Assembly (NCBI RefSeq): GCF_040802235.1
Contig: NC_133158.1
Location: forward strand, 42,288,001-42,352,000
From: Manis javanica
Lineage: Eukaryota > Chordata > Mammalia > Pholidota > Manidae
Length of the DNA stretch: 64,000 nucleotides
Direction of reading: 5' to 3'
In this document: positions 1-64,000 of the stretch, piece after piece
Position numbering within the stretch: position 1 is the stretch's first letter
Layout: each line of letters starts with the position of its first letter
Notes under the pieces: model-generated
Database searches by the model: none
What the model saw: only the letters and a program-made list of their open reading frames with translations
Told to the model about the DNA's origin: nothing
Position numbers and translations under genes: made by a program

Positions 1-240
1 GGCTGAATAATATTCCATTGATGGGCACTCGGGTTGTTTCCAGCTTTTGGCAAGTGTGAGTCATGCTGCCCTGGATGCTGGTGTGCAAGTATCTGTCCTT
101 AGTTCCTTTGGGCGCATTCCCAAGTGTGACATTGCCGGGTCATATGATAATTCTATGTTTAGTTTTTTGAGGAACTGCCGAAAGTTTTCCAATTTGCCCT
201 GATTTACACTCCTGCCAGCAGTGCAAGGGGGTCCTGCCCC
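1..240 (-). mobile_element. L1 fragment (ORF2 3' part), diverged
   Basis: The plus strand is the complement of a LINE-1 ORF2 3' region. It has the same order of phrases (a 'gaataatattccattg' start, a hexamer-like 'tcatatgataattctatg', then 'ggaactgccgaaagttttccaa' and 'cctgccagcagtg') as the clearer copies at about 22.3-22.6 kb and 30.6-30.9 kb. Many substitutions mark it as old. It is cut by the left edge of the window and lies in an RSPH1 intron. Confidence 0.75.
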
Positions 241-245
241 CAGTT

Positions 246-412
246 TTTTTGTAAGTAAGGTTTTACTGCAGCCCAGTCGCACGGATTCGCTTATGAGAGC
301 ATCATCTGCGGCTCTTTTCATGCTTGAGCAGCAAGGTAAGGAGTTGCCACAGACTCTGGATGGCTGGCAAAGCACCCGGCAGTTGGCAAAAGTTTACTGA
401 CCCTAATTCTAA
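246..412. mobile_element. Probable non-autonomous hAT-type DNA transposon remnant
   Basis: The text from 'gtaaggttttactgcagccc' to 'ggcaaaagtttactgaccct' resembles the ancient mammalian element whose ends read like 'cagggg tcggcaaacttttt'. It directly abuts the L1 fragment. The family name is uncertain because the copy is very diverged. Confidence 0.4.
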
Positions 413-846
413 ACAGCGTTTTTCCAAGCACATATGCTGCAACCCGTTCTTGAGTCACAGAGCCAATTCATGGAACTGTGAGCGATGCTTTAGAAAATGA
501 AATGGAAGAGAGGAGAAGCTCTCAAGTGAATTTTGTTTCAGGCTTGAATTCCGAGGCCCTGGGTTGTGATGTGACATGTATTTCCTGCCATGTGTCGCTG
601 TGTTTGGAAGCTGCTCTAGATGTCTGTGTCTGAAGCTTCCTGGGCACTTGTGAAATGTGGATTTGTGAACATTTCCTTTATGGCCCTTAGGGAGAAAGAT
701 GTTAATGCTTTTTAAGTTTTAATCCACTTTATTGTTAATTTGAACAAAACCTCTAGCAGATTCCTGTGTTTGACTGGTCCTTTCTAAATAATATTCACTC
801 CTTTTCCTTTACTTGGAACAAGGTGCCTCAGGCCTGGGGTGCTAGA
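413..846. other. RSPH1 intron sequence, nothing recognised
   Basis: No exon, RNA gene or clear repeat can be supported here. It lies between a DNA-transposon remnant and an MLT1 LTR. Confidence 0.5.
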
Positions 847-1215
847 TGTGTTAGGGCTGCTGTCAGAGTTCCTCAGGCTGGGTGGCTCAAACAGGAAGTT
901 GTTATTTCACAGTCTGGAGGCCAGAAGTGTGAAATCCAGTGTTAGGGGGCTTGGCTCCTCCCCAGGGCAGGGAGGGAGGCTCTGCTCTCTCCTCTGTCCT
1001 CGGCCTGTAGACACCACCTTCTCCCCATGTCTCTGCCTGTCGTCTCCACCTGTGTGTCCAAGTTCCCCTTTGTATAAGGACACCAGTCCTGGTGGACCTG
1101 GGCCCAGCCTAACGACCTCACTGTAACTTGATGAGCTCTATACAAAGTCTATTTCCAAATAAAGCCACATTCTGAGGTGTATTAGTGGTTAGAGGACACA
1201 ATTCAATCCATAGCA
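847..1215 (+). mobile_element. MLT1-type MaLR solo LTR
   Basis: Starts TGTGTTAGGGCTGC and ends near 'cacaattcaatccatagca'. The order of phrases is diagnostic for MLT1: 'cacagtctggaggccagaag', 'ataaggacaccagtc', 'tttccaaataaagccacatt', 'ctgaggtgt'. It is an old ERVL-MaLR LTR in an RSPH1 intron. No internal region is attached. Confidence 0.85.
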
Positions 1216-2487
1216 CTGGAGAAACAGGCCCCCAGGCTCTGGGGTGTCCAGGCAGACATTACCAGGGTTACACTGGGGTCCACTGCTGCAGGGGAGCAAA
1301 GGAAATGGTTTGGGGAGAAGGGGAAGTTGAGGGGTGACAGGAAGCCACCAGAGCTCTGAGCTGGATGGCCCTTCAGAGTTTCCTGAAGGGAGGCAAGGAC
1401 CTTCAACCTCCATACGGATGAGTTACTGGGTACAGGCTGCCCACGGATGAGGGCGTGAAACCTGAGCTATAAGGCCTCCTCTGGTGGAGTGGTCTTCCGG
1501 GCAGATGGTCAAGAGCAGTCAGCTGCCAACACCCCCAGCAGCTGGAGGGGGAGAGCCCGGCGTTGGGGCAGATCCACGGGCAGCCCCAGCACAAGGGAGA
1601 GACACGGACTCCTGGAGGCGGTCCTCAAAGTGTGGGTCCTGGCCTGCAGCCCACGCACTGCTGTCCCAGAGCATGAGTGGGCCGTTCTCTCAATGGGTGA
1701 CAAAACTCAGAACATTTGAAGTCGGATAGGGTCATTTATTTCTGAGTGAGTCTAGGAAAGTGCTAGGCAGGAGTCAGTCACTCTGTCATGGGTGTCACCT
1801 CCTACGTGACTATAATGCTTTCTGTATTTATAGGGTTGATGTTTAGATCTTTGAAATTTTGTGGCAGGTATAAAACTGACCAGTATTCTTGGCAGAATCC
1901 ACATGTTGGCTGTTAACCACTGTTGGAATTCACATTATTATAAAATTTTCCACATTTAGAAGTGACAGACTCTCATTCCACTTCCGCTGAATTTAATTTT
2001 TCTTCCTTGACCCTTGAGATGAGGGCTGCGGTGCTCAGGCCTCTCAGCAGCACCAAAGAGCCATCTTGGGGTATTTTAGGCCCTCCCACGGTGACTCTTG
2101 TATTGCATGGGAAGAATCCGAGAGCTGGGAAATGTGGCTGAGTGATCTCGGCTGCATGGAGTCTCTGTCACTTGTGGCCTGTTGCCAACAGTGGGGAAGT
2201 GGTGGGTCTGGGGCCTCTGGGCTGGGAGCCTCTAGGCTGGGAGCCTGGCACCCCCGTGGGGAGCAGGCACAGTGTGCACCGCGCTCCCGTTTCTCATCCC
2301 GCTTCCTCCAAGACCCACTGTGACCCACGGTCACACTATGGACAGTTGGCAACTGGTCCCATCACCAACTCATGTTGTGAAAATGCTCAAATGCAATTCA
2401 AAGCCTGTCCCTCCTCTGCTCACCTTAAATACCCTGCAGCGATTTTATGACCCTGTTGGTAAATTTTCATTTTTAAACTTAAAATAG
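1216..2487. other. RSPH1: RSPH1 intron upstream of the first visible exon
   Basis: No MORN-repeat exon of RSPH1 could be found in this stretch, so the preceding exon must lie left of the window. The intron ends in the acceptor 'aacttaaaatag' at 2487, which has a weak pyrimidine tract. Confidence 0.55.
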
Positions 2488-2647
2488 GAAAGAGGAGAAG
2501 AGGAAGAGGAGGAGGAGACGTTGGTACCCGTCATTCCAAAGTGGAAAGCGACCAAAATCACAGAGCTGGCGCTGTGGACCCCAACCCTCCCCAAGGAGCT
2601 GCCACCAGGGGACAGAGCTGTCCAGGGAGAGGCCCAGGGAGCCGAGG
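2488..2647 (+). CDS. RSPH1: RSPH1 exon, poly-Glu and PKWKAT segment
   Basis: 160 bp, acceptor 'aaaatag', donor G|GTAGGGG. It reads from [10 protein letters not shown] through [14 protein letters not shown] to QGEAQGAE with one base left over (phase 1). The glutamate run is coded by a purine tract of GAA/GAG codons. The PKWKAT-to-TLP stretch is almost identical to human RSPH1, whereas the sequence after it is free to drift. Confidence 0.93.
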
Positions 2648-5600
2648 GTAGGGGGCCGTGGGCTGGCTCCCTGGGAAGCTGCTAGGGGTGCTCCGGGTGC
2701 TGGCTGCCACGGGGCGCTTTGGGATTGCATCCTCCCAGGGAGGCTAAGGAGGAGAAAGCGGCGGGGCTGATGGATGGAGGGGGAGATCAGGCCCCCCTCC
2801 ACTGCGGCGGGTCCCGTGGCTGAAATGTCCATTGTGCCCCGGGGACCTTCCCCTGCAGCCAGGCCACTGAGTGGCTGTGGGCCTGGCCTCAGGCCACCAG
2901 GCCGACAGGCTGGGGCCACAGCCCTTTGTGTGCGGGTCTGCACAGTGCTGCTGCGGGCAGAAGTGCCGGGGTTGCGGAGGGCTGGGGTGGGGGTCTCACT
3001 GTGGCGGGGGACTGAAAGCCAGCTCGAACTGGCCAAGTGACGGATACTGGCACTAGTCCTGGGTTCACATGGGTGGTTGCAGGGGATGGGAGGGCACAGG
3101 CTGGTCACTGGCCTTGGGAGCGGCTCTGCCTGCTGGAGGGGGGTCTCTCCCCGGGAGACCGGTGCCTGCCGACTTACCAGATGTCTCCTGATGGGCTCAA
3201 GAGCCCGGGGGAGCAGAGAGCTTGTCTTTCTGAATGTTGTGAGGAGCCTTGGGGAGCAGGTTCTTCAGCCCGCACATGGGCGGTGGTGCCGTGGACGTCC
3301 AGGCTGGGCTGCAGGGGCTTCTGTGGGCATCAGGCGGCCCCCCGGGGCTGCGGGGCCTGAGCCACACTCCACCTGCCCTTGCTCCCCAGCAGGCAGGCCT
3401 GAGCCTGTGGAGGAGACCCAGGTTCCAAAGGACGTTTCTGAGGGGGAGATGGATTCCATGAGGCCTGGAGAGGAGGACATTGACGCGGCCCAGGAGGGGG
3501 GCCCTGAGTACGGCCGGGAGGAGGTCCGCGACACCGACAACGCTGACCAGGGTGAGCAGGCTCTGCGGGGCTAGGAGGCCGCACCCTGCAGCAGGCTGCC
3601 CTTAGACGGGTCTGGGGGCCCAGGGGTTCTGCTGTGACTCATGCCCGTGAGCTCAGGGGTGCCCACGGGCGTGCTGCCCCGTTGGGGTGTGCGTGCAGAC
3701 CCCAACCAGCCAGACAGCATGGGCGACAGATCTCAGGCTCTGCCATTAGCTGATGTCCATTTCACGGAGAGGGCAGGCCTTGGCTGCAGAGTCCCCTGAG
3801 ACGTTTATAACATGGCTTTATTTTACTCCACGGTTTTTACCATGGCAGAGCCGTGGGAGTGTGGTTAGGGGCTAGCAGTGCCTAGCAGTGCTGGGCACCA
3901 GCCCTTTTCCCGTGGGTTTGAGGTTCCATTAAGTAGAAGCTTCTGCCCCAGCAGGTCCTGGGACAGGGATTTGCCCAGAGTCTGCTCAGGGCTCCAGGTT
4001 CCTGGAATCTTTAGTCTTTCCTCAAGTGCTGTGGGCGCAGCCAGAAAACTAAGAGAGGGTTCTCTTCTTTCAGCCCAATTTCTTCTGTTTTAAGTGGAAT
4101 ACCTTGGTGGTGAGGGAGCTGTGGTCTGGGATGGCCTGGGAATGCGAGGCCCTACTGTCGCCTGGCTCCAGACAGTGCCCACTCGGCCTGGGGCCACATG
4201 CAGTTCAGCTCGTCTCTGATGTAAATTAAGAGCAAATAGCCTTCCCACTCTTTTGAAAATAGCTGAAATAATCAAATCACATAGAACAGTTTTCTATCCA
4301 AATGCCATAAACACATAACAGAATTAGGCTTTCGTTGGCAGTAATGATCCTAAATGCTGTCGTCACGCACCATGGAAGCAGGATCTGCTGGCTGTGTGGC
4401 CTTGTGGCCAGAACCCCGGCCTCACCAGTGAGTGGATGGGTAATAATGCCCCTCAGGGGCTCAGTGCCCTTGGGACCTGTGAGGATGGAGGAGCTGATGT
4501 CCACAGAGGTCTCGGCCACGGAGATGCTCCGCTTGGAGGGCCTCTGCAGACACCGAGCACCACTGGCATGGAGACGCTGTGTGTGCCCGGCCTGTGTGGA
4601 TTGGAGAGGCCAGCATGGGGAGCAGGGGCTTAACAGCAGCATGCCTGTGAGTGCCCGCATGTGCCTGCTGGGTCAGGACAGGTGCATGACGCACCTGGGC
4701 AACTTCAGGGAGCATTTCCGGGAGGCGTACCTGCGGGAGAGTTGAGAGGGCTAGAGGCGGCACCCGTGGGGGAAATCTGGAAGGAAAGGCCTCCCAGGCA
4801 GAAGCAGTGTCTGTGCGCAGGGGTGTGTGGGGAGCAGGGCCAGGTCTGCTGGGCTGAGAGGCTGGGCCCTTTCTGATGGCCTTTCCTTGAGAGCTTGTGG
4901 TGAAACCTGGACTTGATTGTGGGTGAAGTTGGGGGTGTTGAGGACCCAGCAGGGGATGGGTCCACTGGGTCTGGGCCAGGCAGGGTCAGGGGCTCTGCTC
5001 AGGAGTGAGGCCTTACCTTCCCAGAAATCAGGGTGCAGGGAGTGAAAAGAGGGGCAGGCATGAACAGTGAGGACAAGGGATCCCAGATGTGGCCGGGAGA
5101 GGTTGGGCTGAGTCGGTGATCCACCAGGACCGGGATCACGGCCTTGGACAAAAGGAATGTTTCCTTAGCTCAGTGGGTTCAGCCTCCAGAGGACAGTTGG
5201 CAATACCCAGAGACCTGGGGGCTGGGGCTGGGGTGCACAGTGCCACTGCGTCTTCTAGAATAGATTCCAAAATGCCAACGGTGGCTTAAATGAAAAATGT
5301 GCTAAAATAAAAAATGGGCCTTGTAAGCAAAATATTTCATCAAAATAATGTTCACGATCTATGTAATTATGATTCCTACATTAAATCTGAGGTACACCCT
5401 TCAAATTTGTTGCTACAGCCAGCAGTGAGAGTTACTAAAACTTAAAAACAAATCATTCTAGATTTCATGAAGCACTTAAAATCACTTTTAAGAATGTTCC
5501 AAGTTCCTGCTTTTCTTTTTATTAATATAAGGATCAAACACTGACATGCCTTATTCATAAAGCTGTTGTGTTTGGACAGAGTATGGAGGCAAAAGATGAA

Positions 5601-5901
5601 TTGCTGTGCTCGTGCTCACTTAGCTGAATTGCCTTAGCAATTACTTTGAATATATCTTTTGCCTAGTTTATTACTGGTACCAAAAGAAAACTACAAAAGT
5701 CTGTATAAGAAAACTTTAACATTCTATCTTTTGCCTGATAAATGCTTAATATTTATAATATTTATTGCAAAATATCTGTTAGCAAATGAAGAATTTTAAA
5801 ATTAAAAAAAGTGTATGAAATATATTCATGTTTCTCTTTTCTTCCCAGGTAACATTAGTTTGGAAGAAGAAGAAACTCGACAGTCAGAAACACCAGAGTA
5901 A
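2488..5901 (+). CDS. RSPH1: Radial spoke head component 1, C-terminal part (three spliced exons: 2488-2647, 3390-3551, 5849-5901)
   Basis: RSPH1 is a radial-spoke-head protein of motile cilia and sperm flagella. It is needed for central-pair/radial-spoke signalling, and its loss causes primary ciliary dyskinesia in people. Only the last three coding exons are in the window, about 124 residues. They encode the acidic C-terminal tail that follows the MORN repeats. Exon one carries the hallmark segment [19 protein letters not shown] just after a poly-Glu run. The last exon ends in [12 protein letters not shown] before TAA, close to the human [12 protein letters not shown] end. The splice phases fit: the exons end in phase 1, phase 1 and stop. 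All introns are GT-AG. The MORN-repeat exons lie left of position 1. The reading frame is unbroken, so the gene looks functional. Confidence 0.93.
3390..3551 (+). CDS. RSPH1: RSPH1 penultimate coding exon with tandem NAGNAG acceptor
   Basis: The acceptor is 'ctccccagcag', two AGs three bases apart (3388-3389 and 3391-3392). The exon may therefore start at 3390 or at 3393, with one residue gained or lost and the frame kept. It encodes a Glu/Asp-rich tail including [14 protein letters not shown], which matches human EGEMDMRPGDEDAD. The donor is CAGG|GTGAGC. An intron of about 2.3 kb follows. Confidence 0.9.
3552..5848. other. RSPH1: RSPH1 last intron
   Basis: GT-AG intron of about 2.3 kb. The left half is GC-rich and unique. 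Around 4385-4500 there is a weak MIR-like stretch ('tgtgtggccttg' followed by 'gggtaataatgcc'). The right third (5290-5820) is AT-rich with no recognisable element. It ends in the pyrimidine tract 'tttctcttttcttcccag'. Confidence 0.6.
5849..5901 (+). CDS. RSPH1: RSPH1 terminal coding exon and stop
   Basis: Starts GT AAC ATT, completing the glycine codon split by the intron, and reads [17 protein letters not shown] then TAA at 5899-5901. This matches the conserved human end [17 protein letters not shown] apart from the last few residues. Confidence 0.94.
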
Positions 5902-6019
5902 GATGCAGCAAGTCAACAGAATAGATGCGATCATAAACATGCTTCTGTTACTTGGGTAGTTAAATCCTGATCAATTATTAATCTCTCTTAGTTCTTTGTT
6001 GAAATTGTTTACAATTGCA

Positions 6020-6025
6020 AATAAA
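6020..6025 (+). terminator. RSPH1: RSPH1 polyadenylation signal AATAAA
   Basis: The first AATAAA after the stop codon lies 119 bases downstream of TAA and gives a short 3' UTR of about 140 bases. 'tgtcctttgtgtctg' follows as a possible GU-rich element. Confidence 0.7.
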
Positions 6026-6044
6026 TTTCTCCATTGTCCTTTGT

Positions 6045-7331
6045 GTCTGAAGGAGCCTCTGGTTTGAGTTCTTTCACGATACCAGGTTCCTCTGCTCTAG
6101 TGTTTACTGGTGATCTCTGGTTGGGGGAAAACGTCATCCAGCTGTAACTCCACAGGTGGTTAATGGAAGCGGGCCTCTGGCTGAGCCTGTAACTGTACTC
6201 AAGGTTCTCTCTCAGATTCCCTCCAGAGGGCTGGGGAAACATCCAGAAGATCAGCATTCCTGTGTACAACTGTTGTCAACACAACACAGTGAATGTACTG
6301 CAGGCTCAGCCTGGAAGCCGGCCTTGCCATAAGGGGGTGAGCCGCCCCAGCCCCACAGATTCAGCATCCCAATGTGGATTCAGGGCTCTCTGCGGATGGC
6401 CTAGGGGAGGGCTGCCACAGGGTGGCTCTGGTCTGCAGCATGCACTCTTAGGTCTTCTTGTGGCCCCATCAGATGTCTGAAGCACTGGCCCCTCCTGACC
6501 CCACTCCCCTCAGGCCTGGATGTGAAGCCATGCGCTCCCCGAGGAGCCCCTGCCTCCCGTCATGCCCAGCTCTGCCACATCCGTCCTCTTCTGTCCAGAG
6601 TGTCCAGATGGCAGGAGTCTTCAGCTCACCCCAAATACCTGCATGGTTGGTTTGCTCAACCCCAGTCACACTTTTAAAGAGCCTCTGGGGTCTCTTTAAG
6701 AAAAAGCACACAGCATTATGAATATAAAGTTACATTAAAACAAATATTTTTTTAGCATAAGAAATTTCAAAAAAAGTTACCAACTAAAAAGTTGACAAAT
6801 CCATAAATAGTATAACATCCAGAAAACTATAGGATATTGTCATTAGTTGACACATAATACACCTAACACTTCTTTGCCTACACTTTTTGCCACATACTCT
6901 TTGCCTTTTCTTACAGTAATTTTCTAGAATTTTCTATAGGGAGATTAGCAAGTAGTTAGTTGTTCCTTTAGCACTATTTACCAATCACTGACAGTTGAGT
7001 GAGGGCCGCCTTTATATTGGAAGAGCCTCAGGCTGGGGAGCTTCCTGCACCACCCGGCCCTTCACAGGCGTTTTGCTGTTCACATTACTGATTTGGAAGA
7101 GACCACGCCACTGCCCGCCAGAATATTTCACCTTCTGGATGTGTCTGGGTTCTCTTGGCTGGTTCTTCTATCCCCTTTATTTCTCTTATTCAAGAAGTTA
7201 TAGCGGAGGTGTAGGGTGTAGGGACCAAGGGCAGGCTGCCCCAAGATGTGCTACTTTGACATGCAGATTATTTTGAGCTGAAAGCCATCAAGAACAAAAA
7301 AGGTGCAGGAAGATACTTTGACTCCCCCACT

Positions 7332-7332
<1 letters not shown>
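6045..7332. other. Intergenic, no gene recognised
   Basis: Mixed unique sequence with an AT-rich part at 6715-6960. I found no coding exon or clear repeat apart from the microsatellite that follows. Confidence 0.5.

Positions 7333-7384
<52 letters not shown>
7333..7384. repeat. (AC)n microsatellite
   Basis: About 26 uninterrupted AC units. The length and purity make it probably polymorphic. Confidence 0.98.
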
Positions 7385-7388
<4 letters not shown>

Positions 7389-7693
7389 CTGCATAAAAAG
7401 AATTTAGATGGAGGCATCACTCTGAGGAGGGTTTTCACCATAGAGTGCTGCGTTCTCATGTGAGCTGGGGCAGACAGGAAGGAAGGTGACAGAGCCCATC
7501 TGTTAGAGCTCCTCTCTGGGCCCCATTGTTCTGGGGGGCCCATCAAGCATTTTTTTTTTTTTATCAACATGTACTCTTTTCATATTCCTGTGAATCACTT
7601 CCCTTTTTCTTTGAAGTCTCAGCCCCGCACCCCTTCTCCTGGGCTCAGGATGACATCCAGACCTCATTCCCTGGCTGTATTTGGAACTGTTAC

Positions 7694-8210
7694 TGAGACA
7701 GGGACCGTGGGGTGTAGTCAGAGCAGGGTGAGGGCCTCCGGAAAAAGCAAGGCAGGATAATTACAGTCAGAGCAATGTAACTACAGGCAAGGAAACCCCC
7801 TGCCAAAACTCTGTGTTAAATGTTAAGCTCTGCAGTCATTCTTCAGCAAGATCAGTTGATACTCCCCAGTTAAAGGAAAGCAGCCCATGTTTTTATTATG
7901 CTATTTGTTTGTAATCACGTGCAAGATTCACTTTAGCATGCTAAAAGGGATTTAATATCTCATCAAGGACAAACATCCTAAGGCCACTTTGAACAAGTCC
8001 ACACCCTAAGCCCTTTATCAGTTCCTTAAAATCCTCAACTGCCTATAAATCCCCTAGCCAACTAACCACCCCCGGCTCTCTTGTCCCCTCCTGGCCTGAG
8101 CCAGGAGCTGTCTTCTCACTGTATCTCTCAATGAAAGTCTCCTTGGCTCTCCTACCTTGGGTGTTTGCTAAGTTCATTCTTCGACTCTGCAAACAAGAAC
8201 CCCTGCATCA
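7694..8210 (+). mobile_element. Solo ERV LTR (class I like), copy A
   Basis: 517 bp starting TGAGACAGGGACCGTG and ending CCCCTGCATCA, flanked by the 4-bp duplication TTAC (7690-7693 and 8211-8214). It contains a TATA-like 'gcctataaatcccc' about 170 bases before the end and the U5-like 'ctctcctaccttgg...taagttcattcttcgactctg'. No gag/pol/env lies beside it. It is a relative of the inverted LTR at 9156-9888. The 4-bp duplication and the layout fit a gammaretrovirus-like ERV1. Confidence 0.8.
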
Positions 8211-8214
8211 TTAC

Positions 8215-9022
8215 CGGCTGAGATGCTGCTTCTCCCAGGATCATGTCTTGTAGGTAAAGAAGAATGAAGCCAACAGACAAGAGTACAAAGCAACCAGCAA
8301 GGCTTTCCAAGAGGGGTGGAAAGGAGAAGGATCCCACCAATCAGGAGGGGCTCCAAGGGAGGAAGCTGCTTGGGCCGCAGTGTCTAGGGGATTGTCAGCA
8401 CCGGAAGGGAGGAAGTCCATCTGGCTGCCTAGAACCTGTTGCTAGGGCTGGGCTGGAATCAGAAGCCCCCTTATTTCTCAGGCTGACCATTTCAGGGGGT
8501 GGTTTCTTATGTGTCCTGCTTGGCCGGCTGACCGCCAGTGCCTGGTGTCAGCATCCTGCTTGGCCAGACTCTCCTAGAGCAACACGTCCTGTCCTGGCTG
8601 CCCCACCAGTTACCTCCCGCCTCAGCACCCATGTCTATGGCTTCCCTGTCAGTATGCTATGAAGCTGTGTTTCTTTCTCCTGTTAATCTGTCTTGTGTCC
8701 TCATGTCATTTGATTCCTAAACGAGCTAGAAGAACCTTGAGGAGTAAAGGAAATTTCTTCCTCCCAGCAATGGAGTCACTGTCTGAATGGTCAGCTAGAC
8801 CCACCATCTGTGTACCTCCTGTTTCAGATCAGAGGAGCAGTGTGTCTGGTTGACCCTGGACCAGCTCAGTGGCAGTCCGGTCCCACTCCCGTCCCCATGC
8901 TGCTGAGAGCACTGCCCATCGTGCTATGTCCTAGCTTCCCATCCGGGCCCTTCAGTCACTCACTTCACATTTTCAATACCATTTGATGCTCTTTGAATAA
9001 ATCAATTTCATTATTGCCTTAG
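8215..9022. other. Intergenic, no gene recognised
   Basis: Unique-looking sequence between two ERV LTR regions. No coding or RNA feature is supported. Confidence 0.45.
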
Positions 9023-9155
9023 TGTCTTAGGGCTGCTGTGACACATCACCACAACAGGGTAGCTTCAGGAGACGCACATTTATTCTCTCACAGTTCTTGA
9101 GGCTGCAGTCGAAACCAGGGCTGCATGCCTGCAGAGACTCGGTGGGGGGCGGTCC
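9023..9155 (+). mobile_element. MLT1 LTR, left part only
   Basis: Starts TGTCTTAGGGCTGCTGTGAC and contains 'cacatttattctctcacagttct'. It stops abruptly where the ERV LTR begins at 9156. The rest of the MLT1 does not resume after that LTR. Confidence 0.75.
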
Positions 9156-9888
9156 TGAGATGGGGACCGTGGGCTTGACAGAATGAACTTAGCAGTCAAG
9201 GTAGGAGAGCCAGGGAGACTTGTATTGAGAGAGACAGTGAGAGAATACTGCTCCAGCTCAGGCCAGGAGGGGACAGGAGAGCCCGGGGTGGTGTGTTGTC
9301 TAAGGGGTTTATAGGCAGTTGAGAGACAAAGAGCTAGGGATGCAGACCCACCAGATGGGCTCTGAATGTTTATCTTTAAAGAGACACTAAGTTTCGGTTT
9401 TCCGGACTATTTTGCAGAGTTAACATAAGAAATTTACTGCTTTGATCCTTTCCAGAATAGCAGGTTCTTGGTTTCAGAGCATATCAATCAAGGCTGCTTG
9501 TCTTGCTTTCAAGATCAGCTGAGTTACTGACTTGATTCCGGCTGGAGGAGGAAAAGCAGCCTCTGGGCAAAGTTAAAGATAAACTGGGCCTTTTAGCCAC
9601 TAAAGTAAATTTTATAATAGCCTCATTTAATTTACACAAACAAGACATGGGCTGTGCTGAGGTATTTTCTTATCTGGGGGATGTTCAAACATTCCAGGCC
9701 AGGTTATTCCTGGCTTTTTAGTTTTAACTAATCTTCACTGAAGAATGCTTATATTCCTACTTTGATATTTTACTTTAGAGATTTAATGTGACTCTGTCTT
9801 TACTTAATTGTTTAATACTGAGTTTTGGTAGGGGTCTTTTTCTAGAGGCCCTCACCCTACTCTGACTACACCCACGGTCCCTGTCTCA
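9156..9888 (-). mobile_element. Solo ERV LTR (class I like), copy B, inverted
   Basis: The complement starts TGAGACAGGGACCGTG and ends GGTCCCCATCTCA, about 733 bp. On that strand it has 'tgcctataaaccccttag' and 'ctctcctaccttgactgctaagttcattctg', the same promoter and U5 landmarks as copy A. The middle of U3 differs, so the two are different subfamilies. The flanks (ggtcc / ctat) do not show a target duplication. Confidence 0.78.
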
Positions 9889-10535
9889 CTATGACCTGAA
9901 CCTCTTTTTTCTTTATGGCATTTGTCATAATTCACAGTCCATTCATTCACTGGATATTCCTGAAAGCCGGCTGTGTGCCAGTGTGCTTGGAGCTGGGGTC
10001 AGAGCAGAGACAGTCTTCAAGTATTTATTACTCGAACCCCCACTACAAAGTCGGTGATGCAGCAAAAAGCAGCCAGACTCCCCTGAACATACTGGCCGAA
10101 GCCCTGACCACTTAGGGAATGCATTCTCCCTGTTTCTATTGGGTGCCCACATCTTTCTGTCCCTGTTCATCATCTCTACGATTGTGGCAATCAATTTTTC
10201 TGATCGTCACATTTTCCACAATGCGATACAAGTGAAATGCCAACAGATGGCGAAGCGAAAATTTGAATCTTGCAAAAGATGTAGGATTTAAGGGCATCAA
10301 TTAAACTTAGGTTGGAGGATTGCTCAAATCATACACAAAGCTACTGACATGGAAGTTCTGGAAAAGCTAGGGTGTGAGAAAGTCAACACAGAGCTGTAGC
10401 AAGGCCTTCAAAATGCTATAGCTTATTTCAATCAGAGCATTATGAAGAGCCCTTGGGAAAATTAAGGGCCATGAACATTTTTGTACAAATGACCCTCCTG
10501 ATGCACTTAAACTTCATAAGTCACACATGAAGTCA
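9889..10535. other. Intergenic, possible L2-like trace
   Basis: 9935-10015 ('ccattcattcactggatattcc ... gctgtgtgccag') has the style of an L2/CORE-type 3' end. The rest (10200-10535) resembles no family I recognise and has stops in all frames. Confidence 0.35.
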
Positions 10536-10559
10536 GAGATGTTATGTGCTTGTCAATGA

Positions 10560-11060
10560 AAGATTCATTTAAGTCAATGAAAGATTCATTTAAGTTACCT
10601 TGAGATAAAGACAGAGTTTTATTCGAGCTTGGCTGAGGACTAAAGGCTGAAACATTAAATCCCACAGGCAGGAGAATGTTTCAAGCAGCCCAGGTCTTAC
10701 AAAGTTTTTATATCCTCAGGGAGAAAAGCAAAAATAATTTCAAAGGGGTTCGTCCATTTGCACAAAATACACGGTGCTAAAGAAAGGGTTGGGTGGACAC
10801 ATCTTGGCACAAAAGGGCATTAAGGTGGGGGGGGGGCACACACTTTCCTGCTCATCTTGTGTCCTTGACCAGAACCCGGAGACAGATGGGATATGCTGTT
10901 TAGCCTTAACTTGGTTTTAATTAGCAGGTGGTATTATAGAGTTAGAAAGCTTAATTTTCAAGGGTGGCCATATGAGACTCTCAGAATTAATGAAACTTAA
11001 GCCTTAGAAATCTTTTGGGTGGTCCCTGGTATGCAGGTCGGCGTCCTTTATTTCACAGTC
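10560..11060 (-). mobile_element. Probable solo ERV LTR, inverted
   Basis: On the minus strand a TATA box (gatataaaaac, near 10704-10713) is followed about 90 bases later by AATAAA (plus 10618-10623) and 'actctgtctttatctcaagg'. This is the promoter-then-polyA spacing of a retroviral LTR R region. A 20-bp phrase around its downstream end is duplicated (10551-10600). I could not fix the outer ends or find a target duplication. Confidence 0.55.
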
Positions 11061-14000
11061 TAATAAAACCTTGTCCAAAAAGTGACAAGAGCCCCATTAT
11101 CACCGTTAAATTGATTTATTGTTTATTTATCTCAAGAATTTCAGCAGAGCTGCAATGTTGTATAATTTACCTTTTGGTGAGTACCAGGTAAAACTAACCT
11201 ATGTTCATAATTTTTGGTTTGATTTCTCAAGACAGAGTCTAAGGCACACCCTCTTTTCCCCTGTGTACCTTGAATTTTGGTTTCTGTTTCCACTGGATTC
11301 TCTATGGGTGACTCTTCTTTGTCCTGCTTATCTTCTGGCAAGGGGGACTTGCCAACATACCTGTTTTTATAAGTGCCTCTGTGACGACCACAGTCACCCC
11401 TGCTGAAGTGAAAAGCCCAGGAAGGCATGCCCCCCGGGAGCTGATCTCAGCAGGAAACGGGATTGATTCAAGGTATGCTTGTTAAAGGAACTATCAAGAA
11501 ATGTGTGTACTGGGTGTAGGGCACTGGCTTAGGTCTGGGAACTAGGCAGCAGCCACCCGTCGGCTCTCTTCTTACAGGCCTGGGATTTGCACACATAGAT
11601 ATGTGAGATGGCACTTAGCGGGTGTGTCTTTCATGCCCAGGGACCCCACGGGCCAGAAGCCAGCAGCACAGACACTAGTGGGCCAAGACTATGGCCTTGC
11701 TTCCTGTGGATAACATGAAGGTTTCTGTGGCCAGGATTCTCACCCAGCCCTGGTCGGCTAGCTCACCGCACACGTGTGGGCAATAGATATTTATTGACTC
11801 TATATAAAGAGCTCTGCCCTGTGCGTTGGGCAACACGGTGGCAGGGCTGCAAGGCTGCAGGAGAGCAGAAGCTGGAGTGGTGGCAGTGCCGAGGGCAGAG
11901 ACTGAGACGGCTGGGGGGGCAGAGAGGCCCAGAGGTAGAGACCAGCTTGCTGTGTGCAGACTCGTTCTGAGTGGACGGGATTCTAGTGACTGACCTGCCA
12001 CCGTGGAAGTAAAGTTGGGTATAACCCTTTCACCCCAAGAACATTCTACTGTCATCTCTTCGGTCCCACTGAATCCACAGAGAACTTGCCTGGGGCTGAA
12101 CCCACCAGCGAGGCACTTCCTCGTGCCCTCCTGCTCCTGAGGCCTTCAGGCCCCCGTGGCCCTAGTGGTGGGGAGCAGCTCCTGCTCGGGGTCCTGGTAT
12201 CCCTGCTGAGGCCAGAAGGCAGTGCCGGTGTCAGGCCCCCCCTTCATCTGCAGCCTGCAGAGGACAGCCCCCAGAGCCCTTTACGGACACCCCAGTGCAG
12301 TTCTGCTTGTCCTCTGGGCCCGGCTAGGGAGAGCACCCGGATCAGGGGGTGCTAAGCCGGCCGCACACAGTGAGTGCCCTCCCGCTCTCGGTTCCCTGAG
12401 CCTCTAACCTGGGCCCCGCACAGCAGATCAGGAATTTCAAGCAGTTTTCACCTCATTAATTCTAAACCATCCTGTTCAGGCTTCAACTAGTCCACCTGGG
12501 GGATTATTACCCACACTCCCAGGGCTTGAGCCATCATGAAAATCCCAGGCAAGGGATATGTCGGAATTTTCAGCCTGGTCTAGAGTCAGCCCATCCCATC
12601 TGGTCAGATGCTGAGCGCCTGCTCCCATGCTCCCCGGCTCCTCCTGGTCCTCCCCCTGTGGGCGGTCTCTGCCCAGAGACGCTGGTGCCTCGTTGATGAG
12701 CAATGCTGGCCTCACCTCCTTCTGGGGACTGGAGCAATGAGAGGTGGTGGCTTGGGTCCTGAGGACGACTGGAGTCTGATCTTGAGGCGATTTCCCCAGG
12801 AGTGGGTGTCAAAAGACGTTTCTAACAGAGTTTGGTTTCCTTGGGGGAGGGCAGAGGGCAGGAGCAGGGGGGAAAGGAAGGGAGGGCAAAGGGAGGAGGC
12901 AGGGTGGGTGAGAGGAGGGAGACTGGCAGGAAGAGGGGGCCGCCTCTGAGCAGTGGGGGTCCAGGGTAATCGCAGCCCCGAACCGTCAGCCTCCAGTCTG
13001 TCTCTGCCCAGACACCTCCTCTTTCCCCATGCCCTCTCCTGGGAGAGCCCACAGACTGGAGTATCTAACTGGCACCTCAGCTCTGCCCCCCTTACAGTCA
13101 GCCCCCGTCTGTGGTCCTCAGCACACTTGCTGGCGACCAGTGGGGCATGGGACTCACCCAGAGCTGCCCCGGGAGCCCACCGACTCTCACACGGGGGCTT
13201 ATTTGTATGCTGGTGGCTCTTCGTTTCTCTTCCCCGTTTGCGTGTCCTTGGGCCCCGAGAGGCAGCCAGGTGGCTGAGCAACCTGTGTCACTAGCTGCTA
13301 CAGTAACTGAGGGCCACAGCTGGCATCTCCTCATCCCTTGCGTCGCTGACGACGATGATGATGATGTAATAGTGATGTCGCCATGTGCCCTGGGTGGCCT
13401 GTGCCCTACTGGGAGCAGCAAGGAGGTCACCTGCATGCTCGTTGCATGTGTGATCCTGACTCACACGTAATGGGCAGGACTGGTTCTGGAGCCACTCACG
13501 CTCTGGTTACTTGCCACCAAGGTCACAGCAGGAAAGTGTGTACAAACAATGGCCATTTGAAAGAGCTGTTCACAAAGGTGACTGAAGCCCAGGAAGGGAG
13601 GGAGCTGCGGGAATGACTCCCCCAGCCTCCCCTCCCACAGCCTCCCCTCCACTTCCCACTGACAGGAGGGTGAGGGGGCCTGGGGGACGTGGGCTGTGGG
13701 GGTCAGCCTAGGGACAGGGGCCATTAGAAGACGTCCAGGTCAACACTGCACACCCAGCCCTCAGCACACAGTCTGGTACAATGTGAGCACTTCACGCTGA
13801 GGCACTTCTGGAAGGCGAAGTTTGGGGAGGGGTTGTCATTTGTAAGAGCCTCACCACGTGCAGGTGACACCGCTTGGGCCTAGGCCCAGAGCTGCCCTGT
13901 GTACGTGCTCCTAGGGCACCTCTTTGCTACTTGAGCCCCACCCCTGGTGGGCGTCTGTCCCATCTGCCTGACCATCTGGTGGAAGATAAGATGACCATCA

Positions 14001-14750
14001 GTTGAAATACTGACTATGCCTGTAGCTTCTCTGGAGTTCAGGGTCTGATTTTGCTAAGAATCCAATGAAAAGGAATAAAGTGGCTTGCTCAGGAGCCCCA
14101 CCACGCCACCCACTTCCCACTGAATCCCTGGGAGTCACACGGGAGCAGGAGGTTCTGTGCCCTTCCTCTCCACATGGGAGTGGTCCCTGGGGGCCTGCTG
14201 CCAAGACCTTAACCCCATTTGGGTCATAGTCAGATGCAAGCAGAATTGGCCACCTGCAGGCAGAGGGGCCCACCAAACTGCTTTGCAACTCCAGTATTGC
14301 CTGTTGGGAAATTACGTGGTATTGTCCTGCCGCTGAATTTTGGCAGCAAGAACTTATTGCTCAGAGCTCTTACTGAGCCCGTGGGCAAAGCCCCACACAC
14401 TCAGGGACCCTCATCAAGGATGGGGTCCCAGTGGCTATGGGGAGAGGGCCACTGTTCTGCAGAGCCTCAGGCCGTAAGTGTGGTGTGTGCATTTCTGAAT
14501 TTCTGTGTGGTGAGAATAAGCTACTTCATCAAAATTGTAGGAAAAAATACACACGTATATATACATGCATACTGCAAGAATGCATACATGTATGTATGTG
14601 TATGTCATGGGTTCTTGCCCATCTAGCTTCTTGCTTTTGAGCAAACCTGACATGAACACCTGTCACCCCCTTCCAAGGGCCGTTCTCTGTAATGGATCCG
14701 CAGCGGGATTCCTTTAGGAAGCCAAGGCCCCTTACAGCAGGGCCCTCACG
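11061..14750. other. Intergenic unique DNA
   Basis: Mostly GC-rich unique sequence with many short chance ORFs on both strands. None has a recognisable domain or plausible splice sites. A short GAC/GAT triplet run lies at about 13346-13368. Confidence 0.5.
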
Positions 14751-14751
14751 C

Positions 14752-14925
14752 TGAAGTGTGCATGAGAATCACCCGGTGGGCTCGGTAAACACAGATGGCT
14801 TGGCCACCCCCACACCCCTGCAGAGATGCTGACTCAGCGAGTCTGGGGAACATCTGTACCAAGTTCCCAGGGGATGCAGATGCCACTGGCCAGGGATCAC
14901 ACTTTGAGAACCACTAGCTTGGAGC
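14752..14925 (-). mobile_element. MER20-like hAT DNA transposon
   Basis: Reads 'gtgtgcatgagaatcaccc ... gcagagatgctgactcagc ... caagttcccaggggatgcag ... tcacactttgagaaccact', the arrangement of the old non-autonomous MER20 family. Strand follows the usual consensus direction. Confidence 0.7.
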
Positions 14926-16430
14926 ACTGATAACGTGGCACTGTGCTCAGGACCACAGGCTGGTGAGCGCAGGGCCTGGGGTTCAGGCACCAGCTTCACA
15001 GCCAGTGAGCTTCCTGATCTCTGCATGTGTGTACTTTTTTCATTGCAGATCTCAGAGTTCCCCTGAGGATTACATGAAATGATGCAGGAATGTAGTTACC
15101 GCAACTCTTCAAGGAGTAAACCTTTACGTGGCAGTTACTGCTGCTGTATGATTAAGTCCAAAAAAATCCATCTTATACACCAGTGATGCAGAACACATCT
15201 GTGGAATGAAATTGATTTATTTGAAAACAGTTTTCTAAAATTTGGATTTTTGAAAGTATGTAAAACAGATTTAACTAAATTACTGGATTTGATTGCCTTT
15301 TGCAAATGACGTATTACATGTAACAAATGACATGTAACAAATGGCACAATGTTACATGCTTTGACAAATCACAGAAATGTTAATATCATAAAGTGTATTA
15401 TAACTGGGCTATATTAGATTTTTCCACAATAAAAACAACTATTGTATTTCAATAAGCCATTAACTCAGGAGACTATTTCAATTGCTTCATGTACAATCAC
15501 AATTTATGGAACAAGGACTGTGATCAGAACACTGCTTGAAGGTGGGCCTGGGCAGGCGTGGGAGCCAGTGCAGCAGCCGGAGCAGCCAGCTGGTGGCTCA
15601 TCACACCAGGGTACAGCCACGTGTCTGTGTGCGTGGCTGGCCCCAAAGCAGCAGAGTTCAGGGAGGTGTGCGGAAGCAGACAGCAAGGCTTGGGTGGGCA
15701 AAGTGGCCGTCGAGGGTGGGCTGAGAGTGGAAGAACCAGCCTGCACCCCTGGTGGCAATGCCTCAGCCTCCTGGAGCCCCTTTAAAATCTGGTTCCTGCT
15801 CTGTGGGAACCTGGAAATAGTGTTGCTCCCACTGCTGGACCAAATAGACAACCAGAAACAGAACAAGTCCTTTGGCTCCCAGAGCCACATGCGCGGTGCT
15901 CGGCCAAGGCCGTCGGCAGGGGCCTCAGGGAACACTGACCTCTCTGTGCTTTGCCAATCACTTTAGCATCCTTTTTCTGTATCAGACTTATATGGGAATC
16001 CTTTTAAGGTTCATTTCCATTAAATGAAAATCCTTATAGTTCATATGCCATGAATCTGCTTTACGTAAAATCTTATTTACATAAAATAGTTCATCAGCCT
16101 GGTCCCAATAGACTCCCAATAAACCAAAAATAAAGACTCCAATGAATGGATGTTATTACTGCATCTTGTAAGTAACCATCAATAAGCCAAAATAGTATCA
16201 TCAAATTTAGGTATGAAATTCCCCATGTGCATTTCATGCAGTACTGTTAAGGTGACACATTTTTGATGAGATTTTTAAAGATATTTGAAATATTTATTTA
16301 AAAAAATTATCTGGAAACATCCTAAAAAAGGTGTGTGTGTGTGTGTGTGTGTGTCAAGAGCTGCCCCTGCTTGGCCCAGGCCAGCCTTTGCTACCCTGAA
16401 GTACATTCCAATTTCATTTCTAAAGTGTGA
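14926..16430. other. Intergenic, no gene recognised
   Basis: Unique and AT-rich sequence. It includes a (GT)n run of about 12 units at 16331-16354. Confidence 0.5.
16331..16354. repeat. (GT)n microsatellite
   Basis: About 12 GT units following 'aaaaaaggt'. Confidence 0.95.
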
Positions 16431-16495
16431 GAATTATTTCATAACAACTTCCTTGAAGTATAGTTTGTGGAAAATAAAATACACTCATTTTAAGT

Positions 16496-16914
16496 TGAAA
16501 GGGCAAGCTCCAGATTCTATTTCAGCCAACTGGGACCCAGATCCTACCTCAGCCACTCAGGACCTGGATCCTATTTCACCCAATCGGAGCTTGGTCTCTC
16601 TCCTCTCCAGTCAGCAAAGAGCTCACCCACAACCCTTAGACCCTGCCAATTGACCAGAGCCACAACCTATTACCCCACCAACTACCCCTACATCCAGCTA
16701 ATCAGCCAGAGCCATGAGCATCACCCCACCAACTGCCCTAGAACCCCATAAAACCTTTGTGGTATTGAAACTCGCTCTCTTTCTCTGGCATCTTGCCACT
16801 GCATTGGTGCAGATGAGAGATTGAACTCTAGCTAGCTAGAATAAAGGCTCTTTGCTTTTGCATCGGTGTTGGCTCCTTGGTGGTCTTCTGGGATTCGCGA
16901 CTTTGGGCACAACA
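16496..16914 (+). mobile_element. Solo ERV1-type LTR with AAGT target duplication
   Basis: 419 bp starting TGAAAGGGCAAGC and ending GGGCACAACA, flanked by AAGT (16492-16495 and 16915-16918). It has several CCAAT-like boxes, a TATA-like 'cccataaaacc', an AATAAA at about 16841 followed by 'ggctctttgcttttgcatc', and a gammaretrovirus-style U5 ('ggctccttggtggtcttctggg'). It is inserted in the 3' UTR of the old L1, so it is younger than that element. Confidence 0.88.
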
Positions 16915-17221
16915 AAGTGAACAGTTCAGTGAGCTTTGAGAAATGTGTGCCATCGTGTACCTAATCACAGTGGGTCCAGAGTACCTCTGTTCCCTTAACA
17001 AGGCTTCTTGTCCTGCTGCAGTCAACTTCCCCACCTGCAGACCCAGGACGAGACACTATTCTCTCGCCACAGACTGGAGTCACCCTTCCTGAAGTCTTAT
17101 GTCAGTAGAATCCTGCAGGTCCTGCTGCTTCTGGCTTCCTCAGCCCAGCCTGGTGCTTTCCTTGGCATCACTGTGGGGTAAGCTTTCTTCCTGTTACTGA
17201 ATAAGTATTGTTCCACTCTGT

Positions 17222-17297
17222 GGACAAACAACTTTCTGCTTATCTGTTTACCTGCAGATGGACAAACAGCTTTCTGCTTATCTGTTTACCTGCAGGA
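17222..17297. repeat. Short tandem duplication (about 37 bp, two units)
   Basis: The phrase 'ggacaaacaactttctgctt...tttacctgcag' occurs twice in a row with few differences, inside the old L1. Confidence 0.9.
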
Positions 17298-20200
17298 GGG
17301 TTGTTTCCATTCTTTTGGCAATCTTGAATAAAGTAAAGATCAAAGTTTGTCTTTTCCCATATGGATATTCAGTTTTCCCTGCACTACTTGTTGAAAAGAC
17401 TGTCTTTTTCTTAGTGGACTGCCTTATATCTGTAAAAAAATCAGCTTTTGATCTATGTGTGGGTAGTTTCTGGACTAGCTGTTTTTTTCCATTGATCTGC
17501 TTATCTACTTGGGTGCCAGCAAACTGTTGTGAGTGCCATAGCTTTTAATGCATCTTGTCAGGTGTAACTCCTCCAATTTTGTTCTATCTCAGGTTGTTTT
17601 GGATATTCTAGGTCCCTTGCATTTCCATGATCTTAGGATTGGCTTGTCAATTTCTATGCACATATACACAAGACCCCTGCTGGAAACTTAACTGGGATTG
17701 CATTGAACCCACTGAACAGTTTGTGAAGAATTGCTATTTTACCAATATTGAGTCTTACAACGCCTGGATATGGAATATTTATCCACTTAGTTAGATCTTT
17801 TAAAATTCTTCTGAGCAATTCTGGTCATATTTATCTCTAAGTATTTCATGTTTTTTTAAATGCTAAGTGATACTAGTGATTGTTCATTGCTAATATATAG
17901 AAATATAACTTATTTTTGATTATTGATCTCTAATCATGCTAAGCTCATAATTCTAAGAGCTTTTTTTGTAGATTCCATCTTTCTACAAAGATAATTATTT
18001 TGTCTGTAAATAGAGATAATCTTACTACTTCCTTTCTAGTCTGAAAGCCTTTATTTCTTTTTCTTGCCATATTGAACTGGCTAGACCCTCCAGCACAATG
18101 TCGGATGTTGTTCCTGATCTTACGCAGAGGGCGTATAGACTTTCACCGCACAAGCAATGTGATAGCTGTGGGTTTCTTTGTAGATGCCCTTGATCAAGTT
18201 GAAGACGTTCCCCTTTCTTTTTTGTTTGTTGAGTGTTTATCCTACAAGAATGTTGGGTTTTGTCAAAAAATTTTTTTCTTTTTCTATTTAGATACCCATA
18301 CAGTTCTTTTTTTCATTGTTATTGTGGTGAATTACAGGTATTTATTTTTGAATGTTTGTGTTTCTGGGACAAACCAGGATGTAGCTTCCTTTTTATGTAT
18401 TGTTATATTTGATTTGATAAAATTTTGTTGAGAAGTTTTGCATCTGTGTTTATGAGGGATATTTATCTGGAATTTTCTGTTTTTTAAATGTCTTTTTCTA
18501 GTTTGCTTATCAGGGTAATACTGAGTTCATAGAATCAATGGGGAATGTTCCTTTCTCTTCAATTTCTTGAAAGGGTTTGTTTAGAATTGGTATATTTCTT
18601 CCCTCATTGTTTGGCAGAATTTACCAGTGAAGCCATCTGGACCTATAATTTTCTTTGTAGAAAGGTTTTTAACTACAAATTCAATTCTCTTAATAGATAT
18701 AAAGCTGTTCAGATGATTTTTTCTAGATTGAGCTTTGGTAGTTTGTGTCTTTAAGGAATTTTCTACTTAGGTTTTTAAAATTATTGGCACAAAGCTATTC
18801 ATAATATTGCCTTATTATTCTTTTAATATCTGTCAGCTCAGTAGTGATGGATGTCACCTCTCATTCCTGATATTGGTCGTTTGTGTTTTCTCTCTGATCA
18901 GTCTGGCTAGACATTTATACATTTCCTTGATGTTTTCAATGAGGCAGCTTTGGCTTCATTGATTCTGTGTATTATTTTATTGTTTTCTATTTCATTGCTT
19001 TCTGCTCTAATCTTTATCATTTCCTTTCTTTTGCTCATGTTGAATTTAATTTGCTTGTGTATTTCTAGTTTTTAGGGTGGATGCTAAGGTCATAGATTTT
19101 AGACTCTACTTCTCTTCTAATAATGGCATTTAATTGCTGTAAAATTCTCTCCAAACAATTTCTAATATCTTGTATTCTCAGTTCAGAATGTTCCAATGAC
19201 TCTCTTGATTTCACAGTTACCTCAGGGGTCATTTAGATGCGTGTTACTTAGTTTTCAAATACTTGAAGATTTTCTTGATATTTTTCTGTTATTGATTACT
19301 AATTTAATTCCTTTTTGGTCAGAAAATATACATTTGATGACTTGAGTATTTTTAAATTTACCAAGACTTGTTTTATAACCTAGAGTATGGTCCATCTTAG
19401 TGAATGGCCCATGTGCACTCTAAAAAATGTGAGTTCTGCTATTGTTTGGTGAAGTGTTCTACAAATATTAAGTCAAGTTAATTAATAGTGTTGTCAAGAC
19501 TTCTATGTACTTGTTTTCTTTCTATTTGTTTTTACCAACTACTTAGAGAAAGAGGTATTGAAATCCATGACTGAATTGTGGACTTTTCCTGCAGTTACAG
19601 GTCTACTAACTTCTGCTTCATGTTTTTGAAGTTCTGATATTGGGTGTATAAATGCTTAGGATTGCTCTGTTCTTTTGATGAACTGACCCATTAATTATTA
19701 TTATGAAATGACTTCTTTATCCCTGGTAATATTCTTTGTTTTGAAATGACTAACATTAATATACTTATTCAGGTTTCTTCTGATTAGTGTTAGCAGGGTA
19801 TATATCTTTCTCCATTGTTTTGCTCCTAATGCTTTCAAAATATATATACAAAGGGGATTTCCTGAAGTTAGCACATAGTTAGGTCTTCATTTTTTATCTG
19901 TCAATCTCTGCTTTTTAGTTGATATCTTTAGACAATTGCTATTTAATGCTATTATTGATATAGTTAGATTTAAATTCCAACTGTTATTTTGTTCCCTTTT
20001 CCCTCCTTTTCTATCTTCTTTTCAATTATTTTATGATTCCCTTTATCTCTTATTGGCTTGTAGGTAGAAATCTTTGTCTTGCTTTTAATAGTTGTTTTGT
20101 GGTCTGTAGTACACATCATTACCTTCTCAAGTCTACCTTTATGCAACATTATGCCACTTCTTGTGTAGCGTAAGAGCCCTACAATATAAGCCTTCATTTC

Positions 20201-21834
20201 CCTGTTCCCAGCCTATTGTCATACATTTTTATTGTATAGAGATTCCAGACCCCATTCTACATTGTTGCTATTTTTGTTTATACTTCTTATAATCTCTTAA
20301 AAATAACAATAAGGATAAATATATGTTTCCATGTAGTTACCATTGTTGATATTCTTCATTCTTTTGTGCACATTCAGATTTCTATTTGGTATCATTTTCT
20401 GTCTGCCTAAAGAATTTTCTTAATATTTCTTGTAATGTGGGTTTGCTGGTGATGAATTCTTTTTATCTTATTATACTTGAAAAAGGTTTTATTTCACTTT
20501 CATTTTTGATGTATATTTGTGCTTGGTATAGAACTTTATGTTGACAGTTTTTCTTTCAAATGTTGCTCCACATTCTTCTTGCTTGCATTTTTTTTCCTAA
20601 TAGAGTCTTCAGTTATTCTTAAATTTGTTCCTCTGTATATAAGATCTTTTAAGATTTCTTTGTATTCCTGCTTTTGAACAGTTTGATTATATTTTTTTCT
20701 CAGGTTACTTTCATTACATTTCTTACACTTGGGGTTTGCCTGAGATTCTGGGTTGTGGGTTTATAGTTTTCATCATATTTGGAAAAACTTTGGCCATTAT
20801 TTTTCAATTGTTTTTCCTCTTCATTCCCTTACAGACTCCAATTATTCATGAACTAAGCTGTTTGGTATCTTCCTACAACTCACTGTTGTCTTGTTTATTT
20901 TATTACCCATCCTTTCCTCTGTGTTTCAATTCAGTTAATTTTTATTGCTATGTGTTCACACTCAATAATCTTTTCTTCTGCAATGACTTACTATAAATTT
21001 GTATAAGATTGTATAAAATCTCAGATATTATAGTTTTTACCTCAAGAAATTTGACTTCAGTAAGTCAAATTTTAGTTTACAGAAAAAATTTTAGTTTACC
21101 ATGTCTGTGTCCCTGGAGTTGTGTCTGTGTGCTCTCCTCCCTGGCACAGGTGACTTATTCTGCCTTGTCTCTACAGACTCTCAGCTCCATCTCCTCACTC
21201 GCTCAGTCTGCTGGGTTTCCCCCAGTGCCCCTTTCTGCACTGTGGCCTGGAAACCCTCTCTTCAGGCAGTAAGATGGATAATTGTAGGGCCTTCTTTGCG
21301 TGTTTCTCTCTCCCATGGTTCACTGCCTCTGTTGCCTGGTATAAAGTTTCTTGAAAATCATTATGTTATATATTTTATCCATTTCTGTCAGGAAGAGAAA
21401 GCCAGTCCTTATAACTCCATCTTGCCCAGAAGCTGAAATTCCTGTCTGGTGATTTTTCATTGTACATCTGACATTGTCATTTGACATTGAGTGCTGAGTT
21501 TTATTGTATTCCTTTAGTTTTACTTTTTTCTATCTCACAGCTAAGGTATGTGAAGCTCAGTCTGATATTTTTTTGAGTCTTATTTATGTTTATTTGTGAC
21601 AGCTCTAAAGTACACTTTATTCTAGGGCTGGTTTTATCCCACTGCCACTAAGGTGTGACTTGTGCCACTATTGACTTATTGCCTCTCAGCTCCTGATCCA
21701 TGGTTCTCCTGCAAAGCCATAATGAAGCTTTAAGAATTTCTTCTCTGAAACGAGCATGATATTAAGCTTTGTTAGCAGAGGATGCTGGAGGGAAATTCTA
21801 GGAGGGAAAAGCTTCTTTTCCAAGTTCTGGCATG

Positions 21835-21846
21835 CTGTCATTTTTA
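21835..21846. repeat. Target-site duplication of the broken full-length L1 (left copy)
   Basis: ctgtcattttta here is repeated at 28067-28078 on the other side of the element. Confidence 0.75.
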
Positions 21847-22516
21847 AAAATTAAGGTATCATTGATATACAATCTTATGAAGGTTTCACGTGAGGAACAT
21901 TGTGGTTACTAGATTCACACATATTATTGAATCCCCCCACCTCCCACCCCATTGCAGTCACTGTCCATCAGCATAGTAAGATGCTATAGAGTCACTACTT
22001 GTCTTCTCTGTGCTATACTGTCTTCCCCGTGAAATCCCTACAATATGTGTGCTAATCATAATGCCCGTTAATTCACTTCTCCCTCCCTCCCACCCACGCT
22101 CCCCATCCCCTCCCCTTTGGTAACCGCTAGTCACTTCTTGGAGTCTGTGAGTCTGCTGCTGCTTTGTTCCTTTAGTTTTGCTTCATTGTTATAGTCCACC
22201 AATGGGTGAAATCATTTGGTACTTGTCTTTCTCTGCCTGGCTTATTTCACTGAGCATAATACCCTCTAGTTCCATCCATGTTGTTGCAAATGGTAGGATT
22301 TGTTTTTTTTTCTTGTGATTGAATAATATTCCATTGTGTATATGCACCACCTCTTCTTTATTCATTCATCTACTGATGGACACTCAGATTGCTTCCATTT
22401 CTTGGCTATTGTAAATAGTGCTGCAATAAACATAGGGGTGCATATGTCTTTTTGAATCTTGTATTTGTTTTCTTTGGGTAAATTCCTAGGAGTGGAATTC
22501 ATGGGTCAAATGGTAT

Positions 22517-25422
22517 TTATATTTTTAGTTGGTTGAGGAACCTCCATACTTTCCACAATGGTTGAACTAATTTACATTCCCACCAGCAGTGTAGGAGGGT
22601 TCCCATTTCTCGGCATCTGAGCCAGCATTTGTTGTTCCTTGTCTTTTCGATGTTGACCATCCTAACTGGTGAGAGGTGATATCTCATTGTAGTTTTAATT
22701 TGCATTTCCCTGATAATTAGGGATGTGGAACATCTTATCATGTGCCTGTTGGCCATCTGAATTTCTTGTTTGGAGGACTGTCTGTTCAGATCCTCTGCAC
22801 ATTTTTTAATCAGGTTATTTGCTTTTTGGGGGTTGAGGCATGTGAGCTCTTTATATATTTTGGATGTTAACCCCTTATCAGATGTGTCATTTATGAATAT
22901 ATTCTCCCATACTATAGGATGCCTTTTTGTTCTACTGATGGTATTCTTTGCTATACAGAAAGTTTTTAGTTTGATGTAGTCCCATTTGTTCATTTTTTAT
23001 TTCTTTCCCTTGCCTGAGGAGATGTGTTCAAGAAAAAGTTGCTCATGTTTATATTCAAGAGAGTTTTGCTTATGGTTTCTTCTAAGCGTTTTATGGTTTC
23101 ATGACTTACATTCAGATCATTGATCCATTTCGAGTTTACTTTTGTGTATGGAGTTAGACAGTAATCCAGTTTCATTCTCTTACATGTTGTTGTCCAGTTT
23201 TGCCAACACCAGCTGTTGAAGAGGCTGTTGTTTCCCCATTGTATATCCATGGCTCCTTTATCATATATTAATTGACCATATATGTTTGGGTTTATATCTG
23301 GGCTCTCTATTCTGTTCCACTGATCTATGGGTCTGTTCTTGTGCCAGTACCAAATTGTCTTGATTACTGTGGCTTTGTAGTAGAGCTTGAAGTTAGGGAG
23401 TGTAATCCCCCAGCTTTATTCTTCCTTCTCAGGATTGTTTTGGCTATTCAGGGTCTTTTCTGGTTCCATATGAATTTTAGAATTATTTGTTCTAATTCAT
23501 TGAAGACTGCTTTGGAATTTTGATAGGGATTTCATTGAATCTATAGATTGCTTTAGGCAGGATGGCCATTTTGACAATATTAATTCTTCCTATCCATGAG
23601 CAGGGGATGTATTTCCATTTATTGGTGTCTTCTTTAATTTCTCTCATGAGTGTCTTGTAATTTTCATGGTATAGATCTTTCACTTCCTTGGTTAGGTTTA
23701 TTCCTTGGTATTTTATTCTTTTTGATGCAATTGTGAATGGAATTGTTTTCCTGATTTCTCTTTCTGCTAGTTCATTGTTAGTATATAGAAAATCAACAGA
23801 TTTCTGTGTACTAATTTTGTATCCTGCAACTTTGCTGAATTCAGTTATTAGTTGTAGTAGTTTTGGAGTGGATTCTTTAGGGTTTTTTATGTACAATATC
23901 ATGTTATCTGCCAACAGTGACAGTTTAACTTGTTCCTTGCTAATCTGGATGTCTTTTACATCTTTGTGTTCTCTGATTGCCGTGGCTAGGACCTCCAGTA
24001 CTATGTTGAATAAAAGTGGGGAAAGTGGGCATCCCTGTCTTGTTCCTGATCTTAGAGGAAAAGCTTTCGGCTTCCTGCTGTTTAATATGATGTTGGCTGT
24101 GGGTTTGTCATATATGGCCTTTCTTATGTTGAGGTGCTTGCCCTTTATACCCATTTTGTTGAGAGTTTTTATCATGAATGGATGTTGAATTTTGTCGAGT
24201 GCTTTCTTAGCATCTATGGAGATGATTATGTGATTTTTGTCCTTTTTTTTGATGTGGTGTATGATATTGATGGATTTCCAAATATTGTACCATCCTTGCA
24301 TCCCTGGAATAAATCCTACTTGATCATCATGATGGATGATCTTTTTGATGTATTTTTTGAATTCTGTTTGCTAATATTTTGTTGAGTATTTTTGCATCTA
24401 TGTTCATCAGGGACAATGGTCTGTAATATTTTTTTTGTGGTGTCTTTTACTGGTTTTGGTTATTAGTTTGGAAGTATTTTCTCCTCTTCTACTTTTTGGA
24501 AAATTTCAAGGAGGGTGGTATTAGGTCTTCTCTAAATATTTGATAAAATTCATCAGTGAAGCCATCTGTTCAAGGCATTTTGTTCTTAGGTAGTTTTTTG
24601 ATTACCAATTCAATTTCATTGTTTTATTAGCATATAGTTTTTCATAGTATTCTCTAATAATTATTTGTATTTCTGTAGTATCCATAGTGAAGACAAATGA
24701 AAATAATAACTCCTTTTTCATTTCTCCTTTTTCCTTTTTCATTTCTGATTCTGTTTATGTCTGTAAACTCTCTTTTTTTCTTGATAAGTCTGGCTAGGGT
24801 TTATCTATTTTGTTTATTTTCTCAGAGAACCAGCTCCTGGTTTCATTGATTCTTTCTATTGTTTTGTTCTTCTCCATTTCATTTATTTCTTCTCTGATCT
24901 TTATTATGTCCTTCCTTCTACTGACTTTGGGCCTCATTTGTTCTTCTTTTTTTAGTTTCATTAATTATGAGTTTAGATTGTTCATTTGGGATTGTTCTTT
25001 CTTGAGGTAAGTCTTTATTGCAATATACTTCCCTTTTAGCACAGCCTTTGCAGCATCCCACAGATTTTTTGCGATGTTGAGTTATTATTTTCATTTGTCT
25101 TCATGTATTGCTTGACCTCTATTTTAATTTGGTCATTGATACGTTGATTATTTAGGAGCATGTTGTTAAGCCTCCATGCATTTGTGGTTTTTATTGTTTT
25201 CTCTGCATAATTTATTTCTAGTTTCATACCTTTGTGGTCTGAGAAGCTGGTTGGCACAATTTCAATCCTTCTAAATTTACTGAGGCTCTTTTTGTGGCCT
25301 AGTATGTGATCTATTCTGGAGAATGTTCCATAACCACTTGTGTATTCTGATGATTTTGGGTGAAGTGTTCTGTAGATGTCTGTTAGGTCCATCTGCTGTA
25401 ATGTGCTTTTCAGTGCCTCCAT
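22517..25422 (-). pseudogene. L1 ORF2 pseudogene (broken)
   Basis: At least five separate open pieces (22517-22993, 22990-23250, 23492-24301, 25036-25422) line up with the intact ORF2 of the neighbouring L1, with stops and frame changes between them. The longest piece, 269 residues, holds the palm region ([29 protein letters not shown]). The catalytic aspartate pair is changed to Asp-Asn. It could not encode an active reverse transcriptase. Confidence 0.9.
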
Positions 25423-26368
25423 CTCCTTACTTATTTTCTGTCTGGTTTATCTGTCCTTTGGAGTGAGTGGTGTTTTGAAGTCTCCTGAAATGAATGCATT
25501 GCATTCTATTTCACCCTTTAATTCTGTTAGTAGTTGTTTCACATAATTAGGTGCTCCTATATTGGGTGCATAGACATTTAGAATGGTTATATCCTCTTGT
25601 TGGACTGGCCCCTTTATATAATGTCCTTGTTTGTCTCATTACTTTCTTTGTTATGAAGTTTATTTTGTCTGATAAAGTACTGCAACTCCTGCTTTTTCTC
25701 CCTATTATTTGCATGAAATATCTTTTTCCATCCCTTCACTTTTAGTCTGTGTATGTCTTTGGGTTTGAAGTGAGTCTCTTGTAGGCAGCATATAGATGGG
25801 TCTTGTTTTTATATCCATTCAATAACTCTATGTCTTTTGATTGGTGCATTCAGTCCATTTACATTCAGGGTGATTATCGATAGATATGTACTTATTGCCA
25901 TTGCAGGCTTTAGATTAATGGTTACCAAAGGTTCAACAGTCTTCTAACAGTCTAACTTAACTTGCTGATTGTGCTATTTCAACCACAATCTAAAGGTTCT
26001 TTTTTTCTCTCCCTTCTTTTTCTTCCTCCTCCATTCTTTATATATTAGGTCTCATATTCCAAACTCTTTGTGTATCCCTTGACTGACTGTGAGTAGTTGA
26101 TTTAATTTTGCATTTGCTTAGTACTTATTTGATCTACTTTTTTTACTGTGGCTTTATTTTCTTTGGTGACAGCTACTTAGCTTTAGGAGCACTTCTATCT
26201 ATAGGAGTCCATCCAAAATACACTGTAGAGTTGGTGTGTGGGAGGTAAATTCCCTCAACGTTTGCTTATCTGGAAATTGTTTAATTCCCTCTTCAGATTT
26301 TGAGGATAATCTTGCTGGGTAGAGTATTCTTGGTTGAGGTCCTTCTATTTTTCATTGCATTAAATATA

Positions 26369-27065
26369 TCATTCCACTCCCTTCTGGCCTGTACTGTTTC
26401 TTCTGAGAAGTCTGATGATAACCTGATGGGTTTTCCTTTGTGTGTGATCTTTTTTTCTCTCTCTGGCTGCTTTTAAGTCTCTGTCCTTATTCTTCATATT
26501 TGCCATTTTAATTATTATATGTCTGGGTGTTGTTTTCCTTGGGTCTCTTGTATTGTGAGATCTGTGTACTTCCATGGCCTGAGGGACTATTCCCTTCTCC
26601 AGACTGGGGAAGTTTTCTGCAATTATTTCCTCAAAGAGACTTTCTATCCCCTTTTCTCTTTCTTCTTCTTCTGGTACCTCTTTAATGTGAATATTCTTCT
26701 GTTTGGATTGGTCACATAGTTCTCTTATTATTCTTTCATTCCTAGAGGTCCTTGTTTCTCTCTGTGCCTCAGCTTCTTTGTATTCCTGTTCTCTAATTTC
26801 TATTTAATTTAGTCTCCTCTACCTCATCTAATCTGCTTTTAAATCCCCCCATTTTAAGTTTCATTTCAGAACTGTATTTTTCAAAGTTTCTGTCTCTTTC
26901 TTGAAGTCCTTCTTGATATCTTGAATATTTTTCTGTAGCTGCATGAGCATGTATGATTTTTATTTTGAAATCTTTATCAAGATGATTGGTGATTTCAGTT
27001 TCACTTAGCTCTCTTTCTGGTGTTTGAGGGATTTTGGTTTGTACCAGATTCTTTTGCCATTTCAT
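26369..27065 (-). pseudogene. L1 ORF1 pseudogene (broken)
   Basis: Two short minus-strand pieces match ORF1. 26793-27065 is the N-terminal/coiled-coil side (TEITNHLDKDFKIKII). 26369-26575 is the C-terminal side (RDPRKTTPRHIIIKMA). Frame breaks separate them. Confidence 0.8.
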
Positions 27066-28078
27066 GTTTCTAATGATTATTATGGAATAATAACTTTGTG
27101 TAGGCGGTACCCTCTACTTCCCAGAAGCTCTACTCTCTGGAGCTGCCCAGCCCCTGGAGTGATGGCGGGGGTTGCAGGTGTGTGCTGCTGTTTCCTACTG
27201 GGAGGAAAGAGCTCTTTCCTGCTTCCTGGCTGCAGTGCCTGCCTTCTCTGCCAGGGCCAGTGAGCTGAACATGCAGGGTGGAGCCTCTATGCTGTGCCCT
27301 TGCAGCTGCTGTAGGCCGGGCCACCCTCTGGCTGGCCTGGCGCAATGGTGGGGGCAGCAGGTTTGTGAGCCAGTGCCAGTCAGGAGGACAGAGTGGCAGG
27401 CTGAATATTACAGGGGAGTGTGGGTGGGGACTTTGGCACTGTGTTGCCAGCCAGGGGAGTGGATTGCCTGAAGCTCCTGAAAGTTCCCAACCTGCTGGGT
27501 GAGTGTTCTGGGATGATTTTGTCCACCGTCCTTTCTCCTGAGCAGCAAGCTCTGTGTAATCCTTTCCCATTTAGTGCCTCTGGTTATTGGGAAGTCATTC
27601 AAAGTGCCCACCTTTCTTTTGTCCCAGAGCAGCCAGTTGTTAAGTACCTGTTCTCCACAAGTGGCTGGAATCTGTCTTTCTGAGTATTCTGCCTGTCTTT
27701 GCTTTCTGACCTCACTAATCTCCAGAGCACCGTGTAATATGGGTTTATGCTCCCAGAGCAGATCTCCAGGGATGGGTGTTTAGCAGTCCTGGGTTTCTGT
27801 TTCCTCCCCGCTCCGTTTCTCTTCCTCTCGGCCTGTGAGATGGGGTGGAGGGAGTGTTTGGATCCTGCTGGAACATGGCTTTGCTACTTTTTCATTTTCC
27901 ATGAGGTTTTCTCTTTTCCCCAAATGCAGGCAGTCCATAACAATCTACTCTCAGGTTGCTCTTTCAGGATTAGTTGTATTTGCTGTGTTTTTGTGTTAAT
28001 ATGTGGTTTTGGGAGGAGGTTTCTGCCTCATTTCTCATGCCGCCATCTTTTCTTCCTCTCTGCACACTGTCATTTTTA

Positions 28079-28274
28079 TTTTTTGCTTTTTTGACTTATG
28101 CTGAATGCTGTGGTCTCTGCCTCTATCTGACCACCACCTAGATGTGGCTTCCAAACATGGACCCCATGCACTCCAAGTTTCATGCCATCCTTTTGGCAAG
28201 TGGGCTTAGAAAGGAAGGCTATCCCCCACTTAGATAATTTTTTAAAATTCTCATATGGTATCTTCTAATAGTAT
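28079..28274 (-). mobile_element. Left flank: unique DNA then old L1 fragment
   Basis: From about 28200 ('taaaattctcatatggtatc') the text is the complement of an old L1 ORF2. It continues on the far side of the young L1 at 37036, showing that the young element inserted into it. Confidence 0.5.
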
Positions 28275-28290
28275 TACAATTTCATTTTTT
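28275..28290. repeat. Target-site duplication of the intact L1 (left copy)
   Basis: tacaatttcatttttt here is repeated perfectly at 37020-37035. The 16-bp length and T-rich start fit L1 target-primed insertion. A perfect duplication points to a recent insertion. Confidence 0.92.
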
Positions 28291-28314
28291 TTTTTTGAGA
28301 GGGCATCTCTCATA

Positions 28315-28320
28315 TTTATT
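28315..28320 (-). terminator. Polyadenylation signal of the intact L1
   Basis: AATAAA on the minus strand, about 20 bases upstream of the poly(A) start. The related copy at 54.6 kb has AATAAG at the same place. Confidence 0.8.
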
Positions 28321-28441
28321 GATCAAATGGTTGTTAACAACAATAAAATTCAGTATAGGGGGGTCAACGCTCAATGTACAATCATTAATCCATCTCAAGC
28401 CTAATTCTCGTCAGTCTCCAATCTTCTGAAGCATAACGAAC

Positions 28442-28499
28442 AAGTTCTTACATGGTGAACGAATTCTTACATAGTGAATAAATTCTTACATGGTGAACA
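28442..28499. repeat. Three tandem 19-20 bp repeats in the L1 terminus
   Basis: The units read like 'aattcttacatggtgaac', three in a row with one to three differences. The short copy at 54.4 kb has only two full units. Confidence 0.9.
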
Positions 28500-29256
28500 G
28501 TACAAGGGCAGTCATCACAGAAACTTTCGGTTTTGATCATGCAATATGACCTATAAACAATCAGGTCAAATATGAATATTCGTTTGATTTTTGTACTTGA
28601 TTTATATGTTGATCCCACATTTCTCCTATTATTATTATTATTTTTATTTTTAATAAAATGCTGAAGTGGTAGGTAGATGCAAGATAAAGGTAGAAAACAT
28701 AGTTTAGTGCTGTAAGAAGGCAAATGTAGATGATCAGATGATCAGGTGTGTGCCTATGGACTAAGTATTAATCCAGGCTAGACAAGGGCAGCAAGACATC
28801 CACGGATGCAGAAGATTTCTCTCAAAGCAGGGGGGGTGAGGTTCTGAGCCTCACCTCTGTTGATCCCCAAATTCTCACCTGATGGCCCCCCTGCGACTGT
28901 GCCTGTCTTAGGTTGTTCCTCCCTTGAGGAATCTTACCCGTCTCTGGCTAACCAGTCATCTTCCGGGGCCATACAGGGAAATGTAAAGTTGGTAAGTGAG
29001 AGAGAAGCCATATTGTTTGCAAAGGTTAGCTTTTTACTTCTTTGCAGATTTATGCCCTGTGGCTTCTATGCCCAGCATTGGTCTCGAGGTATCTTTACCA
29101 CCTGGAGGAATTATGATACTCGGTAAATTCGATCTGAGGCACGAATTCTATTTAAGGGTTGTAATTAGGAAGGAAGAAGAAAAGCTATAGATGTAGCCTA
29201 TGAAGGAAACTTGGGAGGATTGATTATTTCTTTGACATATCTTCTTGTATAGTACC

Positions 29257-29698
29257 TTAAGTATGTATAGGTTTTAAACTACTAACTAATTTGCACACAC
29301 ATATTAACATAATAGGAATACGGTGACATAAACAAAGCAAATCTATAATTACCATCCATCTCCAGTGAAGCCAAGAAAACCAGTTAGGCACCCTAGGCAT
29401 TTGTGAAAATTTATCTATGATATGATGGATATTGTCCAACTGTACTTGAACCATCAGACAAATTAAAGCAGCCCATTTCTGGGATCTGTTCACATCCCAT
29501 ATGTTCTTTTAACCATAGATAGTCTATAGTCATGAGATTTTGGGGTGCTACAACTTGCACCCCTCCCAACTCCTGGTTGAGTTCCAACAGTACAGATTCG
29601 GTCAAATTCGTTGTCTCACTGTATTCACATGCCAGCCTAGACATCTCCCTCCTCATTCTTATGGCAAGTCCAGGAGACGGTGGGCTGGATGCAGCCAC
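29257..29698 (-). pseudogene. Retroviral envelope TM-subunit fragment inside the L1 3' extension, decayed
   Basis: Two overlapping minus-strand pieces in different frames (29698-29411 and 29493-29257) together look like the ectodomain of a gammaretrovirus-type transmembrane envelope subunit. In order there is a heptad-rich helix (NLTESVLLELNQEL), an immunosuppressive-domain-like segment, a disulfide-loop motif in which one cysteine of the expected CX6CC is glycine, a short helix (VQLDNIHHIIDKFSQM) and an aromatic membrane-proximal WFSWL. A frame change falls near 29440, between loop and helix. The surface subunit and fusion peptide were not found. It cannot make an envelope protein. It lies in the same orientation as the L1 and is transcribed as part of its 3' UTR. 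The assignment rests on motif pattern only. Confidence 0.68.
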
Positions 29699-29936
29699 AA
29701 CCGCAGCATCGTCCGGATCCCTGTGGAGGCTTTTTGATGATCATCCCCCGGCACAAGTCCTCCAGAGAGTGCTGATGCCGGAAGCTCCTCCTCATATCGT
29801 ATCTTAGTTCATTTTCTGGGTATCCAAGCTAGGCCTTGATCTTCTGCATAGAAACAAAGAGACCTTTTGCCCACACTTTGACATGCCCTCTATACCACTG
29901 TGCAGAACTCATTGGAGGTCAGCACACAGTAACTGC

Positions 29937-29958
29937 TTTTTTTTTTTTTTTTTTTTTT
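29937..29958 (-). repeat. Internal A-tract 2 of the L1 3' extension
   Basis: 22 T on the plus strand (22 A in the L1 sense). It separates a 146-base segment from the envelope-containing part and looks like a buried poly(A) tail. Confidence 0.9.
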
Positions 29959-30104
29959 AATTAAGAGAAAGGAATATTATCAGAAAAGAGTACCTCCATA
30001 GCTGATCATCTGACACCCTTTAAGTGATCAACATTAAGGATATTTAAAGCATGCGTTGATCTTTGATTTACCAATAGTTTTATCCTGTTAAGGAGTAATC
30101 CCCC

Positions 30105-30132
30105 TTTTCTTTCTTTCTTTTTTTTTTTTTTT
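30105..30132 (-). repeat. Internal A-tract 1, probable ancestral L1 tail
   Basis: T-rich on the plus strand (A-rich in L1 sense). It directly follows sequence that aligns with the extreme 3' end of the older L1 at 21846-21960, where that element stops. It therefore marks the old L1 3' terminus. Confidence 0.75.
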
Positions 30133-30473
30133 AAATTTTTAATCTACACTTACATGAAGAATACTATGTTAACTATGCTCTCCCCTATATCAGGTCCCCC
30201 CTAACAACCACATTACGGTTACTGTCCATCAGCTTAGCAAAATGTTGTAGAGTCACTACTTGTCCTCTCTGTGTTGTGCAGCCCACCCTCCCCTTGTTCC
30301 CTCCCCCCCATGCATGCTAATCTTAATACCCCCCTTCTTCTTCCCCCCCCTTATCCCTCCCTGCCCACCCATCCTCCCAGTTCCTTTCCCTTTGGTACCT
30401 GTTAGTCCATTTTTGGGTTCTGTAATTCCACTGCTGTTTTGTTCCTTCAGTTTTTCCTTTGTTCCTATACTCC
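30133..30473 (-). other. Ancestral L1 3' UTR with polypurine stretch
   Basis: About 340 bases after the ORF2 stop. It is G-rich in sense (plus strand 'cctccccccc' and 'cttcttcccccccc'), as in L1 3' UTRs generally. It aligns with the older copy around 21900-22150 ('actgtccatcagc', 'agagtcactacttgtc'). Confidence 0.8.
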
Positions 30474-33400
30474 TCAGATGAGTGACATCATTTGGTATTT
30501 CTCTTTCTCCGCTTGGCTTATTTCACTGAGCATAATACCCTCCAGCTCCATCCATGTTGCTGCAAATGGTTGGATTTTTCCACTTCTTATGGCTGAGTAG
30601 TATTCCATTGTGTATATGTACCACATCTTCTTTATCCATTCATCTACCGATGGACATTTAGGTTGCTTCCAATTCTTGGCTATTGTAAATAGTGCTGCGA
30701 TAAACATAGGAGTGCATCTGTCTTTCTCAAACTTGATTGCTGCGTTCTTAGGGTAAATTCCTAGGAGTGGAATTCCTGGGTCAAATGGTAGGTCTGTTTT
30801 GAGCATTTTGATGCACCTCCATACTGCTTTCCACAATGGTTGAACTAATTTACATTCCCACCAGCAGTGTAGGAGGGTTCCCTTTTCTCCACAGCCTCGC
30901 CAACATTTGTTGTTGTTTGTCTTTTGGATGGCAGCTATCCTTACTGGTGTGAGGTGATACCTCATTGTAGTTTTAATTTGCATTTCTCTGATAATTAGCG
31001 ATGTGGAGCATCTTTTCATGTGTCTCTTGGCCATCTGTATTTCTTTTTTGGAGAACTGTCTGTTCAGTTCCTCTGCCCATTTTTTAATTGGGTTATTTGT
31101 TTTTTGTTTGTTGAGGCGTGTGAGCTCTTTATATATTCTGGACGTCAAGCCTTTATCGGATCTGTCATTTTCAAATATATTCTCCCATACTGTAGGGTTC
31201 CTTTTTGTTCTATTGATGGTGTCTTTCGCTGTACAGAAGCTTTTCAGCTTAATGTAGTCCCACTTGCTCATTTTTGCTGTTGTTTTCCTTGCCCGGGGAG
31301 ATATGTTTGAGAAGAGATCACTCATGTTTATGTCTAAGAGGTTTTTGCCTATGTTTTTTTCCAAGAGTTTAATGGTTTCATGACTTACATTCAGGTCTTT
31401 GATCCATTTTGAGTTTACCTTTGTATATGGGGTTAGACAATGGTCCAGTTTCATTCTCCTACATGTAGCTGTCCAGTTTTGCCAGCACCATCTGTTGAAG
31501 AGACTGTCATTTTGCCATTGTATGTCCATGGCTCCTTTATCACATATTAATTGACCATATATGTTTGGGTTAATTTCTGGGGTCTCTAATCTGTTCCACT
31601 GGTCTGTGGCTCTGTTCTTGTGCCAGTACCAAATTGTCTTGATTACTATGGCTTTGTAGTAGAGCTTGAAGTTGGGGAGTGAGATCCCCCCTACTTTATT
31701 CTTCTTTTTCAGGATTGCTTTGGCTATTCGGGGTCTTTGGTGTTTCCATATGAATTTTTGAATTATTTGTTCCAATTCATTGAAGAATGTTGCTGGTAAT
31801 TTGAGAGGGATTGCATCGAATCTGTATATTGCTTTGGGCAGGATGGCCATTTTGACGATATTAATTCTTCCTAGCCATGAGCATGGGATGAGTTTCCATT
31901 TATTAGTGTCCCCTTTAATTTCTCTTAAGAGTGACTTGTAGTTTTCAGAGTATAAGTCTTTCACTTCTTTGGTTAGGTTTATTCCTAGGTATTTTATTCT
32001 TTTTGATGCAATGGTGAATGGAATTGTTTTCCTGATTTCTCTTTCTATTGATTCGTTGTTAGTGTATAGGAAAGCTACAGATTTCTGTGTGTTAATTTTG
32101 TATCCTGCAACTTTGCTGTATTCCGATATCAGTTCTAGTAGTTTTGGAGTGGAGTCTTTAGGGTTTTTTATGTACAGTATCATATCATCTGCAAATAGTG
32201 ACAGTTTAACTTCTTCTTTACCAATCTGGATTCCTTGTATTTCTTTGTTTTGTCTGATTGCCGTGGCTAGGACCTCCAGTACTATGTTAAATAACAGTGG
32301 GGAGAGTGGGCATCCCTGTCTGGTTCCCGATCTCAGTGGAAATGCTTTCAGCTTCTCGCTGTTCAGTATAATGCTGGCTGTGGGTTTATCATATATGGCC
32401 TTTATTATGTTGAGGTACTTGCCCTCTATTCCCATTTTGCTGAGAGTTTTTATCATGAATGGATGTTGAATTTTGTCAAATGCTTTTTCAGCATCTATGG
32501 AGATGATCATGTGGTTTTTGTCTTTCTTTTTGTTGATGTGGTGGATGATGTTGATGGATTTTCGAATGTTGTACCATCCTTGCATCCCTGGGATGAACCC
32601 CACTTGGTCATGGTGTATGATCCTTTTGATATACTGTTGAATTCTGTTTGCTAATATTTTATTGAGTATTTTTGCATCTACATTCATCAGGGATATTGGT
32701 CTGTAATTTTCTTTTTTGGTGGGGTCTTTTCCTGGTTTTGGTATTAGGGTGATGTTGGCTTCATAGAATGAGTTTGGGAGTATTCCCTCTTCTTCTATTT
32801 TGTGGAACACTTTAAGGAGAATGGGTATTATGTCTTCTCTGTGTGTCTGATAAAATTCCGAGGTAAATCCGTCCGGCCCCGGGGTTTTGTTCTTGGGTAG
32901 TTTTTTGATTACTGTTTCAATTTCTTTGCTTGTAATTGGTTTGTTTAACTTTTGTGTTTCTTCCTTGGTCAGTCTTGGGAGGTTGTATTTTTCTAGGAAG
33001 TTGTCCATTTCTTCTAGGTTTTCCAGCTTGTTGGCATATAGGTTTTCATAGTAGTCTTTAATAATTCTTTGTATTTCTGTGGAGTCTGTCGTGATTTTTC
33101 CATTCTCATTTCTGATTATGTTGATTTGTGTTGACTCTCTTTTTCTCTTAATAAGTTGGGCTAGAGGCTTATCTATTTTGTTTATTTTCTCAAAGAACCA
33201 GCTCTTGGTTTCGTTGATTTTTGCTATTGTTTTATTCTTCTCAATTTTGTTTATTTCTTCTCTGATCTTTATTATGTCCCTCCTTCTGCTGACTTTAGGC
33301 CTCATTTGTTCTTCTTTTTCCAGTTTTAATAATTGTGATGTTAGACTATTCATTTGGGATTGTTCTTCCTTCTTCAAGTGTGCCTGGATTGCTATATACT

Positions 33401-34316
33401 TGCCTCTTAAGACTGCTTTCGCTGCATCCCACAGAAGTTGGGGCTTAGTGTTGTTGTTGTCATTTGTTTCTATATATTCCTTGATCTCTATTTTGATTTG
33501 TTCATTGATCCATTGATTATTTAGTAGCATGTTGTTAAGCCTCCATGTGTTTGTGAGCCTTTTTGTTTTCTTTGTAGAATTTATTTCTACTTTCATACCT
33601 TTGTGGTCTGAAAAATTGGTTGGTAGAATTTCAATATTTTGGAATTTACTGAGGCTCTTTTTGTGAGCTAGTATGTGGTCTATTCTGGAGAATGTTCCAT
33701 GTGCACTTGAGAAGAATGTATATCCTGTTGCTTTTGGATGTAGAGTTCTATAGATGTCTATTAGGTCCATCTGTTCTAGTGTGTTGTTCAGTGCCTGTGT
33801 GTCTTTACTTATTTTCTGCCCGGTGGATCTATCCTTTGGGGTGAGTGGTGTGTTGAAGTCTCCTACAATGAATGCATTGCAGTCTATTTCCCTCTTTAGT
33901 TCTGTTAGTATTTGCTTCACATATGCTGGTGCTCCTGTATTGGGTGCATATATATTTAGAATGGTTATATCCTCTTGTTGGACTGAGCCCTTTATCATTA
34001 TGTAGTGGCCTTCTTTATCTCTTGTTACTTTCTTTGTTTTGAAGTCTATTTTGTCTGATATTAGTACTGCAACCCCTGCTTTCTTCTCACTGTTGTTTGC
34101 CTGAAATATGTTTTTCCATCCCTTGACTTTTAGTCTATGCTTATCTTTGGGTTTAAGGTGAGTTTCTTGTAAGCAGCATATAGATGGGTCTTGCTTTTTT
34201 ATCCATTCTATTACTCTATGTCTTTTGATTGGTGCATTAAGTCCATTTACATTTAGGGTGACTAGTGAGAGATATGTACTTATTGCCATTTCAGGCTTTA
34301 GATTCGTGGTTACCAA
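30474..34316 (-). CDS. L1 ORF2p: endonuclease and reverse transcriptase (1280 aa, intact)
   Basis: ORF2p nicks the target and reverse transcribes L1 RNA from the nick. Residues about 10-245 are the APE-type endonuclease with its active-site set in place: [27 protein letters not shown] and SDHKGM. The reverse transcriptase follows, with [14 protein letters not shown], the CPLSPLLFN block and the catalytic FADD in [12 protein letters not shown]. Near residue 1150 the Cys/His segment [20 protein letters not shown] is complete. The length is near the 1275 of human ORF2p. The nominal start is at 34316, but the ATG nine codons later (34289, MAISTY) aligns better with other L1 starts and is an equal candidate. 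It lies 168 bases after ORF1, so translation probably depends on reinitiation, as in other L1s. No stop or frameshift interrupts it. Confidence 0.97.
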
Positions 34317-34484
34317 AGGTTCAAGGTTAGCTTCTTTAGTATCTTACTGCCTAACTTAGCTCGCTTATTGAGCTGTTATATACACTGTCTGGAGATTCTT
34401 TTCTTCTCTCCCTTCTTATTCCTCCTCCTCCATTCTTCATATGTTGTGTGTTTTGTTCTGTGCTCTTTTTAGGGGTGCTCCCAT
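34317..34484 (-). other. Inter-ORF spacer of the intact L1
   Basis: 168 bases between the ORF1 stop and the nominal ORF2 ATG, longer than the 63 bases of human L1. It is purine-rich in sense. No other ORF is present. Confidence 0.85.
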
Positions 34485-35501
34485 CTAGAGCAGTCCCTGA
34501 AGGATGCCCTGTAGAGGTGGTTTGTGGGAAGCAAATTCCCTCAGCTTTTGCTTGTCTGGGAATAGTTTGATCCCACCATCATATTTAAATGATAGTCGTG
34601 CTGGATACAGTATCCTTGGTTCAAGGCCCTTCTGTTTCATTGCATTAAGTATATCATGCCATTCTCTTCTGGCCTGTAGGGTTTCTGTTGAGAAGTCTGA
34701 TGTTAGCCTGATTGGTTTTCCTTTATAGGTGACCTTTTTCTCTCTAGCTGCCTTTAAAACTCTTTCCTTGTCCTTGATCCTTGCCATTTTAATTATTATG
34801 TGTCTTGGTGTTGTCCTCCTTGGATCCTTTCTGTTGGGAGTTCTGTGTAATTCCATGGTCTGTTCGATCATTTCCTCCCCCAGTTTGGGGAAGTTTTCAG
34901 CAATTATTTCTTCAAAGACACTTTCTATCCCTTTTCCTCTTTCTTCCTCTTCTGGTATCCCTATAATACGAATGTTTTTCCTTTTGTATTGGTCACATAT
35001 TTCTCTTAGTGTTGTTTCATTCCTGGAGATCCTTTTATCTCTCTCTATGTCAGCTTCTATACGTTCCTGTTCTCTGGCTTCTATTCCTTCAATGGCCTCT
35101 TGCATCTTATCCATTCTGCTTATAAATCCTTCCAGGGATTGTTTCACTTCTGTGATCTCTTTCCTGACATCTGTGATCTCCTTCCGGACTTCATCCCACT
35201 GCTCTTGCATTTTTCTCTGCATCTCATCCCACTGCTCTTGCATTTTTCTCTGCATCTCATCCCATTGCTCTTGCATTTTTCTCTGCATCTCTGTGAGCAT
35301 GTTCATGATTTTTATTTTGAATTCTTTTTCAGGAGGACTAGTTAGGTCTGTCTCCTTCTCAGGTGTTGTCTCTGTGATCTTTGTCTGCCTGTAGTTTTGC
35401 CTTTTCATGGTGATAGAGATAGTTTGCAGAGCTGGTACAAGTGACTGCTGGAAGAGCTTCCCTTCTTGTTGGTTTGTAGCCTTTTCCTGGGAGACTAGCA
35501 A
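34485..35501 (-). CDS. L1 ORF1p: RNA-binding chaperone (338 aa, intact)
   Basis: ORF1p coats L1 RNA as trimers and acts as a nucleic-acid chaperone. The sequence shows a basic N-terminal part (about 1-70), then a long coiled coil (about 70-165). That coil contains three near-perfect copies of the 11-residue unit EMQRKMQEQWD in tandem, followed by VRKEITDVRKEITEV. The RRM region (about 175-260) has KRKNIRIIGIPEEEE and DPRRTTPRHIIIKMA. The C-terminal domain (about 262-338) has YKGKPIRLTSDFSTETLQAR and ARLSFKYDGGIK. The length equals human ORF1p (338). The start ATG at 35501 is the first in frame and directly follows the 5' UTR. The tandem units are also visible in DNA as 33-bp repeats (about 35188-35290), so they arose by recent slippage. 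Confidence 0.96.
   Translation of the reverse strand: MLVSQEKATNQQEGKLFQQSLVPALQTISITMKRQNYRQTKITETTPEKETDLTSPPEKEFKIKIMNMLTEMQRKMQEQWDEMQRKMQEQWDEMQRKMQEQWDEVRKEITDVRKEITEVKQSLEGFISRMDKMQEAIEGIEAREQERIEADIERDKRISRNETTLREICDQYKRKNIRIIGIPEEEERGKGIESVFEEIIAENFPKLGEEMIEQTMELHRTPNRKDPRRTTPRHIIIKMARIKDKERVLKAAREKKVTYKGKPIRLTSDFSTETLQARREWHDILNAMKQKGLEPRILYPARLSFKYDGGIKLFPDKQKLREFASHKPPLQGILQGLL
35188..35290 (-). repeat. 33-bp tandem repeat in L1 ORF1 coiled coil (three units)
   Basis: The plus strand repeats 'catcccactgctcttgcat...ttctctgcatct' three times with one mismatch (cactg/cattg). It encodes the 11-residue unit three times and keeps the frame. Confidence 0.95.
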
Positions 35502-35769
35502 CCTCTAGTTGCTTGTGCTGGGCAGCTGTGCGCAGACAGGGCTTCTGCTTCCCGCCCAGTTGCTTTGGGGTTTATCTCCGCTGTTGCTGTGGGCTTGGCC
35601 TGGCTGGGGCTGTTCCTCCAAAATGGTGGAGCCCCGTTGGATGGGGAGCGGCCAGGAGGCTATTTATCTCCGTAAGGGGCCTCTGTGCTCCCTGCTGCCC
35701 AGGGGGTTAGAGTGCCCAGAGATCCCCAGATTCCCTGCCTCTGGTCTAAGTGACCTGTCCTGCCCCTTT

Positions 35770-36770
35770 AAGACTTCCAAAAAGCACTCTCCAAACCAAA
35801 ACAACAACAGCAACAATGAGAGAGGGAACAGAAAGAACAAAAAAAAAAAGGAAAAAACAAGCGATTTTTTTTTTTTTTTCCTCAGTTGCCGGTCCCAGGC
35901 ACCCACTCACTGGTCCTGCTGCCCTGTCTCCCTAGCACCAGGGTCCCTGTCCTTTCAAGGTTTCCAAAAAGCACCCACTCACCGGTCCCGCAGGGAAGCA
36001 ACACTCGATATTCTTTGTCCTCAGGCACTGGTCCCAGGCACCCGCTCACCAGTCCCGCCGCCCTGCCTCCCTAGCACCGGGGTCCCTGTCCCTTCAAGGC
36101 TTCCAAAAAGCACTCGCCAAAAAGAGAGAAAAAAAGGGGAAAAACACGCGATTTCTTCCGTCCTCAGGTGCCGGTCTCAGGCACCCACCCACCGGTCCCA
36201 CAGGGAAAAACGCGGGATATTCTTTGTCCTCAGGTGCCGGTCCCAGGCACCCGCTCACCAGTCCCGCCGCCCTGCCTCCCTAGCACCAGGGTCCCTGTCC
36301 CTTTTAGGCTTCCAAAAAGCACTCGCAGAAAAGGAAAAAAAAAAGGGGAAAAACGCGCGATTTCCTCTGTCCTCAAGTGCCGGTCTCAGGCACCCGCCCA
36401 CCGGTCCCGCAGGGAAAAACGTGGGATATTCTTTGTCCTCAGGCGCCGGTCCCAGGCACCCGCTCACCAGTCCCGCCACCCTGCCTCCCTAGCACTGGGG
36501 TCCCCGTCCCTTCAAGGCTTCCAAAAAGCGCTCGCCAAAAAGAGAGAAAAAAAAAAAAAAAGGAAAAACGCGCGACCTGCTCCGTCCTCAGGCACTGGTC
36601 TCAGGCACCCGCCCGCCGGTCCCGCAGGGAGAAACGCGGGATATTCTTTGTCCTCCGGCGCCGTTCCCAGGCACCTGCTCACCGGTCCCGCCACCCTGCC
36701 TCCCCAGCAACGGGGGCCTGTCCCTCTAAGGCTTCCAAAAAGCGCTCGCCAAGAAAAAAAAAAAGACCGC
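35770..36770 (-). repeat. Tandem monomers of about 210 bp in the L1 5' UTR
   Basis: The anchor 'cttccaaaaagc' recurs near 35772, 35961, 36100, 36309, 36518 and 36732. The spacing is about 189, 139, 209, 209 and 214. The inner three units are nearly identical, with CpG-rich text (ggtcccgc, cgcgatt) separated by A-rich runs. The two at the ORF1 side are shorter and more diverged. This is like mouse L1 5' UTR monomers in design, not in sequence. Confidence 0.9.
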
Positions 36771-36995
36771 TCTGGTTTCTCTCCACCAGCCGGGAGCCGG
36801 GGGGAGGGGCGCTCGGGTCCCGCCGGGCCGGGGCTTGTATCTTACCCCCTTCACAAGGCGCTGGTTCCTTGCAGGTGTGGATGTGGTCTGGATGTTGTCC
36901 TGTGTCCTGTGGTCTCTATTTTAGGAAGATTTTTCTTTGTTATATTTTCATAGCTCTATGTGTTTTTGGGAGGAGATTTCCACTGCTCTACTCAC

Positions 36996-37004
36996 GCCGC
37001 CATC
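36996..37004 (-). promoter_or_regulatory. YY1-like site at the L1 5' end
   Basis: GATGGCGGC in sense, 16 bases from the element's first base. In human L1 a YY1 site at this place sets the transcription start. The neighbouring L1 has the same core at plus 28039-28047. Confidence 0.65.
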
Positions 37005-37019
37005 CTGGCTCCGCCTCTC

Positions 37020-37035
37020 TACAATTTCATTTTTT
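37020..37035. repeat. Target-site duplication of the intact L1 (right copy)
   Basis: Identical to 28275-28290 (tacaatttcatttttt). Confidence 0.92.
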
Positions 37036-37720
37036 AAAGGAAAAACTTTTGATTTTTTTTTTTTGGTGCAGTGACTGAGGAGTGATCTTTACCTTCTCTT
37101 CCCCAGATGGCAACCCTATTGTCCCCACATCACTGACTTAACCACCTATCTCCACCAAGACATTGCACACTCAACCTTCTGTAAACACCTATACATTTTA
37201 GGGCTGATTCCTGGCCTTATTCTTTACATCTCTGGTCTCTCTGCCTAAAGTCCATTGCTACTGCCACATTCTTTTAATTATTGTAGCTCTAAAATGTTAC
37301 AATCTCATTACTCTTTTTGAATTTTGTCAGTTATTCAGGGTGTTTGTTTTTCTGTATGAACTGTACAATCCACTCATCTGTCCCTAAAAATCATTTTCAT
37401 GATTTTAATTATATTATGGTCACTTTATAGATGAATTCAGGGAGATATCATCTTTACAATGTTAAATCTGTCTATGTAAGAACATGGCATTCCTTTCTAA
37501 CCATTCCCGTCTCCTCTGTGCCTCTCATGGTATGTTAAAATTCTCATGAGTTTTTGTGGACATTTTCCTGGGCATTTTTTGTTTTGTTGTCATTTCCATG
37601 TAAATGGGATATTTTCTGCCAACACAACTCCTAATGATTTTTGGCATAAATGGCAGTTATTGACATTAGAACTTTACCCTTGAGCTCAGCACTTTGCTGA
37701 ATTTTCTTCTTGTGGTAGTG
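37036..37720 (-). mobile_element. Old L1 ORF2 fragment, host of the young L1
   Basis: The plus strand is the complement of an ancient L1 ORF2: 'aaaggaaaaacttttga', 'taattattgtagctctaaaatg', 'tcattactctttttgaatttt', 'ggcattcctttctaacc'. It is continuous with 28200-28290 once the young L1 is removed. Confidence 0.65.
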
Positions 37721-38358
37721 GGATTTTTGTTATTTTCCTGTGGTTTGTGGTCCTGGACATCCTCCATCCTTGGACTGATTTGGGGGCTTGAAGGAGTGAA
37801 AGAAGTTAAGGCTGTTTGTAGGACTTTGAGAGCACCAAGACTAGGTGACAGGGTGGCTCCGAGTGGAGAAGGTCCCCCCTGGTGACCTCAGGGTGCCCGG
37901 CCTTCCTCCCAGTGGGCAGGTCAGCAAAGCCAGGGGCCTCTTGAGGGCAGTGGTCTCTGTGAGGAAGCTCAGGGGCTGTGCCCTGCAGACTTCATCTTGA
38001 GCATCCCTGAGCTCCCCTGCAGGCTCCTGGGAATACTTGGGGGATGGGCTTGGAGCTTGGGGAGTTCAGCAACAATGATCTGCCCTGAGGCTGGGAAGGA
38101 CATGTGGGTGACCTATGTCCTTGCTTTTACTCCTCACATAGACTTAACCTTCCCATAGGGAGTCATATTTTTTTATGTTTAATGCTTGAAAATAAATTTA
38201 AAAAGAAAAAAGCCAGGAGAGGTAATGTAAGATTTGAACGTGTTTGGTTGATGGTGCCGTTTATTATATACCTTGTGCTGAGCTGCATGACATGGCCAAT
38301 ATTCAGCTGTTCAGAGGTATGTCTTTTTTAAGTGTTTATGTGAGTGTTTTTTATGCAG
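37721..38358. other. Intergenic unique DNA
   Basis: No gene, RNA or clear repeat recognised. Confidence 0.45.
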
Positions 38359-38732
38359 TATATTGGTGTCCTCGGACTGCTTGACAAGGGGCACAGACTC
38401 GGGTGGCTTGAACAGCAGAAATTTGTCTCCTCCCAGTGAGGAGGCCAGAAGTCTGTGGGCAGAGCTGGCTCCCCAGTGAGGCCTCTCTCCTTGGCTTGTG
38501 GACAGCGGGCTTCTCCCTGTGACCTCACACACTCGTCCCTCTGTGTGTCAGTGTCCTGATCTCTTCCTATAAGGACACCAGGCAGAATGGATCAGGAACA
38601 CCCATATGACCTCATCATATCTTTATCACCTCTTTAAAGACCCTCTCTCCAAATAAGGTTACATTCTGAGGTATATTTCAACCTGTAGATTTGGCATGGG
38701 GGTGGGTGGGTGACACAATTTAACCCATAAAA
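38359..38732 (+). mobile_element. MLT1-type MaLR solo LTR
   Basis: Contains 'gggtggcttgaacagcagaa', 'gaggccagaagtctg', 'ataaggacaccagg', 'tgacctcatca', 'tctccaaataaggttacatt' and 'gacacaatttaacccataa' in MLT1 order. Confidence 0.85.
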
Positions 38733-41166
38733 CTCACCTACATGATTCATATATAAAAAATCTCAAATGTGGTTCGAAAAAATAAGTCTTATCTCAGTGG
38801 GAAATTACAGTGGCTGTTCCTTCTCACCTCAACACAGCCAAGTGTTTGCCATTGGTCCCTGAGACGCCTGTCCCAAGCACTGTCCCAGGCCCAGTTCCGC
38901 GGGGGCTCCCGCTTCTGCGTCAGGCCAGGCCCAGCTCAGGCTCTGCCAGCCCTTGGGTGCCCAGCCTGAGGGGAGTTCCTCCTGCCCTCTCGCCACCTCC
39001 CATTTTCCATGAGAGCCGAGGAGGGCTCAGGAAAGGTTCCAGTAATTGTGCCATGCGGTTTGTAAAGCATAAATAAATGCCCCAGCTCCCCCCACGTCAG
39101 GGGAATGCAAGCAAAACAAGCGAGATGTCCCAGGTGTGCTTTTTCAAGCCCACAGGGGAGGAATTCGGAGATGACCAGGTGGGGTCTGGGCGTGGAGTCC
39201 GGGTGGAGGGCAGTTCATTTCCAGGCGTCGTCAGCAGGGGTCAGACTAGGCTTATAAACACCAAGCACCTGCCTGGGGATCTTTATTTTTTGGTTTCTTA
39301 TTAGTTCATTGAATGGAAAACTTCCAAATATTGAAAAGCTCCCATAGGCCCTCCCGTCTCTGCTGTTCTCCAGCCCACTTCTGCCCAGAGCCCAGTCTTT
39401 CCAGAAGCTCATTCTGGAAGCTCCAGAGGGCAGAACTGGACTTCTCTGCACTGCTGCTGAAAGGGGGCCTTGTCAGAACCAGAGGGACAAAGTGTAAGGA
39501 AAATGGCGTTTCTTGTACACTTGACCTCAAAATCTGAGACTCAAGCCTATTTCATTGTTCCCTGCAGACCCCCATTAGCAGCCTGGCAAGGAGGCGGCTC
39601 CTGTCTGCGCCTTCGGTACCCAGAGGCGTGGGACGCAGAGGGCCACCCCGAGAGGAACGATGCAGATGCTAGTGGACCACCATGAAGAGGTGGCCACGAT
39701 TTAAATTCCATTTGCTTGATTTGTAAAGTTTTACTCATCATTGTGATTGATAAGTTTGGGGTACGCTGGGGTGTCTGGGGGGAACATGGAGGGAAGACTT
39801 CTGCCAGCCCCATGCTTGCTGAAGAAAAGGAAACCATCATGCAGGTGCTCAGAGGGATGCACAGCTAGGGCTGGAGGGCTGCCCCCTGCCCCATCCCAGT
39901 GGGCCCGCCCACGTGGGCCAGTTGGCACCTGTTAGGGGGCACTAGGGTTATGGCCTTGAAGGCTGTTCCGTGGCACAGACCAGGCCTGGGGTGACCTGGG
40001 CACACTGCCCTCTGCTCTGTGTTGCCTTAAACTTCCTCACGTTTGGAGACAGAAACATGACATCAGGAGGAAAGTAAAACCAGGGACAAAAGCATTTTCT
40101 TTCTCTCAGGAGACAGAGTTGGATGAAGAAGCCAGGCAATGACAGTTGGCCTCCCTCCGTCTGACTGCCGCTGGCTGCCCCTCAAGGTTCTGGCCCCCGT
40201 CCCTAGCCTACAGGACGAGGCTCCCACCTTGCCAGGGGAGGAGGTGAGCTGGGGCCTCCTTCCCCTGTGTTCCCTGTAAAAGGCCAGTTGCAGGCCAGCC
40301 AGTCCCAAACTGCGTCAGCGAAACAATGTTGGAACCCGAGCAGGGTGGGACGGAAGAAAGGCTATCGGGCCTTCCTGAGCGTGGTGGGATTTCATTCCAG
40401 GCACCAGATGCATCGGCTGTGGGGGCAGGTGTGACCTGCCGGGGGCTGGGGAGATGCCCATTGACCACCTGGAGCAGCTTAGGTCAGAGGCACCCCTGGA
40501 GCCACACCATCGTGGCAGCATTCACTGTGTGGTCGGGTTCTCTCTGCTAGGGCAAGACCTTCCTCCCACCCCCCATTGGCAAAGCCAAACAGCTACCTGA
40601 TCAAAAGGAAGAAAAGGAGACGCTGAAGTGACCTGCTCAGGGTCAACCCCCTGCTGGGCCCCTGCGGAGGCAGCTGGATGCGTGGCTGCGGAGTGGCCCC
40701 CAAGACGCCCACCTCCTGTCTCCAGACCCATGTTCCCTCCCACCGCCAAGGGGAATTTGCCACTTGGCTTAAGCTAAGGATCTTGAGAAAGGGAGACTGC
40801 CCTGGTCATCAGTGGCCTGGTGTCATCATGGGTCCACACAACAGTCAGGCAGGAGGGTCAGAGGCAGAAGGCAGGGCAGAGGGATGGAGAGAAATTTGAA
40901 TGGCACAGCTGCTTGTAAGAAGGAGGAAGGTGCTGGAGAGGGCAGGAAAAGGGTGCTTCCCCCAGAGCCTGTGGAGGAATGGTGCCTGCTTGCCCGTCTT
41001 CTGACCAGAACTGCAACCAGACCGATCTGTGTTTCAACACCTGTGCTGCCCCTGGTTAGCACTCTGTGGCGGTGATTCGTGACAGCAGAAACAGGACGCT
41101 AGCACCAGGGTGTGGACAGCGGTCGGCGGGCTCCTGGTTCGTCTTGTACGTGGGTTCCTGCTCCAT
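38733..41166. other. Intergenic DNA downstream of UBASH3A
   Basis: Unique sequence of mixed GC content with short chance ORFs only. It lies beyond the predicted UBASH3A 3' end. Confidence 0.45.
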
Positions 41167-41172
41167 TTTATT
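41167..41172 (-). terminator. UBASH3A: Candidate UBASH3A polyadenylation signal
   Basis: The first canonical AATAAA on the minus strand after the stop, giving a 3' UTR of about 400 bases. A variant ATTAAA lies closer (41299-41304) and is an alternative. Confidence 0.55.
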
Positions 41173-41553
41173 GCATATTGTGCCTCCGCCAGCCTGTGTG
41201 GACATGGCCATAGTGACTGAAGTAGAACGCAGAAAGCTAATTACACAAAACAAAGTGGATTGCCTTCAGTGTGGACAGCCTTTCAGTGGGGATGAGTCTT
41301 TAATTCCAGGGAACCAGTCACAGTTGTTGATTTCACTCCAGGCCACATGGTACACACGGCCCAGGTCCTGGCTCCCAGGATAACCAATCTGCAGGTGGCA
41401 GTTACAAAGGTGGAGGCAGTTGGAATGCATCCTGGAATCTTAAGGAGTGTTTTGTGCCTCTTAAGGTCATATCCGGCCAGATCAAGACACCTTCAAATGC
41501 CGGTATCTCACAGCCCTTGCAGTGTTAAGTTGTGCAAAACACAGAGGTGGCTC

Positions 41554-41691
41554 TTAGCTGCCCAGGACCCAGTTCCTCCAGTTAAATGCTGAGTTTGAGC
41601 CGTGGGTCAACGTCTTCACGGGAGGGTTCAACAGCTCCCATTTTCCTTCCTCTTTATTTTCTTCACAGAAACACATACCCAGAGAAGGGAT
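41554..41691 (-). CDS. UBASH3A: UBASH3A terminal exon and stop
   Basis: 46 codons including TAA (41554-41556). It reads IPSLGMCFCEENKEEGKWEL, then NPPVKTLTHGSNSAFNWRNW and a VLGS end that differs from human ISGN. The acceptor is 'aaactctgtcctag'. Confidence 0.95.
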   Translation of the reverse strand: MPSLGMCFCEENKEEGKWELLNPPVKTLTHGSNSAFNWRNWVLGS

Positions 41692-44600
41692 CTAGGACAG
41701 AGTTTTCAATCACTTATTAATAGCTTATACTAGGGCAATTGATTTCCCTTGTTCTAACGTCAAATGACAGTCTGGCACTGCTTCTTGAACACACAGCACC
41801 CCCACGCTCTGGGGCATGGGAATTGTCTGCACATGGTGTTGGTTGTCATGACCAGGGGTGCTGTTGGCTATATGGGTGTAGTGGCCCGGGGTCCTGCTAA
41901 CGCCCTACAATGCAAAGGGTGGCCCCTCCACGAGCACAGTCCTGCTGAGGCTGAGACCCCCATCTATGCTGCCACTTGAAAAGGGGCTTACAGCACCCAA
42001 TTTAGCATCACCCAAAGATCCAGAAAACATCTACAAAATCAAACTCTAGTCTCAATCCCCCTGTTGATAAAACAAACATGTTGGCATAGATACGTGTTTT
42101 TAAGATTTTCTTTGTACATTTTGCTTTCCTTTTCTCCCTCTTTTTTAAATGTCTAGAAGTCCCTTTATTAGATGAAATTTGCCAAAATTCCAACATACAG
42201 GGGGATCCGAGTGGAGGCTGGTGGTGCCTCCGGGCAATTCCCTCCTCCTGCTTAGAGAGGGGCTGCGGGACAGGGGTGAGCCCGGGGTCGGGAACCCTCT
42301 GCTTCCTCTGCCTCTGATTTGCAGGCCCATCGTTTGGCAGAGCCCTCTGATGAATTTCTGCTTTCCCCAGACAAGGACCGCTTATCTGGGGACAGGGTGG
42401 GGTGGAAAGTGAACTGTCAGGATAAGAAAGTCATAGGACTTTGGAAGTTCAAAGCTGGCATCTTGAGAGAGGGAGGCCAAGGGTCAGGGGAATGGTAGGA
42501 ATTTGGCTACAAAGTCAAGTGGGTTTTTGAAACAGTGTCAAGGCACAATCTTGCCAGCAGCTGGCACGTGTAGGGCTGCCATCCATATGGATGACACAGC
42601 CCCCAGGAGAGCCCAGGGAGGGGTGCAGGGACAGGAGCAGGCAGCATGGGGGCATGCAGCTGGGAGACAGTGACATTTGCAGGAGCAAGAGCAACACTTA
42701 GGGAGCAAGGGGTGCTGGGCTGAGCAGGAGAACACCCCAGGAAAATCCATGTGAACATCTCCCAGCATGGCCTTGGTGGGTGGTGGGGCTGGGCCGTGTG
42801 TTTGGACAATGTCGGTCAGGTGTTTGCACAGCCCTGGCCACTACCGGGCACTCTGGCAGCTACAACAAGCTGCTGTGTGTTCCGTGGCTGGCTGACTCCA
42901 AAAGCAAGAGGGGAAGCTCCTTCCCGCCCACCAGCCACCCCCGATGGCCCCGGAGCTGGCCAGTCCAGCAACGGTCTCTTCTCCCCATATCCAAATGGCT
43001 TACTCCTTACTGGGCCACCTGTCCAGCCCCTGGAGTTGCAAGGAATTACCATGTGAGCTGACTTTGCAAAAAGGCTGGCGTCCTAGTTTTATATCATCTT
43101 GGAAACAAGTAGCCAAAGCTGCCCTAATGACGATAAGGATGGCAAACCTCTCCTGTCGGCCCCTGCCCAAGCCTGCCCTTTGCAGAAAGGCAGGTGGGCC
43201 CATCTCAGGGAGTAGGCGGGCCCCTGGTGCCCTGGGTTGGCCACATACTTGTTTTCGCTCTCCAAAGGGAGCATCAGGACCTGCAGGCAGCCTGTCTCTG
43301 TGTCCCAAAGAAAAATGGGGGCATGTACCTTTCTCACTAGCTGGGCAAGGTCCCTGCAGTCCTGAGGTGGCAGTCTGAGGAGCGGGCGCGTGCAGGAGTC
43401 CAGTGTTGAGCCATGGCCCACGATCAGGATGACGCCCACTGAAGGAAACAGAGCACTTCGAGGTCAGAGCAGGAACAGAAAGCGCCTTTTATTGGGTCCC
43501 TCACCAAAGTTGCCAGGTGGAGCCATCTGCAGTGCCCTGAAGCCTTGAGACCCCCGGGTAGGAGGTAGGTGTGGTTGGCAGCCGCTTTGTACCACCTAAG
43601 GTTCTGCCTGTGCGTATGTCTCTTCGGGGGACAGTGCATCCTCCCACAGGGCCTAGGGGGGCAGCACCCTCCTGCTTGCTTGGGGACCGAGCCACCTTCC
43701 GTGGGATGAGTTACTGGCTGCTGCCCAGGCCTCATCCATCAGCTTGGGATTTGTTGACCAGCGGATCACCGGGAGCCTACTGATGGCTCTCACTCTAGAG
43801 AAGATGTCTTTAGACAGGGACACCCAGAGTCCACAGACTGAGTGAGTCTCCCTTGGGTGACATGCCTGACGTGGGGGGGCCAAGGCCAGGACAGAGCCAA
43901 GCTGGACCGTTAGTGGTGGTGAGTCAGCCCAGAGGGAGGGAGCAGCGTGGAGGGCCAGCCCACGCACACTCACCTGCTCCTGTCGCCCCAGGCGCCCCTG
44001 TGCCTTCCCATGTGACCTGAGCCCCCATCTACTTTCCCGTATTATTTCCTATTAGTTTCATACTTATGCTCTTGGCCTCCAAAACCATGGTGTGGTTGCC
44101 AGGACGCTGGGAGATGACATGCGGGTTTGCCTGTACCCTCCAGCTGGGTGACTTGGCATGGAGCCCTCTCAGTCCCGCTGAGCTGCAAAGTCCCTGGGTG
44201 CATGTGGAGTTTGTGTTTCAGGGAGGTGACGGGGTGACAGCTGACATCTGTGAAGGCCTCTCTGAGCCGTCTCCATGGGGTTAGCTTTGACCTTCCAGCT
44301 GGGTTTTCACTGGCTGCCTCCCACACCTCCCCCTGCTGCCATGCTCCTGGGCGCCCTCTGCCTTCCTCATCCTGAGTGGCTCAGCCCCACCCCAGGGCTG
44401 TAAGTGCCCCCAGCCACACCCCAGCCACGGACGGGCAAGTGGGCTTCCCTGCACTCAGTAGATGCCCATGGTAAAGTGACAGGTCTGCATCTGAGCTCCA
44501 GGAGGCTGCGGGCCTGAACGGAGGGCCTGCAGGAGGCTGGAGGAGCGACATAGGGTGGACAGCCCTGGGCCAGCCGGGGGAACCCCGGCTGTGCAGCGCG

Positions 44601-47600
44601 AAGCTCTGATTTGGTGTTCTGTTCTCTGATGTCCCAGGGCAGTACTTTGAGTGACAGTTTGATAACTAATCAAAGCCACTAGGGTGTGGTTTCCAAAAGC
44701 ACATTCCCCAGGGTGCTTAGCCAAGATAGGCCATGTGAACCAGCCTCATAGCCAGGCATGTTTGGGGGTGCTTGGTAGGCAAGGTTTGGGGTCTCTTCCT
44801 ACAGGAGGTCTTGAGTGCGTCCCTCTGGTGCCCTGGGGCCCCTCCAGGAGGCCAGGTGCTAAGCTCTTCCCTGACTTCCCCACAGGAGAGTCCTCTGGCC
44901 CCAGGCCTCTCCAGGTCGAGGGGAGGAAAGAGCACAGGTGGGGTCCGGGGACTCTGAGACTCTTCTTCATGACTCAGTATTCCTGATATCCCACATGCCC
45001 ATGGCCCTCTTCTCCAGGGAACTTGCACTCCTGGTGGGTGGAGCATGTGCCTTCTTCGCTGAGATTTCCCCGTCAAGGTTTACGTGGTGCCTGACACATG
45101 GCTGAGGTTCAGCACACACATCTTTATAGGATTAATTTTTAACTTTTTACTGCAGACATTTAAAAATACACAGCAAAATGCCTGGCACAGAGCTCTGGCA
45201 GCTGTCTGCCCACCTGGTGCCATCTGTCCTCTACCCCACCTCTCCCTCCCCACGAGATATGAAGCATCTCCTGAACTTCACGCCTGGTCACAGAACATGC
45301 CTCCTTTCCCATCTCTTAAGGAGGACTTTCACTCCCACATAACCATGAGGCCGTTATTACAACTCACAGGATCATAAAGCTTCTTAAATATTTCCGTATT
45401 CAGATCCTATATTTAAATTCTATGTTCAGATTTCTCAAATGGTCTCAGCCATCAACTTGTATGCATGTTTTGTGTACATTGTCATCCAACTATGACTCGA
45501 CATTTGGTTGCTAGAATCTTAGTCTCTTTTGATTCCTAGGAAGCAGACATGGGTGGTTTGTGGTGGCCCTGCCCTCCTGGGACCCACAACTCTCAGTCTC
45601 AGAACTGCGGTCCCCAGGGCTGGGCATGAGGGAGCATGTGTCTGTGCGTCCCTTACTGCAGAGGCAACCATTCACACTCTGTTGGCTGGGGAGTAGGGGC
45701 AGGGGAGGTTGGGGCATTAGTAGGCTAAAAAAATTGGCCTGTTTCCATCCCAGAGGTAAGACCCCACCCCAGGGGGCTGCTCATACCCAAGCACGTGGGG
45801 GCACTTACGGTCCTGTGGGCAGGTGCTGACCATCCTGATGGCGCTCACGGCACACCTGTCCACATACGCCTCGTAGTTCTCGGCTGGCATGAGGGAGGCC
45901 AGGGGGACCGCAGGCCTAGAGGAGGAGAGGGCAATGGCTGCCAGCTGGCCTGCTCACGTGGGCTCAGCGGGGGGAGAGTCCCCCAAGGCGGCTCTGCCTC
46001 AAGGCAGGGCTCATGGCTAATGAGGCGGCAGTTTTCTGCTTAACTGGTGCAGGGCTGATGTTCAGCCCTTCTTACCGACCACCAGAAGTCAGCGTAGGAA
46101 GAGGATGGCAAAGACACGCCTCAGCCAAGCTCCAGCCTCCTCTGAGCCCCCTGTGCTCAAAAGGCTGACCTTTGGGCTTCAATGTCCGACCCCGTGGAGT
46201 CAGTTGTAGCAAGAATCCTGCCAATGCAGTTTGGCCAGAACCCCCAACCCCTGCATCTGATTCCCCTCAGTGTTTGAGCAAACACTGTATTCACCCCACC
46301 ACCCCAGGTGATGCCAGATCACCTGCCGCAGCAAGGATCCCACTGGGTCAGTTCAGCAAGAAGTCCCCTACCCTCCTAGTAATTTTCCATCTGTCAACCC
46401 CCAACCTTGCCCCTTGTCTAACCACCCCCCCTGGTTTTTATTACACTCAGAGCACCATCTCTCTCCCCTCTATTGGAGGTTATGAATATCTTTTCCTGAA
46501 CAAGAACTGGAAGCACCCAGAAGCAGACAGGGTGAGGACGGCATGCCTGTAGTTGGTGCTGACATGGAAATCCGCCTCGTTCAGCTCCTCTGGGGTCAGG
46601 AGGTTTGGGATGCTTTTGCTGGCCTCCCACCTTGTCCATTCAAAGATGCCAGGTTCCACTCTTATCTTAACTTTTTTCTCCAGTTTGAGCTCTGCATTCA
46701 ACAGAATACAAGAGTTTATCACCTTCAGTGTCCTTTTGGGCTGTACATAAATAAGTCTCTTCCTAGGTCTAAATTATACCTTTCAAAAAACATGTCTTTT
46801 TTTCTCTTGGCAAATATCATTCCATAGCCATATAATATCTGAGACAAAGCCCACCAGATACTAGAAGTCTGGAAGTGATGAGCCCTGTCCACCAGGAGGG
46901 GACAGTCCACCAGGAGCTGAGAGGTGTCACCGGCAGCAGGTGTGCCCTGGGGCTCCCCCTGATCACCCACAACAGTTCCACAGCCAGAGCAACACTGGGG
47001 CCTCGTCTCGGTCACGATGCAAGCACACCCACAGGAAACTGGCCGGCCCAGTGGTGCAAGGAAAAGACGAGGTCGGTCACAGGGCACGGCAGTCACCATG
47101 GACACCAACCTGAGAAACACACCTGACTGAGCAGAAGGTGAAGGGCGGAAGGGAGCCAGCTTCTGGAATGTTCTGACTTCCCCCACCTCCCTCTTCCCAA
47201 GCATTTTAAACCTTAACTGAAAGAAGACCTGTGAAGTAAGCTCTTTTGGAATGGGGACAGGGTGGGGAGGCCTTAATGGTTTTATTTGAAATGGAGAAAA
47301 TATCGTTCAACTCAAATGATGAAAATAAAACCTGTTCCTAAGTGTATTCCCAGCCAAGGAATGGGTTCCTTTGTTAAGCATGCTCAGGCTGACCAGCTCC
47401 TGAGTTCTCCCCACCCACGAAGGGCCTGTGTCCACTGCAAGCAGATCCCATGGACGAGCAGTGGGAGAGTCCCTGGTGGAGCCGGCCCCTCTTTGCAGGA
47501 CGTCCTGTCACCACTGCTCTGTGGGTCACACTCTGGGACATGGTCCATCTGGATAGTCACCGACATGGTACTGAATAAAGCTTAGCATGTTGGCATCTCG

Positions 47601-50600
47601 GATGTCAGTCTGAACAGCAGGCTGGTCATGGCCAAAGGACCAATGTGACGAAGGCTGCCTGTGCTAGTTTTTCCGAATTAACATGGGATTTATAAGCGTG
47701 TGTCCCTTCACAGGCATAATAATTAATAATAATAACAGCAATGATATTCTGCCTATAAAGTAAAAGTTGATGACATCATGTTAAAGACATTTGACATTAT
47801 CCTTGTCAAAAAACATTTTTGACAGCTTTTTATTTTATATGCAGGAGATCGGAATAATAGAAGTCAGATAAATTTCACAAAAAACTCTGGGACAAATATG
47901 TTAATAAGGAGGAGCTATGATGATGACAAAAAGGAATAAATCATAAAAGATGGTTTTCAAGCTTTGAGTCATACTCTCTTTTAGGAAGGCTGGCCAAAAG
48001 AATATTCTGTATCTTCTCATTCATTTGTTGTTGCTATGGTGAGAGGGTGGGCAGGGACGGGGGGCTTCAGGTCACCACTAGAAAAGGACTTATAACCCTG
48101 GGGGGCAATCACTGTTAGCAGTGTTCATGTGCCGGCCTGGCTGCACACCAGCCATCTGGGGGCTTCACACCTGCTTTAAGTGGACGGACAGCCAGAGATG
48201 GAAATCAGATGGTTTCGAAGGCTGGAGGAAGCCAGCAGTCTCTCGGGTGGGTTGGAATGAAGTCAGCTCCTTAAATGGCAGGTAGACAAGGTGGGGGCCA
48301 GGGAGAGGGGCAGTTCAGGGACAAGTCTGTCCCCTTTTACCATGTATTTATGTTTCCTGCTCTGCTCGCCTCTGCTTGTTATAGTTGTTGGATTAATTAC
48401 ATCGATCCTGCACAGCACAGGCATAAAATTCCTTCATCTCTACTTTGCTTTTTCCCATCATATTTATTAAGAGTAACCCCCGAACTGAAAAGCTTACAAG
48501 TACAGCCAAGAAGGGACTCCCAGCTGCTAGGAGAGCCTCGCCTGCGTCCTCACTGGCCTCTGGCAAAGGCAGCACTGGGGGACCACTTCTCATTTCCTGC
48601 TCCTTCCTGAGCAGAGGAGGGCAAGGCCGGCGGACATCTAGGAAACGGGCAGACCTGGGAGTCTGGCATGGCAGGGACCGTCTCTGGGGAGGGGGTCCCT
48701 GCTCTGAAAAATCGGCCAGGTATAGCCTCCTCTTCCTTGTCTCTGTCGCCCCAACACCAGTGCCTATGATAGCAGCTGAAGGGAATCCCAAGGTGCGCGT
48801 GGGACCGGGTGTGTACGCTGGCAGGGAGGGGCCAAGTTATGTTCGGGGCCCTGTTTTAGCCTCACGGTCAGGCTGTACCTCCAACATGTCGCACTGGAGG
48901 TCACTCATTGGGGATTGTTGGGTCCTCACCTGGACTTTTAGGCAGCTGACATGGTTCTTTAACCTAAACAAGGCTTAGCTAGTCGGAGGAGCAATGTAGT
49001 TAGCCTGGGAGCCTCCAACACCAGGGGAGACATCCGCAGTTCTGCCCCAGTGACCCAAAATACGTGCAGGGCGTTGGGGTCCCTGTCTGGCTTGGGGAGA
49101 GCTGGCGAGTGAGGGGTGGCTCCGCGGCTGACACACAGAGACTGCCTCCAAGTTCCCCAGGTGGACCGGGGGCTGTGGACACCCCTTGCTGATAAAACAG
49201 AGGCTGCTGCGGCGTGGGAGGCCCAGGAGGGCAGAGCAGGGGAGGACCGCTCCGGAGCCTGTGTGGCCCTGTGCGCGGGTCAGGCACCTGGCCAGAGCTT
49301 TTCTGATATGGGTGCAGAAGGCAGAGGGTGGGGAGCCGGTGGGGGTGTGCATGCCCTGTGAGGGTCCGGGCCCCGTGCTGCCTTCTCTCTGACATCCCTC
49401 CAGGCGCAGCACCGGGGGCCGGGACATCTCGCCAGCAGCAGCCGCCCTGCGCTTGTTCCCTGCCTGCAGCGATGCGCCTCACCCGCCTGAGCAGCAGCTC
49501 CCTCTCCTCGACCTTGTCGTGCAGCCCCTCTGCGAGCTTCTTCAAACTCCCCTGGCCCCAAGGCCCCCCTTCCTTGCAGCCCCCTCTCGTGCTCTGCCTC
49601 CCACCGCCCATGCGACCTCCAGATTCTGACCCCACCAAGCTGCCCCTTCCTCTACCGCTTGCTTCTCCCAGGCTCTGACTCACCACCTGAACCAGCTTAG
49701 AATCTGTGGCCACCCCAGTCACCCCCCGTGCTTGCACTCAGCCCTCTTGGCCCCGGGACTCACTTCCCAAACCCTCCCCGTCGTCAGATCCAGTTCTCCC
49801 CTGCTGCTCCATGTCTGCCCTGGAAGAAGGCCCCCAGTCCAGCTGGTGGGGCTCAGTGTAAAGCTGCACCACTGACCTCGGTGGGCCCTTTGTGCTGCCC
49901 AGGGGCCACCCACTGTTCCTTACCCATGCATGCCAGACCTTCAGAGGCCCAACCTCCAGCAGTCCTCCACTTTCTCCCTTTCAGCTGGTGACCTCACCCC
50001 CTGTCCCTGAGAGAGGAGAGGCAGGCCCCTTCCCTGCACCGGCAAGCCTGTTGCTTCTGTGTCATGCACTCCACCCTCTGTGCCATCACCGGGGCACCGG
50101 CCCACGTTCCTGCACTATGAGAGACCTCGAGGCCCCTCTGGCCCATTCTGGGAGGGCAGGGCAGAGGTCTGCAGTGGGCAGCAGGACTGAGCCCTCCAGG
50201 AGGAGGCTGCCCTCCTGGGCAGGAACCCTCTGGCAGGTCTGCCGTGGCTCCCAACACACACTGGCCTGTGGTGGTGCCGGACAGCTCACAGCAGCCGGCC
50301 CCTCTCCTTGGAAGAGTCATGGATTTTGGATTTAGGAGGGACCACACTAGTCCCCGGGTCTCTGGGTTTCTGAATGTACCCCCCCAGTTGGTGTTTTGTA
50401 AAAGCACATGGCAGAAGCAGGCTGAAGGTGGACAGTGTGAGGACAGGCCAGGCCCCTGGCACTCAGTGACAATCCTGGCATTCCAGAAATGTCAGCGGGC
50501 TCCATGCCGGCTTCCAGCTCTCAGGCGGCCTTTGTGGCCACTCATCCAGTTCTCACCATGCTCACTCCCCTCCAGGCTCAAGGATGCCCGTGAAACCCAG

Positions 50601-53600
50601 GCAATGAGAGCCGCTCACTGCGGTCCACACTGACCTTCCAGGATGTGTTTGGCTGTCTGCACACAGCGGAGGGCCGGGGAGGTGAAGACGGAGGTGATGC
50701 TGACGCCACTGTCCAGTAGTGCTTCTCCTGGAAAACAGCGGGTGGAAAACGCCTCTGCACACCTGGCCTCCCACGGGGCAGCTCGCCACCTGAGCTAGGC
50801 AGGACCTCAAGTGGCCCAAAGGCTTCCACTCCCTGGTGGACATGCCGTGCATGATCCCTGAGTGTGGGTGGAAGCTACAAATATGAGAAGTCCTGTGACT
50901 GTGTTATGTTATATGACCGAAGGGAGATTACTGTGATGGGCCTGACCTATTCAGGTGAGTATAGGAACAGCAGAGATTCTTCTCTGGCTGTCAGAGAAAT
51001 TCAGTGGTAGCAGGATTCATCATACAAGTTCTCTATTGGTGGTTTTAAAGAGGGAGGGAGCCACATGACAAGGACTGTGGGTGGTGAGAGCAGCCCTTTG
51101 TGGACAGCTGTAAGGGCGTGAGGACTTCAGTCCTACAGCTGTGAGGAACTGAGTATTCCCACAGCCTCTGGGGAGAAATCGGAGCTGCTTCCAAGGGGCT
51201 CCAGCAGGGAACTCAGCTTAGGTGACCTTGGTTTCGGCTTTGAGACCCCATCCAGAGAACCCAGCTGTGCTGTGCCTTGGTTTCTGACCTACAGAACAGC
51301 GAGCCAACAAGTGTGTGGTTCGTGGTAAAGTGGGTGTTCCATGGTGATTTATTCTGCAGTGGTGGGAGGCTCAAGGCTCCCTGGGGCTCATGGATGAACA
51401 GGCTTGTAAACCACATTTCCTCTTGCAAAATTAGGGGACCTGGTCTTTGGGAAAGGAGGGCATCTCTTCAATGCACACTTCACAAAGGACCAAAGCCAGT
51501 GAGGTTTTAGCAGATGCAGTCATGGGCTGAACTGTGCCTCAAATTCACGTGCTGGAGTTCTAACCCCCAGAACCTCAGAGTGATGACCATCCCTGGACAT
51601 AGGGTCTGGTCTTACAGTGATCGAGTTAAGATGGGGTTATTAGGTCGCCCTAATCCTATCTGACTGGTGTCCTATTAAAAGGGGAAATCTAGACACAGGC
51701 AGTATCTAGAGGGAGATGATGCGAAGATGCAGGGAGGGGATGGCACCTCCAAGCCGGGGAGAGTGCCTGGGACGGAGTCTCCCTCACGCGCTCACAGGGA
51801 ATCAACCCCGCCCACATATCCCCCTCAGCTTCCAGCTTCCAGACTGTGAGGGAATTCAGTTTGGTGTGGTGCTTCGTCACGGCAGCCCCAAGAAATGGAT
51901 ACCGAGGCCAACCACTGCCCACACAGATACCCAGTCATGATGCTCCCAAACACACACACAGGTTGTGCAAACAGAGCTCCAAAGGTATGTTAAAGAAGGG
52001 GCACACGTACCACACCCACAGTGTGCACATGCACAGACCATGCTGTGCGGTGGAGGAGGCATCTGGCGGGGCCCTGTGCAGGGGGCTGCACTGACACCAC
52101 CCGTTGCTCAGTGACCTCACATCAGTAGCTTGAAGCCAGACGTGTTGGGAGCACAGTATTTACACCACTGCAATCAGCAAATGCTACCAGTCGGGGCCTC
52201 CGCACCCTGCCCAGAGAGCTGGTGACCATTCACCAGCTCACCTGTGGACGAGGGGCCAGGGTGCCGGGTTTTAGTGAGTTCCTTCAATGAGCAGCAGTAA
52301 GGCTCACGAAGCCCGTGAATTTCCTGATTTCTGATTCAAGTTTCCTAATTCTAAAACAAAGACCAGATGAACTCAATGGCTTCTGCTGTTCCACAAAGTC
52401 AATCATGTGGATCCGGAACCCCAGACATAAAGCAAAAGCCCACGTGACATATTGTGAAATAGAATCAAAGAGATGTGTGCTTTACATTTTTAAATGACAT
52501 CCTTAGTGCACACAGAGGTCAGCGATGTTTTCTCCCCTCTCTGATTCTTCCCATGCCTCTTTCATCCCTGACTCCCCCAGCCATCCACTCACGGGTCAAA
52601 TCTCTGCACTTTTACTTCAGAGCTGTGTGACCTTGGGCAACTTACCTAACTGCTCTGTGTGTCGGCTTCCCCATCAGCAGAGAGCAGATAACGCTAATAC
52701 TGACACCAGCGAGCACATAGCCAGGGTTCAGTATACAATAACGAAGATTGTTGCTGTGACTTGTTACTGGAATGGCCCCCAGACATACCTGCCATTCTGG
52801 ACTGGAAAATTCCACAAGATGATAATGGTGGATCATTTTCAAAATCTTTGAAACCACTCCTCCGCCTGGGCAGACTGCAAGGGAAGTTCAGGTCTGGCCG
52901 GTAGTACTTCCCTAAAGCATAAATATGCAACAGACATTCAGTTCCATCAGGTGAGTGCATATCTGCCCATAGAACTCTGGACCGGGACCCACATCAGGTC
53001 ACGGGGTGGCTGTCAGCCGTGTTTTCTGGAATGTGCTCTGGGATGCGGATTCAGGCGGAGAAGAAAGCACTGCTTTGGTTTGCACACATTCCCTTAAATA
53101 CTGAAAATGATGGTTTCAGGCCCAGGAGCCCCGACACCCCCTTTGTCCTCTCCTGGTCCTCACGGAGATTCACACAGACACAAGTTTCCTGTTAAAGAAC
53201 GTAGTGTCTCCATTACTGATTTAGCTGAACTTGACAGGTATTAATTAACTAGGTGAAAGTAGACCCATTCCAGAGCTGTCAGTGTGTCATCCTGTCTCCA
53301 GGGATGGAAAACCTGTGGCTGGGTCTCCTGCACTGTGCGTGATTCAGTCAATAGGCCTGAGGCTGGTCTGGAAACTAGGGGGATTCACGGACACCCCTCG
53401 GCCAATTCAGAGGCTATAAAGCACTGTGGTTCACTTGAGTTTGACCTTGCACTTCAAGGTCTCACAGTCTGGTGAGGAGCCCAGCACCTCCCATTACTAG
53501 TTGTGGGTTAGAGGCAATTGACTGCCTGATCAGTGACGGGGGGGAGGACAGAGCCGCTGGGAGGAAGCAGCGACATGCCGCTGAGAACCCGGAGCCTGGC

Positions 53601-56600
53601 TCAGCGAGCGGTCAGCACGCGGCGGGACCGGCCTCATCAGCCAACCGTCGGTCACCCCTACAGAGGACAGTGCACCACACCAAGCCCTGCCACCCTCCCA
53701 AGAGGCCCCTGAATACCCTGACTGCCAACAGGTTCTAGCAGCCAAACTGCCTTTCCTGAGACCTGCTGTTCATCACACGCAGGCCCTGTCACTTGGGCCA
53801 CCTCAGTTTGCCACAGCAGCCCTCCTCCCAGCCTTCTAGCCCCCCACAAATGCAGATGTTTCATGCATGAGTTTTCTGAGGGCTTCCTCCCTGGAATATC
53901 CATTGGCAGAGACTTTGAACCGTCAGCTTTAAAGGCCTTTATGTATAAACTGGGAAAGGTGGTATATTTTTTTTCCAAAGAGAAGGCCCATCAGTTATGT
54001 TATATTCTCTAAGGCATCTGGGATCCAAAATGAGTGAACCTGCTGCCTTTAGGTCTTTTGCCCTCTCTGACACTTAATTGGAGCTCAGAAGATGATGAGG
54101 GTACAGGGTGAGGCTAGGCCTGAGTGGGAGTAGACTGTGAGCAGAAGAAGGTGCCCTGGGCCAGCACCCCTGGGGGTGAGGGGCCATTTGAGGGTGTGGA
54201 TGCTTGGTCTAGAAGTGAGCAGAAGTGAGGAAGAAGCCTGGAATCAGAACAGACCAGCAGTGCCCCCCAAACACCCCTTTGTAATTGATCAAACAGCGCA
54301 ATATGCAAAATTCAGACAAACTAGACTGTCAGAATTCACTTTATCAAGGGTGTCTTTGCCTTGGAAAAAGATCCACTAGGATCATAATACGTGATCAAAA
54401 CCAAAAGTTTCTGTGTGACTGCCCTTGTACTGTTCACCATGTAAGAACTTATTCACTATGTAAGAACTTGTTCGTTATGCTTCAGAAGATTGGAGACTGA
54501 CGAGAATTAGGCTTGGGGTGGATTAATGATTGTGCATTGAGCATTGAGTCCCCTATACAGAATTTTATTGTTGTTAACAACTATTTGATCAATAAGTATG
54601 AGAGATGCCCTCTCAAAAAAAAAAAAAAAAACAACAACAGCAACAAAAAAGATCCACTAGGAGTTTCCTTCAGGTTGGGAATTTCCAGTGACTTTAAAGC
54701 ATTTTCCCATATAGGCGTCCTGATCTTCAGTTTCGATAACAAATTTTCTTTCTCTTTCCACAAAATTCAGTAACTTTTTGGTATGTGTTGTCTTGTATGG
54801 GTTCTCACACCACCAGCACTACTCAACGTGTAGTGTGCCATTTCCATCTGTAGTTTCAATAACTGTTTAATTATAAGAAATTTTCTTGTAATTGTATGTT
54901 TGAACATCAATGCATCCTCATATGCGACTACTGTCCTATTGTTTCTCTCCTGAGCATTGTGTCTCTACCTGATTGCATTTTGTGTGGCCACAGCATTGCT
55001 TCTGTGCACTCTTGGGGATTTGTTTGGTCATGATATACTCCGTTCAGAACTTTTCTGATGTGCGCTGGTCATCTGCCAATGGTTTTCCCTGTTCACTTCC
55101 CCCCTTCCTTGGCCTGCTGAGCACCCAGAAGGATTCTAGAAGGGCTCAGCTAGCCCAGCTACTATGAATGGACTTTATCACTATGTTCACTCAATATGCT
55201 CATTTATCCATGACTTAGAAGTCACGGTGTGATGGGTTTTCCATAGGGAATGTGCACAGATGCAGACATGGGTCATCAGGACAGAGCCTACAGTGTTTAC
55301 AAGCACCGTCCTTCATTCTTGGCATCCAAAGGGGTAAACTGGGGGTAAGCAAGACACATGTGCAAAATATGTCCTCCAGCTGAGTAGCTTAGTCAAGCAT
55401 TGTAGGGAAACAACCACAGCAGTAAAGATTAGCTCAGAGAGAGAGTGATGAAATCATGAGATAGGGAGTGTGTGCCAGCAGCTGAGGGCAGACGCAGAGT
55501 GACGAGCTGTCAATGCTATACTCACCGTCCAAATGCCAAATGCTTGCCCCAGAATAAACAGGACTGACCTTATGTCATACCAGCTTACTACTTACAATTA
55601 TTCCTCCATCTTCCATGAAGCATCACTCAAATGTGCACATATAAAGCCTAAGAGAATGATGTAGCTAGCTGTGTGCATCCCCTGTGTACAACTCACGTGC
55701 TGTCTTCCTGAACAACAGTGCCCTAGGGAGCCTGGGTGGGGAAATTAAGGTGGGATCTCCTTGGTCGATCTGCCTGTCTGGTGTGTAGAGTCTGCTGGGG
55801 CTTCACCTACCATCAGGAGTGAGACACTGCTGCAGCCAGGACTTCCCGAAGACCTGGTCCACCCGCTCCCCGTGGCGCACCACCAAGACACTCCTCCTCG
55901 CTATAGAAGCCTGAGACAGTGGAAGGGAAGGAACATGCAATTTAACACGCACACGGTTAGATCTGGGCAAACAGCATCTCTCTTAGGCCTCCAACACCTG
56001 GCCTAGCATCCCTCCGTAGTGAATCCTTCGAACATTATCCACGTCTGTACATACAAACTGTAATATAATTGATAGTACGTATTATCTATATATGCAGATA
56101 ACTGCCATCAGCGTCCCTGTGGCCCAGTACATTGAGAGCATGTGTGCCAGATACTGGGGAATAAGCTACAGTCCATGGATTCTCCCTTAGGGGCATCAGG
56201 TCCCACTGAGACCAAGGGACAAACATGAGAAGATGAATTACAGAAGGAAGAGGATGGCAGAGCTGACAGTGGCTTGGGGGACTTAATGGGAGACACATGC
56301 AATGCCTTCAGAGCACCACACCCCGGAGAAGGGACTCATCTGCAACACAGCCGTGCAGCTGACCATTCACTCTCAGGTCTGCGTCTGCCATGCCGGTGGA
56401 GCCTAGAGGGTCTGTGCTGACTACCCGCTTCCTCTAGCACTTCTTCAGTTTATCAGCAGGACCAAGCGGCCTCCCCACTGGTGGGGAAATGGTTTGGTTA
56501 GGGGCTGTTGAGAAGGAGGGGACACTGGGGAAAGTAGGGCTGGGGGTAAATGTCACCCATCTCACATGTGTTCTTGGAGCCAGCATTGTGGCAGCTCCTG

Positions 56601-59600
56601 CCAGACCCTCGCAGTCCCCAGGAAGGGTGGGCAATGCAGAATCCCCAGCTGCTTAAGGCAGTGGGCTGTGCTTGCTGGGTCTCTGGTGGGCATATGAAAT
56701 GTGGTATTTGGAGCCAAAGGAACGCTCGAAGTCTCTGTATGTAACGTACAGTGTCTCAGGGCCTTAGGGCTGAGTCTGCTGACCTCCAGGCTACTGAGCA
56801 CAAGACTCCTTATGTCTCCTGGCCCTGACTTGAAAGATCAGAAGCTCCATCTTTTGGGGCCTGGGGAGGTGACCTCTTTGGAATCACACAGTTTGCTGAT
56901 GCAACAGCTGGGTGGGATCTCAGGATGTGGGGCAAGGCTGTGTCCTTGTTTCTTCCTTGTCCCATGTCTCAGCGCCACGACTGCCTAAACTTTGAACATG
57001 TGGTGCAAGTTCTTGCAGACCCTTGGCAGGCTGCCCCTGGGAGCCCAGCTCACAGCAGAGGGGCTTCAGCCCTGTCCTGGGGTGGGCAGAGCAGTGTGGC
57101 CTCAGCACCAGAGGGCATGGCACCCATGTTTGACAGACCAAAGCAGCACCTGAGAGGCTGGGTTCACCATGGAGTCAATACAGATTGTGGTCTCACCCCG
57201 CTCACTTTACAAAGAAGGATTCTCTGTCACCTGCAAGGCCTGCATGTTGTTCATGCCCCCAGGTGTTTGTGGGGGAGGCAGCTCCCCATTCTGCCTGTTG
57301 CTGGCTTCACTGTCCTTCCTGGAGTTCAGGTCCATGGCCAGGCTGAAGGTGTACGTCCTGTGGGGGAAGAAAAGGGATACCGGTATCATGAAGACTCAGA
57401 AGTGTCTGGTCATGCCTGTGCCTGAGATGAGCACATGCCCCACCAGGCAGGTAAGGTCACTGGGAGGAGGAAACCCAGTGGCATCAGGGCTTAGCATGAC
57501 TCATTCCTGAGTAAACCTGGCGGTTTCTCATCACTGCCACTGTCTGTCAGGGGCTGATGGACGGCCACCAAGCCTCCGTCCTGAGACCTCAGGAGGTCGG
57601 CGCCAGGAGCTTCTTGCCAGCCTCTGTCTTGTGTCCCAGCCATCCGCAGCCTCAGGCCACCTGTCTTTCACAGCCACAGCCACACACCCCAGACCATTCA
57701 TTCCTTGAGTGGTGTTTCGATCTAGTCAGCACGTCTTAAATGTCTGCCAGTCATGCTTTTCCTTTTCATGTTGCCTCTCCTGTCTTGTGCTGTAAATCCC
57801 CATTGGCGGGGTCCAGGTCAAATAGGTTTACTTTGTTCATACATTCTTATCCCATCAGATGCCAACATGTATGAAGTGTGGGCTTTAGTTGATCCTAAGC
57901 AGACCAAGAACATTGACATCATGCCCAGACCACTGACGCTCCCCTTTTCAGATAAACATGCTGTCCGCAGTGTTCATAGCCTCATATTGACTCAGGAAAT
58001 GCTAGCTGTTTCTGCTTCCTGCAGGCGAGGTGGGGCACCCGTGCCCTGCCTGTGGCTCATGGTGTAGATAGCAAAGCCTCATTATCTATAAATAACATCT
58101 GTGAACTGTACAGTCGGGAAAAAAACTGAATTTTTCTGGTTAGTCTCTCAAATGAAATATAAGTAAGATCATGACGGGAACATGGGGGTGGGAGTGGAAA
58201 GGAAGGAACACAGCATTGTAATATTTCTATTTTTCTTTTAAATATAAGTGAACCACTTAATGATTAACTTACAGCCTAGGAACAGATCTGTTTAAATCCT
58301 CCCTGGCTTTTAAAAGGGGCATAGCTGCCATCTGTGGGGTTCTAAGGACTACATATGTCCCTGAATTAGCTTGCTAGGGCTGCCAGAACAAAATACCCCA
58401 GATGGAAACAACAGACCCTGGTGCCTCCCAGTCCTGGAGGCTGGGAGTCCGAGATGCAGGGGCGGGCAGGGCTGGCTCCCCCAAGGCCTCTCTCCTGGGC
58501 ACGTGGATGCCACTCCCTCCCCATGTCCTCACGGGGTCATGCTTCTGTGCACGTCTGTGTCCTCATCTCCTCTTCTATTGAGGACACTAGTCATCGGATT
58601 AGGGTCCCCCCAGTGACCTCATTTTACCTTAATCACCTCTGTAAAGACCCAGCCTCCAACTGCAGTCACATTCTGAGGTGTGGCTTCACCACATGAATTG
58701 GGGTAACACAGCTCAGCCCTTAACAGTCACTTTATTGCATCTGAGCTACTTGCTAGCAGTTTGTGGTTCTGGAAAGTTACTGAGCACGTACAGCTTCAGC
58801 TTGAGAATCTCATCTCAGCTAGAAGACGACAAAATGTTCTCTAAGTGCTAACATCCTTGGCCTCTCTGCTTTCTGTTCCACCATCAGGCACGTAGGCTCT
58901 TCCCTGCAGAGAGCTGAAAACCAGTGACTCTGAGCCCACTGTTACCCCACGATCTCGCTGATCACCTCTGATGCTTTTCTTCAAAGTGAAGGGCAAACAC
59001 CATAGTGTGATTTTGCCATCGAGTTAATCCAGACCCCCAGGACCATTGGCACAACAGCTGAAGCTGTCATGCTGGTGGTGGGTGACTGACGTTTTAATGG
59101 CCAAGTAATGGTCATTGTAGCTGCCAACTTACCCCTAGAACCGTGTCCCCTCTGGCAGGCAGGGGATTCCTCCCAGGCTGCTTGCACATCTCTTCTCAGG
59201 CACTGTGAGGCTGGCAGCTCATGTTGCCTGAATTGCATGTGCCCAGAGTGAGCCCTGTGGCTGGCACTGTAGGGGGATTTATCTGCCCACCCACAGCTAT
59301 ACTAGCCTTTGGGCCACATTTCCCACTACTCAACAGATTGGTGATGTGTTGAGCCATTCAAGGACCATTTTCTAATTTAAGAAGAATCAAGTGCTTAATT
59401 AGGTACACTTTTGGCAGTTTTAAAGGACTAAGCCAGGACAGCTGAGCCTGCTCCCCTAGCCAGGATGGGGGAGCTTCCAGAACATGGCCAATCATACACC
59501 CCACAGCCTGACCTAGTACTTATTTTTCTCCCCCTTTGTTTCAATTTCTGTTACTATTTATTAATTCCTAAGGCAAACTTGTTTCTAAGAATAGTCCCAG

Positions 59601-62600
59601 ACATGTCAAGCTGAAAGGCTGCAATGGTTATGTTGGTGACATTGACCGACAGATTAAGTGTGAAGTAAAAAATGTAGCAGCCACAAACTCATCATCTCCA
59701 GAATCTTCATGGCATCATTCTAGAAACATCCAGGCTTGCCAATTGCCTGGTGATCGTGCAGCCTTCCCTTCCTGAGCAGACAGTGGAGAATGTGCTAAAA
59801 GGACAGGGATTGTAGGGGAGCCCCAAGCCCCTGGAACTCGATGGTCAGAGTGTAACCAGCACCCCCTCTCCTGCTTTCCTTGAATAGTTTCCTGGGCTGG
59901 TGACAGAGTTGGTTCTAAAGAGAAAGAAGCGCTTCCTGACTGTGACATCATCCACCTCTCTGCCCTCTGGGGTTGGGGTCTTCTCAGCGGTCTAGCAGGA
60001 GGGGTATATTTGATTACCCCTTGTGGCACCATATCCTGGGGTTCTGTGTGGCCCACAGGACACATGCCATGTCCACGCCTGTGCCTGGGGTGGCTATGAT
60101 CCTTTTGTAGAAGCTGTGTCCCTTTGCACACTGGGTGTGGGACGCTCGGAGCTGGGGACTCCCAGCTCACACAGTGTTTGCAATCCTCAGCCCTGCGTTT
60201 GTCTGACTTCTCTCCCTTTATTCTCTCTTTGACCCAATTTCCTTATGTTCTTCCCTTTAACTTTAACACCGATTAATTTATATTTTGAATAAGTAATGCA
60301 TTTATATGGTTCAAACATTTAAAAATTATGGAATGGGAGAGAGTGAAATACCTCCTTTCCATTCCTTGTCCCTTCACCCGGCTCCCCCTCTGTGACCACT
60401 GTTGGAAGTTTCTGGGGATTTTTTCAGGGAACTTTTAGGCACAGACATGCATATACATACATACATATCATGCATATTATGTGTTATTATGCTTTATGTC
60501 ATCCCGTCCCACGAGCAGTACTTACACATGGCTCTGCAACTTATTTTTTTCATATCAATACATAAGATACTTCCTCATGAACCATTTTTAAAACCTCTAA
60601 GTTTCTTTTGTGATGATGTCTCAATCCATTTCACTGACTTATTTTTTAATCTCATTAGCTCTCAGGCAGTTTAGGTCATAGTTGAAAGTGTATGCACACT
60701 TTTTCCCATTTTCTAATCAAATACTAATGTAGCTGCTGCTATGAAAAGATTTTGCAGGTGTGACTAATGCCCTAATTACTGACTTTAAGTCAATCAAAAG
60801 GCAGATGATCCTGGGTGGGCCTGACTTACTCAGCTAGTTCTTTAAAAACAGCTTAGGGCTTCCCTTAGCTCAGAGAGTGCAAATAGCAGCTGTGTGTGCA
60901 ACTGCTGTCAGATCTGCCTGGGGGGTCCTCCCCCATGTCACATGTAAGTGACAAGCTCCCCATCACCCATGCTCCCCAGCTTGCTCTGGTCCCCTTCCCT
61001 CCTTGCTGGCTCTTGCTTAGCTGGCCCGACACTTGGATGAGGCAATTCCTTTTAATGAATACATATATGGACATGTATACATATGTAGTGTCATATGTTC
61101 ATATAACAATGATATAAACAACATAACATAAAAATATAAATTATTTATTATATTTTAACATAAGTATTGAGCATAAGTATAAATATTTTATATTTTATAT
61201 ATGTATTTATGTTATATACATATATATGCAAAATAATAATAACTGTCCTGCTTGTCTGGTGAAACTTGCTGATATGAAGCTGGTATCAGGAGTGGGGTGC
61301 TACTGTAACAGACACCTCAAGTAGGGGAGCAGCTTTGGACTGAGCAGTGAGTGGAGGCTGGGGGTTCTGAGAATCATGATAAAGTTTAAATGGCCTTGGA
61401 CAGACGGTTAATAGCTAGATGCTGGTGAGGGACAGAGGGAGTCAGATACATGATAGTAAATGGGAGGAAGGGGGATCCTTGTAGGTAGCAAAGAGTTTAG
61501 TGAGATTGTCCTTGGAAAGCAGAACTTGTAAGGGATGAAATTTGTTATATAGCCAAGAATATTTCCAAGCAATGTGTTCAAGGTTTGGATTGGTTTCTTC
61601 CTGATGCTTATGGTAAAATGTGAGGAGAGGAATTGGGGGAAGAATTGTTAAACAAAAGGAACCCAATGATTCTGAAAAGCCTTAGCTTCTCCGGATGATG
61701 CTGAAGATGATAAAGTGAAGAGGTTCTCCAGCTGAATGTGAAGAAGTGGGCCACCAGGGGGTCCTACAGCTTCAAGGAAATGAATTCTGCCGGCGACCAC
61801 GAAAGCTTGGGAGCAGACCCCAAGCCTCGGAGCAGACCCCAAGCCTCGGATCAGACCCCAGCCTCGGGCAAAATGTGACTGTGGCCTTGTGAGACCCCAA
61901 GCTGAGTCATGCCCAGACTCCCCATGCATGAAAACTGTGAGATAATAACTGTGCATTGTTCTAGCTGTTAAGTTCATGGCCATCTGCTATTTAGCAATAG
62001 AAAACTAAAAATGCATCTTAAGACTCGACTGTTTATATGCTGAGCCCAGGCTTAGGGTCTGATCACAATGTCCATAGTAAGGAAGTGGTATGTCTCAGCT
62101 GTTTGGTATTAGGATCTCAGAAGCCATATAGAGAAAGCGTTGTTTTCTGAAGGTCATCAGCAGGACACCATGAATCAACCAAGATATTTACTGTTTACCT
62201 ACAGGGGTAATGTTGCCAGCACAGAAAAGACCATTTTTACTGATGATTGATTGGTCCAGAAACAAGCAAACACTGTGACCGTGGCATGTAGATGGAAGTG
62301 GGACACTAACGTGGAGAGAAACCTTGGGCTGCCGATAGATGACTCACTCACCTGTGCCTCACCCATGTGTCACACTCGCTGGCCCGCTCCGTGTAGTTCT
62401 CCGGCAGGAAGCCCCGGCAGCCAGTCCGATGCGAGATCCCAATGGCCCAGCCCTCGCTGGCTTCGTCCTGCTGAGTGGGGTCCACAAAGATGTAGTCGCC
62501 AGGACGCAGTGTCAGCTCATCCATGTTCTGGGGTTTGTACTGGAATAGGGCTCTCAGGGTCTGGAAAAAAGGGAAGTGCCTTCGTGACTCAAGCAAGGAC

Positions 62601-63541
62601 AGGTGCTGAGAAATGTCACAGTAGGAGGCCATTCCACCTGCTTGTTGCTTGCAGGCTCCCGGATGTGCGCTACACCTCCAAGACACTACCCCAGCCTTTG
62701 TCCGGTGGTAGTGTGAAATAGAACAAAATGCAGCAGAGAATCCTTTGGGTAGATTTAGAAATGAATTTTGGCATCTATCCATCTATCTATCTATCCATCA
62801 ATCACCTCTTTCTTTTTACTTATTTCTTACACAAAAGATCTTGATGATAACCAAACCTTCACATCCACCTTCTTTAGGGTGAGGTTATCTATAGCTTCTT
62901 TACACTATGGAACACCGTAGATTCACGCGTACGTAGTCCCCTGGGTCTGAAAGGAACACAGCACACTTTCTATTTAAACCAGTCAGCTTGTGGGGAGGAA
63001 GTCTTGGGAGGAGGTTTCACCCAAATCATTACTTAAACAAATTAATGAGCAGTACAACATATTCATAAATTTTTATAGTAGTCCATTTTTATTACCAGAA
63101 ATGCTTCCTTTTTTAATCCAATTTTTGTGTGTCCACAACTCATGTATAAAAGAAGGCTAGGTCTAAATTGTATGAAAAAAGGAAATTATTTTAGAGAAAG
63201 AGTAGAATTTCTTTCTACTGAAATGCTCCAGCAGAGGGCTCCTGGGGGTGAGGCTCTGCTGGACCCCTCTCTTCCTCTGTGGTGGGGAGGGGAAGGGGAT
63301 GGGGGGAGGAGTCAGCAAAACGGCCCCCCTAGGCAGCTCCAGCAGAGGCCTCCAAGGCCCGGGTTGCTCACCTGGTAGTGCACGAAGCGCATGTCTCGGG
63401 AGTACAGCGCTGCGGTCCACTGGCAGCCGGGGCCGGGGCGGATGGCTCTGGCCAGCTGCTCCAGCGCCCTCTGGTGGTGGGGGTAGAACTTGTGGGCCAG
63501 CGTCAGGTGCAGCTGCTTGGTGCAAGGCTTCACGGTGCAGT
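41554..63541 (-). CDS. UBASH3A: UBASH3A (TULA/STS-2), C-terminal two-thirds, ten spliced exons
   Basis: UBASH3A is a cytosolic T-cell adaptor and weak histidine phosphatase that dampens T-cell-receptor signalling through CBL and ZAP-70/SYK. Ten coding exons (63541-63372, 62560-62352, 57357-57231, 55910-55811, 52911-52789, 50727-50635, 46691-46547, 45915-45809, 43438-43329, 41691-41554) join in phase to about 440 residues ending in TAA. They cover the end of the 2H-phosphoesterase-like region, the SH3 domain (ALFQYKPQN, GDYIFVDP, GFLPENY), a linker, and the phosphoglycerate-mutase-like domain with catalytic VVRHGERVDQ and GHGSTLDS. The N-terminal UBA exons lie beyond 64000. No stop or frameshift is present. 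All introns are GT-AG except one with a GC donor after the 46691-46547 exon. Confidence 0.95.
43329..43438 (-). CDS. UBASH3A: UBASH3A exon with second catalytic histidine
   Basis: 110 bp reading LGVILIVGHGSTLDSCTRPL then LRLPPQDCRDLAQLVRK. The HG of GHGSTLDS is the second active-site histidine motif; the human protein as I recall it has Ser before it. The donor is AAAG|GTACAT. Confidence 0.95.
43439..45808. other. UBASH3A: UBASH3A intron
   Basis: Unique intronic DNA. No additional exon or clear repeat was recognised. Confidence 0.5.
45809..45915 (-). CDS. UBASH3A: UBASH3A phosphatase-domain exon (LMPAENYEAY)
   Basis: 107 bp. It completes the arginine split by the previous intron and reads PAVPLASLMPAENYEAYVDR then CAVSAIRMVSTCPQD. 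The acceptor is 'cctctag' and the donor GACC|GTAAGTGC. Confidence 0.94.
46547..46691 (-). CDS. UBASH3A: UBASH3A phosphatase-domain exon with GC donor
   Basis: 145 bp reading ELKLEKKVKIRVEPGIFEW then TRWEASKS to STNYR. The acceptor is 'tgttgaatgcag'. Homology and phase put the 3' boundary at TACAG|GCATGC, so the donor is GC instead of GT. If splicing failed here, translation would run about 20 residues into the intron and stop, losing the last third of the phosphatase domain. Confidence 0.9.
46692..50634. other. UBASH3A: UBASH3A intron
   Basis: About 3.9 kb. An AT-rich, poorly coding part lies at 47640-48010 and GC-rich unique DNA at 48900-50300, with long chance ORFs but no domain. No repeat could be named. 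Confidence 0.45.
50635..50727 (-). CDS. UBASH3A: UBASH3A phosphatase-domain exon (SPALRCVQTA)
   Basis: 93 bp reading ALLDSGVSITSVFTSPALRC then VQTAKHILE. The SPALRC.QTA block carries the second arginine that binds phosphate in this fold. The donor GAAG|GTCAGT is acceptable. Confidence 0.95.
50895..51300 (+). mobile_element. Old LTR/MER-type interspersed repeat
   Basis: The phrases 'gggagattactgtgatgggcctgacctattcagg', 'ccacatgacaaggactgtggg', 'cttcagtcctacagctgtgaggaactga' and 'gagaacccagctgtgctgtgcc' follow the order of a known old mammalian repeat. The same family appears at 60728-61995. Confidence 0.6.
51515..51905 (-). mobile_element. MLT1-type MaLR solo LTR, inverted
   Basis: The plus strand reads 'catgggctgaactgtgcctc', 'ggagttctaacccccag', 'ctggtgtcctattaaaagggg', 'gattctccctcac'-like and 'cttccagactgtgagg', the complement of an MLT1. 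Confidence 0.85.
52588..52740 (+). mobile_element. MIR SINE
   Basis: 'agctgtgtgaccttgggcaac ttacctaactgctctgtgtgtc' followed by 'cccatcagcagag...gcgagcacatagccagg' is the core and 3' part of MIR. It ends just upstream of the 52789 exon boundary. Confidence 0.8.
52789..52911 (-). CDS. UBASH3A: UBASH3A phosphatase-domain exon (KYYRPDLNFP)
   Basis: 123 bp reading KYYRPDLNFPCSLPRRRSGF through DFENDPPLSSCGIFQSRMA. Almost every residue agrees with the human protein as I recall it. The donor is GCAG|GTATGT. Confidence 0.96.
54365..54381. repeat. Target-site duplication, left copy, of the short young L1
   Basis: aaaaagatccactagga, repeated exactly at 54646-54662. Confidence 0.93.
54382..54645 (+). 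mobile_element. 5'-truncated young L1 copy carrying the chimeric 3' end
   Basis: About 235 bases match the complement of 28297-28545 (from 'gatcaaaaccaaaag' to 'gagagatgccctctc'), followed by a poly(A) ending in (caaca)-type repeats, inside a perfect 17-bp duplication. It has two instead of three 19-bp units and AATAAG instead of AATAAA. It lies in a UBASH3A intron, antisense to the gene. It shows that this terminus is the real 3' end of a mobile family. Confidence 0.93.
54663..55810. other. UBASH3A: UBASH3A intron
   Basis: No further exon or named repeat was recognised. Confidence 0.45.
55811..55910 (-). CDS. UBASH3A: UBASH3A exon with catalytic RHGE
   Basis: 100 bp encoding ASIARRSVLVVRHGERVDQ and on to LTPDG. 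VRHGER is the histidine-phosphatase signature whose histidine is the phospho-acceptor. The donor is GATG|GTAGGT and the acceptor 'cactgtctcag'. Confidence 0.96.
55911..57230. other. UBASH3A: UBASH3A intron
   Basis: Unique intronic sequence. No element was recognised. Confidence 0.45.
57231..57357 (-). CDS. UBASH3A: UBASH3A linker exon
   Basis: 127 bp. It reads TYTFSLAMDLNSRKDSEASN through the variable linker to NMQALQ. It joins SH3 to the phosphatase domain. A threonine stands where human has methionine at the start (MYTFSLA). The donor is CAG|GTGACA. Confidence 0.93.
58362..58725 (+). mobile_element. MLT1-type MaLR solo LTR
   Basis: 'tgaattagcttgctagggctgcc agaacaaaatacc', 'cagtcctggaggctgggagtc', 'attgaggacactagtcat', 'cagtcacattctgagg' and 'taacacagctcagcccttaaca' in order. 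Confidence 0.88.
58726..60250. other. UBASH3A: UBASH3A intron, no feature recognised
   Basis: Unique sequence with short chance ORFs only. Confidence 0.45.
60260..60660 (-). mobile_element. Old L1 3'-end fragment
   Basis: 'ggttcaaacatttaaaaattatgg', 'cctcctttccattccttgtccc', 'gtgaccactgttggaagtttct', 'gctctgcaacttatttttttca' and 'tcatgaaccatttttaaaacc' match the complement of an ancient L1 3' region in order. Confidence 0.6.
60728..61060 (+). mobile_element. Old LTR/MER-type repeat, 5' half
   Basis: 'gattttgcaggtgtgactaatg ... ttaagtcaatcaaaaggcagatgatcctgggtgggcctgac' is the left half of the family also seen at 50895-51300. Confidence 0.6.
61061..61240. repeat. AT-rich low-complexity DNA
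   Basis: Runs of tatata/catata and ataaa with almost no GC. Confidence 0.85.
61241..61995 (+). mobile_element. Old MaLR-like sequence and 3' half of the LTR/MER-type repeat
   Basis: 61241-61690 reads 'ggtatcaggagtggggtgctac ... gggagcagctttgga ... cagtgagtggaggctgg', in the style of a MaLR internal region. 61740-61995 ('cctacagcttcaaggaaatgaattctgcc ... cagactcc ... ctgtgagataataa ... agcaatagaaaact') is the right half of the same repeat family as 60728. Boundaries are approximate. Confidence 0.5.
61810..61867. repeat. 19-bp tandem repeat, about three units
   Basis: Unit 'gagcagaccccaagcctcg', the last copy slightly changed. It lies inside the old repeat. Confidence 0.9.
62352..62560 (-). 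CDS. UBASH3A: UBASH3A SH3-domain exon
   Basis: 209 bp encoding nearly the whole SH3 domain from TLRALFQYKPQN to ENYTERASECDTWVRHR. It keeps the ALFQY, DEL.L..GD, EGW and GFLPENY signatures that form the proline-peptide groove used to bind CBL. The acceptor is 'cttttttccag' and the donor CAG|GTGAGT. It ends in phase 2. Confidence 0.96.
62773..62802. repeat. (ATCT)n short tandem repeat
   Basis: Seven or so imperfect atct/atcc units. Confidence 0.9.
63372..63541 (-). CDS. UBASH3A: UBASH3A exon before the SH3 domain
   Basis: 170 bp. It reads DCTVKPCTKQLHLTLAHKFY (the first codon is split) through WTAALYSRDMRFVHYQ to the donor CAG|GTGAGC. The HLTLAH motif is one of the two H-x-T-type motifs of the 2H-phosphoesterase fold reported for this family. 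The acceptor is 'ctgacttcacag'. Confidence 0.95.
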
Positions 63542-64000
63542 CTGTGAAGTCAGATAAACACAGGGGTGCTGGGCACCCTTAACCGCACTGTCACCCCTGC
63601 ACACCCAGGACCAGCTCTCAATGTCTTGGCACATGGGGCTTCCTGCCTCTGCCCACTCCTTACCCCTCTAGCCTGGGGCTTCCTTGAAGGCAGTGAACCT
63701 TCCCTGACTATACTGTCTCAAAGAGTTTACCTTCTAAGGGAGGTGAGTGGATACCTGCAGATTTTAAAGGAGTAAGAAAGAGGGGACTGTAGAGATGTGG
63801 GTTTTGGGGGGTTGGGGGACTTATGGAATCTAGTTGCTCAAACAGTTGGTAAAATGTGTGGTGTGACATTTTTTTCTGTCGGTCCCTGTGGGGGTGCACA
63901 TTACTCAGCAGGCTGGACCAGAAGCCTCTCCCACCAGTTCAATGGCTTTTTGTTCCACTGCAGTCTCAGCAGGAAAATGCCACAGGCAATACAACCCCAC
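63542..64000. other. UBASH3A: UBASH3A intron to the right edge
   Basis: No further exon is visible. The upstream exons (UBA domain and start) lie outside the window. Confidence 0.5.

What the first reader, a model, noticed from the sequence alone, without database searches (positions are those of the whole stretch)
28297..30104. L1 whose 3' end was replaced by retroviral envelope and LTR-like sequence
Seen: after the ancestral L1 3' UTR and an A-tract, the element continues for 1.8 kb in the same orientation. The extension has a decayed gammaretrovirus-type TM envelope fragment (29698-29257), then a purine tract followed by TGTGGGATC, then about 320 bases to AATAAA and poly(A). Known: L1s can transduce 3' flanking DNA when their own signal is skipped. 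Inference: an ancestral L1 read through into, or switched template onto, an ERV env-U3-R transcript, and the hybrid became the mobile form. An L1 family that ends with a retroviral polyadenylation signal is not something I know as described.
Basis: partly seen in the sequence, partly recalled or inferred. Interest (0 to 1): 0.85.

Follow-up and report, generated by a model that had tools for sequence, protein, structure and literature searches.

The report
Pangolin L1 carrying a retroviral tail
In a pangolin genome, a young and abundant jumping gene of the LINE-1 kind carries at its end a piece of an old retrovirus (part of the envelope gene and what looks like the virus's own end signal), which older copies often still had readable and which the element now uses as its own end.

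Summary
The window (Manis-like genome, 2.56 Gb) holds a full-length minus-strand L1 with target-site duplication, open ORF1 and ORF2, ancestral-type 3' UTR, an A/GAAA tract, then 1.8 kb of retrovirus-derived sequence ending in AATAAA and poly(A). It is no one-off: 40 of 40 fully scored copies (window included) are 99-100% identical over the extension, and 20 of 20 fetched have L1 joined to it. The fragment is an envelope TM, nearest among solved structures to the alpharetroviral ASLV TM. A search with an intact relative gave 32,346 unconfirmed first-look candidates; of 23 fetched, 21 were joined to L1 sequence, two were 5'-truncated insertions, none a provirus. In these older copies the TM frame is often open (18 of 23, chosen by score); the window copy's is broken. 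Old copies include retrocopies of spliced RNAs joining L1 exons to acceptors in the captured part: 98 genomic matches for one junction, one TSD-flanked 5'UTR-to-env copy. Fixed TM changes show no purifying selection (implied dN/dS 0.76, p 0.22; ORF2 0.24). The donor provirus was not found; read-through versus template switching is unresolved.

The parts
28285..37019 (-). complete L1 insertion, including the extension
   Evidence: TSD AAAAAATGAAATTGTA on both sides, 5' end with GGCGGAGCCAGGATGGCGGCG, 3' poly(A)
35971..36752 (-). 5' UTR tandem units (~209 bp, 3.7 copies)
36844..36845 (-). GT of a 5' UTR splice donor (GAAGGGG|GTAAGA), the joint used in old copy L040
34485..35504 (-). ORF1, open, 339 codons
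   Evidence: PF02994 2e-25, PF17490 4e-20
30474..34343 (-). ORF2, open, 1289 codons
   Evidence: PF00078 6e-47, PF03372 4e-24
30135..30473 (-). ancestral-type L1 3' UTR, with a possible splice donor GT at 30397-30398 (AACAG|GTACCA)
   Evidence: matched by the older extension-less L1 of the window at about 21846-26846
30105..30134 (-). A/GAAA tract, probable remains of the ancestral L1 poly(A)
   Evidence: shorter A/GA-rich forms in old copies
29960..30104 (-). 145-bp segment at the start of the extension; splice acceptor AG at 30018-30019, the joint used in L040
29741..29936 (-). segment before TM, possibly the pol integrase C-terminus; splice acceptor AG at 29844-29845 (TTTGTTTCTATGCAG)
   Evidence: PF00552 E 0.019, below cut-off, in open frame L030 2758-3435; not found in two smaller pieces; acceptor:
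29224..29740 (-). retroviral envelope TM region, frame broken in this copy, cysteine motif CX6GC
   Evidence: broken frame
28620..28642 (-). purine-rich tract before the LTR-like part
   Evidence: polypurine-tract role inferred
28297..28619 (-). LTR-like U3-R segment beginning TGTGGGATC, with 19-bp repeats (28438-28499) and AATAAA at 28315-28320
   Evidence: LTR identity inferred from layout, no LTR library at hand
54377..54613 (+). older 5'-truncated copy of the same 3' end with its own TSD (AAAAAGATCCACTAGGA)
   Evidence: 86-87% identity

Best explanation
This is a young pangolin L1 family whose RNA ends in a captured retroviral 3' module: possibly the end of pol, then env TM, a purine tract, and a U3-R-like part. 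Shown: the module sits inside complete TPRT insertions, is carried by the copies examined, and ends at its own AATAAA. Shown in older copies: the same joint, often with an open TM frame, and retrocopies whose joints look like RNAs spliced from L1 donors to acceptors inside the module. Inferred: an ancestral L1 lay next to, or switched template onto, a provirus in sense; its poly(A) signal was passed over; transcripts ended at the retroviral site, and that hybrid founded the lineage. ORF1p and ORF2p would act in cis on the hybrid RNA through its poly(A), so the module needs only a good poly(A) signal. Read-through of an adjacent provirus seems somewhat more likely (about 0.6) than template switching (about 0.35), because the joint is an A-tract followed by sense sequence in proviral order. 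The TM frame was probably a passenger that decayed.
For: TSD around the whole unit. 40 of 40 copies scored over their length 99-100% identical (window included), 1351 first-look candidates. 20 of 20 fetched copies have L1 body plus extension; 14 of 20 align from within 5 nt of the 5' end; 9 of 20 have a 1289-codon stop-to-stop ORF2 frame. Mean pairwise divergence: ORF2 0.51% (20 copies), env side 0.57% and LTR-like 0.55% (21 copies); L1 3' UTR 1.45%. 22 of 22 young ends at the same site plus poly(A) or an A-rich tail. TM: open frame of L030 against ASLV TM 4jpr 2.8e-13, filovirus GP2, syncytin-2 8e-4; relatives carrying PF00429 and PF03708. 32,346 TM first-look candidates, 150 scored; of 23 fetched, 19 have L1 3' UTR sequence upstream, L038 has ORF2, L040 has the L1 5' UTR, and L033 and L036 are truncated insertions with TSD. 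One splice junction: 98 matches, reversed-pattern control 0.
Against: No donor provirus was found. The LTR reading rests on layout only (purine tract, TG start, AATAAA). The integrase reading is weak (E 0.019 below cut-off; none). Pfam alone barely sees the TM: for six database relatives the only env hits were PF00429 E 0.016 and GP41 E 0.2; for three old-copy frames PF00429 E 0.042 and CoV_S2 E 0.011-0.025, all below cut-off. Distances in ORF2 and the extension do not correlate across 19 young copies (Mantel r -0.05, p 0.59 and 0.06, p 0.40), as expected of a star-like family but giving no support for joint descent within it. No RNA data. The TM copies examined were chosen by high protein score, so openness is over-represented.
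Confidence: 0.87

Rival explanations
1. Template switching: during TPRT the L1 reverse transcriptase copied an ERV RNA first and then jumped to the poly(A) of an L1 RNA, making the hybrid in one step.
For: Gives the same order L1 - A-tract - ERV 3' end - poly(A). Chimeric L1 insertions with other RNAs are reported (abstract of PMC13174262).
Against: Nothing specific; the 145-bp segment and the part before TM would have to be the 5' end of the ERV RNA piece copied.
Confidence: 0.33
2. The retroviral tail was first an independent, L1-mobilised retroposon (like SINE-R), and L1 acquired it from such a copy.
For: The tail alone works as a 3' end in truncated insertions (54377-54613; L033, L036).
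Against: Truncated insertions of an L1 look the same. 21 of 23 TM copies are joined to L1 sequence, and the two that are not start at different places, though only 23 of 32,346 first-look candidates were looked at.
Confidence: 0.12
3. The TM frame was kept by selection as a third L1 gene made from a spliced RNA.
For: 18 of 23 old copies have no stop in the TM frame from the MKKE methionine on; pooled pN/pS 0.43 among old copies; shared variants 16 synonymous, 22 nonsynonymous, p 0.04 against the neutral expectation; spliced 5'UTR-env retrocopy L040.
Against: Copies were picked by protein score, which lowers pN. Shared variants do not differ from singletons (Fisher p 0.23). Fixed young-versus-old changes 17 synonymous, 34 nonsynonymous, implied dN/dS 0.76, p 0.22, against 0.24 for ORF2. 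The window copy's frame is broken. In L040 the 148-codon TM frame is preceded by other ATGs.
Confidence: 0.12
4. Assembly artefact or a chance nested insertion of an ERV fragment beside one L1.
For: None found.
Against: The same joint on many chromosomes in old and young copies, with TSDs where looked at.
Confidence: 0.01

Closest known systems
SVA elements, SINE-R module (recalled; only a search listing seen)
   Same: A retroviral env piece plus 3' LTR with the retroviral poly(A) signal forms the 3' end of an element moved by L1 machinery (recalled).
   Different: SVA is non-autonomous and hominoid, from HERV-K10 (recalled). Here the module is in cis on an autonomous L1 with both ORFs open, from an ASLV-like env, in a pangolin.
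L1 3' transduction families (recalled; PMC6425141 seen as a search listing)
   Same: L1 carries downstream DNA past its own poly(A) signal into new copies.
   Different: Transduced tails are known to me as small source-specific families. Here the tail is in all 20 young copies fetched and in many old ones, and is the regular 3' end.
SpIREs, spliced integrated retrotransposed elements (PMC5860796, abstract and passages)
   Same: Retrocopies of spliced L1 RNA using a 5' UTR donor.
   Different: The human ones in the abstract are intra-5'UTR or 5'UTR/ORF1. Here the acceptors lie in the captured retroviral part, one copy skips ORF1 and ORF2 altogether, and a 3' UTR donor is used too.
Recruitment of new 5' UTRs by L1 (PMC5872511, passages)
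   Same: Replacement of a non-coding end by foreign sequence goes with new L1 lineages.
   Different: There it is the promoter end; here it is the 3' end.
Chinese pangolin ERVs (PMC12584738: abstract, section 4 part 1, section 10, passages)
   Same: Alpha- and beta-like pangolin ERVs are reported, the two beta lineages with gamma-type env and 387-nt LTRs.
   Different: I could not compare sequences, and no L1 hybrid is described in the parts I read. One ERV there has an L1 inserted between env and 3' LTR.

Membership tests
LINE-1 | ORF1 with RRM-like and C-terminal domains, ORF2 with EN and RT | tested here: met
LINE-1 | insertion by TPRT: TSD, poly(A), 5' truncation of some copies | tested here: met
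LINE-1 | ends in the L1 3' UTR | tested here: not met
   a 1.8-kb extension follows the 3' UTR in 20 of 20 young copies fetched; this is the deviation, the other features are met
retroviral envelope TM (gamma type) | ISD, CX6CC, fusion peptide, membrane span | tested here: met
   read by eye in relatives and old copies, with structure-library matches; in the window copy the cysteine motif is CX6GC and the frame is broken
retroviral LTR | TG...CA ends, U3-R-U5, pair of LTRs, short TSD | not tested
   only the TG start, purine tract and AATAAA were seen; the pattern search for copies that continue into U5 did not complete
endogenous retrovirus (provirus) | two LTRs, gag-pol-env | tested here: not met
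   the element is an L1; 0 of 23 TM copies examined was seen in a provirus
SVA / SINE-R | CCCTCT hexamers, Alu-like part, VNTR, SINE-R from HERV-K10 (recalled) | not tested
   SVA parts were not searched for; the resemblance is in the 3' module only and is recalled
SpIRE | retrocopy with a GT-AG deletion of L1 sequence | tested here: met
   for L034, L041 and L040; not for the window copy, which is unspliced

The most novel reading that the evidence does not exclude
For a long period a mammalian L1 lineage was a three-gene element: it captured a retroviral env TM frame together with the viral splice acceptor and poly(A) site, and made a spliced subgenomic env-type mRNA from its own promoter, as a retrovirus does, before the youngest family lost the frame.
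Probability: 0.15. Interest if true: 0.95.

Novelty: new variant of a known kind. Interest (0 to 1): 0.78.

Why it matters
Autonomous L1s are known for changing at the 5' end (PMC5872511). This one took over a retroviral 3' module and spread with it, so it would show in cis what SVA shows in trans (recalled): that L1 machinery needs little more than a good poly(A) end. It supplies a natural series (extension-less old L1, old hybrid with open TM frame, young hybrid with broken frame) for asking what a new 3' end does for L1, and whether non-LTR elements can take up viral genes and viral splicing.

Tried and rejected
Rfam on 28200-30500: one match, E 0.6, below cut-off. Viral contigs: no relative of the TM alignment, no match of the tail pattern (that tool may leave out records of the window's own genome). 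Mantel test of joint descent: not significant. Selection on TM: a pooled pN/pS of 0.43 looked like constraint, but the copies were chosen by protein score; fixed changes gave 0.76, p 0.22; shared variants (16 syn, 22 nonsyn) p 0.04 against the neutral expectation but not different from singletons (Fisher p 0.23). I rejected the second A-run as an old poly(A) tail. Literature: ten searches were answered. None of the listings showed this element; the library lacks most subscription papers, and no repeat library (Dfam, Repbase) was at hand, so the family may well be catalogued there as an L1.

Not obtained: counts of the 5'UTR-to-145-bp-segment junction, of the 5'UTR-to-env-acceptor junction, of LTR copies without poly(A), and an unbiased sample of old tails.

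Full report
What is there. The window is G000:C3:42288001-42352000 of a 2.56-Gb assembly. The L1's ORF1 protein is closest to a Manis javanica protein (92% over 91% of the query), so this is a pangolin; the species was not settled. On the minus strand lies a complete L1: TSD AAAAAATGAAATTGTA at 37035-37020 and 28290-28275, a 5' UTR with ~209-bp tandem units, ORF1 (339 codons), ORF2 (1289 codons), a 3' UTR that ends at about 30135, an A/GAAA tract, and then the extension 30104-28297 with AATAAA at 28320-28315 and poly(A). An older L1 in the same window (about 21846-26846, 83% identical over its best stretch) ends in the ancestral-type 3' UTR without the extension.

A family, not a locus. A search with 28297-30104 gave 1351 first-look candidates; 40 were scored, and all 40 (the window's own copy among them) matched from base 1 or 2 to 1808 at 99-100%; one further 50-base match was listed. 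I fetched 20 of the 39 other loci with about 7.6 kb upstream. In 20 of 20 L1 sequence is joined to the extension; in 14 the alignment begins within 5 nt of the window L1's 5' end; four begin 457-607 nt in, at the variable 5' UTR; one is 5'-truncated and one is a nested pair. Nine of 20 have a 1289-codon stop-to-stop ORF2 frame, eight of these together with an ORF1 frame of 328 or 339 codons. Mean pairwise divergence is 0.51% in ORF2 (20 copies), 0.57% in the env side and 0.55% in the LTR-like part (21 copies), but 1.45% in the L1 3' UTR. 22 of 22 ends in these 20 loci and the window fall at the same site followed by poly(A) or an A-rich tail. The family is young and probably active; activity was not tested.

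The envelope. The open piece 29411-29740(-) has one chance-level Pfam match (Mor, E 0.1) but matches the ASLV TM ectodomain (4jpr, E 2e-6). A database relative with the frame intact matches better (P0132: 4jpr 5e-14, then filovirus GP2), although Pfam sees such relatives barely (PF00429 E 0.016 in one of six). A profile of eleven of them finds 96 proteins, some of them carrying PF00429 or PF03708, such as an avian ENV1.

Older copies often have the frame open. A search with P0140 gave 32,346 first-look candidates; 150 were scored, all at E below 1e-80, and by my count 125 of 150 list no stop inside. These are the best-scoring ones, so openness is over-represented, and first-look candidates are not confirmed copies. 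I fetched 23 of the 150. Nineteen have L1 3' UTR sequence upstream in the same order (two of them, L034 and L041, only its first 84 bases); L038 has ORF2 joined to the segment before TM; L040 has the L1 5' UTR; L033 and L036 start inside the tail with their own TSDs. None was seen in a provirus. 18 of 23 have no stop in the TM frame from the MKKE methionine on. L029 and L030 are 88-89% identical to the window L1 from within ORF2 to the end, and L030 has one open frame of 225 codons running from a stretch with weak integrase similarity (PF00552 E 0.019, below cut-off) through a fusion-peptide-like stretch, ISD, CX6CC, membrane span and tail. Only short sequence lies between that stretch and TM, so the surface subunit appears to be missing; this is inferred from length.

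Spliced retrocopies. L034 and L041 join ...GGACTAACAG (L1 3' UTR) to AGGATCAAAGCC. In the five unspliced old copies where the donor word was found it is followed by GT in three (L029, L032, L039) and by TT in two (L031, L042), and by GT in the window; the acceptor side has a pyrimidine-rich run and CAG in seven of seven. The genome holds 98 matches of this junction with up to 3 mismatches, 39 of them exact, and none of the reversed pattern. These may be one subfamily or repeated events. L040 joins about the first 171 nt of the 5' UTR (donor GAAGGGG|GTAAGA as read in the window) to the 145-bp segment (acceptor TTAAAG|GG), is flanked by the TSD AAAATCTAAGCCATGG, and ends in the tail after a short further transduction. 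That looks like a retrocopy of an RNA without ORF1 and ORF2: an env-type subgenomic RNA. It is one copy; the genome-wide count was not obtained. All four splice dinucleotides are still present in the window copy.

Selection. Fixed differences between the window copy and at least 90% of the old copies: 17 synonymous, 34 nonsynonymous against an expected nonsynonymous share of 0.72 (implied dN/dS 0.76, p 0.22). ORF2 as a control, against three old copies: 40 and 32, implied 0.24. So the evidence favours a passenger that decayed; the pooled pN/pS of 0.43 is biased by the way copies were chosen.

How it came about. The A-tract at the joint, the sense order (possible pol end, TM, purine tract, LTR-like U3-R) and the end at a retroviral-type site fit read-through of an L1 into a downstream provirus, or a template switch onto an ERV RNA. 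The sequence cannot tell them apart without the donor. Once formed, the hybrid RNA is a normal L1 substrate: both proteins in cis and poly(A) at the end.

What is known. 5' UTR turnover is a usual way for L1 to change (PMC5872511, passages). SpIREs are described in humans (PMC5860796, abstract and passages). L1 chimeras with other RNAs were recently catalogued; a term search of that paper's main text found no pangolin or ERV (PMC13174262, abstract and term search). SVA's SINE-R is the nearest analogue (recalled). In ten literature searches I saw no description of this element.

Noticed in passing
34485-35504 and L009-L028: ORF1 has an 11-codon (33-bp) unit in its coiled coil, three copies in the window (TRF, 35191-35291) and in most fetched loci; ORF1 frames of 328 codons fit two copies.
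   Followed up: partly
L015 and L022, after the poly(A): Two copies on different chromosomes share a further 18-19 bp (CCAGCAAAGCACATT) plus a second poly(A): a later 3' transduction in the same family.
   Followed up: partly
L031, about 3430-3450: An insertion that ends at the A-rich end of the TM frame instead of at the tail's poly(A) site, as if primed internally.
   Followed up: no
L040/L052: The spliced copy carries an extra stretch with AATAAA after the poly(A) and before the TSD, a 3' transduction.
   Followed up: no
L038: ORF2 joined to the segment before TM, apparently without GT-AG; a deletion or a template jump.
   Followed up: no
L029-L031, A-run before TM: A short homopolymer of A before the fusion-peptide-like stretch changes length between copies and decides which upstream frame runs into TM.
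   Followed up: no
G000: 78 scored TLV_coat env matches, all reaching the end of the profile, many with open frames of about 600-660 codons and no stop: recently active gamma-type ERVs, not compared with this TM.
   Followed up: no
28438-28499: A 19-bp tandem repeat (3.3 copies) in the U3-like part, 2.2 copies in the older tail at 54433-54473.
   Followed up: no
30135-30473: The L1 3' UTR is more diverged between young copies (1.45%) than ORF2 or the extension (0.5-0.6%).
   Followed up: no
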